Below are positions 1 through 64,000 of a stretch of 64,000 nucleotides of DNA, in pieces (position 1 is the stretch's first letter; each line of letters begins with the position of its first letter). This DNA comes from Planococcus sp. MB-3u-03 (GTDB lineage Bacteria > Bacillota > Bacilli > Bacillales_A > Planococcaceae), in contig NZ_CP025135.1 in the NCBI RefSeq assembly GCF_002833405.1, forward strand, positions 2,027,501-2,091,500. Direction: 5' to 3'. The notes under the pieces are model-generated. The model was not told the origin of the DNA and ran no database searches. It saw only the letters and a program-made list of their open reading frames with translations. The position numbers and the translations under genes are program-made.

Positions 1-996
1 AAACGTTCCTTGAAACGGATGGTCATCTGGGGCGTCAAGGAAATTTCCGGGACGAGCATGATCGCTTCCTTGCCTTCTTCAAGCACTTGGGCGATCGTCT
101 GTAAATAAATCTCCGTTTTTCCACTGCCGGTGATGCCATGAAGCAAAAAGGTTTTTTCCGTGTTGAGCGAGGATTGAATAGCATCGAATGCCGTTTGCTG
201 TTCATCCGTCAAATCCAAGGCGATCTTTTGTTCAATGGCTGTCAGAAGTGAAGGGTCTCTATACGATTCCATAGACGAAAAATTGGCCATGCCTTTTTCC
301 GCCAATGCGTTGATTGTCGGGAGCGAAACACCCGCCAGCTTTTGCAGTTGGGAAGATTCAAAGCTTTGGCCCAAATGTTTCAGGAAAACTCTTGCAGCTT
401 CAATTGCTGCTTGGCGTTCGCTCTTATGGAAATATTTTCTATATCCTCTACAGAATCTGTAATATGGATCATGCGTACTTTTTCACACCGGTTTTCTGCT
501 GGATATTCGTATCCGCCAACACCGTGCCTTTGTCCATTTCCTTTTTCATCAGCCCATAGACCGCTTCCGCTTCCTGGGCACGGACAAAGTCACGCGTGCC
601 GAAATACGGATGCAGCTCTTTCGGCAGCTCTTCAATAGCGGCATTCAACACGAACCGCTTCTCGTATTTGGCGCGAAGTGCTGCTGGCACCATGACTTGC
701 AGGGCATCGATTTCAAAACAGACCGTCTGCCGTTTCATCCACTGTGCAAGCTCGAGCATTTCTCCGTTCAAAACGGGCACGACATCCATCAATTCGTGGA
801 TCGGCTTCAGCCGTTTCGGGTCAAATTCAGATGTTTCTTTGATAGTTGTAATAAAGCCGAGCACTTTGCGGTTGCCAAAAGGCACTTTGACGCGCATGCC
901 CGGCTCGGTGAGCGCCTGGAATTTTTCCGGCACTGCATAATCGAACGGCCGGTCAATCGGATGTGCGGCAACATCGACGATGACTTCGGCAATCAT
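1..996 (-). CDS. priA: Primosomal protein N' (PriA helicase), N-terminal part, cut by the window edge and broken by two apparent frameshifts
   Basis: PriA is the superfamily 2 DNA helicase that reloads the replisome at stalled forks. The start is the ATG at 994-996, overlapping the coaBC stop as ATGA. The first 170 or so residues are the DNA-binding region (MIAEVIVDVAAHPIDRPFDY...). The reading frame stops at 469, but homology continues in the other frames: the Walker A region (HGITGSGKTEIYLQ) and EISLTPQM lie between 1 and 170. Adding one A to the run at 479-483 and one to the run at 430-432 restores a single frame reading through KKVRMIHITDSVEDIENIFHK (split by the first join). Two one-base losses 50 bp apart look like sequencing errors, but a pseudogene cannot be excluded. 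The C-terminus lies outside the window. Confidence 0.9.
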
Positions 997-2192
997 TTTG
1001 CAAATTCCTTTTCAGTGATGAGCGATAGCAAATCGAGCGCAAGCGCTTTTTTCGGCATGACCGGGAAGGTCTTCTCGAATTCCCCGCGCCCGTATACCGT
1101 CACTGCATTCGTATCATGATCAAAGCCCGCTTGGTCTGCACTGACGTCGTTGGCGATGATATAATCAGCATTTTTCCGCTCGAGTTTATCTTTGGCATAG
1201 TGCGCCACATGATCGGTCTCTGCCGCGAAGCCGACCAGGATTTGATGGCTCTTCAGTTGGCCGAGCTGCTGCAGGATATCTGTCGTGCGCTCCAGCTCAA
1301 GAACCGAATTGCCTTCTTTTTTCTTAAGCTTCTGCCCCGCAATAGCCGCCGGGCGGTAATCTGCGACAGCTGCTGTCTTGACAACCAAGTCTGCACTATC
1401 GTATTCACCAAGCACCGCTTCAAGCATCTGCTGTGCGCTCTCGACTTGAACTCGCTTGACACCGCTTGGCACCGGCAATGACACTGGGCCGCTAATCAAT
1501 ATCGTGTCAGCACCGAGTTCCGCTGCCGCTTCTGCCATGGCATAGCCCATCTTGCCGCTTGAAAAATTCGTCAAGAAACGCACCGGGTCGATTCGTTCCC
1601 GAGTCGGCCCAGCCGTCACGACCACTTTCTTGCCTTTTAACGGCTTGTTTTTTGTAAAATGGCCGGCCACCAGTTCAGTGATTTTCTCCGGTTCCTCCAA
1701 ACGCCCTTTGCCGACATAACCACAGGCCAAAAAGCCTTCAGACGGCTCGATGAAACGGATGCCGTCATGATGCAAACGGTCGATATTGCGTTTGACTGCC
1801 GGATGGTCGTACATATGGACGTTCATCGCAGGAGCAACCCAAATCGGTGCAGTCGTCGCAAGTAGCACCGTCGATACCATATCATCGCCTAAACCATTCG
1901 CCATTTTAGCGATCATATTGGCGGTCGCAGGCGCGACGATCACGAGGTCTGCCCAATCCGCCAAATCGATATGGGCAATGACTGAAGAATCTTTTTCATC
2001 GAATGTATCAAAATAGACATCGTTTCTGGACATGACTTGGAACGATAAAGGCTGGACGAATTGCTTCGCCGATTCTGTCATGATGACTTTCACTTCCGCC
2101 CCTGCCTGGGACAATTTGCTGACGAGGGCGACCGCTTTATAGACGGCGATGCCGCCGCTTACACATAATAGGATTTTTCGATTTGCCAACAC
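993..2192 (-). CDS. coaBC: Bifunctional phosphopantothenoylcysteine decarboxylase / phosphopantothenate-cysteine ligase
   Basis: This 399-aa protein catalyses two consecutive steps of coenzyme A synthesis: ligation of cysteine to 4'-phosphopantothenate (CoaB, C-terminal half) and FMN-dependent decarboxylation (CoaC, N-terminal half). The CoaC half begins ILLCVSGGIAVYKA and carries the flavin-domain PAMNVHMYDHPAV stretch near residue 120. The CoaB half begins at GKKVVVTAGPTRERIDPVRF near residue 188. The start is a GTG preceded by AAAGGGTG. The gene sits between rpoZ and priA as in B. subtilis, and its stop overlaps the priA start by four bases, so the two are probably co-translated. Confidence 0.95.
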   Translation of the reverse strand: MLANRKILLCVSGGIAVYKAVALVSKLSQAGAEVKVIMTESAKQFVQPLSFQVMSRNDVYFDTFDEKDSSVIAHIDLADWADLVIVAPATANMIAKMANGLGDDMVSTVLLATTAPIWVAPAMNVHMYDHPAVKRNIDRLHHDGIRFIEPSEGFLACGYVGKGRLEEPEKITELVAGHFTKNKPLKGKKVVVTAGPTRERIDPVRFLTNFSSGKMGYAMAEAAAELGADTILISGPVSLPVPSGVKRVQVESAQQMLEAVLGEYDSADLVVKTAAVADYRPAAIAGQKLKKKEGNSVLELERTTDILQQLGQLKSHQILVGFAAETDHVAHYAKDKLERKNADYIIANDVSADQAGFDHDTNAVTVYGRGEFEKTFPVMPKKALALDLLSLITEKEFAK

Positions 2193-2218
2193 CGCTAAAC
2201 ACCCTTTCTAAACAACAA

Positions 2219-2248
2219 ACTCCCAAAGAACAGTTTCGCTCTGGGAGT
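2219..2248 (-). terminator. Possible hairpin between rpoZ and coaBC
   Basis: On the minus strand a 7-bp stem (ACTCCCA / TGGGAGT) is followed by an interrupted T stretch. It lies between two genes normally co-transcribed, so it may be a weak or partial terminator. Confidence 0.4.
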
Positions 2249-2267
2249 CGTCAATTGAGATCATAAG

Positions 2268-2491
2268 TTAAATTTCGTCTTCGTAAATCGCGGATGCATC
2301 TTGCTGAACCGGCGTCAATGCGCCAGCTGCAATCTCTTCAAGCGCTTTTCCAACCGCTTTATGGGATACGTAGGAATCCAGTTTCTCATCGCCATGTTCG
2401 TGCAATTGGCGGGCTCTCTTGGACGCCAAAGCGACCAGTGAGTATTTCGAATCGATGCGGCTTTTTAGTTTATCAACGGATGGGTATAACA

Positions 2492-2492
<1 letters not shown>
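2268..2492 (-). CDS. rpoZ: DNA-directed RNA polymerase omega subunit
   Basis: This 74-aa protein is the omega subunit, which helps assemble and stabilise beta' in RNA polymerase. It begins MLYPSVDKLKSRIDSKYSLV and contains the conserved ASKRARQL stretch near residue 23. The start is the ATG at 2490-2492 with AAAGGAGA seven bases upstream; a longer in-frame extension to 2585 lies within gmk and has no homology. The start overlaps the gmk stop as TGATG, so the genes are translationally coupled. Confidence 0.95.
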
Positions 2493-3383
<891 letters not shown>

Positions 3384-3440
3384 CTTCCTCACCGCCATCG
3401 ATGCTCAAGTAATATATTCACGCTTAAAACTAACTGTCTT

Positions 3441-3449
3441 ATTATATCA
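3441..3449 (-). promoter_or_regulatory. Candidate extended -10 promoter for remA-gmk-rpoZ
   Basis: On the minus strand TGATATAAT combines an extended -10 (TGn) with a perfect TATAAT, about 55 bases upstream of remA. No good -35 is present, as is common for extended -10 promoters. Confidence 0.5.
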
Positions 3450-3505
3450 TATTCTTCCGTGAAAATGATAAGATGGAACAAAACGATTTGAAAGAGGGAT
3501 TTTTC

Positions 3506-5161
3506 ATGGCATTTGATGGATTATTTACGAAAGCGATGACGAGCGAATTGCAACAGCTCATCACCGGAAGGATTTCAAAAGTTCATCAGCCTAATCAGCT
3601 CGAACTACTCCTGCATATACGCGCACAAGGAAAAAACCATAAATTGCTCATCTCGATCCACCCGTCCTATTCGCGGATTCATTTGACCAACACGGCAAAC
3701 GTCAATCCATCGGAACCGCCGATGTTCTGCATGCTGCTCCGCAAGCATATTGAAGGCGGCGTCATCACAGGCGTCGAGCAGCACGGATCCGACCGGCTGA
3801 TCATCCTGCGCATCCGCGCCCGCAACGAAATCGGCGATGAAATCGAACGCGAGCTCCATGTTGAAATGATGGGCCGGCATTCGAATATCATTTTAGTCGA
3901 CGCCGAACGCGACATGATTCTCGACAGCCTCAAGCATTTGCCGCCGAGCGTCAACTCCTACCGGACGATTTTGCCGGGCCAGGATTATATTTTCCCGCCG
4001 TCCCAAGATAAACAAGATCCATTTGCGGCGGATGCAGACTTCAGCGGACTCACCGACAAGGAAATCGTCTCCCAGTTTGCCGGCTTTTCCCCGCTGACGG
4101 CGAAAGAGCTGAACTACCGGCTCGAACAGGATCCGGAAAGCGCAGCTGCCTTTTTGCAGGATTTCAATGCTCCGGAACCGACCGGCTATTACGTCGAACA
4201 GCAAGGAAAAAGCTATTTTTCCGCAACAGAATTGACGCATCTCGGACAGGACAATATGCGTTTTGACAATTTATCCGAACTGCTCGACCGGATTTTTTAT
4301 GCGAAAGCCGAGCGCGACCGTGTCAAACAACAGGCAGGCGATTTGGAGCGCTGGCTTCAAAACGAAATCTCCAAATTGAAACTAAAGCTGAAAAAGCTTC
4401 AGAAAGAACAGGACCAAGCACAAAAACGCGATCAATTGCAATTGAACGGCGAATTGATCATGGCCAATCTGCACACCATCAAAAAGGGAATGAAACAAGC
4501 GGAAGTCGTCAATTATTATAATGAAGAAACTGTGACGATCACGCTCGACCCGCGCAAGACACCGATCGAGAATTCCCAGAAATACTACTCGCGTTACCAA
4601 AAAGCCAAAACGGCCGTCGTCAAAACGCATGAGCAAATCGAAAAGACCGAAGAAGACATCCGCTATTTCGAATTGCTCATGCAACAAGTGCAACAGGCGG
4701 GGCTCTCCGATATCGAAGAAATCCGCGAAGAATTGGCTGAACAAGGCTATATGAAAGCACAGAAATCGAAGAAAAAGAAAAAGCCGCAAAAGCCGAATGT
4801 CGAGCATTATGTATCGAGCACCGGCATTCCGATTTCAGTCGGCAAAAACAATAAACAAAACGATTATGTGACCTTCAAGGTCGCATCGAAATCCGATACA
4901 TGGCTGCATACGAAAGACATTCCAGGGTCCCATGTCATCATCCACTCGCAAGAACCGGATGAAGACACCATCCTAGAAGCTGCCAGCATCGCCGCTTATT
5001 TCAGCAAAGCGCGCGAATCCGCTTCCGTCCCGGTCGATTACACCGAAGTCCGCCAAGTGAAAAAACCGAGCGGCGCCAAGCCGGGCTTCGTGATTTATTT
5101 CGAACAGAAAACCGTCTACGTCACGCCTGATGAAGACTTGGTGTTGAAATTGAAAAAATGA
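3506..5161 (+). CDS. rqcH: Ribosome-quality-control factor RqcH (NFACT family, YloA/FbpA)
   Basis: This 551-aa protein belongs to the Rqc2/NEMF family. RqcH binds obstructed 50S subunits and directs addition of C-terminal alanine tails that mark nascent chains for degradation; some members were first described as fibronectin-binding proteins. The NFACT-N domain opens at MAFDGLFTKAMTSEL and includes the conserved DR pair in GSDRLIIL near residue 93. A coiled-coil of charged residues spans roughly 270-430, followed by a lysine-rich linker and the NFACT-R domain (SSTGIPISVGKNN, then TWLHTKDIPGSHVII) near 440-500. The ATG at 3506 has AGAGGGA upstream; an in-frame ATG at 3473 adds 11 unconserved residues. 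It is transcribed divergently from remA. Confidence 0.93.
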   Translation: MAFDGLFTKAMTSELQQLITGRISKVHQPNQLELLLHIRAQGKNHKLLISIHPSYSRIHLTNTANVNPSEPPMFCMLLRKHIEGGVITGVEQHGSDRLIILRIRARNEIGDEIERELHVEMMGRHSNIILVDAERDMILDSLKHLPPSVNSYRTILPGQDYIFPPSQDKQDPFAADADFSGLTDKEIVSQFAGFSPLTAKELNYRLEQDPESAAAFLQDFNAPEPTGYYVEQQGKSYFSATELTHLGQDNMRFDNLSELLDRIFYAKAERDRVKQQAGDLERWLQNEISKLKLKLKKLQKEQDQAQKRDQLQLNGELIMANLHTIKKGMKQAEVVNYYNEETVTITLDPRKTPIENSQKYYSRYQKAKTAVVKTHEQIEKTEEDIRYFELLMQQVQQAGLSDIEEIREELAEQGYMKAQKSKKKKKPQKPNVEHYVSSTGIPISVGKNNKQNDYVTFKVASKSDTWLHTKDIPGSHVIIHSQEPDEDTILEAASIAAYFSKARESASVPVDYTEVRQVKKPSGAKPGFVIYFEQKTVYVTPDEDLVLKLKK

Positions 5162-5172
5162 GTTTTGACCTG

Positions 5173-5206
5173 CCCGTACCGGCCTTTTGCCAGTGCGGGT
5201 ATTTCT
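5173..5206 (+). terminator. Terminator after rqcH
   Basis: An 11-bp stem with one mismatch and one wobble (CCCGTACCGGC / GCCAGTGCGGG) is followed by TATTTCTT, 11 bases after the rqcH stop. The T run is imperfect. Confidence 0.7.
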
Positions 5207-5252
5207 TATAAAACCTATTTAGTTTACATAATAATATTATAATAAAATTTAT

Positions 5253-5280
5253 TCGACAAAGCATTGCCCCAAGCTATAGT
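5253..5280 (+). promoter_or_regulatory. Candidate promoter for the amino-acid ABC importer
   Basis: TCGACA, 16 bases, then TATAGT lies about 45 bases before the TTG start, in an AT-rich stretch. An alternative pair is TTGCCC, 17 bases, TATCTT starting a few bases downstream. Confidence 0.4.
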
Positions 5281-5323
5281 TAATGCTATCTTTTTATAGG
5301 ACATCAATTAAGGGGGCCTATCA

Positions 5324-6172
5324 TTGAATATCATGACGAAACGAACATACATAACTGCCGCCCTGTTCGGCACGGCAGCAATTGCATTATCAGCTTGCGG
5401 AGATGAAGCTGCAGAAACTGAACAGCCATCGGAATGGGACGGCATCCAGGAAGAAGGCGTCTTGACTGTCGGTACTTCCGGAACGCTGTTGGCCACTTCG
5501 TTCCGCGACGAGGAAAGCGGAGAATTGACGGGCTTTGAAGTTGAAGTCGTACGGGAACTCGGCGAACGCCTGGACCTTGAAATCGAATTCCGCGAACTCG
5601 GATTCGACGAAATGTTGACAAGCGTCAGTACGGGGCAGCTCGATATGGCAGCGAACGATATCGAGGTGACGGAAGACATGACCGATCAATTCCTGTTCTC
5701 CACTCCGATCAAATATTCCTACGGGACGGCAGTCGTCCGAAAAGATGACTTATCCGGCATCGAATCACTGGAAGACTTGGAAGGCAAAAAAGCAGCCGGC
5801 GTCTCGACATCGGTCTATATGCAGATCGCCCGCGATTATGGGGCGGAAGAAGTGACCTATGACAACGCGACAAATGAAATCTATCTGCGCGATGTGTCGA
5901 TCGGCCGAACCGACGTCATCCTAAACGATTATTATTTATCGACTTTCGGAGTGGCAGCTTTCCCGGAGCTCAACATCACCATCCACCCGGACATCAAATA
6001 CTTGCCTTCTGAAGTCGGCCTTGTCGTCAATGAAGACAACGAAGAATTGCTTGAACAAGTGAATGCGACGCTCGAGGAAATGCTGTCGGACGGCACCATC
6101 AGCGAGATTTCAGCTGAGTTTTTCGACGGAGCCGATGTCTCCATTGAACCAGACATCGAAGAGGAAAACTAA
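5324..6172 (+). CDS. Amino-acid ABC transporter substrate-binding lipoprotein
   Basis: This 282-aa protein is a periplasmic-binding-protein-like lipoprotein of family 3 (polar amino acids, cystine or glutamine type). It has a signal peptide ending in the lipobox ALSAC near residue 25. Conserved solute-binding stretches follow: GVLTVGTSG near 46, LTGFEVEVVRELGERL near 68, FDEMLTSVSTGQLDMAANDI near 93, and SIGRTDVILNDYYLS near 190. The TTG at 5324 is preferred because AGGGGG lies seven bases upstream; the ATG at 5333 would be 16 bases away. It forms an operon with the downstream permease. No ATP-binding gene follows, so it must borrow an ATPase or have lost it. The substrate cannot be stated from sequence. 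Confidence 0.88.
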   Translation: MNIMTKRTYITAALFGTAAIALSACGDEAAETEQPSEWDGIQEEGVLTVGTSGTLLATSFRDEESGELTGFEVEVVRELGERLDLEIEFRELGFDEMLTSVSTGQLDMAANDIEVTEDMTDQFLFSTPIKYSYGTAVVRKDDLSGIESLEDLEGKKAAGVSTSVYMQIARDYGAEEVTYDNATNEIYLRDVSIGRTDVILNDYYLSTFGVAAFPELNITIHPDIKYLPSEVGLVVNEDNEELLEQVNATLEEMLSDGTISEISAEFFDGADVSIEPDIEEEN

Positions 6173-6186
6173 AGGAGGCCACTTTC

Positions 6187-6864
6187 ATGAGCGATATCGA
6201 ATGGGGGCTGTTATTTGATCCTGAACTTGCGATCAATTCCCTGCCCTATGTGCTCGAGGGCATTTGGTTAACGCTGTTGATTTCAATGGGCAGCATGCTG
6301 GGCGGACTGGTCATCGGCTTTTTCCTGGCGCTCGCCAGGACATCAAAACAGCCGCTGCTCCATCTGCCGGCGCGCCTTTATATTTCCTTTATGCGCGGTG
6401 TGCCGATTCTCGTCATCTTGTTTTTGCTGTATTTCGCACTCCCTGTCATCGGCCTTGAATTCACCGCCTTGCAAGCAGCGCTCATCGGCTTCACGATCAA
6501 TAGCGCCGCCTATATCGCGGAAGTGTTCCGGTCGGCTCTTGCCTCTGTCGACAAAGGCCAATGGGAATCATCCACTGCACTCGGCCTCAGCTATTGGCAG
6601 ACCATGCGCCGGATCATCCTGCCGCAATCGGTGCGCATTGCGGTGCCACCTTTATCGAATGTCTATTTGGACCTGATCAAAGCATCATCGCTCGCGGCCA
6701 TGATCACGGTGCCTGAGATTTTCCAAAAAGCGCGAATTGTCGGCGCACGGGAATACGACCTGTTGACGTTGCTCATCCTGGTCGCACTCATCTACTGGGC
6801 CATCTGCACAGTCATGACCGTGCTGCAGAACTATCTGGAAAAACGCTACGCTGAATACCTATAA
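6187..6864 (+). CDS. Amino-acid ABC transporter permease (HisM/TcyB-like)
   Basis: This 225-aa integral membrane protein is the permease of a polar amino-acid importer. Several hydrophobic helices are visible (for example IWLTLLISMGSMLGGLVIGFF near 27-47 and a VPILVILFLLYFALPVIGL segment near 70). The EAA-type loop that contacts the ATPase is the EVFRSALASVDKGQWESSTALGLS stretch near 113-136 (given as its two ends, EVFRSALA and ALGLS). The start has AAAGGAGG upstream and lies 14 bases after the lipoprotein stop. The intact ATPase-contact loop implies that a partner ATPase exists elsewhere. Confidence 0.9.
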   Translation: MSDIEWGLLFDPELAINSLPYVLEGIWLTLLISMGSMLGGLVIGFFLALARTSKQPLLHLPARLYISFMRGVPILVILFLLYFALPVIGLEFTALQAALIGFTINSAAYIAEVFRSALASVDKGQWESSTALGLSYWQTMRRIILPQSVRIAVPPLSNVYLDLIKASSLAAMITVPEIFQKARIVGAREYDLLTLLILVALIYWAICTVMTVLQNYLEKRYAEYL

Positions 6865-6868
6865 ACCT

Positions 6869-6902
6869 AAAACCGCACCGGAACTTTATCCGGTGCGGTT
6901 TT
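6869..6902. terminator. Bidirectional terminator, left copy of a duplicated pair
   Basis: A 13-bp AT-flanked stem (AAAACCGCACCGG / CCGGTGCGGTTTT) with an AACTTTAT loop lies just after the permease stop. The same 34 bases recur exactly at 7286-7319, on the other side of the inserted element. It ends transcription of the plus-strand ABC operon. Confidence 0.85.
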
Positions 6903-7285
6903 CAGAGTGTTGAAGAAGTCTATTAATCCATTACGAATTAGAATGAAGTGTTTTTTTCTACATTCAAAAATCAATGATCTTTCTAAGTATTTGGAGAAGC
7001 GTTCGCTCGTAACCCCTTCTGCTCAATAATGCTGCGCATTACTTTCGCAAAGATAAGGTCTCCCGTAGGTCGACCTTATCTTTCCAGTGGATCAGCGAGA
7101 CGACTGAGACCCCGCAAGGAATGAATGAGCGAAGTTTAGCTGAGCACATTCATTTGCGACGCATCTGCCACGCAGATGTGAGAGCACAAGGGTTTCAAAG
7201 CGACTGAGGAGGCTCGATTCCCGCCCCACGGAAAGCGAGCGATAAGCTTCGGAAAATACGGTTTCCTGAGTTTCTTGACAGCCTG
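6903..7285. mobile_element. Non-coding intergenic element, copy 1, inserted between two identical terminators
   Basis: This 383-bp segment is closely similar to 56936-57242. Both begin CAGAGTGTTGAAGAA and share long blocks, such as GGAGAAGCGTTCGCTCGTAA, CTCCCGTAGGTCGAC, GATCAGCGAGACGAC and GGAAAGCGAGCGATAAGCTT. Copy 1 has about 75 extra bases near 7120-7195. An internal hairpin with a perfect 11-bp stem lies at 7050-7082. The left end and the inverted right end match at about 11 of 15 positions, resembling weak terminal inverted repeats. No convincing gene lies inside; open frames here overlap repeat sequence and lack ribosome sites. It resembles the GC-rich dispersed intergenic repeats known in Bacillales, but I cannot assign a named family. 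Confidence 0.75.
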
Positions 7286-7323
7286 AAAACCGCACCGGAA
7301 CTTTATCCGGTGCGGTTTTTTTA
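7286..7323. terminator. Bidirectional terminator, right copy of a duplicated pair
   Basis: Its first 34 bases are identical to 6869-6902, with a longer T run that overlaps the stop codon of the convergent VOC gene. It probably serves as that gene's terminator. Confidence 0.85.
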
Positions 7324-7731
7324 TTCGAATGCCTCGTCTTCCATATACATGACTTCCCATAAATGGCCGTCCGGGTCGTGAAAACTCCAAGAATACATAA
7401 ACTTATTGTCCATCGGCTCGTTTGCGGAACTGCCGCCGGCTGCCATCGCTTTTTCCACCCATTCATCAACGGCCTCCCGGCTAGACGCCGATAAGGCAAT
7501 GATCGCCTCTGCACATTTGGATGTGTCGGCAATGTCTTTATGGGTGAAGCTTTTGAAGAAGTCTTCCACCAGCAGCATGGCGTACATATTGTGGCCGATG
7601 ATCATGCAGGTGGCGTTATTGTCCGTCATCCGCTCATCGAAATCAAAGCCCATCTCGCCAAAAAACTTCATCGATCTCTCCAAATCCTTAACCGGCAAAT
7701 TAACGAAAATCTGGTTCGCTTGAATGGCCAT
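7321..7731 (-). CDS. VOC-superfamily protein (glyoxalase / bleomycin-resistance fold)
   Basis: This 136-aa protein has the paired beta-alpha-beta-beta-beta modules of the vicinal oxygen chelate fold. It begins MAIQANQIFVNLPVKDLERS, continues with FFGEMGFDFDERMTDNNA, and ends in the typical SFHDPDGHLWEVMYM strand. Members include glyoxalase I, dioxygenases and antibiotic-binding proteins, and the substrate cannot be predicted here. The start has GCGGAGA upstream. It is convergent with the ABC permease, with the repeat element between them, and lies 71 bases from the dsdA stop. Confidence 0.85.
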   Translation of the reverse strand: MAIQANQIFVNLPVKDLERSMKFFGEMGFDFDERMTDNNATCMIIGHNMYAMLLVEDFFKSFTHKDIADTSKCAEAIIALSASSREAVDEWVEKAMAAGGSSANEPMDNKFMYSWSFHDPDGHLWEVMYMEDEAFE

Positions 7732-7802
7732 GTCTCCGCTTCCCTTCTTTTTCGTTTATCGTTCACTCTCCTATTCGTGGAATGAACTGAAAATCCTGCC
7801 TA

Positions 7803-9134
7803 TCATTTCAGTTTCTTCAACCCTCTTGCATAAAATCCTGCCATCTCTTGTTCGGGGACGAGCGCCCCTCCTGTCAGCCAAACGATATGTGTCGCTTTTT
7901 CCGGATCGATGCCATGGTCTTCAGTATAGTTTGTCGCTGCCATCATGAACGGCCCGGCAAACCCGGCTGCTGCGGAAGGTTCGATTTTGATTTCTTCGCT
8001 ATCCTTCAGCATGGCGAGCAGCGGAAACAACTCTTCATCTTCGACCGTCGCAATCCCTGAAATCAATTGCTCAGAACTTGTCGACGCGAAGCTCGATGCC
8101 CTGCCGACTGCGAGCCCGTCCGCTTCTGTCCTGTTGTCGATACCAATGTCCTGGACGCAGATGCCGCTCTTCAAGCCCGTCATGAGACCGAGCAAGACAG
8201 CCGGCGAATGCGTCGGTTCGATGAACACCGGGTGGACGTGATCACCGAACATGTGGCGCAGCCCGAATGCGATCCCTCCTGGTGCACCGCCGACACCGCA
8301 TGGCAAGTAGACGAATAGCGGATGCTCTTTGTCTACCGGAATATCCCTTTGTTCCAGTTGATGTTTCAAACGAAGTGCCGCCACGCTATAGCCGAGAAAC
8401 AATTCGCGTGATTTCTCGTCATCGACAAAATAACCGTTCGGCAGATGAAGCGTCTCTTCGCGACCTGCCGTGACCGCTTCACTGAAGTCGCCGCTGAATT
8501 CGACGACGCGGACGCCTTTTTTCCGAAGCAATTCTTTTTTCCACCCTTTGGCATCGGCTGACATATAGACGGAGACCTTGAAGCCGAGCTCGGCACTGAT
8601 GATGCCGATGCTAAGCCCCAAATTACCGGTCGAGCCGACGCCGACAGGATAGCTTCCGAAGAATTTTTTTGCTTGTTCCGTTGCAAACCATTCATAAGAA
8701 TCCTCATGCGTAATAAGCCCTTCTTTTAGTGCCAGGTTCTCTGCATAGCACAGCACTTCAAAAAATCCGCCTCGTGCCTTCACCGATCCTGCAACGGGCA
8801 GTTCGTTGTCGCATTTGACGTATAATTTTCCTGGCAGCTGCTGGCCGTAATACGATTCCAATTGCGTATGCATGTGCTCGGCTTCCCGCAATTCCGATTC
8901 GATGATCCCTCCCGTTTTAACCGTCTCGGGGAACACTTTCACCAAATACGGGGCGAAGCGCATCCACAATTGCTCCGCCTCCTCCAGGTCATCGATCGTC
9001 ACCGGCAAGCCTTGTACTTGATCCATTTCCCTGCGCTTCGGGTTCAGCCAGACGACTGGCTTCAAGTCGAGCAAATCTGCCATCAGCGGATGCTCATCCG
9101 TCCATTTGTGGATTTCTTGTTTGGTAAGCCCCAT
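7803..9134 (-). CDS. dsdA: D-serine ammonia-lyase (D-serine dehydratase)
   Basis: This 443-aa PLP enzyme converts D-serine to pyruvate and ammonia, which detoxifies D-serine. The PLP lysine lies in VAGSVKARGG near residue 114. A glycine-rich phosphate-binding loop follows in GVGSTGNLGLSIGI near 165, and LPCGVGGAPGG lies near 275. The length fits DsdA rather than the shorter threonine-dehydratase-like enzymes. The ATG has TAAGGAGG upstream. No DsdC-type regulator or D-serine permease is adjacent, so it appears to be transcribed alone. Confidence 0.92.
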   Translation of the reverse strand: MGLTKQEIHKWTDEHPLMADLLDLKPVVWLNPKRREMDQVQGLPVTIDDLEEAEQLWMRFAPYLVKVFPETVKTGGIIESELREAEHMHTQLESYYGQQLPGKLYVKCDNELPVAGSVKARGGFFEVLCYAENLALKEGLITHEDSYEWFATEQAKKFFGSYPVGVGSTGNLGLSIGIISAELGFKVSVYMSADAKGWKKELLRKKGVRVVEFSGDFSEAVTAGREETLHLPNGYFVDDEKSRELFLGYSVAALRLKHQLEQRDIPVDKEHPLFVYLPCGVGGAPGGIAFGLRHMFGDHVHPVFIEPTHSPAVLLGLMTGLKSGICVQDIGIDNRTEADGLAVGRASSFASTSSEQLISGIATVEDEELFPLLAMLKDSEEIKIEPSAAAGFAGPFMMAATNYTEDHGIDPEKATHIVWLTGGALVPEQEMAGFYARGLKKLK

Positions 9135-9201
9135 GTCTACCGCCTCCTTATCGTTAGTTGTACCATACCACTTTTCGCTTTCTTTATTTCCCTGACCAGC
9201 T

Positions 9202-9243
9202 AAAAAAAACCTTCGCCCATCCTGTTGATGGGCGAAGGTTTTC
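9202..9243 (-). terminator. Terminator of the pyr operon
   Basis: A long stem (AACCTTCGCCCATC with its complement) and a T run of eight lie immediately after the pyrE stop on the minus strand. Confidence 0.92.
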
Positions 9244-9869
9244 TTATGAAGTCAATGCGCCGGCTTTTAGTTTTTCGTGCCATTCGCTGAGCATCGGCAA
9301 ATCTTCTGCCGCTATCGCTCCGCTTTCTTGGGCTTGTTCAACCAGTGCCGGGAAATCCGTCAAAGTATGGAAGGTGAATCCGGCTTCCTCTATCGCTTGC
9401 TGTGCTTGAGGCAGCCCATAAGTGAAGATCGCAGCAATTCCAGCCACTTCAAAGCCGGCATCTTGTAAGGCTTGTGCCGCCTGCAGCACGGATCCGCCTT
9501 TGGAGATCAAGTCTTCGATGACGACCGCTTTTTGGCCTCGCTCTATTTTTCCTTCAATCAAATTCGATTGTCCGTGGCCTTTCGGTTTCGAACGCACATA
9601 GACCATTGGCAGATCAAGGCGTTCGGCCACCCATGCCGCATGCGGGATGCCCGCCGTCGCGGTTCCTGCAATCACTTGCGCATCCGGATACTCGCGGCGT
9701 ATCGTTTCCGCGAGCCCATCAGCGATCGCCTTGCGGACTTCCGGATAGGACATCGTCAGCCGATTGTCGCAGTAAATCGGCGATTTGACGCCTGAGGCCC
9801 AAGTAAAAGGATCGTTCGGGCGCAGCTCCACCGCGCCGATTGATAATAGCTGTTGTGCAATTTGTTTTT

Positions 9870-9873
<4 letters not shown>
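9244..9873 (-). CDS. pyrE: Orotate phosphoribosyltransferase
   Basis: This 209-aa enzyme joins orotate to PRPP to give orotidine 5'-phosphate. The PRPP-binding motif is [17 protein letters not shown] near residue 115, and the flexible-loop region [11 protein letters not shown] lies near 92. The ATG at 9871-9873 is chosen because GGAG lies upstream and it overlaps the pyrF stop as ATGA; an in-frame ATG at 9888 adds five residues. It is the last gene of the operon, directly followed by a strong terminator. Confidence 0.95.
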
Positions 9874-12233
<2,360 letters not shown>

Positions 12234-12237
<4 letters not shown>

Positions 12238-15200
12238 ACACCTGCCCCCATTTCCTCTGCTTGGAATGTCATCGATTCGATGACGCGAAGCATCGCTTCC
12301 GCTGTGTCGAGTGAAGTCAGGCACGGCACTCCGTTTTCAACCGATTCCCGGCGGATGCGGAACCCGTCACGTTCTGGCTGCTTGCCTTTTGTCAGCGTGT
12401 TGATGACAATCTGCGCGTCGCCGTTTTGGATGACATCTAGCAAAGTACGTCCTTCCGCACCGATTTTCCCAACTTCAGCAACGGCAATGCCTGCAGTTTC
12501 GAAAGCTTGAGCCGTACCGCCAGTTGCCATAATTTGGTATCCGATATCTCGGAAGCGCTTCGCCAGTCCAACTGCTTCTTCTTTATCCTTATCCGAGACG
12601 GTGAGAAGCACGGTGCCATGGTCTTTTACTTCCATGCCAGCTGCAGCTAGCCCTTTATAGAGTGCTTTTTCAAGCGTGACGTCTTTGCCCATCACTTCTC
12701 CGGTCGATTTCATTTCCGGCCCGAGCGTAATATCGACGCGGCGCAGTTTCGCGAATGAGAAGACCGGCACTTTGACGTAGACGCCTTTTTTCAGCGGCGC
12801 TAGCCCCGTGGTGTAACCTTGTTCAATAATGCTCTGTCCCAAAATTGCTTTCGTTGCGATATTCGCCATCGGAATGCCGGTGATTTTGCTGAGGAACGGC
12901 ACCGTGCGGCTTGAGCGCGGATTGACTTCGATGACGAACACTTCACCTTTTGAGATGACGTACTGGATGTTCAACAGGCCGACGATGTTTAAGCCTTTGG
13001 CAAGCCGTGTCGTGTAATCCTTCAAAGTCTCGATTTGCTGTTGCGAGATGTTTTGCGGCGGATAGACGGCAATCGAGTCACCGGAGTGTACCCCTGCCCG
13101 TTCAATATGTTCCATGATTCCAGGAATCAGGACATTCTCGCCGTCGCAGATCGCATCGACTTCAATTTCTTCGCCTGTCAAGTAACGGTCGACTAACACC
13201 GGATGCTCAGGGCTTGCTTCGACTGCGTGTTCCATGTAGTGGATCAAGTCACTTTCGTTGTAGACGATTTCCATTGCACGGCCGCCGAGTACGTAAGACG
13301 GGCGGACCAGCACCGGGTAGCCGATGTCCGAAGCGATGACCACCGCTTCTTCTGTCGACACGGCCGTTTTACCGAGTGGCTGCGGGATGCCGATTTCATG
13401 GAGCGCCGCTTCGAATTTATTGCGGTTTTCCGCTCTGTCGATGTCTTCAAGCGTCGTGCCGAGAATCTTCACGCCATTTTTCTCGAGCTTGTCGGCCAAG
13501 TTAATTGCCGTCTGCCCACCGAACTGGACGACGACGCCTTTCGGTTGTTCGAGGTCGATGATGTGCATGACATCTTCAATTGTCAGCGGTTCAAAGTAGA
13601 GCTTGTCGGAAATGGAGAAATCGGTCGACACCGTCTCCGGGTTGTTGTTGATGATGATTGCTTCGTACCCGGCTTCTTTGATCGCCCAGACGGAATGGAC
13701 CGTTGCGTAATCAAATTCGACGCCTTGGCCGATGCGGATCGGGCCTGATCCGAGCACGATGACGCTTTCTTTGTCGGTGCGAATCGATTCGTTTTCGTCT
13801 TCGTAGCTGGCATAGAAATAAGGCGTTTCCGATTCGAATTCCGCAGCGCATGTGTCGACCATTTTATAGACCGGCATCAAGTTTTGCTCTTTGCGCCATT
13901 CGTATACTTTTGCTTCTTGCGTATCCCATAGTTTGGCGATCGTTCTGTCTGCAAAGCCCATGCGTTTGGCTTTTCTCGTTGTCTCATAGTCAAACGGGTT
14001 TTGCTGCAAAACTTCTTCAAAGCGGACGATTTTATCGAACTTCTCCAGGAAGAACAAATCGATTTGGCTCCAGTCGTGAATCGTTTCGATCGTCACCCCG
14101 CGGCGCAGCGCTTCACCGATAAAGAACAGCCGCTCGTCGCCGGCTTTGCGGATGCGTTTTTCGATCCATTCATCGCTCATGTCCGTGCCGTTTTTCAGCT
14201 CGAGATGGAATTGCCCTGTTTCCAGCGAACGGACCGCTTTCAGCATCGATTCCTCAAACGTCCGGCCCATTGCCATGACTTCGCCGGTTGCTTTCATTTG
14301 CGTGCCGAGGTTGCGTTTTGCCGATTCGAATTTATCGAACGGCCAGCGCGGGATTTTCGATACGACATAGTCGAGTGCCGGTTCGAATGCGGCGTAAGTG
14401 CGCCCTGTCACCGGGTTCATCATTTCCCCAAGCGTTAAACCGACCGCGATTTTAGCCGCCAGTTTGGCGATCGGGTAGCCGGTCGCTTTCGATGCCAGCG
14501 CAGAGGAACGGCTGACGCGCGGGTTCACTTCGATGATGTAATAATCGAAGCTATGCGGGTCGAGCGCGAGCTGGACGTTGCAGCCGCCTTCAATCTTCAA
14601 GGCGCGGATGATTTTCAATGACACGTTGCGGAGCATCTGGTATTCGCGGTCCGATAAAGTCTGGCTCGGCGCAACGACGATCGAGTCACCGGTATGGATG
14701 CCGACAGGGTCGATGTTTTCCATATTGCAGACGACGATGGCGGTATCTTCCGCATCGCGCATCACTTCGTATTCGATTTCCTTGAATCCGGCGATCGATT
14801 TTTCCAGCAAGCATTGTGTCACCGGGCTGTATTTCAAGCCGCTCGCTACGATTTCGTGCAATTGCTCGTCGTTATGGCAGATGCCGCCGCCCGTTCCGCC
14901 AAGCGTGAAGGCTGGACGGACGATGACTGGATAACCAATTCTCTCTACAAACCGCTTCGCTTCTTCCATATTGTGGATGATGTCAGAATCCGGTACCGGT
15001 TCACCGAGTTCGTTCATCAAGGTGCGGAACAAATCGCGGTCTTCCGCTTTATGGATCGCTTCCAGCTTGGTCCCTAAGATTTCAATCTCCAGTTCATCCA
15101 AAATCCCAGATTCGTCCAGTTCGATAGCCATGTTCAGCCCCGTCTGCCCGCCAAGTGTCGCAAGCAGGGCATCCGGCCGTTCCTTGCGCAAGATGCGGCT

Positions 15201-15422
15201 GACAAATTCCAAAGTGATCGGCTCGATATACACTTTATCGGCGATTTCGGTATCGGTCATGATCGTCGCCGGATTGGAGTTGATCAAGATGACGCGGTAG
15301 CCTTCTTCTTTCAAGGCGAGGCAGGCTTGTGTGCCCGCGTAGTCGAATTCTGCAGCTTGGCCGATGACGATCGGGCCTGAACCAATTACGAGGATGCTTT
15401 TGATATCTTGTCTTTTAGGCAT
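12234..15422 (-). CDS. carB: Carbamoyl-phosphate synthase large subunit
   Basis: This 1062-aa enzyme makes carbamoyl phosphate from bicarbonate, ammonia supplied by CarA, and two ATP. Two homologous ATP-grasp halves are evident: [19 protein letters not shown] at the start and [18 protein letters not shown] near 555, and [13 protein letters not shown] paired with [13 protein letters not shown]. The C-terminal allosteric (MGS-like) domain begins near 930 ([14 protein letters not shown], then [12 protein letters not shown]). The length is normal. The start overlaps the carA stop by eight bases. As part of the pyr operon it is the pyrimidine-linked copy. Confidence 0.97.
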
Positions 15423-16509
15423 GTTGTTGCTCCTTCCGCTGTGCGTTCATCATTTCCAAAAATCGGTCGAATAGATAATTCGAGTCTTCCGGACCCGGTG
15501 AGGATTCCGGGTGGTATTGCACGGTGAAAGCTGGGTAATCGAGATGCGCGAGCCCTTCGTTCGTTCCATCATTGAGTGCGCTATGCGTCACTTTCAGGCG
15601 CGTTCCTTGCAAGGTTTCTTCATCGACTGCGTAGCCGTGGTTTTGTGAAGTGATTTCGATTTTGCCGGTTACAAGATCGCGCACTGGATGGTTGCCGCCG
15701 CGGTGGCCGAACTTCAGCTTGAACGTCTCGGCACCGCACGCTCTTGCGAACAATTGATGGCCGAGGCAAATTCCGAAAATCGGCACTTCGCCGAGCAATT
15801 CGCCGACGACTTCCACACATTCAGGAACGTTTTTCGGGTCTCCCGGGCCATTTGACAGCATGACGCCGTCCGGACCCCAGGCGAGAATTTCCTGCGCGCT
15901 CGTATTATGCGGCACGACGATGACGTCACATTTGCGTTTGTTCAATTCACGCAAAATCCCGTGCTTCATGCCGTAATCGATCAATACGACGCGCTTGCCG
16001 CGTCCCGGGCTTGGATAAGGGCGCGAAATCGACACTTGCGCCACTTGGTCGGTCGGTAAATGGGTTTCTTTCAGCTTCGCGATTACTTGTGCAAAATCCG
16101 GTTCTTCCCCAGCAGCCGTCAAAATCCCTTTGATCGATCCATTGACGCGGATCAGCCGAGTCAACTTTCGTGTATCGATTCCCGCGATACCCGGGATGCC
16201 CTTTTTCTCGAGCAATTCGCTTAAGCTCATCGTGCTTCTGAAATTCGACGGGAAATCTGCTGCTTCCCGGACGACCATGCCTTTGACAGCTGGGTCGATC
16301 GATTCGAAGTCATCACTGTTGATGCCGTAATTGCCTTGCAGCGGGTAAGTCATGGTGACGATCTGCCCGCAATAGGATGGGTCGGAGAGGATTTCCTGAT
16401 AGCCGGTCATGCTCGTGTTGAACACCACTTCCCCGAATGATGCCGTTTGTGCGCCGAATGCTTCCCCCGCGAATACTGTGCCGTCTTCTAAGATCAAATA
16501 ACGTTTCAT
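15415..16509 (-). CDS. carA: Carbamoyl-phosphate synthase small (glutaminase) subunit
   Basis: This 364-aa subunit hydrolyses glutamine and channels ammonia to CarB. The class I amidotransferase triad is visible: the nucleophile in [13 protein letters not shown] near residue 240, and the histidine and glutamate in [11 protein letters not shown] near 335. The N-terminal domain begins [19 protein letters not shown]. The ATG at 16507-16509 has AGGAGG upstream and overlaps the pyrC stop as TGATG. Confidence 0.96.
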
Positions 16510-17783
16510 CAGTTTTCCTCCTGCCATACGATGTCACCTCCGAAAATGGTCATTACTGGCCAGCCGGTGCAAGTTTGTCCGCCAAATGGCGTATTCGTTC
16601 CTTTGGAAAGGAAATCTTCTGTGCGGATTTCCTGCTGTTTGTCCAAGTCGAGCAGCACCAGGTCGGCTGCTTGCCCTCCCTCAATCGTCCCGTATGGAAG
16701 GCCGAACACATCTGCCGGCTTTTTCGTCAACCAGCCGATCAATTGCTGGAGTGTCCATTTGCCGCTTTGGACAAATTCCGTATAAAGGAGCGGGAATGCC
16801 GTTTCGAATCCGACGATGCCGAATGGCGCTTTTTCCATGCCGTTCGCTTTTTCTTCCGCAGCATGCGGGGCGTGGTCGGTCGCGATGAAATCGAGTGTGC
16901 CGTCGAGCAACCCTTCGTGAAGCGCTTGGTAATCTTCTTGTGCGCGAAGCGGCGGGTTCATTTTGTAATTCGCATCGTCGCCCGGGATGTCATCTTCTGT
17001 CAGCAAGAGATGATGGGGTGTCACTTCCGCCGTGACGCGGACGCCTGCCCGTTTTGCATCGCGGATGACGCGCACCGACTCTTTCGTGCTGACGTGGCAG
17101 ACGTGATAATGGGCGCCGGCCGCTTCAGCGAGCAGGATGTCGCGTGCGATATGCACCGATTCCGCAACTGACGGGATTCCCGGAAGCCCTAGCTCTCGGC
17201 TTCGTTTGCCGTCATGCATGACGCCGCCGTAGATCAAGCTATTGTCTTCGCAATGCGCGACGACAGCCATATCGAGCCCTGCCGCTTCTTTCATCGTCTC
17301 GAGCATCATCCCCGCTTCCTGGATGCCTACCCCGTCGTCGGTAAACGCGAACGCTCCATGTTCTTTCAGCTCTTTCAAATTGGTCCGTTCTTTGCCCGCT
17401 TCGCGGATTGTGATGGAGGCGTACGGCAAAACCCGAATGAGCGCATTTTTTTCGATCAAGCCATTGACGTGATCGAGATTTTCTTTCGTGTCCGGTACCG
17501 GCCGTGTATTTGGCATGGCGCAGATGGTCGTATAGCCGCCGCGCGCCGCTGATTTCGTGCCGCTTTCGATGGTTTCCTTTTTCTCTCCCCCCGGTTCACG
17601 CAGATGGACATGGACGTCCACAAATCCTGGTGCAATCATTCGGCCTTTGCCGTCGATTTCCGTTTCTCCCTGCCCGTGCAAGTGTGCGCCGATCTCCTCG
17701 ATGCGGCCATCCTTGACGCGGATGTTCGTTTCCTCCAATTGTTCTCCGTTCAACATCTTTACGTTCTTAATGAATAATCCCAT
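16509..17783 (-). CDS. pyrC: Dihydroorotase
   Basis: This 424-aa zinc amidohydrolase cyclises carbamoyl aspartate to dihydroorotate. Metal-site motifs are clear: [18 protein letters not shown] near residue 55 (first His-x-His), VAHCEDNSL near 175, and [11 protein letters not shown] near 300 (catalytic Asp). The length and motif set match the bacterial type I enzyme. GAGAG precedes the ATG. Only one base separates it from the pyrB stop, consistent with one transcript. Confidence 0.96.
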
Positions 17784-17784
17784 T

Positions 17785-18654
17785 TTATTCTCTCCCTTTC
17801 ATTGCATATTCTAGTACTGCCATTCGGACGAAGACGCCGTTTTCCATTTGTTTGAAGATTCTCGAGCGCTTGCACTCGACTAGCGAATCCGCAATCTCCA
17901 CTCCCCGGTTGATCGGTGCCGGATGCATGATGATGGCGTCTTTCTTCATTTTGCGCTCTCGTGCTTCTGTCAACCCGAACTCAATATGATAGCGTTCTTT
18001 GGAAAAAAGAGCGGAGACGGCGTGCCGTTCATGTTGCACGCGGAGCATCATGACGACGTCGGTTTCGTCGATCAAGGCATCTAAATCATCGCTTGTGTCG
18101 TACTCGCCGCTCCATTCCTCCGGGCATACGAAGCTGACTTTTGCACCGAGTTGTTTCAGTGCGGCTGCATTCGATTTGGCGACACGGCTATGGGCGATAT
18201 CCCCGACGATCGTTACGTGGATGCCGTCGATGCGCCCGAACTCTTGGTGGATCGTGTACAAATCGAGCAATGATTGCGTCGGGTGCTGGCCCGAGCCGTC
18301 GCCGCCGTTGATGACGGCTACCTTACAGCCTGCTAGCTGCTGGTAATACTCTTCTTCCTCGTGGCGGATGATGACCGCTTTGACGCCGATTGCTTCCATC
18401 GTTTTCACCGTGTCATAGAGCGTTTCACCTTTTAGAATACTGGAAAAGGCCGTTTCGAATGGCAATACGGATAGCCCAAGCCGATGTTCAGCCATCTCGA
18501 AGCTCATCTTCGTCCGTGTGCTTGGTTCAAAGAATAAATTGACGACTGCCCCGTCGAGTGAGGCCTTTTCGCCACTTTCAAACTGCTCGGCACGCTTCAG
18601 CAAGTTCATGATTTTGTCGTTTTCAAGATTGTTCATCGTTAACAGATTCGGCAA
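17785..18654 (-). CDS. pyrB: Aspartate carbamoyltransferase, catalytic chain
   Basis: This enzyme joins carbamoyl phosphate to aspartate, the committed step of pyrimidine synthesis. The carbamoyl-phosphate site is [13 protein letters not shown] near residue 43, and [19 protein letters not shown] lies near 115. No pyrI regulatory chain is present, as usual in Bacillales. The start is uncertain. The TTG at 18652-18654 (PNLLTMNNL...) aligns with B. subtilis PyrB and has AAAGGG upstream; a GTG at 18661-18663 has no proper spacing. Longer frames to 18759 run through the attenuator. Either start gives about 290 residues. Confidence 0.93.
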
Positions 18655-18682
18655 TTTGCTCACGCCCTTTCGTTGACTGTAC

Positions 18683-18778
18683 AAAAAAACACCTTCCCAG
18701 GGGCAGGAAGGTGTAAGGAAATAAGGGTAGACTGCACCCCTATCCATAACCCTTTCCATGCCTCTCTGGACATTCCTT
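18683..18778 (-). promoter_or_regulatory. PyrR-binding attenuator ahead of pyrB
   Basis: On the minus strand the RNA between uraA and pyrB carries the PyrR-binding core TCCAGAGAGGC (complement of 18760-18770). A strong intrinsic terminator follows (stem ACACCTTCC / GGAAGGTGT with T7, 18683-18714). In B. subtilis, UMP-bound PyrR stabilises the binding hairpin, which prevents the antiterminator and lets the terminator form; the same logic is inferred here. Confidence 0.93.
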
Positions 18779-18789
18779 AAAAGGTAAGT

Positions 18790-20079
18790 TTATTCAGTTC
18801 CATCATCCAACTCCTGTTTATCAAGCCCAGGGAGGATCATGTTCAGTATCACACCGACGATAGCGGCCAGCGCCATTCCTTCGATCGCGAACGATTCACT
18901 GAACTCGAGTTTCGCACCGCCGATCCCGATGACCAGGATGACCGACGAGATGACCAAGTTGCGGTTGTTGCCGAAGTCGATGCCGTTATCGACAAGCATT
19001 CGCAGTCCCGATGAGGCGATGATGCCGAACAACAAGATCGAGATGCCTCCGAGCACCGCTGTCGGGATGGTGTCGATGACCGCCATCAGTTTTCCGAAGA
19101 AGGAGAACAGGATCGCGAACACTGCCGCGCCGATGATGACATAGACGCTGAACACTTTCGTGATGGCAAGTACGCCGATGTTCTCGCCGTAAGTGGTTTT
19201 CGGCGGCCCCCCGACAAGCGAGGAGATGAACGTCCCGATGCCGTCGCCCAAAATCGAGCGGTGAAGTCCCGGGTCTTTTATGTAATTGCGGTCGACGATC
19301 TTCCCGAGGACAAGCTGATGCCCAATATGCTCAGAGATCGTGACAATGGCGATCGGCACCATGACGAACAGCAGTGTCGGCGTCACTTGGAAAGAATAAT
19401 CGACGCCCGGCACCAGGAATTCCGGTACTTGGAACCAGTTCGCAGCAGCTACCGGGCTGAAGTCGATGATGCCGATCAGTGCCGAGTAGACGTAACCGGC
19501 GATGATGCCGATCAGGATCGGCATGAGCGAGATGATGTTCTTGAAGTAAATATTGCAGATGATGGCGGTAGCGAGCGTAACCAAAGCGGCTGAGAAATGC
19601 AGCAGGCTGTACTCAGAGCCGCCGTCTGCCGTCGGGATGTTCATGGCCATGTCGACCGCTGTGCCGGACAGAGCCAGCCCGATGACGATGATGACCGGGC
19701 CGACGACAATCGGCGGCAGCAGTTTCATGAGCCATTTGTAGCCGGTCTTCCAAATGACTAGCGCGACGATCGCGTAGACGAGCGAGACGAACATCGCGCC
19801 GATCATCGCTGAGCCGATGCCCCCTGTTTCCGTCGCGATCTGTATCGGGACGATAAAGGCGAATGAAGACCCGAGGTAAGCCGGAACTTTGAATTGGGTG
19901 ATGAGGACGAAGATGATGGTGGCGATGCCGCTCGTCAATAGCGCGATCGCGGGGCTCAAGCCAACTAGCTGCGGCACAAGTATTGTTGCGCCGAACATGG
20001 CGAACATGTGCTGCAGGCTAAGGGAAATCCATTGCCCCGTTTTTGGTTTATCGTGTATGTCTAGAATGGCATTGCTCAA
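18790..20079 (-). CDS. pyrP: Uracil permease (UraA/PyrP, NCS2 family)
   Basis: This 429-aa membrane protein imports uracil by proton symport. It has about 12 to 14 hydrophobic segments. NCS2 landmarks include QHMFAMFGATILVPQLVGLSP (split as QHMFAMFG and ILVPQLVGLSP) near residue 23 and the conserved GGPPKTTYGENIGVLAIT core near 285. The start is a TTG with CAGGGGAG eight bases upstream, and a later ATG is not supported. It is the second gene of the pyr operon, only 30 bases after pyrR, so unlike B. subtilis no attenuator separates the two. Confidence 0.94.
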   Translation of the reverse strand: MSNAILDIHDKPKTGQWISLSLQHMFAMFGATILVPQLVGLSPAIALLTSGIATIIFVLITQFKVPAYLGSSFAFIVPIQIATETGGIGSAMIGAMFVSLVYAIVALVIWKTGYKWLMKLLPPIVVGPVIIVIGLALSGTAVDMAMNIPTADGGSEYSLLHFSAALVTLATAIICNIYFKNIISLMPILIGIIAGYVYSALIGIIDFSPVAAANWFQVPEFLVPGVDYSFQVTPTLLFVMVPIAIVTISEHIGHQLVLGKIVDRNYIKDPGLHRSILGDGIGTFISSLVGGPPKTTYGENIGVLAITKVFSVYVIIGAAVFAILFSFFGKLMAVIDTIPTAVLGGISILLFGIIASSGLRMLVDNGIDFGNNRNLVISSVILVIGIGGAKLEFSESFAIEGMALAAIVGVILNMILPGLDKQELDDGTE

Positions 20080-20109
20080 GCTGTTTCTCCCCTGTCTCTA
20101 TAGTAATTC

Positions 20110-20800
<691 letters not shown>

Positions 20801-20832
20801 TAAAGGTGATGCGTATTCAGTTGACTGGTCTA

Positions 20833-20862
20833 AGTATAAAGAACAGCCATTTCGTTTGTCAA
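20833..20862 (-). promoter_or_regulatory. Promoter of the pyr operon
   Basis: TTGACA, 18 bases, then TATACT on the minus strand, starting just after the rluD stop and directly upstream of the PyrR leader. Confidence 0.85.
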
Positions 20863-20868
20863 GCCCCC

Positions 20869-21771
20869 TTAGCGGAGAGTCTCGAGAAGTTCCTCGAATT
20901 CTGTCGGCAAAGCCGACGAGAACTCCAGGTATTCCTTCGTCCGTGGATGGATAAAACCGATGACGGCTGCATGCAAGGCCTGGCCGCCGATATCCATCGT
21001 TTTTCTCGGTCCGTATTTCGGGTCGCCGACAAGCGGGAAGCCGATATAACGCATATGGACACGGATTTGGTGCGTGCGGCCGGTTTCAAGTCGGCATTCC
21101 ACCAACGTGAAATCGCCGAAACGCTCAAGCACGGTGAAATGAGTTACTGCGTGCTTGCCTTTATCGACCACAGCCATCTTCTGGCGCTCTTTCGGGTCTC
21201 TCGCGATTGGTGCATCAATGGTGCCTTTGTCGTGGGCGATATGCCCGTGGACAAGTGCGATGTATTTGCGCGTCACCGATTTTTCGACCAATTGATCCAC
21301 TAAAGATGCATGTGCGAGGTCGTTTTTTGCGACCATCAATAAGCCAGACGTATCTTTATCGATGCGGTGGACAATGCCTGGGCGCACGATGCCATTGATG
21401 CCCGAAAGATCGGTGCAATGGTACATGAGGCCGTTGACGAGCGTCCCGCTCGCATGTCCTGGCGCCGGGTGGACGACCATGCCTTTCGGTTTGTTGACGA
21501 CGAGCACGTCTTCATCTTCATAGACGATATCGAGGTTCAAATTTTCCGGTTCTGCATCCAATTCTTCCAGCAGCGGCGGCGTGATGAGGATCTCATCTTC
21601 CAGGCGCACTTTATAATTCGGCTTCACCGTTTCACCATTTACTTTGATATGGCCATCTTTGACCCAATTGCTGATCTGTGAACGCGACCATTCCTCATCG
21701 ACGGCAGAAATCACTTTGTCAATACGTTCGCCTTTTTGTTCTTCTGTAATGTTTATCGTCAGTTCTTCCAT
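20869..21771 (-). CDS. rluD: Ribosomal large-subunit pseudouridine synthase, RluD/RluA family
   Basis: This 300-aa enzyme isomerises uridine to pseudouridine in rRNA. An N-terminal S4 RNA-binding domain (RIDKVISAVDEEWSRSQISN... from residue 16) precedes the catalytic domain. The catalytic aspartate lies in VHRIDKDTSGLLMVAK near 137, and ETGRTHQIRVHMRYIGFPL near 230 is the second signature. The paralogue (RluD-type with S4 domain, as YlyB in B. subtilis) is inferred from its place beside lspA and pyrR. Its start overlaps the lspA stop as TAATG. Confidence 0.92.
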   Translation of the reverse strand: MEELTINITEEQKGERIDKVISAVDEEWSRSQISNWVKDGHIKVNGETVKPNYKVRLEDEILITPPLLEELDAEPENLNLDIVYEDEDVLVVNKPKGMVVHPAPGHASGTLVNGLMYHCTDLSGINGIVRPGIVHRIDKDTSGLLMVAKNDLAHASLVDQLVEKSVTRKYIALVHGHIAHDKGTIDAPIARDPKERQKMAVVDKGKHAVTHFTVLERFGDFTLVECRLETGRTHQIRVHMRYIGFPLVGDPKYGPRKTMDIGGQALHAAVIGFIHPRTKEYLEFSSALPTEFEELLETLR

Positions 21772-22244
21772 TAAGACACCTTTTTCTTTTGTTGTTTTTC
21801 ATCCATGATCACGTAAATGACCATTAAGACGACACCAATGGTCAATGCAGCATCCGCTACATTGAAGATCGGAAAATCATAATTGATTACTGGAATCAGC
21901 ACATCGACAAAATCGACGACTTCACCGCGGTACATCCGGTCGATAAAATTACCGATTGCGCCTCCTAATAGCACCATCAGTGCCAATTGAAACAGCGGCT
22001 GCCCTCCGGCATGCTTATGGAAATAATAAAGAATCGCCACGATCACCACGACAGTGATGATGGCAAACAGCCACATCTGCCCTTCCAGCATCCCCCACGC
22101 CGCGCCGCGATTGCGGTGGGAAAGCCATCCCAGATACGGTTCGAGCACAGGAATCCGTTCCCCGAGCTCCATATTTTTGACGACCAGCCATTTGGTCCAT
22201 TGATCCAACGCAATAATAAGTAGAGCAATCCCATAATAAATCAC
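21771..22244 (-). CDS. lspA: Lipoprotein signal peptidase (signal peptidase II)
   Basis: This 157-aa membrane aspartyl protease removes lipoprotein signal peptides after diacylglyceryl transfer. Four hydrophobic helices are present. Catalytic aspartates lie in GNFIDRMYRGEVVDFVD near residue 105 and FNVADAALTIG near 132. The GTG at 22242-22244 (VIYYGIALLIIALDQWTK) is preferred because GGAGGAAATACAA precedes it and the family starts there; the ATG at 22262 lacks a site. It is preceded by ileS as in many Bacillales. Confidence 0.94.
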   Translation of the reverse strand: MIYYGIALLIIALDQWTKWLVVKNMELGERIPVLEPYLGWLSHRNRGAAWGMLEGQMWLFAIITVVVIVAILYYFHKHAGGQPLFQLALMVLLGGAIGNFIDRMYRGEVVDFVDVLIPVINYDFPIFNVADAALTIGVVLMVIYVIMDEKQQKKKVS

Positions 22245-22303
22245 TTGTATTTCCTCCGTCATTCATCAGTCTATTCATTTTAACACAGAGCGGGCGAAAA
22301 AAG

Positions 22304-22340
22304 AAAAAAGTCCGAAAACCGGATAACCGGCTTTCGGACC
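22304..22340 (-). terminator. Terminator of ileS
   Basis: A 13-bp stem with one G-T wobble (GTCCGAAAGCCGG / CCGGTTTTCGGAC) is followed by T6 on the minus strand, just after the ileS stop. Confidence 0.92.
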
Positions 22341-22348
22341 GTTCAAAC

Positions 22349-25111
22349 TCAAGCGTATTCGATTTCAACGACTTCCGCACAACGTGGGCAAAGCTCAGGA
22401 TGTGCTTCTGATTCGCCGACGTGCTTGGAGATCGTCCAGCAGCGGCCGCATTTCTCGCCTTCCGCTTTTTCGACGACGACTGATACTTCATCAAGTGAAA
22501 GTGCGTTTTCCGGCGCTTGCTCTCTCGCTCCACCGAATTCATATTCGGAAACGATGAACAATTGCGCGAGATTCGAATCGATCGCTGGCAATAAGTTCGC
22601 CAGTTCTTCGCTGGCAAAGACCGTTACTTTCGCTTCCAGCGATTTTCCGATCGTTTTCGCCGCACGTGCTTCTTCAAGTGCTTTCAGGACATCGTCGCGG
22701 ACGTCCATGAAACGGCTCCATTTCGCTTCAAGATCCTTGAATTCAGGACGTTCCACTGCTTCTGGGAAGTCCGTCAACTGGACGCTTTCTTCAGAAGCGG
22801 ATTCCAGATACGACCACATTTCATCCGCCGTATGCGGCAGGATCGGTGAAGCAAGCTTAACGAGTGCCATCAAGCTGTCGAACATGACTGTCTGCATGGC
22901 ACGGCGGTGTGGATGGTCGGCGCGTTCGATATAGACGACGTCTTTTGCGACATCGAGATAGAACGAGCTGAGGTCATTGGCACAATAGCCGTTCAATGCG
23001 TGATAGACAGAAGAGAATTCATATTTCTCGTAGCCTTTTGTGGCCGTATCGATCAATTTGTTCAATTTCATGACCATGTACTGGTCCATTTCACGCATCT
23101 CTTCAAACGGCACGCGATTTGTCTTTTCATCGAAATCAGCCAAGTTGCCGTGAAGGAATTTCAGCGTGTTGCGGATTTTGCGGTACACTTCAGACACTTG
23201 CTTGAAGTTGTCATCCGATACGCGCACATCCGCCGTGTAGTCGACAGAAGAAACCCATAGTCGCAGGATGTCCGCTCCCATTTGGTTCATGACTTTTGCC
23301 GGCACGATTGTATTACCGAGCGATTTGCTCATTTTGCGGCCGTTGCCGTCCAATGTAAAGCCATGGCTCAAGACGCCTTTATACGGGGCGATGCCGTTGA
23401 TGGCGACGCTCGTTGTAAGCGATGAGTTGAACCAACCGCGGTATTGGTCAGAGCCTTCCAGGTAGAGGTCAGCAGGATATTGCAGGTCTTCGCGCTCATC
23501 AAGCACTGCCTGATGGGACGAACCGGAATCGAACCAGACGTCCATGATGTCCATTTCTTTCGTGAAGATGCCATTCGGGCTGCTCGGGTGCGTAAAGCCT
23601 TCCGGCAATAATTCCGCTGCAGGACGTTCAAACCAGATATTCGATCCATGCTCACGGAATAGATCGGCGATATGCGCAATTGTTTCTTCCGTGATGACCG
23701 GATCGCCGTTTTCTGCGTAGAATACTGGAATCGGGACGCCCCATACACGTTGGCGGGAGATGTTCCAGTCTCCGCGGTCGCGCAGCATATTGTAAAGGCG
23801 GGTCTCGCCCCAAGCTGGCGTGAACGATGTCTCATCGATCGCTTTTAAGATCTGGTCGCGGAACGCATCGATCGAGACGAACCACTGCGCCGTCGCGCGG
23901 TAGATGACCGGCTTTTTCGTGCGCCAGTCATGCGGATAGGAGTGGGTGATGAATGACAGGGCTTCTAGAGCGCCTGCTTCGTCGAGCGCTTCGGTGATCG
24001 ACTTGTTCGCTTTGTCATAGAACTCGCCAGCAAATCCTGGCGCTTCGTCTGTCATGACGCCGCGCTCATCAACTGGGCATAGAACATCCAAGCCGTATTT
24101 CTTGCCGATCAAAAAGTCATCTTCCCCGTGTCCAGGAGCTGTATGGACGCAGCCTGTCCCGGAATCGGTCGTGACGTGATCGCCAAGCATGACGAGTGAC
24201 GTACGGTCATACAATGGGTGTTTCGCCTGGATATGCTCCAGTTCCTGGCCTTTCACTGTGCGAACGACTTCATAATCCGCCCATTCCAGCTCTTTCGCCA
24301 CTTCTTCGAGCAAATCTTTCGCGACGACGAATTTCGAACCGCCGTGTGCGACTTCTACGTAATCCAGATCTGCATGCACGGAAATTCCGAGGTTGGCAGG
24401 GATCGTCCAAGGCGTCGTCGTCCAGATGACCAACTTGACACCTTCATCCAATACGCCTTTTCCGTCTGTAACCAAGAAGGATACATAAATCGATGGTGAT
24501 TTTTTATCGTGATACTCGATTTCCGCTTCAGCAAGTGACGATTCACTTGAAGGGGACCAGTAGACCGGTTTCAAGCCTTTATAGATATAGCCTTTATTGG
24601 CCATTTTGCCGAATACTTCGATCTGGCGCGCTTCATAGGAAGGTTTCAAGGTCACATATGGGTTTTCCCAGTCACCGCGAACGCCGATCCGTTTGAATTG
24701 TGAACGCTGGCTGTCGATCTGTTCATATGCATATTCTTCGCATAGCTTGCGGAATTCCGCGAGTGACAATTCTTTGCGGTTTACGCCCTTATTGGTCAAT
24801 GCCTGTTCGATCGGCAAACCGTGCGTATCCCAGCCTGGAACGTACGGGGCATGGAAGCCCATCATGCTGCGCGAGCGGACGATCATATCCTTCAATACTT
24901 TGTTCAAGGCGTGTCCCATGTGAAGATCGCCGTTTGCATATGGCGGCCCGTCATGAAGAACGAAGAACGGGCGGCCTTTCGTCCGGTCCTGGACTTTTTT
25001 ATAGATGTCCATTTCTTCCCATTTCTTTTGCATTTCAGGTTCCCGGTTCGGCAAATTGCCGCGCATCGGGAACTCGGTTTTCGGCATCAATAATGTGTTT
25101 TTATAATCCAT
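22349..25111 (-). CDS. ileS: Isoleucyl-tRNA synthetase
   Basis: This 920-aa class I synthetase charges tRNA-Ile and edits valine. HIGH appears as [17 protein letters not shown] near residue 60, and KMSKS as [16 protein letters not shown] near 597. The editing domain lies between. The C-terminal zinc site is visible as CGRCW and CPRC in the last 40 residues. The length and zinc tail fit the Gram-positive eubacterial type, not the mupirocin-resistant IleS2 form. The ATG has AGGAGG upstream. Expression is controlled by the T-box leader upstream. Confidence 0.97.
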
Positions 25112-25138
25112 TTTCCATTCCTCCTGTAAGCATAATAA

Positions 25139-25372
25139 AAAGCCCCCATCCCTGGAAAGGGACGAGAAGCTCGCGGTACCACCCTTGTTGCAGCTTTATG
25201 CTGCCAACTCTACACCGTAACGTGGCGGGGACGGGCCCGGCTACTTGCGTTCACCGGTCCAGCTCAGGAGTGATTTTCCAAGACGGCTCCGCGCCAGGCT
25301 TCCACCGCCCCCGGCTCGCTCGATCGGATTTCCGTTTCGTACTGTCTCCATCAATGCGTTTATAAGTATGTC
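25139..25372 (-). promoter_or_regulatory. T-box riboswitch leader of ileS
   Basis: The minus-strand leader carries the T-box sequence AAGGGTGGTACCGCGA (complement of 25171-25186), which pairs with the CCA end of uncharged tRNA. A terminator hairpin and T5 follow (25139-25166). Stem I includes GACAGTACG near its base. An ATC (isoleucine) triplet in GAAAATCACTCC at 25272-25274 is the probable specifier, matching the downstream gene. Uncharged tRNA-Ile would favour antitermination. Confidence 0.93.
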
Positions 25373-25375
25373 GTA

Positions 25376-25404
25376 ATTATAGAAGCAGAATAGGTCTCAG
25401 TCAA
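25376..25404 (-). promoter_or_regulatory. Promoter of the ileS T-box transcript
   Basis: TTGACT, 17 bases, then TATAAT on the minus strand, just after the divIVA stop and upstream of the T-box stem I. Confidence 0.85.
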
Positions 25405-25412
25405 GAGCGGGC

Positions 25413-25937
25413 TTATTCCTTGGCGCTTCCGGCTTCATTCTTTTCGATCTGGTCGATATTATCCGTGTCCAGGTCGTATTCAAGCAATGTGTTCCAATCT
25501 TCCGTTTCGATCAAATCCAACTGGGCTTCCACCAGCATCTTGAAGCGGTTGCGGAAAATCTTCGACTGTTTTTTCAACTCTTCGATTTCGGTCGCGATGC
25601 GGCGTGCTTTCGCCAAAGATTCATTGACGATGCGGTCTGCATTCTTCTCCGCTTCCTGAACGATCAAATCCGCTTCTTTCTGGGCGTTGCGGCGGACTTC
25701 TTCTGACGCTTCCTGAGCGACGAAGATCGATTTCTGCAAAGTCGTTTCCAGATTGGTGAAATGGCCCATGCGCTCATCCGTGGATTTCATGCGCTCTTCC
25801 ATTTCAGTCCGTTCTTTAATGACTTTTTCGTAATCTTTCATGATCTGTTCGAGGAATTCATTGACCTCATCTTCTTGATAACCGCGGAATGCGCGGCTGA
25901 ACTCTTTATTATGTATATCTAATGGTGATAAAGGCAT
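25413..25937 (-). CDS. divIVA: DivIVA septum-site and polar scaffold protein
   Basis: This 174-aa coiled-coil protein senses negative membrane curvature and marks poles and septa. The conserved lipid-binding N-terminus is intact (MPLSPLDIHNKEFSRAFRGY, then QEDEVNEFLEQIMKDYE). The remainder is charged, heptad-rich coiled coil with an acidic tail. The ATG at 25935-25937 has AAGGAGAG upstream; longer in-frame starts to 25985 are unconserved. It ends the yggS-sepF-yggT-ylmH-divIVA run. Confidence 0.95.
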   Translation of the reverse strand: MPLSPLDIHNKEFSRAFRGYQEDEVNEFLEQIMKDYEKVIKERTEMEERMKSTDERMGHFTNLETTLQKSIFVAQEASEEVRRNAQKEADLIVQEAEKNADRIVNESLAKARRIATEIEELKKQSKIFRNRFKMLVEAQLDLIETEDWNTLLEYDLDTDNIDQIEKNEAGSAKE

Positions 25938-25971
25938 CGTATCTCTCCTTACTCTCTGCATGGTTACACTC

Positions 25972-26000
25972 ATTATACCGCTCATGGCGAGAAATTTCAG
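25972..26000 (-). promoter_or_regulatory. Candidate promoter for divIVA
   Basis: CTGAAA, 17 bases, then TATAAT on the minus strand, about 35 bases ahead of the divIVA start. The -10 is perfect and the -35 matches four of six. Confidence 0.6.
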
Positions 26001-26026
26001 TAATATTCACCACATTCGCCAGTGTT

Positions 26027-26812
26027 TTATTTTTTCAATTCCAATTTACCGACCTGCAGGCGGATCTTGTCCTTCTTCGTCCGTCCTTCGATTGCGATGA
26101 TTTGCACCCGCCCGAGCCCTCTCGCTGAAATCAAATCGGATTCGTGCAATTCGAACGAGACACTTTCTTGTGCTGTCCAATTGACTTTCACTTTGCCGCC
26201 GCTAATCAATGCGGCTGCTTTTTGGCGGGAAATTTTATAGACCGAGCTCATGACCGTGTCGAGCCGCAGCGAACTGACCGTATGCGCTTCTTCCGTCCAC
26301 TCCTCGATGACCGGAAGATAGTCGGCGGGATCGGTCACTTCTTCGAGCTGGACTTTCACTTTTCCGGCGCTGATGAAGTTAGCGCGCAAATACGGGGCGA
26401 CTTCTGCCATCACCGCGAGCTGTACGGTCCCTTCACCAATCCGGATATCCCCGAATTTCCCACGTTCCAAACCGAGCGACATGAGCGCACCAAGAATGTC
26501 CGGATGCTTCAATGTAACGAATTTAACCGGATAACGCAGCTCAAACATGGTGACTTGGAAATCACTTTCTTCCGGGACATAATACGCGGGATGTAACAAC
26601 ACGCGCTGGCGCTCTGCCTGGCTGAACAAGCCGGACGCCGCCATTTCCACTTCCTGGGCGCCGATCAGCGATTTGACGATAAAACGCTGGCGCGGGTCCA
26701 GAAAGTCCGTCAGCTTCGGCGCATACATATCTTCTACATCTCGCAGCCAGTCCGATGCCTGTTCGATAAATTGTTGTTCATCTTTTCTGAAATGCTGGAA
26801 TATCTCTTCCAT
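26027..26812 (-). CDS. ylmH: YlmH, S4-domain RNA-binding protein
   Basis: This 261-aa protein belongs to the YlmH family. Recent work links B. subtilis YlmH to ribosome quality control and other homologues to cell division; its role here is inferred. The N-terminal part includes FLDPRQRFIVKSLIG near residue 38, and an S4 RNA-binding module occupies the last 80 residues (TVSSLRLDTVMSSVYKISRQKA near 180, split here as TVSSLRLDTVMS and VYKISRQKA). The ATG at 26810-26812 has GGGGGGAA upstream. It sits between yggT and divIVA. Confidence 0.9.
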   Translation of the reverse strand: MEEIFQHFRKDEQQFIEQASDWLRDVEDMYAPKLTDFLDPRQRFIVKSLIGAQEVEMAASGLFSQAERQRVLLHPAYYVPEESDFQVTMFELRYPVKFVTLKHPDILGALMSLGLERGKFGDIRIGEGTVQLAVMAEVAPYLRANFISAGKVKVQLEEVTDPADYLPVIEEWTEEAHTVSSLRLDTVMSSVYKISRQKAAALISGGKVKVNWTAQESVSFELHESDLISARGLGRVQIIAIEGRTKKDKIRLQVGKLELKK

Positions 26813-26901
26813 GGGCGGTTCCCCCCGGTTCTTGGATTCGTTCATTGTTTAACAAGCATTCTACAAACAGCAGAAAAACCCTTTCGCAGTTTGTTGCAAA
26901 T

Positions 26902-26932
26902 AAAAAAGACAGAGAAATGGATTCTCCGTCTT
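26902..26932 (-). terminator. Terminator after yggT
   Basis: An 11-bp stem (AAGACGGAGAA / TTCTCTGTCTT, one wobble) is followed by TTTTATT on the minus strand, 33 bases after the yggT stop. It separates yggS-sepF-yggT from ylmH. Confidence 0.8.
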
Positions 26933-26964
26933 CCTATGTCAGCTGCTATCTATTCAGCTTCTTA

Positions 26965-27228
26965 TCAGAGAAGGTAATCAGCCAATGTAATGATTCCTTG
27001 GCTCGCGAGGCTCAACGTGAAAATTGCCACGATCGGCGAGATATCGATCATGCCGATCGGCGGGATGAAGCGGCGGAAAATATCCAGATAAGGATCAGTA
27101 ATCCGGGAGATCATCTGCCCGAACGCGGATTCCTTGATGCTCGGCACCCAGCTCATGAAGACGCTGATAATCAGGATATAAAAGTAGATGTTTATAGCGC
27201 TCAATAATAAATTTACAAGAAGATACAT
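26965..27228 (-). CDS. ylmG: YggT-family membrane protein (YlmG)
   Basis: This 87-aa protein has two hydrophobic segments flanking a conserved hydrophilic loop. The family core is VFMSWVPSIKESAFGQ near residue 23, then ITDPYLDIFRRFIPPIGMID near 42. YggT proteins occur beside sepF and divIVA in Gram-positives and in chloroplasts; the molecular role is unclear, with links to division or osmotic tolerance. AGGTG lies upstream at a slightly long distance. Confidence 0.9.
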   Translation of the reverse strand: MYLLVNLLLSAINIYFYILIISVFMSWVPSIKESAFGQMISRITDPYLDIFRRFIPPIGMIDISPIVAIFTLSLASQGIITLADYLL

Positions 27229-27246
27229 TCGATTTTTAGCACCTTT

Positions 27247-27750
27247 CTATTGTTGATCGTCGTGATAATAGTCGGAGATGGCGCCATCCACTTCGACCGT
27301 GTCTGGCACACAGAGGAAAATGTCGGTCCCGATGCGCTGAATGTCCCCACCCAGTGCATAGACGGTGCCGCTCAGGAAATCGATGATCCGGAGGCCCTGG
27401 TCCCGTTCAATGCGCTGCAAGTTGACCACGACGGCCTGTTTTGTTTTCAGGCTCTCTGCAATATCCTGCGCTTCCGCATAGACACGCGGTTCCGCTAAGC
27501 TGACTTTCGATGAAGAAGCAGATGAATTCTGCAAATTGACTAAATTCTGCACGGTAGGTTCCTCCAAATTCTCACGGCGTTCTTTCACTGGCTTTGGTGC
27601 TTTTATTGCTTTCTTTTGCGGCTGTTCGGCAGCTGCCGGTGCGGGTTTTTCATAACGCTGCACGGGCCGTTGCTTGCGTTCTTCCTGGACGGGCTCTTCC
27701 TCGTACTCGTCCAGATAAAAGAAATTTTTGAATTTATCCTTCATGCTCAT
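27247..27750 (-). CDS. sepF: Cell division protein SepF
   Basis: This 167-aa protein forms rings that bundle and tether FtsZ. The amphipathic membrane-binding N-terminus is MSMKDKFKNFFYLDEYEEE. A proline, lysine and glutamate-rich linker spans about 20-75. The conserved globular domain (VVNLQRIERDQGLRIIDFL near 108, then SGTVYALGGDIQRIGTDIFL, split at the leucine-serine) ends in VPDTVEVDG. The first ATG at 27750 has GAGG seven bases upstream and overlaps the yggS stop as ATGA; the next ATG is two codons later. Confidence 0.95.
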   Translation of the reverse strand: MSMKDKFKNFFYLDEYEEEPVQEERKQRPVQRYEKPAPAAAEQPQKKAIKAPKPVKERRENLEEPTVQNLVNLQNSSASSSKVSLAEPRVYAEAQDIAESLKTKQAVVVNLQRIERDQGLRIIDFLSGTVYALGGDIQRIGTDIFLCVPDTVEVDGAISDYYHDDQQ

Positions 27751-28418
27751 CTTTCCGCCTCACTTTCCGACCCTACCAAAGCGGTCCCGACGCGGACAAA
27801 TGTCGCGCCTTCTTCTGCCGCAATCAGGTAATCGTTCGACATGCCCATCGACAATTCTGTGCAAGGGGCGTGCTCCCAGTTATTCGCTGCGATTTGCAGC
27901 TGCAAGTCTTTCAATCCTTTAAATGTCGCTCTCAATAAAGTTTCATCTGCTGTGTTCGGCGCCATGGTCATCAACCCGACCACATGCACCTTATCGAATT
28001 CCTTCAAAGATTCGATAAAAGCGGGAACTTCCTCAGGAGAAAAGCCGCTTTTGGAATCCTCGCCTGAAACATTGACTTGGATAAAGCAATTGACAGGGTG
28101 ATCGGCTCGTTTTTGGATTTCTTTCGCCAAACTCAGACGGTCCAGTGAATGAAGATAATCGATGAGGCCGATCACTTCTTTGACTTTCCGAGACTGAAGC
28201 GTACCGATATAATGCCAAGCGACATCGCCTTTAATCTCCCCATGCTTCAGCTTGAGGCCTTCCGGGCGGTTTTCGCCGAGATGGCGGATGCCCGCATCGA
28301 CAGCTTCCTGGGTTCTATTGACTCCGACTTGTTTAGTGACTGCGACGATTTCAATGCCGCTATGGATTTGATTTAATGTATGGGCCATTTCTTCAAATTT
28401 CGGTTTAATCGCTTTCAT
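27747..28418 (-). CDS. ylmE: YggS-family PLP homeostasis protein (YlmE)
   Basis: This 223-aa protein is a single-domain alanine-racemase-like TIM barrel that binds PLP and balances vitamin B6 pools. The PLP lysine lies in EIVAVTKQVGVNRTQEAV near residue 27, and the ending motif VRVGTALVG near 207 holds the phosphate. The neighbouring laccase-like gene ylmD that precedes it in B. subtilis is missing. A clear promoter upstream starts a transcript for ylmE-sepF-yggT. Confidence 0.93.
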   Translation of the reverse strand: MKAIKPKFEEMAHTLNQIHSGIEIVAVTKQVGVNRTQEAVDAGIRHLGENRPEGLKLKHGEIKGDVAWHYIGTLQSRKVKEVIGLIDYLHSLDRLSLAKEIQKRADHPVNCFIQVNVSGEDSKSGFSPEEVPAFIESLKEFDKVHVVGLMTMAPNTADETLLRATFKGLKDLQLQIAANNWEHAPCTELSMGMSNDYLIAAEEGATFVRVGTALVGSESEAER

Positions 28419-28450
28419 CTGCTCACAACTTTTCTATAGACGTTTACTTT

Positions 28451-28479
28451 ATTGTACCAAGCCAAAGCTGATTTATCAA
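28451..28479 (-). promoter_or_regulatory. Promoter for ylmE-sepF-ylmG
   Basis: TTGATA, 17 bases, then TACAAT on the minus strand, about 33 bases upstream of ylmE and downstream of the ftsZ terminator. Confidence 0.82.
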
Positions 28480-28578
28480 TTCAGCCCGGCATTAAAACAA
28501 TAAAGCCGCCTATTTTTCAACAAAATTATGAAGTATAAGCGGTAGTTGCATTAAAAGAGCATTAAATGATGCCTATAA

Positions 28579-28612
28579 TAAAAAAAACAGCTGCCAAATC
28601 GGCAGCTGTTTT
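28579..28612 (-). terminator. Terminator of ftsZ
   Basis: A stem of AACAGCTGCC / GGCAGCTGTT with a T8 run on the minus strand directly follows the ftsZ stop. It marks the end of the mraZ-to-ftsZ cluster. Confidence 0.92.
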
Positions 28613-28616
28613 CATA

Positions 28617-29807
28617 TTAACGGCGTTTTTGTCTGTTGCGCAAGAATGTCGGGATATCAAGTGCATCTTCACTTTGCTTATCCTGGCGCTGAGGCTCTTG
28701 GTTGTAGTAAGGAGTTTGCTCTTCGCGGCGCTGGGACTGTTCTTCGCGGCGTGCTTCACGGATGGAAGGAGCCGGGTTTTGCTGCTGGATCGATTGGATG
28801 CGGTTCGCGTTCAATCCAGATCCACGCGGTGCGCGTCCAGCTGGGTTCAATTGTTCTTCGTTGAATCCTGTAGCGATGACCGTTACCACGATTTCATCTT
28901 TCAAGTTGTCGTTGATGACGGAACCGAAGATCATGTTCACTTCTTCATCAGAAGCGGATGCAACGATATCGGCTGCTTCTTGTACTTCATACAAGCTCAA
29001 GTTCGAACCGCCTGTAATGTTCATCAAGACGCCTTTTGCTCCATCGACAGATACTTCAAGCAATGGGCTCGATACAGCTTTTTTCGCAGCTTCGGCAGCG
29101 CGGTTTTCTCCAGAAGAGACACCGATACCCATAAGTGCTGAGCCTTTGTTCGACATGATCGTTTTCACGTCGGCGAAGTCAAGGTTGATAAGACCAGGAA
29201 CTGCGATCAAATCAGAGATGCCTTGTACACCTTGGCGAAGGACATTATCCGCTTCACGGAATGCTTCAAGCATCGGCGTGTTCTTGTCGACGATTTCGAG
29301 TAGACGGTCGTTCGGGATGACGATCAATGTATCGACTGATTCTTTCATCGTCGCGATTCCGCCGATAGCCTGAGTCGAACGCTTGCGCCCTTCGAATGTG
29401 AACGGGCGAGTGACGACGCCCACTGTCAATGCGCCAAGCTCTTTTGCGATTCCTGCGATGACAGGTGCTGCACCCGTACCAGTGCCTCCACCCATGCCGG
29501 CAGTTACGAAGACCATATCGGCTCCGCGCAAAGCTTCTTCGATCTGTTCTTTGCTTTCTTCCGCTGCTTTTTTCCCGACATCCGGGTTAGCGCCGGCGCC
29601 AAGGCCGCGCGTCAGTTTTCCGCCGATTTGCAGGCGTGTTTCCGCTTTCGAAAGGTTCAAGGCTTGCGCATCTGTGTTGACAGCGATGAATTCCACCCCT
29701 TGAACTCCATGTTCGATCATCCGGTTGACTGCGTTGTTTCCGCCGCCACCGACACCAATGACTTTAATTACGGCTAATGCATCGATATTTGTATCAAATT
29801 CCAACAT
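28617..29807 (-). CDS. ftsZ: Cell division GTPase FtsZ
   Basis: This 396-aa tubulin homologue polymerises into the Z ring. The GTP-binding tubulin signature [15 protein letters not shown] lies near residue 104, with [20 protein letters not shown] near 14 and the synergy loop [11 protein letters not shown] near 207. A glutamine-rich linker leads to the conserved C-terminal peptide [13 protein letters not shown] that binds FtsA, SepF and EzrA. AGGAGG precedes the ATG. It follows ftsA by 58 bases. Confidence 0.98.
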
Positions 29808-29865
29808 TCTTTTTTCCTCCTAAGATTGCTCAGCTTTTGAACATAAGCCGGACACAATGATGATT

Positions 29866-31155
29866 TTATTCAAAAAAACGATCAAACATTTTTTTGGCTT
29901 TGCTTACGACACCTTCGTTATCCTGTTTCGGTTGTTTCGGCTGTTTTTGCTTTTTCGGCTGCTGCTCCACATACTCGGGTTTCTGCGAATGTGCAGTCGC
30001 TGAACTATGGCCGACGTTTCCGTAGAATAAATCTTCTGCATAAGCGTATTGGATCAATCCGACCGCTGTTGTGTATTGCGGCTCACGAACTCCGATGAAT
30101 TCAGGCGTGAACAGGCGCACCCGCGTTTGGAGAATGCTTCTTGCCAATTCAGGAAGGCCGTCCATTTTAGCCATTCCGCCTGTCAATACGACACCGCCAG
30201 GCAGCTCATCGATGCCGAGGCGATATAACTCATCCAAAATCAATTCGAAAAGTTCTTCCATGCGAACTCCGATTATTTCAGATATGTATTTTTGGCTGTA
30301 TTGTTCTCTTGAATCCGAACCGATCACCGGCACTTCGAATACTTCTTCTTCAGAAGCGTCGTCGAAGAACGCGTGGCCATGTTCGAGCTTGATTTTTTCA
30401 GCCTGCTCTGTCGGAGTTTTCAAGACAATCGACAAATCTTTCGTTACATGATCGCCTCCGACTGGAATGACGGATGCCGCACGCAGATGACCATCGCGGA
30501 ATACTGCGATTGAAGTCGATCCACCGCCAATATCGATGCAGGCCGTTCCGTGGTTTTTCTCATCTTCCGTCAACGCATAGCTTCCAGCTACTAGCGGCTG
30601 GACGTATATCTCGCGGATTTCAAGGCCCGCGCGTTCAACACAGCGAAGCACATTGTGCAAGACCGTTTTCGAAGTCGTCACCATTGTACCATCCATTTCA
30701 AGACGGATGCCGATCATGCCTCTAGGGTCTTTGATTTCGCCGAGGTGGTCGACGACATATTCTTCAGGAATGATGTTGACCAGCTCACGTTCCGGTGGGA
30801 TCGACATTACTTGTGCCGCTTCCAAAACACGTTCTAGGTCTTCGTCTGTGATTTCACGGTTCTCGCTGTTTACAGCAACGATTCCTTTAACGGGCTGCAA
30901 TGCCACTTGGTTAGCTGGAATGCCCAGCACGACTTCGTGGATTTCTTTGCCGATCATGCGCTCTGCCTGATCGACAGCTTTTTTAATGGACTGGACAGTT
31001 GCATCTATATCAACAATCGCACCTTTTTTAATTCCATTAGATTTGACGTTGCCAACGCCGATGACGTGCAACGATTTATTGGTCATTTCCCCGATCAATA
31101 CTTTGACGGAGGAAGACCCGATATCCAAACTTACATATAATTCTGATTGACTCAA
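29866..31155 (-). CDS. ftsA: Cell division protein FtsA
   Basis: This 429-aa actin-like ATPase anchors FtsZ to the membrane. Actin-fold motifs are visible: VSLDIGSSSVKVLIGE at the N-terminus, ACIDIGGGSTSIAVF near residue 205 and GVVLTGGMAKMDGLPELA near 335. A lysine and glutamine-rich linker precedes the C-terminal amphipathic helix SKAKKMFDRFFE that inserts in the membrane. The start is a TTG with AAGGAGGTG upstream. Confidence 0.97.
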   Translation of the reverse strand: MSQSELYVSLDIGSSSVKVLIGEMTNKSLHVIGVGNVKSNGIKKGAIVDIDATVQSIKKAVDQAERMIGKEIHEVVLGIPANQVALQPVKGIVAVNSENREITDEDLERVLEAAQVMSIPPERELVNIIPEEYVVDHLGEIKDPRGMIGIRLEMDGTMVTTSKTVLHNVLRCVERAGLEIREIYVQPLVAGSYALTEDEKNHGTACIDIGGGSTSIAVFRDGHLRAASVIPVGGDHVTKDLSIVLKTPTEQAEKIKLEHGHAFFDDASEEEVFEVPVIGSDSREQYSQKYISEIIGVRMEELFELILDELYRLGIDELPGGVVLTGGMAKMDGLPELARSILQTRVRLFTPEFIGVREPQYTTAVGLIQYAYAEDLFYGNVGHSSATAHSQKPEYVEQQPKKQKQPKQPKQDNEGVVSKAKKMFDRFFE

Positions 31156-31191
31156 CTCGTGGCACCTCCTTATAAAACTTCTCTACATTAC

Positions 31192-31220
31192 ATTCTATTG
31201 TAAAATACACACCTTGTCTA
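31192..31220 (-). promoter_or_regulatory. Promoter for ftsA-ftsZ
   Basis: TAGACA, 17 bases, then TAGAAT on the minus strand in the 104-base gap between sbp and ftsA, about 37 bases before the ftsA start. It would let ftsA-ftsZ be expressed apart from the upstream cluster. Confidence 0.75.
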
Positions 31221-31259
31221 AGTAAAATAGCGAAACTTAGAAAATTTTCCTGCAATTCG

Positions 31260-31622
31260 TCAATTTGCCTCACCAAGCTTCTTTTTTTCAGCCCATTTCG
31301 AAAGCAAAATGCGGCGGATCACCGCAATATTCTGGAATAGCCGGACGCCGAACGCGAAAATGGCTGCCAAATACAAATCTACACCTAAATGGACGCCGAG
31401 AAAAGCGAGGCCTGCCGCAAGCACAATATTGAAGAAAAAACCCGAAACGAAAACTTTATCATCGTATACCTGCTGCAAATGGGCCCGTATGCCCCCAAAC
31501 AGCGTATCAAGTGAAGCCAGCACTGCTATCGATAAATAACTGGCGTATTCAGGCGGTATTTGGATATCTGTCAACAAGCCGAGCGAAATGCCCAACAGCA
31601 ATCCTAGAATCGATATCCACAT
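31260..31622 (-). CDS. sbp: Small basic protein Sbp (DUF1290)
   Basis: This 120-aa protein has three or four hydrophobic segments (ISILGLLLGISLGLLTD at the start, VSGFFFNIVLAAGLAFLGV near 58) and a basic C-terminus (RRILLSKWAEKKK). It matches Sbp, found upstream of ftsA in Bacillales. The molecular function is unknown. It lies three bases after ylxX and has a GGGGGAG site. Confidence 0.88.
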   Translation of the reverse strand: MWISILGLLLGISLGLLTDIQIPPEYASYLSIAVLASLDTLFGGIRAHLQQVYDDKVFVSGFFFNIVLAAGLAFLGVHLGVDLYLAAIFAFGVRLFQNIAVIRRILLSKWAEKKKLGEAN

Positions 31623-31624
31623 CC

Positions 31625-32341
31625 CTACTCCCCCTCCCCGGCTTGAAGATGCTCCATATTGATTTCTCCATCAAAAGCCGGCAATGCCAATTTTTCCTGC
31701 GGCTCAGAAATAGTTATCGTCAAATCGTCTATGTAAAAATCATCATGAATCGCGGATGCCGTCAGATGACTTGCAAGTTTCCGCGCTTCCTCCATGCTCG
31801 TTGCCGTAATGCCGATTGTGAATGGCGGCGTCGAGATTGGCTTTGTGTTCACTGTGGTGTAGCCATTGATATCGCGTATGGCGGTCGTGTTGATGACACG
31901 CTCGCCTGCGATCGCTAATTCGATGCCGTTAAAGCGGTTGATTTCATTCACTAAGCGGATCAATAAATCCGGCGGAATTTCCGTTATCTCGGTTCCAAGC
32001 GCAATCGCTTCAAGGGATGGACTGATCTCGAGTTCGATTCCAGGGCCGGTCACTTGCGAAAATCCAGCGGAGACCCGTAAATCTTCGACCGTTTCTTTCA
32101 ACACCGCCTCCGGATCTTGAGTCGCCTCGTCGCTATACTTGCCGAGTGTATCATCAAGCAAACTGATTTCCGAAAGCAATTCCGAATGCAGTTGCTTTTC
32201 CCGCGATAATTGCTGGCGGATTTCCCACGTATCTCGGGAATCCCGGCTGTCATCCGTATTCACAGTATTGTATTGTGTCGCAGTCATGAAACCGATGACA
32301 AAAAGAATGACCGTAAACCGGCCAGTAATGCGTTTTTTCAT
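31625..32341 (-). CDS. ylxX: DUF881-family protein, YlxX-like
   Basis: This 238-aa protein has one N-terminal membrane anchor (FTVILFVIGFMTATQYNTV) and an extracytoplasmic DUF881 domain with a short coiled coil (LSREKQLHSELLSEISLL). The domain core includes GPGIELEISPS and ELAIAGERVINTTAIRDING (starting near 155). It is a paralogue of the next gene upstream; both lie between divIB and sbp as in B. subtilis. The second ATG at 32339-32341 is correctly spaced from GGGGG. The function is unknown. Confidence 0.88.
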   Translation of the reverse strand: MKKRITGRFTVILFVIGFMTATQYNTVNTDDSRDSRDTWEIRQQLSREKQLHSELLSEISLLDDTLGKYSDEATQDPEAVLKETVEDLRVSAGFSQVTGPGIELEISPSLEAIALGTEITEIPPDLLIRLVNEINRFNGIELAIAGERVINTTAIRDINGYTTVNTKPISTPPFTIGITATSMEEARKLASHLTASAIHDDFYIDDLTITISEPQEKLALPAFDGEINMEHLQAGEGE

Positions 32342-32343
32342 CG

Positions 32344-33075
32344 TCATCCCCCTGTATCCAACTCCGACAAAAGTGCCGGCATGCGGATGGCTTGCCCTGA
32401 ATCAAGCGTTACAATGATATTATCGTTGACGAGCTGGTCCTGGACGCCGCCCGACAGCTTCATGGAGGCAGTCAAAACATCTGGGCTGCCGATCGCTTCG
32501 ATGGTGAATGGCGCAGGATGCTGGATGCCGTCGACTGTGATGACAGGGCCCGTGCAGACAATATGGGAATTGCCGTGAATCCGCTGACCGTTCACTGCAA
32601 TGGCCTCTGCTCCAGAAATATAGAGTTCGTTAATCACTTGAAATACATGGCTTTCGTGGACAATATAGTCGTTCGGATTCACATGGTCAGCCGTGTAATC
32701 ACCATCCTGCAAAGTTACTTTCAAACCTTGCCCTTTAACCGGAACAAGCCCGAGGAAGCGTCTCAATTCTTCTGCCTCCCGGGCGTATGCCGTATAATTT
32801 TCCTCACCATCCACCACAGACCGTTCGAATTCCTGGACGGCTTTTTGCTTATCATCCAACTCTGCGCGCAATTCTTTATTGCGCTCTTGTTGTTCGATCA
32901 ATTCTTTACGGTATTGTTCTTTTTGCTCGAAAAAGCTGGCTCCCGTAAAATCATTTTCCGTTTCCCGCTGGTTCGACAAACTGTAGGAATAGGCCATGAT
33001 GAATCCGAGAACCAAGAAAACGAGCGAGAAGATGATCGACTTGCTGATGCTTTTGCGGTCATTCTTCTTCGACAT
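32344..33075 (-). CDS. ylxW: DUF881-family protein, YlxW-like
   Basis: This 243-aa protein has a single N-terminal membrane helix (IIFSLVFLVLGFIMAYSYSL) and a coiled coil around residues 40-85. The DUF881 domain follows, with GQGLKVTLQDGD, NELYISGAEAIAVNGQRI and GPVITVDGIQHPAPF. The ATG at 33073-33075 has GAGGAAC upstream. The start lies 17 bases inside divIB, so the two are probably coupled. Duplicate DUF881 genes here are normal for the order; their role near the divisome is not known. Confidence 0.88.
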   Translation of the reverse strand: MSKKNDRKSISKSIIFSLVFLVLGFIMAYSYSLSNQRETENDFTGASFFEQKEQYRKELIEQQERNKELRAELDDKQKAVQEFERSVVDGEENYTAYAREAEELRRFLGLVPVKGQGLKVTLQDGDYTADHVNPNDYIVHESHVFQVINELYISGAEAIAVNGQRIHGNSHIVCTGPVITVDGIQHPAPFTIEAIGSPDVLTASMKLSGGVQDQLVNDNIIVTLDSGQAIRMPALLSELDTGG

Positions 33076-33841
33076 TTTCAAGTTCCTCACCCGCTTCCGC
33101 CAATCCAAACACATCGTTATAGGAACGGAAATAGATGCCGACTTCCATGTCGATAATGCCTTTGCGGTCTTCCAGTTGGGCGGTGACAGATGGATAATAA
33201 TTAATCTTCTCTGCCAAAGTCGATAGAATCGCCTTGATTTCGTTTCCGTCATTCATATAGATCGTGATGTAATCCGCACGTTCCTCTTCTGTATCCAAAA
33301 TAACTTGGGAGATGAGGTTCTGCACTTCCGGGTCGGTTTTGACCAATTGTTCAATCAACGCTTCCCGTTTCGCTTCATCTTCGAAATTCGAAAAGATCGG
33401 TCCTTCGACGACGCTGATTGGCTGATTGAGCACGACGCCATTCGACAAGACCACCTGGTAGCTATTGCCTTGGTCCAAATACCCCATCTCGACAAATTCC
33501 TTGATTTCGATTTCAACAGAGCTCAGCCATTTCTTTTCGACAGTTGCCGATTCGACCCACTCGAGCGATTCGATTTCTTGTTCGATCTCCCCGCTGTCAA
33601 ATGACCACATCGAATCCCCAACCGCCAAAGTGCTGGCCTGCTTATAGCTCTCACCATCGAATAATTCAGCGCCTGTGACTTTGATGTCACGAATTTCGCT
33701 GTAAGTGGACTGGCTGTATAAGAGAATGAACAGCAACGATACGAAAACGATCAATAAAGCCGCAAACTTGCGGTTCGACCTTTTTCTGCGCCGCTCCCGG
33801 AGCGTTGGTATGCGTTCTTCGATGTCTATAACTTTGTCCAT
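33059..33841 (-). CDS. divIB: Cell division protein DivIB (FtsQ)
   Basis: This 260-aa bitopic protein joins FtsL and DivIC in the divisome. A basic cytoplasmic tail (RERRRKRSNRKF) precedes one transmembrane helix (AALLIVFVSLLFILLYSQS near 27-45). A POTRA domain follows (IRDIKVTGAELFDGESY near 50), then the FtsQ beta domain (QVVLSNGVVLNQ near 130). The C-terminus is acidic. AAGGAG lies upstream of the ATG. It follows murD directly, with murG, murB and spoVE missing from between them. Confidence 0.94.
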   Translation of the reverse strand: MDKVIDIEERIPTLRERRRKRSNRKFAALLIVFVSLLFILLYSQSTYSEIRDIKVTGAELFDGESYKQASTLAVGDSMWSFDSGEIEQEIESLEWVESATVEKKWLSSVEIEIKEFVEMGYLDQGNSYQVVLSNGVVLNQPISVVEGPIFSNFEDEAKREALIEQLVKTDPEVQNLISQVILDTEEERADYITIYMNDGNEIKAILSTLAEKINYYPSVTAQLEDRKGIIDMEVGIYFRSYNDVFGLAEAGEELENVEEE

Positions 33842-33859
33842 ATCCGCCGCTCCTTCGCC

Positions 33860-35224
33860 TTATTCGTTCGCTTCTGTATATTTTCGGGCCGCTTCGATGA
33901 ACGCATCTCCCCGAACTTCAAAACTTTCGTATTGATCCCAGCTCGCACAAGCAGGAGACAATAGGATCGTATCCTCTGGTGATGAACTGCTGACCGCTTT
34001 TTCGACAGCATCGTCCATCAAACCGGCTTTGATGACCGTTGGGACATGGCAGCTTTCTGCAAATTCAGCAAAACGGTCCGCCGTTTCGCCGAAAGTGACG
34101 AGCACTTTCACGCGGTCCATGTATGGGCGCAATTCTTCCAGCGAATGCTGTCGCTCCAGTCCGCCCGCGAGCAAAATGATGTTGTCGTTGAAAGCTTCCA
34201 GCGCACTTTTAGTGGCAAGTTCATTCGTAGCTTTCGAATCGTTATAGAACCGTCTGCCTTGCCATTCCCCGACAAATTGAGAACGGTGCTTGACACCAGT
34301 GAAAGAAGTCAATACACGGATGATGGTTTCTTTCGTTCCACCGGAAAGAAGCATTGCCGCAGTGGCGGACAAAATATTCTCCAGATTGTGCTCGCCTGCC
34401 AGCATGATCCGTTTGCGTTCGATCAACGGCTCGCCTTGCCAATAAATATATTCGCTGTCTGCGCTGATGCTTTCTTCTGTACGGTCTTTCAATGTGAAAG
34501 GAATGCCTTGTGCTTTGACCGTCTTGGCATGGTCTACGAGCATTTGCTGGTCAGCATTGTAGATGAAATAATCTTCAGCAGTCTGGTTTTCTGTGATTTT
34601 CTTTTTCGATCCGATATAATCTTCCAGCGATCCATGATAATCAAGATGCGCTTCGTATAGATTGGTGATGATCGAGATATGTGGGCGGAAAGATTCCGTC
34701 CCTTTTAATTGGAAGGAAGAAAGCTCAGTGACAATGACGTGGTCAGCTGTTGCTTTTTCTGCTACGCCGCTTGCCACCGTGCCGATATTCCCTGCAATCA
34801 GCGGTGACTTGCCGTCCTGGTTGAGCATGTGGAACAACAAGGTCGTCGTCGTGGTTTTGCCGTTCGATCCCGTGATGCCGATAAACGGCGCTTCGCTTAT
34901 ACGGTAAGCCAACTCGATTTCCGTCCACACCGGGATGTCTTTTTCCAAAGCTTTTTGAATCAGGTGGTTGCGGTATGGGATACCTGGGTTTTTGATGACC
35001 AATTCGAAACCTTCATCCAACAAATCTTCCGGATGGCGCCCGCAAATGACCGTGACACCCAAATTCAATAGCTCCTGGGCTTCGGGATTTTCTTCGAAGG
35101 GCTTGGAATCATTGACCGTTACGAATGCTCCGAGTTTATGTAACAGGCGGGCAGCTGTAAAGCCGCTTTTCGCCAATCCGAGCACAAGTACTTTCTTTTG
35201 ATGCAATTGCGGCAAATCTTTCAT
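33860..35224 (-). CDS. murD: UDP-N-acetylmuramoylalanine-D-glutamate ligase
   Basis: This 454-aa ATP-dependent ligase adds D-glutamate to UDP-MurNAc-L-alanine. The ATP loop is FIGITGSNGKTTTTTLL near residue 113, and the N-terminal Rossmann region is VLVLGLAKSGFTAARLL near 12. The C-terminal domain includes FYNDSKATNELATKSALEAF near 320 and LLSPACASWDQYESFEVRG near 418. GGAGGT seven bases upstream, within the end of mraY, sets the start. The ATG overlaps nothing but abuts the mraY stop. Confidence 0.96.
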   Translation of the reverse strand: MKDLPQLHQKKVLVLGLAKSGFTAARLLHKLGAFVTVNDSKPFEENPEAQELLNLGVTVICGRHPEDLLDEGFELVIKNPGIPYRNHLIQKALEKDIPVWTEIELAYRISEAPFIGITGSNGKTTTTTLLFHMLNQDGKSPLIAGNIGTVASGVAEKATADHVIVTELSSFQLKGTESFRPHISIITNLYEAHLDYHGSLEDYIGSKKKITENQTAEDYFIYNADQQMLVDHAKTVKAQGIPFTLKDRTEESISADSEYIYWQGEPLIERKRIMLAGEHNLENILSATAAMLLSGGTKETIIRVLTSFTGVKHRSQFVGEWQGRRFYNDSKATNELATKSALEAFNDNIILLAGGLERQHSLEELRPYMDRVKVLVTFGETADRFAEFAESCHVPTVIKAGLMDDAVEKAVSSSSPEDTILLSPACASWDQYESFEVRGDAFIEAARKYTEANE

Positions 35225-36191
35225 TTACATGACCTCCAATAAAACGGCAATCGCGGCGCTGATGAAACCGACACCCCAAAATACGGTGACCACTTTCCAC
35301 TCAGACCAGCCGCTCAATTCAAAATGGTGATGGATCGGGCTCATTTTGAATATGCGTTTTTCCGTAGTTTAAAGCTTCCGACCTGCAAAATGACCGAAGC
35401 GGTTTCAATGACGAACACCAAACCGATCAAGAGCAGGAGCAATTCCTGTTTCAATAGGATCGACACCATGGCCAGTGCACCGCCAAGAGCCAAAGATCCT
35501 GTATCGCCCATGAATACTTTTGCTGGGTATTTATTGAAGACAAGAAATCCGATCAATCCGCCTGCTACGGCAAAGGTGAACAAAGCGATTCGGTTTCTTG
35601 CTGGACGATTGCCAGTATGCCGAACGCAGCAAAAGCGATGGATGCCGTTCCTGCGACTAGCCCATCAAGCCCATCCGTCAAGTTGACGGCGTTTGAGAAG
35701 CCGACCAACCAGAATACGATGAACAAGACATATACCCAGCCGAGCTCGATGGATGCATCCGTAAACGGAATGCCGAGCGCTGTGTCAAATCCGTTCGCGC
35801 GCAGCAAAAAGAATGACAACACGGCGATAACGATTTGTGCCAGCAGTTTCTGGAGCGAAGTCAGCCCAAGATTGCGCTTGAGCACCACTTTGATGAAATC
35901 ATCCAAAAATCCGATCAATCCGTAACCGAATAAGACAATCAGCAAAATGACCACTTGAGTCGTCAATACCCCGTTAAATGCAGCGACTACCAATACTGTC
36001 ACGATGATGGAGATTAGGAACACCAACCCGCCCATCGTCGGTGTTCCCGTTTTTTTCAAATGCGATTCCGGGCCTTCTTCGCGAATGCTTTGACCGAATT
36101 TCATGCGTTTCAATAGCGGGATGAATACTGGCATCAATGCTACAGTCATGATCAATGCGATCCCAAATCCAAATATATTTATACCTTCCAT
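35225..36191 (-). CDS. mraY: Phospho-N-acetylmuramoyl-pentapeptide transferase, with two apparent frameshifts
   Basis: MraY attaches phospho-MurNAc-pentapeptide to undecaprenyl phosphate, forming lipid I. The first frame (36191 to 35565) has the motifs [27 protein letters not shown] and [12 protein letters not shown]. The middle part (35583 to 35341) has [16 protein letters not shown], and the last part holds [19 protein letters not shown] and ends at the TAA at 35225. Adding one A to the run at 35589-35590 and one to the run at 35357-35361 rejoins a full 322-residue protein of normal length. MraY is essential, so true disruption is unlikely; sequencing error is the best explanation. Confidence 0.92.
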
Positions 36192-36228
36192 TAATAGAGC
36201 TCCTTTAAAGACGAGTACACTCGTTCAT

Positions 36229-38532
36229 TTATTCATTTTCGTTATTCACGGGTTGTTCAGTTGGTTCTTCTGTTGTCTGTTCTGTTGCGGGTTCAGCAGC
36301 TTCTTGACTTTCCGTTGCAGCAGGTTCCGTATCAGGCTGTTGTTGTGGCTCTTCAGCATTCAGCGATTGCTCCGGATAGAACACTTCGGGCGGCTGCAAT
36401 TCGATGATAACAGATTCACCCTTCTCCGGCACTGCTCCTTCTGCCACGCTTTGTGTCATGGCGAAGCCTTGCCCTGCAATTTCAAGCGGCAATCCGCTGA
36501 GTGCTTGGAATGCCAGCAGCTCCCGTTTCGACCAGCCTGTGAAATCCGGGATAGCTGTGGTGCCGCCGGTTCTCAAAATGATATTTTCACCGGCCACCAA
36601 TTTCTCGCCGGCTGTTGGATATTGGTCACTTATTTGAGAATTATCACCAGCGATAACCGGGTTCAACCCCTTGGCTTTCAGCTGAGAAACCGCCTCTTCC
36701 ATAGAAAGCCCTTTATAGTCTTCAATTTCAACAGTCTTTGCTTCTATGGAATTCTCAGGTGCAATGTTCAAATACTTCAAACCATTTTCCATGACAGACG
36801 TGAAGATTTTGGACACTGGGACAGAACCATATTCATCCGCAGGCAATTGAGGCTGCTGGACGCCGATATAAATCAATAGTTCCGGGTCATCAGCCGGTGC
36901 CATTCCGAGGAATGAGAACAAATAGTTATTCGTGCCCGTCATGTATCGCCCGTCTTCTCCAGGAACTTGTGCTGTACCGGTTTTCCCGGCAACAGAATAA
37001 TCCTGCAATGCAAAGCCTTGCGCTGAGCCGACTTCCGACGTGACAGTGGAAGCCATGATTTCACGCACTTTTTTCGCTGTTTCTGCTGAAATCGGCGTAC
37101 CGGCTTCTTCTGGTTCAGATTTCAGCGTCACGTCGCCTGTATCAGGATTTTTGATTTGGTCGATGATATACGGTTTCATCATCGTGCCATCTCCAGCCAG
37201 CGCCGTCGCTGCCTGAATCATCTGGATCGGTGTAACGGTCGACCCCTGTCCATAGGAAGTGGTCAATTTATTGATCGGATATTGATCCAGGATTTTTCCT
37301 GCCGCTTCATTCGGCAAATCGATGCCGGTTTTTTCGCCAAAACCGAATGCATCGATATAATTCATGAAATTATCCGCACCGAGGCGCTCAAGCAAATAGC
37401 CCATCGATACGTTGGAAGAACGCTGGAAGCCTTCAAGGAATGTGATGCTGCCCCAGCCGCGGCCGCTGTTATGGTCGCCGATCGTGCGGTCCAGCAATGT
37501 ATAGGTTCCGGAATCGTAATAAGCATTCGGGTCCCATTTGCCTTCTTCGACAGCCGCTGCCAATGTGAATACTTTCATCGGCGAGCCAGGCTCGATCGTC
37601 AACTCGATGCTTTCATTCAGCCAGTTGTCCGATAAGCCTTCGCGCGTATTCGGGTTGAAGGTCGGGCGTTGGGACATGCCCAGGATCTCGCCCGTATCCG
37701 GATCTGCGATCACCGCAATCATGCGCGCTGGATTATATTCTTCCTGAACGCTCGACATGGCATCTTCCAAAAAGTTCTGAAGCGTGCGGTCCAGCGTCAA
37801 TTGGAGATTGGATCCGTCGATAGCGGGAGTGACAGCTTCTTGGCTATTCGGCAATAGATATCCCCATTTATCTGTATCGAACTCCATTTTCCCGTTCTTG
37901 CCGGTCAATATATCGTCATGGATCGACTCCAAGCCCATCTTGCCTATGGTTTTCACTTGCCCATCCTCGAATTCTTCTTTCATGGCGAATCCGATCAAAT
38001 GGGAAGCGAACACACCATTCGGGTAAAGGCGTTTAAGGTCCTTGACGAATAATAATCCCGGTAAATCTTTTTCTTTCATCTCAAGCATCTGGGTGTGGCT
38101 GATTTCACGCCCGGCTGCGCCGAACTCCACTTGGTAGCGGTCTTTTTCCATCCCATTCTCCAAAATGCTGACTAACTCTTCTTTCGGCGTCCCCAATTGC
38201 TCAGACAAGTACGCCGCTGTTTCTTCTGCATCGATAACGTGGTTCGGTTGTTCAGGATTCGTCGTCACCGATTCATCCAGCACCGCCACTAATTTATACG
38301 TCAATGTATCTTCTGCGATGACTTCGCCGTTGCGGTCCAAAATCTTTCCGCGTTCTGCGGTCAATACTTCTTCCTGGCTGTATTTGGCAGCCGCTCTGGC
38401 AGCCAATTCCTGCCCTTCCACTTTGCCCGTCGCTTGAATTGTGATTATTCTGGCCATTAAAAGGAAAAAGAGCCCTGCAAATAGTAAAAATAGCAGAAAG
38501 GCTCCTCCTTGAAAACGAAATTTTTTCTTCAT
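36229..38532 (-). CDS. pbpB: Penicillin-binding protein 2B-type transpeptidase with PASTA domains
   Basis: This 767-aa class B PBP is the septal transpeptidase. It has one N-terminal membrane helix (GAFLLFLLFAGLFFLLMARI), a dimerisation domain, and the transpeptidase domain with SPMK (TIEPGSPMKVFTLAA near 312), SSN near 370 and KTG (VAGKTGTAQVPG near 515). Two PASTA repeats follow near 600-720, then a proline, glutamate and glutamine-rich acidic tail. There is no second spoVD-type gene, consistent with a non-sporulating organism. Its start overlaps the ftsL stop by four bases. Confidence 0.95.
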   Translation of the reverse strand: MKKKFRFQGGAFLLFLLFAGLFFLLMARIITIQATGKVEGQELAARAAAKYSQEEVLTAERGKILDRNGEVIAEDTLTYKLVAVLDESVTTNPEQPNHVIDAEETAAYLSEQLGTPKEELVSILENGMEKDRYQVEFGAAGREISHTQMLEMKEKDLPGLLFVKDLKRLYPNGVFASHLIGFAMKEEFEDGQVKTIGKMGLESIHDDILTGKNGKMEFDTDKWGYLLPNSQEAVTPAIDGSNLQLTLDRTLQNFLEDAMSSVQEEYNPARMIAVIADPDTGEILGMSQRPTFNPNTREGLSDNWLNESIELTIEPGSPMKVFTLAAAVEEGKWDPNAYYDSGTYTLLDRTIGDHNSGRGWGSITFLEGFQRSSNVSMGYLLERLGADNFMNYIDAFGFGEKTGIDLPNEAAGKILDQYPINKLTTSYGQGSTVTPIQMIQAATALAGDGTMMKPYIIDQIKNPDTGDVTLKSEPEEAGTPISAETAKKVREIMASTVTSEVGSAQGFALQDYSVAGKTGTAQVPGEDGRYMTGTNNYLFSFLGMAPADDPELLIYIGVQQPQLPADEYGSVPVSKIFTSVMENGLKYLNIAPENSIEAKTVEIEDYKGLSMEEAVSQLKAKGLNPVIAGDNSQISDQYPTAGEKLVAGENIILRTGGTTAIPDFTGWSKRELLAFQALSGLPLEIAGQGFAMTQSVAEGAVPEKGESVIIELQPPEVFYPEQSLNAEEPQQQPDTEPAATESQEAAEPATEQTTEEPTEQPVNNENE

Positions 38533-38888
38533 TGTCCCGGCACTACCTTTACATTTCGCTCATTTAATTTTAAGCCGTAATCCTTTGCTTTCGACCAAAT
38601 GCGCTCATATGAAGACAGTTCACTTACTTGCACGGACAAATCGGTATTTTTTTTCGTCGTTTCATTGATTGAATTTTCAATTGTCTGGATTTCCTGCGTG
38701 GAAGCTTGGATCGTCGACTGATTTTGCAAGACGAGCAAGGCGCACATGATGCAGACAGCCAGGAAAGCTGTATAAAGGATTTTCTCGCCTTTGGTGATGC
38801 GCTTTTTCTTTTTTGCCGGCTGTCTATTCGGACTTTGCGGAACGGCCGGCTGCTGGATGTAGGTTTGGGTTCTCGCATTCAACGCCAT
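38529..38888 (-). CDS. ftsL: Cell division protein FtsL
   Basis: This 119-aa bitopic protein has a basic cytoplasmic tail (KKKKRITKGEK), one transmembrane segment (ILYTAFLAVCIMCALLVLQ) and an extracellular leucine-zipper-like coiled coil (STQEIQTIENSINETTKKN). The layout and its place between rsmH and pbpB identify FtsL despite low sequence conservation. AAGGACG precedes the ATG. Confidence 0.92.
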   Translation of the reverse strand: MALNARTQTYIQQPAVPQSPNRQPAKKKKRITKGEKILYTAFLAVCIMCALLVLQNQSTIQASTQEIQTIENSINETTKKNTDLSVQVSELSSYERIWSKAKDYGLKLNERNVKVVPGQ

Positions 38889-38900
38889 TTAAACACGTCC

Positions 38901-39839
38901 TTAGAGTTTGATTTTCTCCGCAATCCGCAACTTGGCGGAACGCGACCGATTATTATGCGCCAATTCTTCTTCTGATGGCAATATTGGTTTTCGTGTAATT
39001 AATTTCAATTTCGGTTCTAGCCCATCCGGGATAACCGGCAAGTTCGGCGGCAGTTCCGGAAGTGATGAAGCTTCCTTGAATAAAGCCTTCGTCAAACGGT
39101 CTTCGAGAGAATGGAAAGTGATGACGCTGATTCTTCCGCCGATTGCGAGCATTTCGATCGCATCCTGCAAAGAAGTTTCAGCAGCCCCGAGTTCATCGTT
39201 CACCGCAATGCGGATCGCCTGGAAAACGCGTTTTGCTGGATGGCCGCCTTTACGCCTCGCTGGAGCCGGAATGCCGTCTTTGATGCATTCCACCAGCTGC
39301 GCTGTCGTTTCGATCGGTTGCTTGTCCCTGGCAGCTTCGATTTTCCGCGCAATTTGCTTGGAGAATTTTTCCTCCCCGTAGCGGTAGAAGATGCGCACCA
39401 AGTCTTCGAAGCGCCATTCGTTCACGACGTGGTAAGCGCTGAGTTCCGCACTTTGGTCCATGCGCATGTCGAGCGGAGCGTCGTGATGATAGCTGAATCC
39501 CCGTTCGGGCGTATCGAGCTGAGGCGAGGAAACGCCCAGGTCGTACAAGATGCCGTCAACTTGCTCGATTCCGCGTTTTTCTAATTCTTCCTTTAAATCC
39601 TTGAAGTTTGCATGGATAAAAGTGATCTTATGTAAATGGTCTTTCAGTTTTTCTTTTGCATGCTCGATTGCTGTTACATCCTGATCAAAGCAGTACAGAT
39701 GTCCCTGATCGGATAGCTGCTGGGCCAAATATTCGCTATGGCCGGCACCGCCGAGTGTACAATCTACATATACGCCATCAGGACGAATGTTCAGCCCATC
39801 GACAGTTTCATGCAGCAAAACTGTAGTGTGATTGAACAA
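38901..39839 (-). CDS. rsmH: 16S rRNA (cytosine1402-N4)-methyltransferase
   Basis: This 312-aa SAM enzyme N4-methylates C1402 in 16S rRNA. SAM-fold motifs are [19 protein letters not shown] near residue 24 and [20 protein letters not shown] near 96. [18 protein letters not shown] near 195 and [17 protein letters not shown] near 238 are diagnostic. The start is a TTG with a GGGGGG site, 21 bases after mraZ. Confidence 0.96.
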
Positions 39840-39860
39840 CCCAGTCCCCCCGTTCGTTAA

Positions 39861-40288
39861 TTAAAAATCAAAGTCAGTTAAGTTTTCGGCAATTTCATTA
39901 AAGGATTCTTCGGATTCTTCGAAATACGCTTCCCATGCATCTTTCGCCCATATTTCGAAACGGTTGGAGACGCCGAGAATGACGCACTCTTTTTCGATTT
40001 TGGCATACGACAAAAGGTTGGCAGGTATATTGACGCGCCCCTGCTTATCAAGTTCCACTTCCTGGGCCCCTGAAAAGAAAACGGGTGAATGCGCGTGCGT
40101 CTTTTTCGTAACTGGCATTTCTTTTAATTTTCTTCTATTTTATTCCATTCATTCATCGGATAACCAAATAAGCACTGATCCAGGCCTCTGGTGATCACAA
40201 AATGCTCACCAAGCAATTCACGGTATTTTGCAGGAACGATTAATCTGCCCTTAGCATCAACATTGTGTTGAAATTCGCCCATGAACAT
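39861..40288 (-). CDS. mraZ: Transcriptional regulator MraZ, with one apparent frameshift
   Basis: MraZ is an AbrB-like DNA-binding protein with two SpoVT/AbrB repeats that controls the dcw cluster. The first half ([20 protein letters not shown], then [14 protein letters not shown]) stops at 40124. The second half continues in another frame ([20 protein letters not shown] to TDFDF at 39861). Adding one A to the run at 40128-40131 joins them as [13 protein letters not shown], giving a 142-aa protein of normal length. The ATG at 40286-40288 has GGGGTG upstream. The break is most likely a sequencing error. Confidence 0.9.
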
Positions 40289-40304
40289 GCCTTTCACCCC
40301 ACTT

Positions 40305-40343
40305 ATTATAATTAATGTACCACATTCCCCCACATGCCACCAC
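40305..40343 (-). promoter_or_regulatory. mraZ promoter with three MraZ-type operator boxes
   Basis: Reading the minus strand, three 10-base units GTGGTGGCAT, GTGGGGGAAT and GTGGTACATT run head to tail (40343 down to 40314). A perfect TATAAT follows (complement of 40305-40310). MraZ proteins are known to bind short G-rich direct repeats with 10-bp spacing. No -35 hexamer is recognisable; the boxes occupy its place. A further GTGGGG at 40297-40302 lies two helical turns downstream. Confidence 0.75.
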
Positions 40344-40403
40344 TTGTTTTTAAAATATTTCACTATTGTTACAGCATTTCATCTCAAAGAGTTTACTTCA
40401 CAT

Positions 40404-40430
40404 AAAAAAAGCCTGCATATGCAGGCTTTT
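40404..40430 (-). terminator. Terminator of bshC
   Basis: A perfect palindromic stem (GCCTGCATATGCAGGC with flanking A and T runs, T7 on the minus strand) directly follows the bshC stop. Confidence 0.88.
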
Positions 40431-40435
40431 CCAAG

Positions 40436-42055
40436 TTAAAGAATGACAATTTTGTGGGTGTTATCATATTTCATCGGCAGCGCTAATAGGTCTTCCACTA
40501 AAGCTTTGCCATACTGGTTCAAATAAGGGACCGGGTTATATATCCGCTCCTGCAACCCTGATTCAGGCAATAGGGCATTTTCGATCGCCGCCAGCTGGTT
40601 GAACTGCGTGCTGTTCTGGATCGCCACTTCGTCTTGCAGCTTGTTTTTCAGGAAATCAAGCTGGGTCAAGTGGATGCGCAAGTTCTTTTCAGCCAAAGGC
40701 GTAAGCCCGGCGCTGACTGCTGTAAAACGGCTGATCAGTTCTTCGTACTCTTCAGTCAAGCCTTGTTTGACTTCATCGATCTTCGCTTCTGTTTCTTCAT
40801 CTCTGATGTGATCGAGCAGTTCATTGCGCAGCTGGGGGATTTTCCGCTCGACGACGACTTCTTCAAAACTCAAGTTCCGTTTCTCCAAAAGCGCTGCAGT
40901 CCGGCGGTCGACCAAGCTGACGCTAAGCCGTGGCATGACGATCGGCATTTCCATTCCCATAAGTTCGAATGCGCCTTTTAAAGCCGCCCAATACGCGATT
41001 TCTCCTGGACCTCCGACAAAAGCGAGCACCGGGAAGACGAGATCCTGCATCAATGGCCGTGTCACGACGTTATTGCTGAGACGCTCCGGCTCATGCTTGG
41101 CAATTTCCAAGAGTTCTTGTTCCGTGTAGCTTAGCGCCGTATTCTTTACGGCAAAACGGCTTCCGTCACGTTCGAGCAATAGGCGTTCGCCTTCGATTGT
41201 GATAAAGAGATGCGCCGCTTCGTCTTTGGCATCAATTCCTGCTGTATAACCGTCTTTTTGAAGCGCAGTTTCAGCTTCCACAACCTTTTTCGCTATCGCT
41301 CCGCTGTTTTCGATGATTTTTGAGAAAAAGCTTGATTCGTAGGCGCGCAATTGCTCGTTAGCGGCATCGATGTAAAGCAAGCCTTCTTTTTCGAAGAAAT
41401 GGTTGAGCAGGCTCGCGAAAAATGCGGTAAACGTCTCAGCTTTCTCAAGATGGCCGAATACTAAGGAATGGATCTCCTTTGTATGGGCAGTTTCGGGCAA
41501 GCTGCGGAAGTATTCTTCCAAAAACGCCTCGATTTCATCCGCTTTAAGCGGTGCGTGTGAAGCCGCGCATTTCCCTAGTTTGGCATGCGGGTAATTCAGC
41601 TTTTCGACACGGCCGTTCGTTTCGCGATATATATGGCAGATTTCCGCCAAATCATGATCTTCCCCAGCGATCCAGAACACTGGCACGACCGGTGTATCCA
41701 ATTTTTCAGAAGCTTCTTTCGCCAATAAAATCGCAGAAATGGCTTTGTGCACCGTATACAAAGGACCGGTCAGCAATCCCGCCTGCTGGCCAGTCACCAC
41801 AACCGATGCGCCTTCTTCGAATTGTGCAAGCTTTTGCCTCGAAGCTTCAGATATCCCGTAAGGCTCCATATAGCCTGCGATGATAGACGCCAGTTTTTTC
41901 CGGTCGACTGGATGGCTATCAAGGGTTTCAAGCCTGTCGCGGGCTTGTTCCAAAGAAGGCTTATAGGAAAAGTATTGCACTATTTTTTGTTCTTCGTTCG
42001 TATAATCAGCCATCAATTTGGAGGATGGCGGTATGTATTTCTCCTCTAATTTCAT
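40436..42055 (-). CDS. bshC: Bacillithiol synthase (cysteine-adding enzyme)
   Basis: This 539-aa enzyme performs the last step of bacillithiol synthesis, adding cysteine to GlcN-malate. It shows the BshC Rossmann region VVVTGQQAGLLTGPLYTVHKA near residue 84 (split as VVVTGQQAGLLTG and PLYTVHKA), FWIAGEDHDLAEI near 127 and the C-terminal FVGGPGEIAYWAALK near 365. The length matches the family. AAAGGGG precedes the ATG. Its position just upstream of mraZ is conserved in Bacillales. It implies that bacillithiol is the low-molecular-weight thiol of this organism. Confidence 0.94.
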   Translation of the reverse strand: MKLEEKYIPPSSKLMADYTNEEQKIVQYFSYKPSLEQARDRLETLDSHPVDRKKLASIIAGYMEPYGISEASRQKLAQFEEGASVVVTGQQAGLLTGPLYTVHKAISAILLAKEASEKLDTPVVPVFWIAGEDHDLAEICHIYRETNGRVEKLNYPHAKLGKCAASHAPLKADEIEAFLEEYFRSLPETAHTKEIHSLVFGHLEKAETFTAFFASLLNHFFEKEGLLYIDAANEQLRAYESSFFSKIIENSGAIAKKVVEAETALQKDGYTAGIDAKDEAAHLFITIEGERLLLERDGSRFAVKNTALSYTEQELLEIAKHEPERLSNNVVTRPLMQDLVFPVLAFVGGPGEIAYWAALKGAFELMGMEMPIVMPRLSVSLVDRRTAALLEKRNLSFEEVVVERKIPQLRNELLDHIRDEETEAKIDEVKQGLTEEYEELISRFTAVSAGLTPLAEKNLRIHLTQLDFLKNKLQDEVAIQNSTQFNQLAAIENALLPESGLQERIYNPVPYLNQYGKALVEDLLALPMKYDNTHKIVIL

Positions 42056-42130
42056 GAAGTTGAATCCCCTTTTCGCTTTACATTCAAAGACTACTATAAC
42101 AAAAGGAGGATTGCTTGAGAAAAAATCCGC

Positions 42131-42511
42131 CTAGCGGAATGATTGGACCGCTAAAAAGATCAGTCCAGCAAGCCAAGTCGCGGCATAAATTGCAGATAAA
42201 GCCAAAAAGCAAATGCGCCAGACTTTGCGCAGGAACTTGATCACTTCCAATTCTTTTTGAGTCTTCCACTCACGGATCAGCAGAAAAATCGCAAACAATA
42301 AAGCCGCCATGAAGATGAAAGGCTGAACTTCCAAGCCAAACAGCAATTCGATCGATGCCGGCACGGAAAAGAACAATAGAAAAGCCGTGACATCGGCCGC
42401 GATGCCGAGCGCCTTGCGTTTTTGGGATTTATAGGTCAAGGCGTAGACAAATAAAAATAAGATAAACGGGACGTAAAGCAGCACATTCCCGGCAGTAGAT
42501 ATCCATTCCAT
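42131..42511 (-). CDS. DUF3397-family membrane protein
   Basis: This 126-aa protein has three or four hydrophobic helices (VLLYVPFILFLFVYAL near 9, AADVTAFLLFFSVPASIELLF near 38, split by charged residues, and IFMAALLFAIFLLIREW near 66). It resembles the DUF3397 proteins found between panE and bshC in Bacillales. The function is unknown. The ATG overlaps the panE stop as TGATG and has GAGGAAA upstream. Confidence 0.85.
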   Translation of the reverse strand: MEWISTAGNVLLYVPFILFLFVYALTYKSQKRKALGIAADVTAFLLFFSVPASIELLFGLEVQPFIFMAALLFAIFLLIREWKTQKELEVIKFLRKVWRICFLALSAIYAATWLAGLIFLAVQSFR

Positions 42512-43368
42512 CAGTTTTCCTCAACAGTCTTCAATAAATGATAGAACGCTTTGAACAAAGGCAAATCCAATTTCGAAATCTGCAGGATATACAGCATCAG
42601 CCCATCCACATCCATCGGGTCCCCGGCCATGCGGTCTGCAAGCATGGAAGATATTTCTTCCGGGCGTGACGCGCAGTAGGCAGCGACGCGCTCGATCGGC
42701 TGCAAGCTTTCGATTTCCGGAAATGCTAAGTACAATTCATTGTACAGATTGCGGAACAGTTCGTAGGCATTCGGATCAGTAATCAAACGCCCCTTTTCGA
42801 TTTTCATCAGCGCCGTCAACGGATTGATGAGGCTGTCTCTCAACAGCTGTTCGAACAACCGGCTCTCGATATCCCCTGTCCATTGCACCGCCATGTGGCC
42901 CACATTCGTGAGCGCTTCGAATTGAGCCGGCTCGCCTTTTATTAGACCAAGGCTAAGCTGAGGAGTTTTCGAGTAATTAATTTCGTGTGCATTGATTTTG
43001 ACTGCGTCGCATTCCAATGTGGCGGCCGCGATTTGGCGATGCGCCAATAAGCGGGCTTTTTCGATATAGAGCATCCCTTGTTGGACAAACACAAGCGGAT
43101 TGCTCGGCCGGCGAATTTTCAGCAGCCTTAATATAGGCGGCAATTCTTCTGAATGAACCGTAATAAATATGTAAGCATCCGGGTCCACCTGTTCAAAATC
43201 GGTATATACGGCGATTTGCTGTTGTTCTGTTCCACATACGAGGCCATGCGCGTGAAGCTCAGCGGCTTGTTCTTCATTCGTGATGATCAGCTGCACATCG
43301 CCTTCTTTTTTCAATAAATGCGCCAGCAGCAATGCCTGGGCGTTTCCGCCGATAATTGCGAATTTCAT
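42511..43368 (-). CDS. panE: 2-Dehydropantoate 2-reductase
   Basis: This 285-aa NADPH-dependent enzyme reduces ketopantoate to pantoate on the way to coenzyme A. The N-terminal Rossmann motif is MKFAIIGGNAQALLLAHLL, where the usual GxGxxG is present as GGNAQA, a slightly altered form. PLVFVQQGMLYIEKARL lies near residue 91, and a C-terminal helical domain includes NPLTALMKIEKGRLITDP near 185. AAAGGAGG precedes the ATG. Synteny (panE-DUF3397-bshC-mraZ) supports the call. Another ApbA-family oxidoreductase activity is possible. Confidence 0.85.
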   Translation of the reverse strand: MKFAIIGGNAQALLLAHLLKKEGDVQLIITNEEQAAELHAHGLVCGTEQQQIAVYTDFEQVDPDAYIFITVHSEELPPILRLLKIRRPSNPLVFVQQGMLYIEKARLLAHRQIAAATLECDAVKINAHEINYSKTPQLSLGLIKGEPAQFEALTNVGHMAVQWTGDIESRLFEQLLRDSLINPLTALMKIEKGRLITDPNAYELFRNLYNELYLAFPEIESLQPIERVAAYCASRPEEISSMLADRMAGDPMDVDGLMLYILQISKLDLPLFKAFYHLLKTVEEN

Positions 43369-43433
43369 GGAAACCCCTCCTTTTTTCAGAGCAATCGTAG
43401 GCAGCAGACTGTCCCTTGTCTTGGGCGTTTGCT

Positions 43434-43463
43434 AAAAAAGAAGCCTGCCTTATTAGGCAGACT
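43434..43463 (-). terminator. Terminator of the acyl-CoA carboxylase operon
   Basis: A 9-bp stem (AGTCTGCCT / AGGCAGGCT) with an AATA loop and TCTTTTTT follows the carboxyltransferase stop on the minus strand. Confidence 0.88.
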
Positions 43464-43479
43464 CCACGTCTATTACTCA

Positions 43480-45030
43480 TTATACAGGAATGATCGGATG
43501 TTTTCGATATGGCAAAGGCAAATCTTTCGTCGCGTAAATCGACAAGCGCTTGGATAATTCCTCGCGAAGTGCATACGGCGCGACGATTTCATCGACAATG
43601 AGCTCTGATGCCAAACGGTAAATATTAATTTCTTCTTTATATTCCTGATGCTTTTGCTGGACATAGGCAAGGCGTTCTTTCGGGTCTTCGATCGCTTCGA
43701 TCTTGTTTGAGTAAACTGCGTTGACTGCCGCTTCCGGGCCCATGACGGCAATTTGGGCTGTCGGAAGCGCAATGCACACATCCGGCTCAAAGGCAGGGCC
43801 TGCCATCGCATATAAACCGGCGCCATAGGCTTTACGCACAACGACTGAAATTTTCGGCACAGTAGCCGCACTCATCGCAGAGATGAACTTGGCGCCGTGG
43901 CGGATGATGCCTGCGCGTTCCACTTTCGTGCCGATCATGAATCCAGGCACATCGGCCAAGAATAAGAGCGGAATCGAGAATGCATCGCAGAGATTGATGA
44001 ACTTGGCGCCCTTGTCGGCAGAATCCCCGAACAACACGCCGCCTTTTACTTTCGGCTGGTTGGCGATGATGCCGACCACTTGCCCATCGATGCGTGCAAG
44101 GCCGGTAATCAATTCCGGCGCGAACAGTTTTTTGATGTCGAAAAAGCTGCCTTCATCGATCAATTGGTCGATCAGTTCATACATATCAAACGGCGCGTTC
44201 TGGTTTTCCGGAATGATCTCTTCCAGGCTGCGGCCCGCTTTTTTTGCTTTTGCTTCGATCGTTTCAGGCTTCCCGGCAAAATTCGCCGGGAAGAATGCCA
44301 TATAGCGGCGCGCTTCTGAAATCGCTTCTTCCTCCGTGGAGACAAGAACATCTCCTACGCCGCTCACGGTACAGTGCATGCGGGCGCCACCCATTTCTTC
44401 GAGCGACACTTTTTCGCCGATGACTTTTTCTGCCATGCGAGGTGAACCCAGATACATGGAAGCATTTCCTTCGACCATGATAACGATGTCACAAAACGCC
44501 GGGATGTATGCCCCGCCCGCTGCAGATGGGCCGAACAATAAGCAAACTTGCGGCACCATTCCGGACATGCGCACTTGGTTGTGGAAAATGCGTCCAGCGC
44601 CCCGGCGATTCGGGAACATTTCCAATTGATCGGTGATGCGGGCTCCTGCAGAATCGACTAAATAGAGCATCGGTACTTGCATCTTTTCAGCCGTTTCCTG
44701 GATGCGGATGATTTTCTCCACTGTCCGTGAACCCCACGACCCTGCTTTAACAGTGGAATCGTTGGCCATGACGCATACCGTTTCGCCGTTCACTTTGCCG
44801 ATCGCCGTGACGACGCCATCTGCCGGAAGATCGCCTGCTTCCACATTCGCAAAACGGCCGTCTTCAATATAGTCGCCGTCATCAAAAAGTAAATTCAAGC
44901 GGTCCCTGACAAATAGTTTATTGCTTTCTTTCAACTTCTCATGGTATTTCTCTTGCCCGCCCGCGAAAATCTTGGAAAGCTTTTCTTCGAGCCGTGTATT
45001 ATATCCCGTTGTTTCAGTCGTTTTCGTCAT
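43480..45030 (-). CDS. Acyl-CoA carboxylase, carboxyltransferase subunit
   Basis: This 516-aa protein carries both crotonase-like halves of a carboxyltransferase, as in propionyl-CoA and methylcrotonyl-CoA carboxylases (B. subtilis YngE type). The acyl-CoA and biotin oxyanion sites are visible as SAAGGAYIPAFCD near residue 165 and the C-terminal FGVP-like VPGFMIGTKVERAG near 365, with MAGPAFEPDVCIALP near 415. The ATG at 45028-45030 has GGGGTGG upstream. It is the last gene of the carboxylase operon. The substrate (propionyl-, methylcrotonyl- or acetyl-CoA) cannot be settled. Confidence 0.9.
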   Translation of the reverse strand: MTKTTETTGYNTRLEEKLSKIFAGGQEKYHEKLKESNKLFVRDRLNLLFDDGDYIEDGRFANVEAGDLPADGVVTAIGKVNGETVCVMANDSTVKAGSWGSRTVEKIIRIQETAEKMQVPMLYLVDSAGARITDQLEMFPNRRGAGRIFHNQVRMSGMVPQVCLLFGPSAAGGAYIPAFCDIVIMVEGNASMYLGSPRMAEKVIGEKVSLEEMGGARMHCTVSGVGDVLVSTEEEAISEARRYMAFFPANFAGKPETIEAKAKKAGRSLEEIIPENQNAPFDMYELIDQLIDEGSFFDIKKLFAPELITGLARIDGQVVGIIANQPKVKGGVLFGDSADKGAKFINLCDAFSIPLLFLADVPGFMIGTKVERAGIIRHGAKFISAMSAATVPKISVVVRKAYGAGLYAMAGPAFEPDVCIALPTAQIAVMGPEAAVNAVYSNKIEAIEDPKERLAYVQQKHQEYKEEINIYRLASELIVDEIVAPYALREELSKRLSIYATKDLPLPYRKHPIIPV

Positions 45031-45058
45031 TTCTTCCACCCCTTTGGATTCAAATGCC

Positions 45059-45274
45059 TTATTCGCCGAGCGTCACCAATGTGTCCCCTTCGTTGACAAA
45101 GCTGCCAATTTCCACATCGACTTTTTCGACTTTCCCGCCGAATTCCGCTTCTACCGGAATTTCCATTTTCATCGATTCAAGGGTCATGACGGTTTGTCCC
45201 GCTGACACGGAATCCCCTTCGGATACTGCAATGTTCAAGACCGTTCCGGCCATAGATGCTGTTAGTTGTTTCAT
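45059..45274 (-). CDS. Biotin carboxyl-carrier protein, stand-alone
   Basis: This very short carrier is a single biotinyl domain of 71 residues. The biotinylation site is the lysine in LESMKMEIPVEAEFGG near residue 33, and GTVLNIAVSEGDSV precedes it. It lacks the proline-rich N-terminus of AccB and resembles YngHB. The ATG at 45272-45274 has AGGAGG upstream and overlaps the biotin carboxylase stop as ATGA. Confidence 0.93.
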   Translation of the reverse strand: MKQLTASMAGTVLNIAVSEGDSVSAGQTVMTLESMKMEIPVEAEFGGKVEKVDVEIGSFVNEGDTLVTLGE

Positions 45275-46620
45275 ACTGTTTTTTCCTCCTTTTGTTGTGT
45301 AAGCCACTGAGCCAATACAGCGGTCGCATAATTTCCTTCTATAAATGGTTTGGATTCAATGAATCGGTCGAATAACGGCAAATTGGTCTTAACCCCTTCA
45401 ATCGTCGTTTCATCAATGAACTTCCTGGATTTCTCCAGGACCTCTTCTCGCGAAGCTCCCGTCAAAATGACCTTGGCGATCATCGGATCATAGAATGGCG
45501 TCACTTTATTGCCCTCTTCGTATCCGGTCTCGATGCGTGCGCCAGCGCCCCATTTCAAGACGGATAAAGTTCCTGGCGACGGGAAGAATGTTTTCGGGTC
45601 TTCCGCATAGATGCGGTACTCAATCGAATGGCCGTTTGTATGGATTGTGTCTTGTGCCGGCAAGGCTTCGCCTCTGGATACATTTATTTGCCATTCGACG
45701 AGGTCGACACCTGTCACTTCTTCTGTGATCGGGTGTTCCACTTGCAGGCGGGTGTTCATTTCCAGGAAATAGAAGTCGTTGTTCTCATCGACGATGAACT
45801 CGACCGTTCCTGCATTTGTGTAACCGACCGCGCGAGCTGCTTGAACAGCTGCTTCGCATAGCTTGATTCTGGCAGATTCCGGCAAATCCGGAGACGGCGA
45901 TTCTTCGATGACTTTTTGGTTGCGGCGCTGTACAGAGCAGTTGCGCTCATACAAATGGACGATATTGCCCGACTCGTCCCCGAAAATCTGAACTTCGATA
46001 TGGCGTGCATTGGCAATGAATTTCTCCAAATAAACGATATCGTTTCCGAAGTACGCCTTGGCACGGTTTTTCACCGAATCAAACTGCTGAGTGAGCGCTT
46101 GCTCACTTTCACACAGCACCATGCCGATTCCGCCTCCGCCCGCACTCGCCTTAAGCATTAGTGGATAACCGATCGCTTTCGCTTCCAAGACAGCTGCATC
46201 AATGTCTGATACCCCTTCAGCTGTCCCAGGAACGACTGGCACGCCAGCTTGTTTCATTGTGCGCCGGGAACCGAGCTTATCGCCCATCGTTTCGATGACT
46301 TCAGGTTTCGGGCCAATGAAAATCAGTCCCGCTTGTTTGACTTTGCGCGCGAAATCCGCGTTTTCCGATAGCAGTCCATATCCTGGATGAATCGCTTCAG
46401 CATTGCGCTTTACAGCTTCTTCAATAATTTTATCTGCTTGTAAATACGATTGCGCGACCGGGTTCGGGCCGATCGCTGCCGCTTCTGTCGCTTCACTCAC
46501 ATAAGGCAGATCCCCATCTGCCTCGGAGTGGATCGCGATGGTTTCGATACCGAGGCGGTCGCATGTACGGATGATGCGCCGTGCAATTTCGCCCCGGTTG
46601 GCAATCAGGATTTTTTTCAT
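45271..46620 (-). CDS. Biotin carboxylase subunit of an acyl-CoA carboxylase
   Basis: This 449-aa ATP-grasp enzyme carboxylates biotin with bicarbonate. Signatures are ILIANRGEIARRIIRTC at the N-terminus, AIHPGYGLLSENADFA near residue 82, the glycine-rich ATP loop KASAGGGGIGM near 158 and FLEMNTRLQVEHPITEEVTG near 282. It heads a three-gene operon with a stand-alone carrier and the carboxyltransferase, like yngH-yngHB-yngE. It is separate from a housekeeping accBC. A promoter is visible upstream. Confidence 0.92.
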   Translation of the reverse strand: MKKILIANRGEIARRIIRTCDRLGIETIAIHSEADGDLPYVSEATEAAAIGPNPVAQSYLQADKIIEEAVKRNAEAIHPGYGLLSENADFARKVKQAGLIFIGPKPEVIETMGDKLGSRRTMKQAGVPVVPGTAEGVSDIDAAVLEAKAIGYPLMLKASAGGGGIGMVLCESEQALTQQFDSVKNRAKAYFGNDIVYLEKFIANARHIEVQIFGDESGNIVHLYERNCSVQRRNQKVIEESPSPDLPESARIKLCEAAVQAARAVGYTNAGTVEFIVDENNDFYFLEMNTRLQVEHPITEEVTGVDLVEWQINVSRGEALPAQDTIHTNGHSIEYRIYAEDPKTFFPSPGTLSVLKWGAGARIETGYEEGNKVTPFYDPMIAKVILTGASREEVLEKSRKFIDETTIEGVKTNLPLFDRFIESKPFIEGNYATAVLAQWLTQQKEEKTV

Positions 46621-46654
46621 GTATGAAATACCCCCTAAGTTTTCTCCCTTCTCT

Positions 46655-46684
46655 AGCATATACGAATTTTGTAAGCGATTTCAA
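46655..46684 (-). promoter_or_regulatory. Promoter of the acyl-CoA carboxylase operon
   Basis: TTGAAA, 18 bases, then TATGCT on the minus strand, about 35 bases ahead of the biotin carboxylase start. Confidence 0.7.
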
Positions 46685-46757
46685 CTATTGAAAAAAATAT
46701 TTTCCATAATGTTCCGCCTGTTCGCTTCAATCATTAGAAGAGCCATCATTTTCACAT

Positions 46758-46781
46758 AAAAAAAAGACCCCGGAGGAGCCC
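46758..46781 (-). terminator. Terminator of the crotonase-family gene
   Basis: A short wobble-rich stem (GGCTCC / GGGGTC) with a T8 run on the minus strand begins at the stop codon of the gene. Confidence 0.65.
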
Positions 46782-47533
46782 TATTTTTTACTTTTGTTCA
46801 AAAATCCATCCACAGCCTGATGATGAGCTTCTTGTGCCCACAATCTAGCGCACTCGCGGATCTCCTGATCGACCCGCTGTTTCAAATTCGTTTCCTGCCA
46901 TTTGCGGATCGCTATCTCTTTATAAGCGCGATGCACGGACGGCAGCACACGGTTCATCGATGCCAGAAATCGTTCGATATCCCCGTCCTCTTCGATGATG
47001 GCGCTGGCCCAGCCGTTCTCAAGCAATTCACCTGCAGAGTAGGCACGCGCATCACCGAGCATTTTCAGTGCCGCGTCATGCTTTAAGGTTTCAAATAGAT
47101 AAGTGCCGCCGCCCCAGCCGCTCGTGATAGCCAGTGTCCCTTGAATAAACCCGCATTTGGCATGGCTCTTCACCAGCCGGTAATCACACGCCGTCGCAAT
47201 CTCGCAGCCGCCGCCGACTGCGGTGCCATTGACGAGCGCGATGACAGGGACGGGGATCGTCTTGATGCGATACAAAGCTTCACCCATGCGGCTGAGCATC
47301 GGCCACGCCTGCTGTTCAGTTTTCAGTTCATGAAAAACGGACAAGTCACCGCCTGAACAAAATGCCTGCTCGCCTGTTGCCGTGATGATGACATAACGGA
47401 TGTCTTCTTCTCTGGTGCGTTTTGCGAGTTCTTCAAACCCTTCCATCACTTCGTTATTGACGGCATTGCGGATATGGGGCCGGTCGATCGTAAAAGTCAT
47501 TACCTGATTTTTGGTTTCGATTATGTATGCCAT
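46781..47533 (-). CDS. Enoyl-CoA hydratase/isomerase-family protein
   Basis: This 250-aa crotonase-fold protein has the CoA oxyanion-hole strands AFCSGGDLSVFHEL near residue 58 and GTAVGGGCEIATACDY near 102, keeping the first acidic residue of the active site (GGGCE). The second glutamate, usually in a PEV-x-LG context, is not evident: the matching stretch reads GFIQGTLAITSGWGGG. It may therefore act as an isomerase or decarboxylase rather than a hydratase. The ATG at 47531-47533 is spaced properly from AGGTGA; a GTG at 47545 is too close. It lies just upstream of the acyl-CoA carboxylase operon but has its own terminator. Confidence 0.85.
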   Translation of the reverse strand: MAYIIETKNQVMTFTIDRPHIRNAVNNEVMEGFEELAKRTREEDIRYVIITATGEQAFCSGGDLSVFHELKTEQQAWPMLSRMGEALYRIKTIPVPVIALVNGTAVGGGCEIATACDYRLVKSHAKCGFIQGTLAITSGWGGGTYLFETLKHDAALKMLGDARAYSAGELLENGWASAIIEEDGDIERFLASMNRVLPSVHRAYKEIAIRKWQETNLKQRVDQEIRECARLWAQEAHHQAVDGFLNKSKK

Positions 47534-47579
47534 ATTTTGACTCACCTCTGACTCCAGTTTACCTGTTTTTCGGCAAATG

Positions 47580-47620
47580 AAAAAGGTTATCCGGAGCCAT
47601 GGCCTCCAGATAACCTTTTT
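47580..47620 (-). terminator. Terminator of rpmF
   Basis: A long stem (AAAAAGGTTATC with its complement, extended by CGGAG/CTCC pairing around a CCATGG centre) and a T5 run follow rpmF on the minus strand. Confidence 0.85.
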
Positions 47621-47636
47621 CTAAGCAAATACTGTT

Positions 47637-47813
47637 TTATTTGCTAGCTACTACTTCTTTGCCTTTGTATGATCCACATGCTTTGCAGACATGGTGAGCC
47701 AATTTACTTTCGCCACAGCTTGGGCACGCTACCATACCAGGTACGGATAGCTTGAAATGCGTACGGCGTTTTCTTTTAGCGGTTTTGGATGTTCTTCTGA
47801 ACGGTACAGCCAT
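47637..47813 (-). CDS. rpmF: 50S ribosomal protein L32
   Basis: This 58-aa ribosomal protein begins [20 protein letters not shown] and has a zinc ribbon with four cysteines ([19 protein letters not shown]). This is the zinc-binding form of L32. AAGGAGGTG precedes the ATG. It follows yceD as in most bacteria. Confidence 0.97.
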
Positions 47814-47837
47814 TGGTGACACCTCCTTACAATGATT

Positions 47838-48374
47838 CTATTCATCTGTCTGATCGAAATACTTGGCTAAATCAGCCAGTCTTGGATCCGGTTTTGATTG
47901 TGCTTCTTCCTTCTTGGCCAAAACTTCTTCGTCTGACAAATAAGACCAGTCGTTGCCGCCTTTGATAACGGTTTGTTCTGAGTCTTCCTTAAAGACCTGT
48001 ATAGGAACTTCAAGGGCGATCAGCTCTTCTAAAATCGGCTGAAGATCAATGACTTCAGTAGTTACCGCGTGGACATATTCGTCCTCGCCTTCTTCACGGC
48101 CTTTTTCAGACCAATCGAAGATTTCCACGGTGTCGATGCTGACCGGGTATTCGACATCTTCCCAAGTTCGTGCGCAGGGCAGCGTAAGCGTCCCTTCAAG
48201 ATGAAGCATGCACGTCATTTGTTGCGAACCAATCGTACAGTGTCCTGTGACGTGTATAGGAGATACGGCGCGAATATCGCTATTGCGCTTTTTCGCCTCA
48301 TCCAATTGAACATACTGGTCAATTGGCATCCCGTCGTTACGATACTTTTGTAGCTGTTGAATCGCTATTTTCAT
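47838..48374 (-). CDS. yceD: YceD-family protein (DUF177)
   Basis: This 178-aa DUF177 protein precedes rpmF, an arrangement conserved across bacteria and linked to 23S rRNA accumulation in plants and E. coli. The core includes HVTGHCTIGSQQMTCMLHLEG near residue 40 (split as HVTGHCTIGSQQ and MTCMLHLEG) and LPCARTWEDVEYPVSI, followed by the acidic strand-rich C-terminal half. GAGGTG precedes the ATG. It shares one transcript with rpmF from a perfect consensus promoter. Confidence 0.9.
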   Translation of the reverse strand: MKIAIQQLQKYRNDGMPIDQYVQLDEAKKRNSDIRAVSPIHVTGHCTIGSQQMTCMLHLEGTLTLPCARTWEDVEYPVSIDTVEIFDWSEKGREEGEDEYVHAVTTEVIDLQPILEELIALEVPIQVFKEDSEQTVIKGGNDWSYLSDEEVLAKKEEAQSKPDPRLADLAKYFDQTDE

Positions 48375-48402
48375 AAGTAATCACCTCAAGACAACAAAGT
48401 TG

Positions 48403-48431
48403 ATTATATAATGTAGAACAAACGATGTCAA
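48403..48431 (-). promoter_or_regulatory. Promoter of yceD-rpmF
   Basis: TTGACA, 17 bases, then TATAAT on the minus strand: a perfect sigma-A consensus, fitting high expression of a ribosomal protein gene. Confidence 0.92.
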
Positions 48432-48440
48432 GAAAAAATC

Positions 48441-48470
48441 TTGTCACCATAATTCGCTCATCGTTATACT
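48441..48470 (+). promoter_or_regulatory. Promoter of tmcAL
   Basis: TTGTCA, 17 bases, then TTATAC (or TATACT with 18) on the plus strand, about 32 bases before the tmcAL start. It is divergent from the yceD promoter. Confidence 0.75.
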
Positions 48471-48501
48471 AGAACTAATCATACCAAAAGAAGGTGCTGT
48501 A

Positions 48502-49716
48502 ATGAAAGCGACAGGAATCGTTGTTGAATATAACCCTTTCCATAATGGTCATTTGCATCACGTGGCGAAAGCAAAGGAGCTGTCAGGCGCCGATGTGGTC
48601 GTCGCCGTCATGAGCGGCCAATTCCTGCAGCGCGGCGAGCCGGCGTTTGCCGATAAATGGACGCGCACGGAAATGGCGCTCTCGGCTGGCGTCGATTTGG
48701 TCATCGAATTGCCTTATGCTTTTGCGACTGCGCAGGCTTCCGAATTCGCACGCGGCGCCATCGAATTGCTCGACGCAGCAGGATGCGCATCTTTTTGCTT
48801 CGGCAGCGAACAAGGCGAGATCGAACCGTTCCTGAACAGCCTGGAATTATTGAGCACAGAAAGAGAGCAATACGAAAAAGTCATCCATGATAGGGTTCAG
48901 ACCGGCATCAGCTATCCAAAGGCGTTGAACGACGCCTACTTGAGCTTAACAAATGGCAGCGGCCGCTATGCCGACTTGACCAAGCCGAACAATATTCTCG
49001 GCTATCATTATATAGAAGCAGCCCGCACGATCAACAGCGCGATGGCACCGCTGACAATACAGCGCATCGGTGCAGGCTATCACGACCCGCTAGAGCCCGG
49101 TGTCGCGATCGCCAGTGCGACCGGCATCCGCAATGCCTTTTTCGAAGGCGAAGAACTTGGGGAATTAGCGCCGTATTTACCGTTGAGCAGCATCCGTTTG
49201 CTCGAACGCGTTCATGCGGAGCAGCAAGGATTCGTCGACTGGCAAAGGTTTTACCCGATGCTGCGTTTCACGATCTTGCGCGAAGGGCCAAAAGCACTTG
49301 CCCGTTTTGCCGAAGTGACGGAAGGCATCGAAAACTTGATCCACGAGTCGGCGAAGCGCTCGGAAACTTTCGATGTGTTTATCAACCGGGTGAAAAGCAA
49401 ACGCTTTACCCGTACGCGCATACAGCGCATGCTGACCCATATTTTCACCGGCTACACGCAACAGGAAGCACGAACTGCCACACATCCGGAATACATCCGC
49501 TTGCTCGGCATGACGCATAACGGCAGACGTTATTTGAACGAACAGAAAAAAGCCATCCCGCTCCCTGTCATCAGCCGCGCCGCGGATTTGACAGGAAATA
49601 TGGGACAGCTCGATATCCGCGCGTCAGCACTTTACCTTCAAGCGATTGGCGCAGACTCATTGAAAAAAGAATATACGACACCGCCTATTTATCTGGGCGA
49701 TAGTTCCGACAAATAA
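48502..49716 (+). CDS. tmcAL: tRNA(Met) cytidine acetate ligase
   Basis: This 404-aa nucleotidyltransferase-like enzyme (YlbM) makes N4-acetylcytidine at the wobble position of elongator tRNA-Met from acetate and ATP. The ATP-binding HxGH-type motif is EYNPFHNGHLHHV near residue 9. VVAVMSGQFLQRGEPAFADKW lies near 33 (split as VVAVMSGQFLQRG and EPAFADKW), and KPNNILGYHYIEAA near 162. GAAGGTG precedes the ATG. It is the only plus-strand gene in this block, and its 3' end overlaps convergent ylbL by 28 bases. Confidence 0.94.
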   Translation: MKATGIVVEYNPFHNGHLHHVAKAKELSGADVVVAVMSGQFLQRGEPAFADKWTRTEMALSAGVDLVIELPYAFATAQASEFARGAIELLDAAGCASFCFGSEQGEIEPFLNSLELLSTEREQYEKVIHDRVQTGISYPKALNDAYLSLTNGSGRYADLTKPNNILGYHYIEAARTINSAMAPLTIQRIGAGYHDPLEPGVAIASATGIRNAFFEGEELGELAPYLPLSSIRLLERVHAEQQGFVDWQRFYPMLRFTILREGPKALARFAEVTEGIENLIHESAKRSETFDVFINRVKSKRFTRTRIQRMLTHIFTGYTQQEARTATHPEYIRLLGMTHNGRRYLNEQKKAIPLPVISRAADLTGNMGQLDIRASALYLQAIGADSLKKEYTTPPIYLGDSSDK

Positions 49717-50708
49717 TCCAGTGCAGCATCGATGTTGGCGACCGGGACGATATCCATCTCGGTGCCGATCTCTTCTGCGGTTTCCATCGCGACATCAAAA
49801 TTGCTCGGCGTCCCGGAACCGCCCTCATTATCCGGTGCGAAGAAAACGTCGATGCCGGCGCGGTCTGCTGCTATGACCTTTTGGTCGATCCCGCCGATAG
49901 GCCCGACCGTTCCATCGCTTTCCATTGTGCCGGTGCCAGCGATGTCATACCCATGGGTAATGTCTTCATCCACCAATTGATTCAAGATTTCCAAAGTGAA
50001 CATCAATCCGGCGGACGGCCCGCCGATGGTATCGGAATCGATTGAAACATCTGGAGTCGTTTCGATTTCCTTGTCTTCTACAAAGGAAATGCCGATGCCT
50101 GCGCGCTCAGGCTCTGTCGGCAGCGGGGTCAGTGTGATTGTTTGATTGATCGTGCGTTCATCACGCTCGATCACCAATTCCACTTCATCCCCAACTTTTT
50201 TATTGCTCAAGTAATCCAGGAATTCTTCCATCGAACCATAAGACTGCCCATCGATTTCCATCAAGCGGTCGCCAGGCGACAATAAACCGGCAGCGGCCCC
50301 GTCTTCCAGTACGTTCAGGATAAAGACGCCGTTGCTCGATACTTCATACGGTTTGCCGGCTTCTTCAAAGGCCACTTGCAGCGCATTGACCTGGGAGTCA
50401 GACATTAGCTTCAGCTGCCTGACATTGTACTCTTCGTCACTTTCATGGGGCTTCACTTGTTCCGGGTCGAGCACTTTATAGCCTTCCTGGAATTGCGCCA
50501 TAATGTATAAAGCGGGAGTCGCATTGAACATCGTCACGGTCATCAAGCTGAGCGTGCCTGCGTCATCTTCATCCCGCCCCTCCACTTCCACCAGCGGCGA
50601 TAACTCATATGCATCGCCCGGGCGTGAAATATAAGCATCCAGCCGGTAGGAGCTGACGAACACGACGAGCGCCATCACCAGCACAAAAACCATAGTTTTT
50701 ATTTTCAT
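49689..50708 (-). CDS. ylbL: Membrane-anchored PDZ-Lon-type serine protease (YlbL / SepM family)
   Basis: This 339-aa protein has an N-terminal anchor (MVFVLVMALVVFVSSY), a PDZ domain near 110-190 (NVLEDGAAAGLLSPGDRLMEI core) and a Lon-type (S16) protease domain. The catalytic serine lies in IGGPSAGLMFTLEIL near 230 and the lysine in GPIGGIDQKVIAADRAG near 275. B. subtilis YlbL acts in DNA-damage recovery; SepM of streptococci trims competence pheromone. The ATG at 50706-50708 has AAGGAGAGG upstream. Confidence 0.93.
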   Translation of the reverse strand: MKIKTMVFVLVMALVVFVSSYRLDAYISRPGDAYELSPLVEVEGRDEDDAGTLSLMTVTMFNATPALYIMAQFQEGYKVLDPEQVKPHESDEEYNVRQLKLMSDSQVNALQVAFEEAGKPYEVSSNGVFILNVLEDGAAAGLLSPGDRLMEIDGQSYGSMEEFLDYLSNKKVGDEVELVIERDERTINQTITLTPLPTEPERAGIGISFVEDKEIETTPDVSIDSDTIGGPSAGLMFTLEILNQLVDEDITHGYDIAGTGTMESDGTVGPIGGIDQKVIAADRAGIDVFFAPDNEGGSGTPSNFDVAMETAEEIGTEMDIVPVANIDAALDYLSELSPR

Positions 50709-50762
50709 CGCATATCCTCTCCTTTTCGTTCGAAACACAACAAAAGCCACGTGTCACGTGAC

Positions 50763-51238
<476 letters not shown>

Positions 51239-51300
51239 TGCGTTCTCCTCTTCCCCTGGTAGCGGTAAATTGAAATGATTGTATTCCCATATAATTCCTT

Positions 51301-51800
51301 TTAAACCGGACACCCAGCTGTTTCGTCCGGCAATTCGATATCCCGCTCATGTTCGCACACGATGATCGCCTCATCTTCAAGCAAGCCGAATTCAGCTGCT
51401 TTCGCCATCAGCCCATATGCTTTTTCCATATGGTAAGGGGATCCAGAAACAGCAAGCGCGCCATGACGCCATTTTTCTTCATGGCTTTCAATCCGCGTTC
51501 AGCTTCGGCACGGTACACTTCCGCCGATTCTGTCAACTTGGTTTTTTCCAAATTTGCCTGTATGGTCTCCACGGCTTTTTTGTCTTTATCGGTGAAAATC
51601 GCATGGTCGATGCCACGGCTTAAGGCTTCAATTCCGAGCCCGCCACTTCCGGCAAACAAGTCCACTGCGGTTCCGCCATCAAAAAATGGACCGATCATAT
51701 TGAAGATGGATTCTTTTACTTTATCAGTCGTCGGCCTCGTCGAATTTCCGGGAACCGCTTTCAAAGGCAGGCCTTTCGCCTGTCCTGCTACTACACGCAT
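51301..51800 (-). CDS. rsmD: 16S rRNA (guanine966-N2)-methyltransferase RsmD, with one apparent frameshift
   Basis: This SAM-dependent methyltransferase modifies G966 of 16S rRNA. It begins MRVVAGQAKGLPLKAVPGN, with the SAM loop AVDLFAGSGGLGIEALSRG near residue 45. The catalytic motif DPPY is broken: the frame reads FLDPLTIW and stops at 51408. Adding one C to the GGGG run at 51437-51440 gives FLDPPYHMEKAYGLMAKAAE and continues to the TAA at 51301, for 166 residues. It sits directly upstream of coaD as in B. subtilis (ylbH-ylbI). Confidence 0.9.
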
Positions 51801-51883
51801 ACTATCGCCTCTTACTTTATCATTTTAGTACTGCAAATACCGCCCACAATGGTAGAATGGATTCTGGAAAGGACGTGTTTTAG

Positions 51884-52264
51884 ATGATACAACGTTTTAT
51901 CGAGCTCGGAGAAGGGTACGGCGATATATATGAACTTCGCCAATTGATGGAAAGCAATAGAGAACGGTTTATGCACGGTTTCGTGTTCGTTTCAAAAACG
52001 AAAGACGGCCATCCTGTCGTTTCCGTCGCCGCTGCATTCCGGCCAGCCCAAGAAGGCAATTTCATGCCTATCTATCTATGCCGCGAAGGCGTACCGGACG
52101 GATCGAAGCGATTGGCCGTGTTCGAGGATGCCGTCAAGGAAATGGGCCATGAGCCGATTCGCATGGACGTCAAGCATTCTTCACAATACGCGGACACCAA
52201 ACTTTATTTCGGCCACCTTATCGCCATTCTCAGGCTCAACCATTATATTCCGCCGATGCAATGA
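51884..52264 (+). CDS. Conserved Bacillales protein of unknown function (YlbA/DUF7147-like)
   Basis: This 126-aa soluble protein begins MIQRFIELGEGYGDIYELRQ and ends in LNHYIPPMQ, a pattern I recall from small Bacillales proteins of the ylb region; the family name is uncertain. No catalytic motif, membrane segment or signal peptide is visible. AAGGACG precedes the ATG. It is transcribed on the plus strand, divergent from rsmD, and its stop abuts the stop of ylbG with no gap. Confidence 0.75.
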   Translation: MIQRFIELGEGYGDIYELRQLMESNRERFMHGFVFVSKTKDGHPVVSVAAAFRPAQEGNFMPIYLCREGVPDGSKRLAVFEDAVKEMGHEPIRMDVKHSSQYADTKLYFGHLIAILRLNHYIPPMQ

Positions 52265-52537
52265 TCACAAGCCGATTTTATAATCGTATTCTTTCGCTTT
52301 ATCGGGCTTGGCATTTTCATATTCCGTCTTAAGGAAAGGCCGCTGGGATTCCAGCACTTTCTTGACATACGGCAGTTTGGATAGTTTTTCTTTTGTGGCT
52401 TCGATTTTGTCCTGGTCCATATAGACGACGACATATTTCAATTTGCGGGAAATAAAATGGACGTGTCCATACTTCCGCAGTGATTTTGCTTGTTTCAGCT
52501 GATGCACATAGACAATCAGACCTTGGCGATCATGCAT
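52265..52537 (-). CDS. ylbG: YlbG-family protein (UPF0298)
   Basis: This 90-aa protein matches the UPF0298 family: [21 protein letters not shown] near the start (split as [10 protein letters not shown] and [11 protein letters not shown]), then [17 protein letters not shown] and [19 protein letters not shown]. The function is unknown. In Bacillales it lies between ylbF and rsmD, as here in part. GAGGGA precedes the ATG. Confidence 0.9.
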
Positions 52538-52600
52538 ATCTATCCCTCTTTTCTAAACTCTAGAATACCATAGGACTAAAAAAAGCCGCAACCGAATAAA

Positions 52601-52630
52601 CTGACAGCAAGTGAAGCCTTCCGCTATAAT
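52601..52630 (+). promoter_or_regulatory. Promoter of the glycerophosphodiesterase gene
   Basis: CTGACA, 18 bases, then TATAAT on the plus strand, about 33 bases before the ATG. Confidence 0.7.
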
Positions 52631-52663
52631 GTGGATACTACCAAAACAGGGGGTTATACATAT

Positions 52664-53581
52664 ATGGGTAAGAAAACGAAAATCGGCCTTGCCGCCGCCG
52701 CTGTCGGTGCTGCGGCATGGGCTGGTTCAAAAGCATTCACAGATCCGCAAAAACGGCCGCAAAAAGCCGTTCTCGACTATGGGCATCCGATCGTCCTAGC
52801 CCATCGCGGCGGCAGCTCGCTCGCACCGGAGCATACGATGGCAGCCTTTGACCGCGCCGCAGAACTCGGCGTCCACGGGTTTGAAATCGATATTCGCATG
52901 ACCAACGACGAGGAGATCCTGGTTTTCCACGATGAGTTTGTCGACCGCACTTCCGGTTCAGCCGGGCGTGTAGCTGAAATGACACTCGATGAATTGCGTG
53001 AACTTGACCTCGGCTATCATTTCGTCGATGACAAAGGCGAAAATTCCTACCGCGGAAAAGGCGAAAAAGTCGTCCTGCTTCGTGAACTGCTGGACAAATT
53101 CCCGCAGATGTATATCAATATCGACATCAAAGACGCACCTGATACGTATGAAGGCAGTTTGGTGCCATCTAAACTGTGGCGCTTGATCGAATCCTTGGGT
53201 GCAGAAGACCGTGTCGTCGTTACCAGCTTCTACGACGAACAAATCGACCGCTTCAATTTATACGCCCAAAACCGTGTCGCACTTGGCGCAGGAGAAAATG
53301 AAGTGCGCAAAGCCTTTACTTCCTTCAATAGCCAGTTCGGCCATCTGTATGCACCGCGTGCGGATGTTGTGCAGATCCCAGTGAAGCATTCAGTATTCCG
53401 CCTCGACTCTGCGCGGTTCATTGCCTTTCTTGACCGCTTGAATGTACCGGTTCACTACTGGGTCATCGACGACAAGGAAGCGATGGAGAAATTGATAGGC
53501 GCCGGAGCCAAAGGCATCATCACCGACCGGCCTGATATCGCCATCGAATTGATTTCGGCAGTTGAAGAAAAACGCCAATAA
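52664..53581 (+). CDS. Glycerophosphodiester phosphodiesterase
   Basis: This 305-aa TIM-barrel enzyme cleaves glycerophosphodiesters to glycerol 3-phosphate and an alcohol. The active-site stretch is VLAHRGGSSLAPEHTMAAFD near residue 45. The metal ligands lie in FEIDIRMTNDEEILVFHDEF near 77 (EID, HDE), and ITDRPD closes the barrel near 290. A short hydrophobic N-terminus (GLAAAAVGAAAWAGS) may anchor it in the membrane. The ATG at 52664 has GGGGG upstream; an earlier ATG overlaps the promoter. It interrupts the usual ylbF-ylbG neighbourhood, in the opposite orientation. Confidence 0.92.
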   Translation: MGKKTKIGLAAAAVGAAAWAGSKAFTDPQKRPQKAVLDYGHPIVLAHRGGSSLAPEHTMAAFDRAAELGVHGFEIDIRMTNDEEILVFHDEFVDRTSGSAGRVAEMTLDELRELDLGYHFVDDKGENSYRGKGEKVVLLRELLDKFPQMYINIDIKDAPDTYEGSLVPSKLWRLIESLGAEDRVVVTSFYDEQIDRFNLYAQNRVALGAGENEVRKAFTSFNSQFGHLYAPRADVVQIPVKHSVFRLDSARFIAFLDRLNVPVHYWVIDDKEAMEKLIGAGAKGIITDRPDIAIELISAVEEKRQ

Positions 53582-53614
53582 AAAAAGTGCAACCCATTGA
53601 GGTTGCACTTTTTT
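53581..53614. terminator. Bidirectional terminator between the phosphodiesterase gene and ylbF
   Basis: The stem AAAAAAGTGCAACC / GGTTGCACTTTTTT lies between two convergent genes and serves both. It is single-copy, in contrast to the duplicated terminators at 6869 and 56899. Confidence 0.92.
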
Positions 53615-53615
53615 A

Positions 53616-54062
53616 TTATGCGGAACAAGAACAGCCGCCGCCTGTGCCACAGCCGCTTCCGCACGAGGAATCCGATGAAAAGAACGGATTGCTCGAAGGG
53701 ATCTTGACCGCTTCGGACACCGACCGGCCAAGGATGAAGCTGACTTGGTCCATCAAGTCCTGCAGCTCATTTTCCGCGAGCCGCAGCTCCGCCACCTTTT
53801 CGTTGAGGTCCAGCCGGCGTTTGTCCACGCGGATTTGCTTCATCACCCGTTTGTAATCGGGGTGGTATTTGCCGAAGCGCTGCACTTCTTCGTACAGCTC
53901 CTTCAGCCTGGCGAAATCGTGGATCTCCCTCGCCAATAGTTTATCGCTATAGACAGAGTCATAGGCATCGCGGTATTTCGCAGCCTGCTCTGATTGCAGT
54001 ATCATTTCACTCAGCTCGTCCGCAGAGTCAGTTATACCGACCCATTCGTAGGTCATGATCAC
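53616..54062 (-). CDS. ylbF: YlbF, subunit of the RNase Y-associated Y-complex
   Basis: This 148-aa helical protein belongs to the YlbF/YmcA family. In B. subtilis the YlbF-YmcA-YaaT complex modulates RNase Y cleavage, competence and biofilm, and it carries iron-sulfur clusters. The helical core ELSEMILQSEQAAKYRDAYDS (split as ELSEMILQSEQ and AAKYRDAYDS) is clear. The C-terminal tail is cysteine and glycine-rich, CGSGCGTGGGCSC, a plausible Fe-S ligand set. The GTG at 54060-54062 is spaced seven bases from GAGGAGG; the next ATG is too far. Confidence 0.9.
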   Translation of the reverse strand: MIMTYEWVGITDSADELSEMILQSEQAAKYRDAYDSVYSDKLLAREIHDFARLKELYEEVQRFGKYHPDYKRVMKQIRVDKRRLDLNEKVAELRLAENELQDLMDQVSFILGRSVSEAVKIPSSNPFFSSDSSCGSGCGTGGGCSCSA

Positions 54063-54174
54063 TTTGCATTCCTCCTCTACGCTTTCATCATATCAGATTG
54101 TTTTCCAGATTCATACACCGTTTACTCCTGAAACTGGCTGAAAATTACGGCTGCTCTTTCATGCGGGCGCTTCC

Positions 54175-55239
54175 CTATTGGCTTTCGTAGACGCCGGGAT
54201 CCTGCTTCAACAGGATTTGGCTATAATACTTGCCGAATACGCCGACGCCGACCTGGTTGTACTGTGTACTCAATAAAGTTCCTCTGTGAGTCGGAGAGTT
54301 GAACCAGCCATGCAAGGTCTCGGCTGCATCATAGTAGCGTGAAGCCGTGTTGATCGCCGCTAAATCGAACGGAATATCCGCCCCTTGCAGTCGGGCTTCC
54401 AGATCTTCCACTTCCATCTCTACGGAAGTGAACTCCATGCGCGCCATTTCCTCACTCGTCTGCTTGGCCAATAAACCGATGCCGACATTTTCTTGGACCA
54501 AGGAGCGCTGATGGCGAAGCCGATAGACATTGGTCAAATCGACCACTTGTTTAGCGTTTGCTTCATCAATCGACCGCTGCAATGTCGACGACGGCCTTGG
54601 CGTCACCAATAAATCTCCTGAATACATCATATCGTACGGCTGGTGGCGGATCAGCGTTTCTGCATCCATGAACCTGACCGCCTCTAGTTGCTGGTCTTCA
54701 GCGTCGATATACAATTGTGCATAGAGGTCTTCAAAACTGACCAAGATCCGCTTATCCATATCCTGCTCGCTTAAATTGAATGTATAGGTATTGGTTCCGT
54801 ATTTTACGGTCACTTCGTTCTGGACGATCGTGAACCTGTAAAGCTCTTCTATTGTCTGCCCGATTTCGTAAGGTTCGATATCGGTCGATTCCCCAGCCGC
54901 ATACACTTGGACTATACGCCCTTCCTTCACACCGACCATGACGAAATTGGAATAAGCGGCATCGTACACCCACCACTCGTAAGCAAAAGCGGATGGCTCG
55001 ATGCGGTCGGGCTTGCCATGCTCCGCCAGCCACTCTTCCGACGACTCCCCTATGTGTACGGAAAGCCCGCTCGTCGGCCGTTCAACATCCATCTCCGAAT
55101 CCGTCAAGTTATCGGCCGGCAATGGATCCGCCGGGCGCGGCGCTTCCAGCAATTCATTTTCACTGATTGACGGGTCCAAGTAAAACAGTCCAATCAGGAC
55201 AATCGCCAAGAAAATCATGATGCGTAACAAGTCCTTCAC
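54175..55239 (-). CDS. ylbC: CAP-domain protein with N-terminal CAP-associated domain (YlbC-like)
   Basis: This 354-aa secreted or membrane-anchored protein has an N-terminal hydrophobic helix (IMIFLAIVLIGLFYLD). A CAP-associated N-terminal domain follows (EWLAEHGKPDRIEPSAFAYEW near 68, split as EWLAEHGKPDRI and EPSAFAYEW). The CAP/SCP domain lies at the C-terminus (TNVYRLRHQRSLVQENV near 236, then GWFNSPTHRGTLLSTQYNQVG near 313, split at THRG). CAP proteins often bind lipids or act on the wall; the role here is unknown. The GTG at 55237-55239 has AGGAG eight bases upstream. Confidence 0.88.
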   Translation of the reverse strand: MKDLLRIMIFLAIVLIGLFYLDPSISENELLEAPRPADPLPADNLTDSEMDVERPTSGLSVHIGESSEEWLAEHGKPDRIEPSAFAYEWWVYDAAYSNFVMVGVKEGRIVQVYAAGESTDIEPYEIGQTIEELYRFTIVQNEVTVKYGTNTYTFNLSEQDMDKRILVSFEDLYAQLYIDAEDQQLEAVRFMDAETLIRHQPYDMMYSGDLLVTPRPSSTLQRSIDEANAKQVVDLTNVYRLRHQRSLVQENVGIGLLAKQTSEEMARMEFTSVEMEVEDLEARLQGADIPFDLAAINTASRYYDAAETLHGWFNSPTHRGTLLSTQYNQVGVGVFGKYYSQILLKQDPGVYESQ

Positions 55240-55306
55240 TGAATCAGCTCCTGACACCCATTTTCCCCATTATAACAGCCGCCCGCATTCTGACACAATC
55301 TAGCCA

Positions 55307-55335
55307 TTGCATGTACCTAAAATATGATCTATTAT
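55307..55335 (+). promoter_or_regulatory. Promoter of the YugN-like gene
   Basis: TTGCAT, 17 bases, then TATTAT on the plus strand, about 45 bases before the ATG. Confidence 0.65.
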
Positions 55336-55379
55336 TAAAGGAGCATTCAGTCTTTTTTTGTTATAGAGGAGGAGATCCC

Positions 55380-55745
55380 ATGTATTTTGAAAATACAGGA
55401 CTAGAGAACATCGAAGTGGATATTACATTGCTTGAAGACATCATGAACAAGCACGGCTTAACGAAAGAAGGCCAGTGGGATTATGAGCGTGTCACATACG
55501 ACCGCAAATTCATCGTCCGTGAAGGCACTTATTACTTGCGCGTTTTCGCTTACGCTATCGATGGAGACGTCGATGCCAACGACGCGACTGTTCGCGTCTT
55601 GAAGCCGGTCATCGGCAAGCATTACTACCCGCACGGCATTGAATATGGTGAAGATGAGCATTTCCCAGATCACCTATTGAAAACTGGCGCTGAAATTTTG
55701 GCTTCCATCAAAAAAGAAATTTCCGAGTTCGAAATCAAAGCGTAA
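55380..55745 (+). CDS. YugN-like family protein
   Basis: This 121-aa protein closely matches the YugN family of Bacillales: MYFENTGLENIEVDITLL, GQWDYERVTYDRKFIVREGT and GKHYYPHGIEYGEDEHFPD. The function is unknown. A longer in-frame start at 55311 overlaps the promoter; the ATG at 55380 has GAGGAGGAG upstream. Confidence 0.9.
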   Translation: MYFENTGLENIEVDITLLEDIMNKHGLTKEGQWDYERVTYDRKFIVREGTYYLRVFAYAIDGDVDANDATVRVLKPVIGKHYYPHGIEYGEDEHFPDHLLKTGAEILASIKKEISEFEIKA

Positions 55746-55750
55746 AATCT

Positions 55751-55780
55751 CCGCAGTTCAACACGAACTGCGGTTTTTTT
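55751..55780 (+). terminator. Terminator of the YugN-like gene
   Basis: A perfect 9-bp stem (CCGCAGTTC / GAACTGCGG) with a T7 run, just after the stop. Confidence 0.92.
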
Positions 55781-55832
55781 AAACAAATGCTTTGCCGTGG
55801 AATTTCACGCAGTCAATTGAAGGAGGTTTATT

Positions 55833-56891
55833 GTGGGCAAGTGGTTTAATAAAAAACTGGCCACCATATTGCTGGTCATTGCTATTGTGGTTTTAATCTC
55901 TATATACATATTGCCAATTGCTGTTCCGTTGATCATCGCATTGCTCACCGCCATCTTCCTTGAACCTTTTGTCAAATTCATGCAGAAACGGTTCAAATGG
56001 CAACGTAAAGGTGCGGTCATCACGGTGTTTATTCTCTTCCTCGTCATTGCTTCTGGCTTGGTTTACTGGATTATCACGCAGTTGGTTGGACAAATTATAC
56101 AATTCTCAAAAATGGTTCCAGAGTATACAAATTCCCTCTCACATATGTGGGGTGAAGTGGAAGCCTTCTTCCTGCGCTCCACCGCCGAAATGCCGGTTGA
56201 AGTCGTCAATTCATTCGAAACGGAAATGATCGCTTTTGCGGAAGGCATTCGCGACTGGATCTTAACTTTCGTCAACTACGATACGGTCACCAATTTATTG
56301 ACGGGCATCCCTTCTTTTTTGGTCAGCTTCATCGTCTTCCTCATCGCCTTGTTCTTGTTCATGCTCGATTTGATGGATTTGAAAGGTATGCTGTTCAACC
56401 GCTTGAAGGAATCGACGGCCGAGAAAGTGCGCTTTATGAGTGCCCGCCTGAACAATGTCGTCTTCGGCTTCTTGAAAGCCCAATTCCTTGTCAGTTTGAT
56501 CATCTTTGCGGTTTCATTGATCGCCTTGTTGTTTATCGCGCCTGAATATGCCTTGGTCATGTCGCTTGTCATCTGGGTCATCGACTTCATCCCGATCCTC
56601 GGTTCGATTATCGTATTGACCCCTTGGTTCATTTACATGTTCATTGTCGGCGATATCGTCCAAGGAACGCAGCTTGCGATTTTGGCCTTGGTGCTATTGG
56701 TCATCAGAAGAACAGTTGAACCGAAAGTGATGGGCACCCAAATCGGGCTATCCCCCCTTGCCACATTGATCGCTATGTTCATTGGCCTTCAATTGATCGG
56801 CTTTCTTGGCTTCTTTATCGGGCCGCTACTGGTCATTCTCTTTACTTCGGCACGCGAAGCCGGAATCATCAAAATGGAGTTTAAAGTTTAA
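55833..56891 (+). CDS. AI-2E family transporter (PerM/YtvI-like)
   Basis: This 352-aa protein has about seven or eight hydrophobic segments (ILLVIAIVVLISIYILPIAV at the start, VSFIVFLIALFLFMLDLMDL near 170, IAMFIGLQLIGFLGFFIGPLL near 310, split by single glycines). The family core LVIWVIDFIPILGSIIVLTPW near 245 (split as LVIWVIDFIPILG and SIIVLTPW) and RRTVEPKVMGTQIGLSPL near 290 is typical. Members export autoinducer-2 or act in sodium or drug efflux; the substrate is not predictable. The start is a GTG with AAGGAGG upstream. Confidence 0.9.
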   Translation: MGKWFNKKLATILLVIAIVVLISIYILPIAVPLIIALLTAIFLEPFVKFMQKRFKWQRKGAVITVFILFLVIASGLVYWIITQLVGQIIQFSKMVPEYTNSLSHMWGEVEAFFLRSTAEMPVEVVNSFETEMIAFAEGIRDWILTFVNYDTVTNLLTGIPSFLVSFIVFLIALFLFMLDLMDLKGMLFNRLKESTAEKVRFMSARLNNVVFGFLKAQFLVSLIIFAVSLIALLFIAPEYALVMSLVIWVIDFIPILGSIIVLTPWFIYMFIVGDIVQGTQLAILALVLLVIRRTVEPKVMGTQIGLSPLATLIAMFIGLQLIGFLGFFIGPLLVILFTSAREAGIIKMEFKV

Positions 56892-56898
56892 AATGCAC

Positions 56899-56935
56899 AA
56901 AAAAAGCACTGAGCAAATTATGCTCAGTGCTTTTT
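56899..56935. terminator. Bidirectional terminator, left copy of a second duplicated pair
   Basis: The stem AAAAAGCACTGAGCA / TGCTCAGTGCTTTTT lies after the AI-2E gene. An almost identical copy (one loop base differs, A for G) lies at 57243-57279 beyond the element. Confidence 0.9.
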
Positions 56936-57242
56936 CAGAGTGTTGAAGAAATCTGAAATCGCTATAAATGAAAAAAGAGACCACTTATTCCACATTCAAA
57001 AACCAATGTTCTATGCAAGTATTTGGAGAAGCGTTCGCTCGTAAACCCTTCTGCTCAATAATGCTGCGCATTACTTTCGCAAAGATAATGTCTCCCGTAG
57101 GTCGACTTTATCTTTCCTGTGGATCAGCGAGACGACCGAGACCCCGCAAGCAGCGTAGCGGCTGAGGAGGCTTGGGCGCGAGCCCACGGAAAGCGAGCGA
57201 TAAGCTTCGGAAAATACGGTGTCTAACCTTTCTCGAAAACCG
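56936..57242. mobile_element. Non-coding intergenic element, copy 2, inserted between two near-identical terminators
   Basis: This 307-bp segment is similar to 6903-7285, with the same start (CAGAGTGTTGAAGAA directly after the terminator T run) and the same ordered blocks, but lacks about 75 internal bases present in copy 1. Its inner hairpin corresponds to 7050-7082 but carries one T-T mismatch. The last 30 or so bases are more diverged. Open frames inside show no coding evidence. Like copy 1 it lies between convergent genes. Confidence 0.75.
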
Positions 57243-57279
57243 AAAAAGCACTGAGCAAGTTATGCTCAGTGCTTTTTTT
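57243..57279. terminator. Bidirectional terminator, right copy of a second duplicated pair
   Basis: The same stem as 56901-56935, with a T7 run that overlaps the ctaM stop codon. It probably ends the cta operon on the minus strand. Confidence 0.9.
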
Positions 57280-57739
57280 ATCCACCCAGAATCGCTTTGA
57301 AAACCGAAGTCGTGTGTCCGCCTTCGTAGAATACATAAAGCAGTAAATAAACGGTAACTCCTGTAATCGCGGTGAAGAACCACACAACACTCGTGAACGG
57401 GCCGATCTTGCGGTGTTTATCGAGGCGGTTTTTCAAGCCCCAGTAGATGGTCACCAGTCCCATCACTGCCCCGATAGTTGCAAGCGTGATATGGAAAATT
57501 AGAAAGACGGTATAGTAGATTTTCAATTCATCCGGTCCCCCGAATGCCGTATTTCCTACGAATAATGTACGCGAGACATAGATGATGAAAAACGTCAGTG
57601 CAGCGGCACCGGCGCCAAGCATCACTTTTTTATGTGCTTCGATGCGGCGTTTGAGGATCAAGTTCCATCCGATCGCCACCAATACGGCGCTCAAGACGAT
57701 AAAGAATGTACTAATGGTTGGCAATAGCGGCAAATTCAT
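57278..57739 (-). CDS. ctaM: CtaM, cytochrome oxidase assembly protein (DUF420)
   Basis: This 153-aa DUF420 protein has four hydrophobic helices (FFIVLSAVLVAIGWNLIL near 12, VMLGAGAAALTFFIIYVSRTL near 39, IYYTVFLIFHITLATIGAVMGL near 74 in two parts, and VVWFFTAITGVTVYLLLYVFY near 118 in two parts). S. aureus CtaM is needed for maturation of heme-copper oxidases. Its place after ctaG supports the same role. AAGGAG precedes the ATG. Confidence 0.9.
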   Translation of the reverse strand: MNLPLLPTISTFFIVLSAVLVAIGWNLILKRRIEAHKKVMLGAGAAALTFFIIYVSRTLFVGNTAFGGPDELKIYYTVFLIFHITLATIGAVMGLVTIYWGLKNRLDKHRKIGPFTSVVWFFTAITGVTVYLLLYVFYEGGHTTSVFKAILGG

Positions 57740-57759
57740 TTAATTAAACTCCTTTTGGG

Positions 57760-58686
57760 TCATTGCCCATTATGTCTGTAATACGCCATATCTTTGCGGT
57801 CCTGCAAAACTTTAGCGGTGATTTCATCGGCATTGGCTGTTTCATTTTTCAGCCATTCATGGAAGACTAGCCAAATGAACACAGTAAATACCAATTCCTG
57901 GATAATTTTCATTGTGATGCCGCCGGTGCGTTGGTCTTCGATCAGCGACATATTCGTGAAGAGTTCAGGGCCTGACAAGTTAAGCTGGGCCAATGTCCCT
58001 GCAGGTACGCATAAAGCCATTGCCTGCATCCAAGCTTCTCCGTCTGAGTACGTTGCATAAAACGGTGTCGTGCTGAAAATGATCAAAGCACAAGCAGGCG
58101 TCATCAAGACGCTCAAGCCGAATAAATAGCCCAATTTCTTCAGTCCGTGGAATTTGTGCATGCCTTCTAGATTATTGACCACCGGCCACCAGTAAAGAAG
58201 TGCCGACACGAATAACAATGTGCTGACGATGCTGTGGATCAGCATGTCCTGCTTGACGAAATCGAAAACAAGCGGCAAATGGTAAACGGAGAAGAACAAA
58301 CTGAATAGCAGCAAGGCGATCAATGGTTTAGTGAAGAACATGAACAGAGGGTTGATAATTGGCAACTCGATGAATGCCCGCCAAATATATGAAGGAATCC
58401 CCATGATCACAAGAGGGGCAGCCAATAGCAAGAGCAGCGCCATCTGAACCATATGCATCGTCAAGGTGATGTGTCCAAGCAAATCGACCGGCGAGCCTTT
58501 CAAGATGTAGATCAAGGCCATCCCTGACACGAAGAGCAAGGCCTGCTTGGTTTGAAGCGGTTCACTATCCGTGAATTTATGTCTCCACTTTGTGGTGACT
58601 AGAAAATATAAAAGCGTAATCAGTACGAGAAATCCAAAATACCAGGGGCTCCATAACGCCTCGAAGCCAAAAATGCTGATTGGCAT
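57760..58686 (-). CDS. ctaG: CtaG, caa3 oxidase assembly factor
   Basis: This 308-aa membrane protein belongs to the Bacillus-type CtaG_Bac (caa3_CtaG) family, needed for CuB delivery to caa3 oxidase. It has about seven helices. MHMVQMALLLLLAAPLVIMG near residue 93 and FSVYHLPLVFDFVKQDM near 145 carry conserved histidines that could ligate copper. The ATG at 58684-58686 has AGGAGG upstream; the longer frame to 58791 is intergenic. Confidence 0.93.
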   Translation of the reverse strand: MPISIFGFEALWSPWYFGFLVLITLLYFLVTTKWRHKFTDSEPLQTKQALLFVSGMALIYILKGSPVDLLGHITLTMHMVQMALLLLLAAPLVIMGIPSYIWRAFIELPIINPLFMFFTKPLIALLLFSLFFSVYHLPLVFDFVKQDMLIHSIVSTLLFVSALLYWWPVVNNLEGMHKFHGLKKLGYLFGLSVLMTPACALIIFSTTPFYATYSDGEAWMQAMALCVPAGTLAQLNLSGPELFTNMSLIEDQRTGGITMKIIQELVFTVFIWLVFHEWLKNETANADEITAKVLQDRKDMAYYRHNGQ

Positions 58687-58793
58687 TAGACCGTACCTCC
58701 TTTTTTCCTTAAGTACCCTCATTATATAGGTGATGCCTTGCCATATCAATGAACGAATCATGACATTTGCGAGCCGACACAATGCATCCACAT

Positions 58794-58829
58794 AAAAAAA
58801 CTCCGGACTTTTTACAGTCCGGAGTTTTT
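58794..58829 (-). terminator. Terminator between ctaF and ctaG
   Basis: A stem of ACTCCGGACT / AGTCCGGAGT with a long T run on the minus strand directly follows ctaF. It separates the structural oxidase genes from ctaG-ctaM, although some read-through is likely. Confidence 0.88.
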
Positions 58830-58833
58830 TAGT

Positions 58834-59166
58834 TTACCACCAAACGATGGTGACCATCGTAAGAACGATAGTGAATGCGACAAAGATGCCGCTGAACATG
58901 AAGAATGCCATCATGCCATGGCCTTTATTGCTCATGTGCATGAAATTATAAAGCTGAAGCACGACTTGAATTGCAGCCAATAGCAAGATAATCGGCACGA
59001 TCAAGTAATTCGAAAAATCAGCTGCCACTAAAGTGAACGCGATCAATGTCAAGAAAATCATCATAGCAAATGATGTCAACTGGCCGCGCATCTCGGTAGC
59101 ACGTTTTTTCTTGATAAATTCAAATTCCGTTCTGGATCTGTGAATATCGTGAGTATCGTGTGCCAT
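58834..59166 (-). CDS. ctaF: Cytochrome caa3 oxidase subunit IV
   Basis: This 110-aa protein has three hydrophobic helices (SFAMMIFLTLIAFTLVAAD near 32, LIVPIILLLAAIQVVLQLYNFM near 54 in two parts, MMAFFMFSGIFVAFTIVL near 84) and matches subunit IVB of Bacillus caa3 oxidases. The start has GGGAGTG upstream and lies one base after the ctaE stop. Confidence 0.92.
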   Translation of the reverse strand: MAHDTHDIHRSRTEFEFIKKKRATEMRGQLTSFAMMIFLTLIAFTLVAADFSNYLIVPIILLLAAIQVVLQLYNFMHMSNKGHGMMAFFMFSGIFVAFTIVLTMVTIVWW

Positions 59167-59167
59167 A

Positions 59168-59794
59168 TTAACCGATCACTCCCATCAAGTAGACTACAGT
59201 GAAGATGAACACCCATACTACGTCAATGAAATGCCAGTAAAGAGCGGCAAGATAGAACTTCGGTGCATTGTACATGTTCAAGCCGCGTTTAGCGTTACGG
59301 AGCATTAACGCGATGAACCAGCTAAGCCCGAAGACTACGTGAGCTCCGTGAGTTCCGACTAATACATAGAATGCGGAACTAAAGGCACTATTGGTAAAAC
59401 CAAAACCGAGATGTACATAGTGATTAAACTCATAAATCTCCAGACCTAGGAACGCAAGCCCCAATAGCACGGTAATTCCGAGCCATGCCTGCATGGCCTT
59501 GAAATTATGATTCTTCATATGATACATCGCGTAGACACTAGTCAACGAAGAGGTCAAAAGAATCATCGTCATGGCAAAAACAAGCGGTAGTTCGAACAGA
59601 CCGGAAGCGGAAAATTCCATTCCGCTTGGGCCTTTATCTTTCAACGCAAGATAAGTTGCGAAGAGAGAGGCGAAGGTGACGGTCTCAGCTGCCAGCAGCA
59701 ACCAGAAACCAACGAACTTGTTCTTCCCTTCGAGCGTCGCCGTTTCAGGATGATCGGGCCAAGTTTGTGGGGTATATCGTTTATTTAAGTCCAC
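59168..59794 (-). CDS. ctaE: Cytochrome caa3 oxidase subunit III
   Basis: This 208-aa protein has five hydrophobic helices typical of bacterial subunit III. Conserved elements are NKFVGFWLLLAAETVTFASLF near 22 (in two parts), GTHGAHVVFGLSWFIALM near 148 and LYWHFIDVVWVFIFTVVYL near 183. The GTG at 59792-59794 (VDLNKRYTPQTWPDHPE) has AAGGAGG upstream; the ATG at 59851 lies inside ctaD without a site. It overlaps ctaD by 14 bases. Confidence 0.95.
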   Translation of the reverse strand: MDLNKRYTPQTWPDHPETATLEGKNKFVGFWLLLAAETVTFASLFATYLALKDKGPSGMEFSASGLFELPLVFAMTMILLTSSLTSVYAMYHMKNHNFKAMQAWLGITVLLGLAFLGLEIYEFNHYVHLGFGFTNSAFSSAFYVLVGTHGAHVVFGLSWFIALMLRNAKRGLNMYNAPKFYLAALYWHFIDVVWVFIFTVVYLMGVIG

Positions 59795-61694
59795 CTTTTT
59801 TGCCTCCTTCCAGCGCTCTTGCTTCTCTTTGAATGCGTTCGTTATCCGCAATCAATTCTTCTTTTGTTACATGGAAACCAAGGTCATCTTTCAAAGAACG
59901 CACGAGCATTGAACCGAATGTGATCGCAAGACCGCCGATCAATACAGGAAGCGCCCACGCATGCCCATCCATATGGTACATTGCGCCAAATGAAGCAATG
60001 AACATGCCAAGTGAGATAACGAAAGGAATGAATGATCCGTTCGGCATGTGGATATCGCCGAGTGGCTCAGCATAGACCATGCCTTCTTTATTGCCTTCCA
60101 TTTTCTCGATCCAATACGGGTCAAGTCCACGGACAAGCGGTGTTTGTGCAAAGTTATAGAATGGCGGTGGTGACGGGATTGCCCATTCAAGCGTACGTCC
60201 GTCGCCCCATGGGTCGTTACCGACGCGCTCGCCTTTAACAACTGTCATCACAACGTTGACGAGGAGGATGAGTACCCCGATCGCCATAAGCAAGGCACCA
60301 GCCGAGCTGATTGCGTTGAATAGATCCCAGCCTTGATCTGCTCCGAACGTGTAAACACGGCGAGGCATACCCATAAGGCCGAGGAAATGCTGGATAAAGA
60401 ATGTCAAATGGAATCCGATGAAGAAGAACCAGAATGTCCATTTCCCAAGTTTTTCGCTCAACATCGTACCGAACATTTTCGGCCAGTACAAATGCGTACC
60501 TGCCAAAATTGCGAGCACAACACCACCAACGATTACGTAGTGGAAGTGGGCGACGATAAAGTAAGAATCGTGCAGCTGGTAATCAAGCGGCGCAATTGCC
60601 TGCATAACGCCCGTTACCCCACCGGCTACGAATGACGGGATAAACGCAACTGCGTAGATCATCGGCACTGTGAAGGAAATGTTTCCTCCCCAGATCGTAA
60701 GTAGCCAGTTAAAGATTTTGATCCCTGTCGGAACTGCGATGATCATCGTTGCAAGGGCGAAGACCGCGTTAGCCGTCGGTCCAAGACCAACTGTAAACAT
60801 GTGGTGAGCCCAAACCATGAATCCGTAGAAACCGATAAGGATTGTCGCAAAGACCAATGCCGTGTAACCGAATAGGCGTTTGCGGGAGAAAATCGCAAAG
60901 ATTTCAGAGAAAATACCAAATGCTGGCAAAATCAAGATGTAAACTTCCGGGTGACCGAAGATCCAGAAGAAGTGCTCCCAGATAATGGTGTTACCGCCCA
61001 TCGTTACGTCAAAGAAATTAGCCCCGAACAAACGGTCGAATACCATAAAGAAGATACCGACAGTCAGTGGAGGGAATGCCAAGAGAATCAACGCGGACGC
61101 TACGAAAGTCGTCCAAGTGAAAAGCGGCATTCTCATATACGTCATACCCGGAGCACGCATATTGATGATCGTAACAAGGAAGTTAATCCCCGCGATCAAG
61201 GTACCGAAACCGGATATCGTCAAACCAAGCGAGTAGAAATCGATTCCGTGGCCTTCAGAGGCAAGTGCCAAAGAAGCATAGTTTGTCCATCCTGCATCCG
61301 GTGCTCCGCCCAAGAACCATGAAAGGTTAAGGAATACGCCACCGAAGAAGAATAGCCAGAACCCAAGTGAGTTCAGGAAAGGAAACGCCACATCACGCGC
61401 ACCGATTTGCAAAGGTGAGACGGCGTTCATGAATGCCAAGAGAATCGGCATCGCCGCAAGGAAGATCATGGTCGTTCCGTGCATCGTTAAAACTTCGTTA
61501 TACGTTCCGGCGCTGAGGAAATCGTTTCCGGCTTTCATAAGTTGAATCCGGATCATCATCGCTTCTACGCCGCCGACTAGGAAGAAGAATCCGCCGGAGA
61601 TCAAGTAGAGGATCGCGATTTTCTTATGGTCTACTGTTGTTAAGTAGTCCCATATTGTAGCGCCGAAACCCTTTTTCTGAGAGTTAGAACTCAC
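59781..61694 (-). CDS. ctaD: Cytochrome caa3 oxidase subunit I
   Basis: This 637-aa heme-copper oxidase subunit I has about 14 helices. Heme and CuB ligands are visible: TMHGTTMIFLAAMPI near residue 70 (heme a His), FFWIFGHPEVYILILPAFG near 249 (cross-linked His-Tyr of the CuB centre), MVWAHHMFTVG near 299 (two CuB histidines) and SYFIVAHFHYVIVGG near 388 (heme a and a3 histidines). The start is a GTG with AAGGAGG upstream. Confidence 0.97.
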   Translation of the reverse strand: MSSNSQKKGFGATIWDYLTTVDHKKIAILYLISGGFFFLVGGVEAMMIRIQLMKAGNDFLSAGTYNEVLTMHGTTMIFLAAMPILLAFMNAVSPLQIGARDVAFPFLNSLGFWLFFFGGVFLNLSWFLGGAPDAGWTNYASLALASEGHGIDFYSLGLTISGFGTLIAGINFLVTIINMRAPGMTYMRMPLFTWTTFVASALILLAFPPLTVGIFFMVFDRLFGANFFDVTMGGNTIIWEHFFWIFGHPEVYILILPAFGIFSEIFAIFSRKRLFGYTALVFATILIGFYGFMVWAHHMFTVGLGPTANAVFALATMIIAVPTGIKIFNWLLTIWGGNISFTVPMIYAVAFIPSFVAGGVTGVMQAIAPLDYQLHDSYFIVAHFHYVIVGGVVLAILAGTHLYWPKMFGTMLSEKLGKWTFWFFFIGFHLTFFIQHFLGLMGMPRRVYTFGADQGWDLFNAISSAGALLMAIGVLILLVNVVMTVVKGERVGNDPWGDGRTLEWAIPSPPPFYNFAQTPLVRGLDPYWIEKMEGNKEGMVYAEPLGDIHMPNGSFIPFVISLGMFIASFGAMYHMDGHAWALPVLIGGLAITFGSMLVRSLKDDLGFHVTKEELIADNERIQREARALEGGKKGGLK

Positions 61695-61719
61695 AATAGT
61701 TTACCTCCTTTTTTAACTT

Positions 61720-62802
61720 TTACTCTTCAACTTTCAAGCTCATCAAGTATGCAGCAAGTGCATCAAGCTCTTGATCAGAGAATGGCTCTCCATTGTTGAT
61801 CTCTTCTGGATTAGGCATCAAGTTGCCCGGCTTATACTGCTGAGGGTCAGCAATCCAGTTTTTCAATGTTTCTTCGTCATGTTCCATGAAGCCCGCGATT
61901 GTGGTGCGGTCACCGAAAGTTGTTAAGTTTGGTCCAACTCCAGGAGCCGCTCCTGCTGCGTTAGTTGCGTGGCAGGCGATACAGCTTTGCTCAAAGATTT
62001 CCTGTCCTTCTTGAGCAACAGTTTCTGAAGGCGCAGCTTGTTCTTCCTGCATTGCAGCTACCCATGCATCAAAGTCTTCGCGATTAAGCGTTTTGACTTT
62101 GAAATCCATCAAAGCGTGGGAAGGGCCGCAAAGCTCGGCACATTTACCGAAGTAAACGCCTTCTTCAAGTTCTGAAGATTCTTTATCGAATTCCAAATAG
62201 AAGGTGTTGACGTTTTCAGGGTTGACGTCGAGTTTACCGCCAACAGAAGGAATCCAGAACGAGTGCTTAACGTCTGCAGCAATCAAATTGAAGTAGACGC
62301 GTTCGCCAGTCGGGACGACCAGTTCCTGTGCAGTGATGATTTCCTGTTCAGGATACTCGAATTCCCACCAGTAAAGTTTCCCGGTTACATTGACCGTCAA
62401 GTTTTCGGCCACGCCGTCTTCATCCTGTGCGTCCATCGCCGTGACATCAGCCAGGTCGAATGTTGAGTAGACCGTCGGAACAGCGAGGATCAAAAGCAGG
62501 ACGATTGGAATTGCTGTCCAGATAAACTCAAGACGCGCGCTTCCTTCGACTTGTTCAGGGATCATGTCCTCCCCTACTTTTGAACGGCGGAATTTCACAA
62601 TTGCCAATACATAGATGATAGTGACGACGACGATAACGAATAACATGACAATGGATGACAAAATCAGCAAGTTGAACTGATCTTGTGCAACCTTACCAGC
62701 CGGTATCAGCGTCGAGATCTCTTCGCGCCCGCAGCCTGAAAGAAAAACAAGCAATGCGGTCATCAAGGCGAAGAGGCGCCATTTCTTAGGTCCTTTCATC
62801 AT
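61720..62802 (-). CDS. ctaC: Cytochrome caa3 oxidase subunit II with fused cytochrome c domain
   Basis: This 360-aa lipoprotein binds CuA and carries its own heme c. The lipobox is FLSGCGREE near residue 24. Two transmembrane helices follow (LILSSIVMLFVIVVVTIIYVL near 47 in two parts and FIWTAIPIVLLLILAVPTV near 93). The CuA cluster is GKCAELCGPSHALM near 220. The C-terminal cytochrome c domain has CXXCH as QSCIACHATN near 274 and an axial Met in GNLMPNPEEI. This identifies a caa3-type rather than aa3 oxidase. Confidence 0.97.
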   Translation of the reverse strand: MMKGPKKWRLFALMTALLVFLSGCGREEISTLIPAGKVAQDQFNLLILSSIVMLFVIVVVTIIYVLAIVKFRRSKVGEDMIPEQVEGSARLEFIWTAIPIVLLLILAVPTVYSTFDLADVTAMDAQDEDGVAENLTVNVTGKLYWWEFEYPEQEIITAQELVVPTGERVYFNLIAADVKHSFWIPSVGGKLDVNPENVNTFYLEFDKESSELEEGVYFGKCAELCGPSHALMDFKVKTLNREDFDAWVAAMQEEQAAPSETVAQEGQEIFEQSCIACHATNAAGAAPGVGPNLTTFGDRTTIAGFMEHDEETLKNWIADPQQYKPGNLMPNPEEINNGEPFSDQELDALAAYLMSLKVEE

Positions 62803-62857
62803 AGCTTTTCATACCCCTCTCTGAATAAAATGTTTTACAGTTAAGTAAAAGAGAAAT

Positions 62858-63775
62858 TTAGACGAATACTGCAAAAATGATCATCGAGACAAATAGAATC
62901 GTCATATAGTTCAACGAATAGATGAACATTTTCTTCGCCCATTTCAAATCATCAGCTGCTTTGAAGCCCCGGATCGCAAGAACAAGCCATCCGATATTCA
63001 ACGCTGTTGCTAAGATGATGAAGCCTATCCCAAGTTCCATAAGCAGGAACGGCAATGGGAAAAGCAGTAAAATCCATGCAAGCATCGATTTTTTTGTCCG
63101 GTGGAATCCTTTGACCACCGGTAGCATCGGAATATTTGCAGCCCGATACTCTTCCGTCCGTTTCATGGCAAGCGCATAAAAATGCGGCGGCTGCCAGATG
63201 AACATAATCAGAAACAGCGCCCATGCGCCCGTACCGAGCGCCGGCTCCACCGCAGCCCAGCCGATTAGCGGCGGGATTGCGCCGGAAATGCTGCCGACGA
63301 TCGTGTTGCCGACATGCCGTCTCTTCGACCACATCGAATAGAGAACAACATAAGCCAAGATGCCGGCGATTCCAAACAGACCTGCTGAAACAGAAGCGGA
63401 AAACAAAAAGAGTTCGCCTATAACGATGAAAGAAATGGCGAGTGCCAAGACAGCGGATGGCTTGAACCTGCCCGTAACTGTCGGACGGGCTCTCTTGCTG
63501 GCCATCAATGGGTCAATATCTGTGTCGATATAATTATTCATCGCCGCAGACCCCGCAATGATCAATGCCGAACCGACGATCGTGTAGACGAGAATATCCA
63601 TGTGATCAAGGAAATTCTTATCCGAAAACTGGAAAGCGAGCCACAGCCCCGTAAAGACGGTAATTAAATTGGAATTGACAATCCCAATCTTAATAAGTGC
63701 CAGAAAATCTTTAGTGAACGTGCTCGATTCTACAGCATCGGTCGGTTCTGCAGACAAAGACCGGCCGTTTGACAT
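62858..63775 (-). CDS. ctaB: Protoheme IX farnesyltransferase (heme O synthase)
   Basis: This 305-aa UbiA-family prenyltransferase converts heme B to heme O, the precursor of heme A for the oxidase. The aspartate-rich site is MNNYIDTDIDPLMASKRARP near residue 92, with a second one in the loop after RRHVGNTIVGSISGAIPPLIG near 163 (in two parts). About eight or nine helices are present. The ATG at 63773-63775 has AAGGAGGG upstream. ctaA, usually divergent here, is not within the window; 225 bases remain to the edge. Confidence 0.95.
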   Translation of the reverse strand: MSNGRSLSAEPTDAVESSTFTKDFLALIKIGIVNSNLITVFTGLWLAFQFSDKNFLDHMDILVYTIVGSALIIAGSAAMNNYIDTDIDPLMASKRARPTVTGRFKPSAVLALAISFIVIGELFLFSASVSAGLFGIAGILAYVVLYSMWSKRRHVGNTIVGSISGAIPPLIGWAAVEPALGTGAWALFLIMFIWQPPHFYALAMKRTEEYRAANIPMLPVVKGFHRTKKSMLAWILLLFPLPFLLMELGIGFIILATALNIGWLVLAIRGFKAADDLKWAKKMFIYSLNYMTILFVSMIIFAVFV

Positions 63776-64000
63776 ATAACTCCCTCCTTTCAAAGTTGTA
63801 AGCATATTCCGCTAACCATAACTATATCTAAATTCCAGCTTTTTTTCTACATATTACTGAAATTTCCTGATATAAATGATGATTTCACGCAATTGGTCTT
63901 ACAAATATTCATCTCTAATCATACAGTAGCCCCCTCGTTATTTTAAGATAGAAAAAACGCTGTTTTTGAACAGTTTGTGAAGGTCTCTATTATTATGTCC
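63776..64000. other. AT-rich intergenic region upstream of ctaB
   Basis: This stretch must hold the ctaB promoter, but I found no convincing -35/-10 pair on the minus strand. In B. subtilis the divergent gene ctaA lies next; any ctaA start would be outside the window. Confidence 0.5.

Follow-up and report, generated by a model that had tools for sequence, protein, structure and literature searches.

A small Planococcus element with IS1182-type ends found within duplicated terminator hairpins

As described in the accessible text of Furi et al. 2016 (PMC4923244), IS1272/TnSha1 of staphylococci targets terminators and makes no duplication. In the available part of Wan et al. 2017 (PMC5678879), three outcomes are proposed according to where an element joins a stem-loop: removal of the stem-loop if it joins at the 3' feet, the route proposed for IS1272; duplication of the stem-loop if it joins at the 5' feet (pathway b in Figure 13 of that paper); and duplication of the loop if it joins there. 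A small, non-autonomous and intergenic element with IS1182-type ends, MITEPye1, has also been described in Paracoccus yeei (PMC11578231). As far as the accessible parts of these papers go, palindrome and terminator targeting by the IS1182 family is already in print, as is an IS1182-type MITE (MITEPye1, PMC11578231).

The window analyzed here, a stretch of 64,000 nucleotides from Planococcus sp. MB-3u-03, contains two copies of an element that resembles MITEPye1 in size, in its lack of a transposase, in its IS1182-type ends and in its intergenic location, but MITEPye1 has 4-bp direct repeats and no terminator duplication is reported for it in the accessible text (PMC11578231). The resemblance to IS1272/TnSha1 extends to membership of the IS1182 family and to hairpin targets, several of them confirmed terminators, with no consensus in primary sequence; however, whereas IS1272 removes or replaces the hairpin without duplication (PMC4923244 and PMC5678879, accessible parts), the window element duplicates the whole hairpin. 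Among open PMC papers we found neither whole-terminator duplication by an IS1182-type element nor this MITE, and in open papers we found no report of the spread of such duplication in the IS1182 family, or of an IS and a MITE sharing one terminator. IS elements are also said to enter REP palindromes, a finding attributed to Tobes and Pareja in 2006. Those targets are palindromic like the ones described here, but they are one repeated sequence family, whereas the stems entered by the window element differ by site.

We are confident that this element is a MITE mobilized by IS1182-family DDE transposases acting in trans, and that its insertion at a hairpin foot copies the whole stem-loop. Comparison of loci within and between genomes establishes, at the level of sequence, the IS1182-type ends, the position at the hairpin foot, the use of either orientation, and the presence of the hairpin once before insertion and twice after it; the cruciform and the joining step are what we infer from this pattern.

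Copy 2 (56936-57242, + strand), 307 bp in length, sits between convergent genes, as a sequence-only reading of the window had stated: an AI-2E family transporter gene upstream (55833-56891, + strand; PF01594) and a DUF420 gene downstream (57278-57739, - strand; PF04238), which is adjoined by a ctaG-type gene. On the transporter side is a terminator hairpin (56901-56935, + strand) that serves the transporter gene and is present in one copy at the empty sites of relatives, and on the other side is a second hairpin (57243-57277, + strand) that abuts the DUF420 stop codon. Each hairpin is 35 bp long with perfect 15-bp arms, and the two are identical at 34 of 35 positions with the sole mismatch in the loop, so that the coordinates and the identity agree with the original description of a 307-bp copy between two terminator copies with one loop difference. 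Assuming equal base frequencies, the chance that 35 bp match with no more than one mismatch is ~9e-20 per position. The two ends of the element, CAGAGTGTTGAAGAA and CAGGCTGTCGAGAAA, are imperfect inverted repeats of each other; in copy 2 the left end is CAGAGTGTTGAAGAA (56936-56950, + strand), one or two positions off the left ends of congener insertion sequences, and the right end (57228-57242, - strand) is decayed, where other copies read CAGGCTGTCGAGAAA inward. No match to the element was found in plasmid records.

Copy 1 (6903-7285, + strand; 383 bp) lies between two 34-bp hairpins (6869-6902 and 7286-7319, both + strand) that are identical, the exact duplicate that had been reported, and the stem sequences of the copy-1 and copy-2 terminators are indeed unrelated. 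The genome-wide collection of copies that the same reading had proposed as a check was then carried out in the genome that includes the window (G000; 3.6 Mb, 13 contigs), where 70 matches to the element were merged by hand into 40 places (40 of 74 candidates scored). Seven further places came from searching with a short variant (40 of 61 candidates scored), and the inventory may be incomplete. Seven of the 40 places have no recognizable ends and were left out of the count (L036, L042, L055, L059, L066, L067, and L068). We scored the alignment of left to right flanks and called a duplication when the score exceeded 18, the maximum of 1056 mismatched left/right pairs (mean 7.6). By this measure the hairpin is duplicated in 23 of the 33 places with recognizable ends, and stem sequences vary from locus to locus, as the check required of structure-guided targeting. 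Two of the seven extra places are also duplicated as judged by eye (L131 and L133).

The remaining 10 places fall below the threshold: at L039 both flanking hairpins are present but diverged (score 14), the left side of L070 is half a hairpin, and L041, L048, L051, L057, L058, L063, L064, and L069 have a one-sided hairpin or none that is clear. At L048, L058, and L064 the element is found immediately behind a gene end with a hairpin only at the far side, and the gene-side copy seems to have been lost. We also note that at L040 and at L285 the hairpin pairs have diverged with their stems still paired, in part by two-sided changes, as though each copy had been maintained as a hairpin. By a crude rule based on the longest open frame, the flanking genes are convergent at 18 of the 33 places, tandem at 15 and divergent at none.

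The duplicated segments closely follow the hairpins themselves. All 23 repeats fold as hairpins, with left copies of 23-37 bp and right copies of 23-41 bp, and in 17 of the 23 both repeat ends are located within 2 nt of a hairpin foot. At least nine flush pairs are present in 6/23 repeats at their aligned boundaries and in 22/23 after trimming of up to 5 nt per end, compared with 4 of 613 untrimmed AAA-to-TTT control windows of like size from the same loci. Folding energy is a less sharp measure, by which some flanks are not extreme; for L061, for example, about one fifth of 594 control pieces fold as well. The claim that the sites share a structure rather than a sequence holds for the hairpin, which is general among the 23; the T run is usual yet not required, and at L043 the target hairpin lacks a long one.

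To see the sites before insertion, we turned to relatives. Counting G000, 43 of the 46 genomes from the genus match the left flank of copy 2, and the site was read at 13 loci, 12 of which were classified (G035 was left out). Eight genomes (G015, G016, G019, G020, G036, G041, G042, and G043) have one terminator and no element, and four (G000, G005, G014, and G001) have the element and two terminators, the second hairpin being diverged in G001. The joined flanks of twelve other G000 sites were also searched in ten relatives, giving 120 cells, of which 70 are contiguous with one terminator and 34 are interrupted, either by 197-430 bp or by 1151 and 2305 bp; one is split across contigs, and among the matches listed 10 are partial and five have no match, two classes that may be too large. 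Relatives without the element thus carry the same local terminator once, which bears out the statement that the terminator is not part of the element.

Thirty-four occupied loci were fetched from relatives, 31 from the 34 interrupted cells and three at the copy-2 site, and 28 of them carry a duplication above the threshold set in G000; the six that do not are L269, L280, L281, L283, L286, and L287. In five of the 34 the element is inverted relative to the G000 copy, at three sites (L032 in G020; L050 in G036; L037 in G005, G014, and G019). Single terminators have therefore been used repeatedly and in both orientations.

The relatives also bear on the relative age of the two copies, for which identities were computed from 100 bases at the start of the element and 95 at its end. 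At the copy-2 site, the elements of G001, G014, and G005 are 0.97, 0.95, and 0.92 identical to copy 2, respectively, and in all three copy 2 is the best match among the G000 copies; judged from these identities, the copy-2 insertion is inherited. The element at the copy-1 site of G020 is only 0.78 identical to copy 1, which ranks 27th of 33 G000 copies as its match, and is probably a separate insertion. The proposed order, with copy 2 older than copy 1, is supported by this comparison. The loop mismatch that had been offered as the sign of age gave the same order but is by itself a weak clock, for the two hairpins at the inherited site in G005 are identical. As a separate observation, the interior of the inherited insertion (56936-57242 in the window; L138, L139, and L140) varies by species while the ends are alike: G000 and G005 each have an extra hairpin cassette, a different one in each, and G014 has neither, and such cassettes seem to have been gained, lost or swapped.

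The end pattern CAGRSTGTYGARRAA has 17 matches in G000 compared with none for the reversed control, and 425 matches in 40 of the 46 genomes compared with six control matches. No PF13751 transposase was found in G000; such a transposase is present in 18 of the 46 genomes, in 17 of them above the cut-off. At L073 (G022), a duplicated terminator encloses a 1532-bp IS whose ends are CAGGCTGTCGAGAAA and CAGCTTGTTGAGAAA, and NF033551 (IS1182) fits both halves of the IS transposase better than any other model, with 238 and 205 bits against a cut-off of 270, each half alone being below it. Wider homologs of the transposase are named IS1182 family transposase. The right end CAGGCTGTCGAGAAA is exactly common to the element and an IS1182-family IS, and the left end is CAGAGTGTTGAAGAA in the element as against CAGAGTGTTGAGAAA in the IS at L177. 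At L177 (G001) the order is hairpin, IS of ~1660 bp, hairpin, MITE, hairpin, the third hairpin being slightly diverged; all three derive from one terminator. The autonomous IS and the MITE share their target behavior in that L073 and L177 are both in duplicated terminators, and at L247 (Planococcus salinarum) a hairpin repeat of the same sequence stands beside such an IS. These three autonomous IS1182-type elements have the same or nearly the same ends as the window element and duplicate whole terminators as it does, but they carry a transposase and the window element does not. Because its ends match those of congener IS1182-family insertion sequences that also duplicate whole hairpins, the element is best read as an IS1182-family MITE, and because its own genome has no PF13751 transposase, movement in trans would be inferred from the congeners. 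Another IS of G001, with transposase frames of more than 600 aa and seven copies, was considered as the partner and set aside, as its ends, GGGGCTGTCCCA, differ.

In the proposed mechanism, an IS1182-family DDE transposase would act in trans on the MITE ends and join them by strand transfer to an extruded cruciform at its 5' feet (pathway b of Wan et al.); the cuts would fall one hairpin apart, and gap repair would copy the complete stem-loop onto both sides of the element. The length of the duplication would then be set by the hairpin and not by a fixed stagger, and each convergent neighbor gene would keep its terminator, so that both genes beside an insertion can keep a stop signal. IS1272-type replacement, in which the hairpin is deleted with no duplication, does not describe a set with 23 of 33 hairpins duplicated; what is found is the whole stem-loop at both insertion ends, as pathway b predicts. 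The duplicated hairpins with unlike stems support the suggestion of structure-guided targeting, with the cruciform chemistry remaining the conjectural part of it.

The position of all 33 places at gene ends, by the crude rule, is also what selection would yield if the element inserted anywhere with an ordinary stagger of ~30 bp and only those insertions that spare genes and termination survived, thereby mimicking targeting. We regard this as unlikely, as the repeats vary in length (23-37 bp here and 16-44 bp in the family), and end at or near hairpin feet, within 2 nt in 17/23, and as single terminators have been reused in opposite orientation. A terminator that belongs to the element, or spread by homologous recombination between terminators, would fit the unlike hairpins at the ends of some insertion sequences (L097 and L084), and recombination between copies does occur; stems that differ by site and empty sites with the local hairpin once make either version very improbable. 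Group IIC introns are known at terminators, and a retroelement-type or single-strand mechanism, such as that of a group IIC intron or an HUH element, could be imagined for that reason. Such retroelements are not known to leave a target duplication. The element has inverted-repeat ends of the sort common to DDE insertion sequences together with a target duplication, and an Rfam scan of 56800-57400 gave 28 matches up to an E value of 5 and none at the gathering score, so we give such a mechanism almost no weight. Insertion at the hairpin foot by an IS1182-family transposase is the reading that we retain.

To ask how far whole-hairpin duplication extends, we scanned with aligned transposases and took the best 80 of 349 loci, which became 56 when 24 copies from one Paenibacillus genome were set apart and 41 testable loci when 15 with no repeat and a flank of <200 bp were left out. 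Among these 41, drawn from the best 80 of 349, 32 have a palindromic direct repeat of 16-44 bp beside inverted-repeat ends, whose scores include up to 4 bases of the direct repeat itself; one has a non-palindromic direct repeat (L206), and eight have no direct repeat. The 32 loci come from 26 organism labels in Bacillota and Proteobacteria, some with several copies, and 30 of them have at least six T in 10 nt at one foot.

The 24 copies set apart, from Paenibacillus sp. 2.1 (L217-L239 and L248), are of a related IS and look different: 20/24 have an exact 6-bp direct repeat, mostly inside a CTGC-N6-GCAG palindrome, as if the IS had inserted in the loop of a hairpin, and 14/24 have a repeat of at least 5 bp together with at least four stem pairs. 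These same counts led us to reject hairpin replacement for these copies. Replacement may be seen elsewhere. At the copy-1 site of G001 (L171), a second IS1182-type element of ~2064 bp with ends GGGGCTGTCCCA is in place of the right hairpin of the MITE, flanked by AAAA and TTTATT, and the only other copy of this type with both ends seen (L176) is flanked by AAAC and GTTT; both look like stem-loop replacement, on two complete copies only.

We lean towards a view of IS1182-family transposases as structure-programmed, such that where the ends join relative to stem or loop would decide between replacement (IS1272, and perhaps the second IS at the copy-1 site of G001), duplication of the whole hairpin (this MITE and 32/41 relatives) and 6-nt loop duplication (Paenibacillus sp. 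2.1). If true, each of the three outcomes in the scheme of Wan et al. occurs naturally, and duplication of the whole hairpin would make a self-renewing safe haven in which each insertion leaves two terminators, both possible targets; at L177 one terminator has become three. The element shows in nature an outcome that, in the accessible text of Wan et al. 2017 (PMC5678879), is drawn as a hypothetical pathway, and makes that pathway directly testable, since it offers a natural and countable DDE-type transposon with an entire secondary structure as its target duplication, together with empty sites and reused terminators. The same behavior would explain the spread of a repeat to dozens of sites with no gene broken and no terminator removed, and suggests that hairpin design could set both target site and duplication length.

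Several further features of these elements deserve mention. The transposase is split into two frames at L073, L097, L189, L190, L247, L256, L257, and L259; in 6/8 checked loci frame 0 ends at codon 190 with an A6G heptamer at nt 560 (L264 and L217 differ), and this conserved A6G at the frame split suggests programmed -1 frameshifting. The IS or IS remnant at L097 and at L084 has unlike hairpins at its ends, a structure that recombination between two insertions, or a deletion fusing them, could have produced. Within the MITE, the innermost GC-rich module is one long conserved stem of 32 pairs, with 1269 of 1280 cells paired; covariation is weak, with two pairs changed on both sides, and we claim no RNA function for it. 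The same module is also found without IS1182-type ends, within other stems (for example at L059, L066, L136, and L137), and in L177 it adjoins the right end of the autonomous IS.
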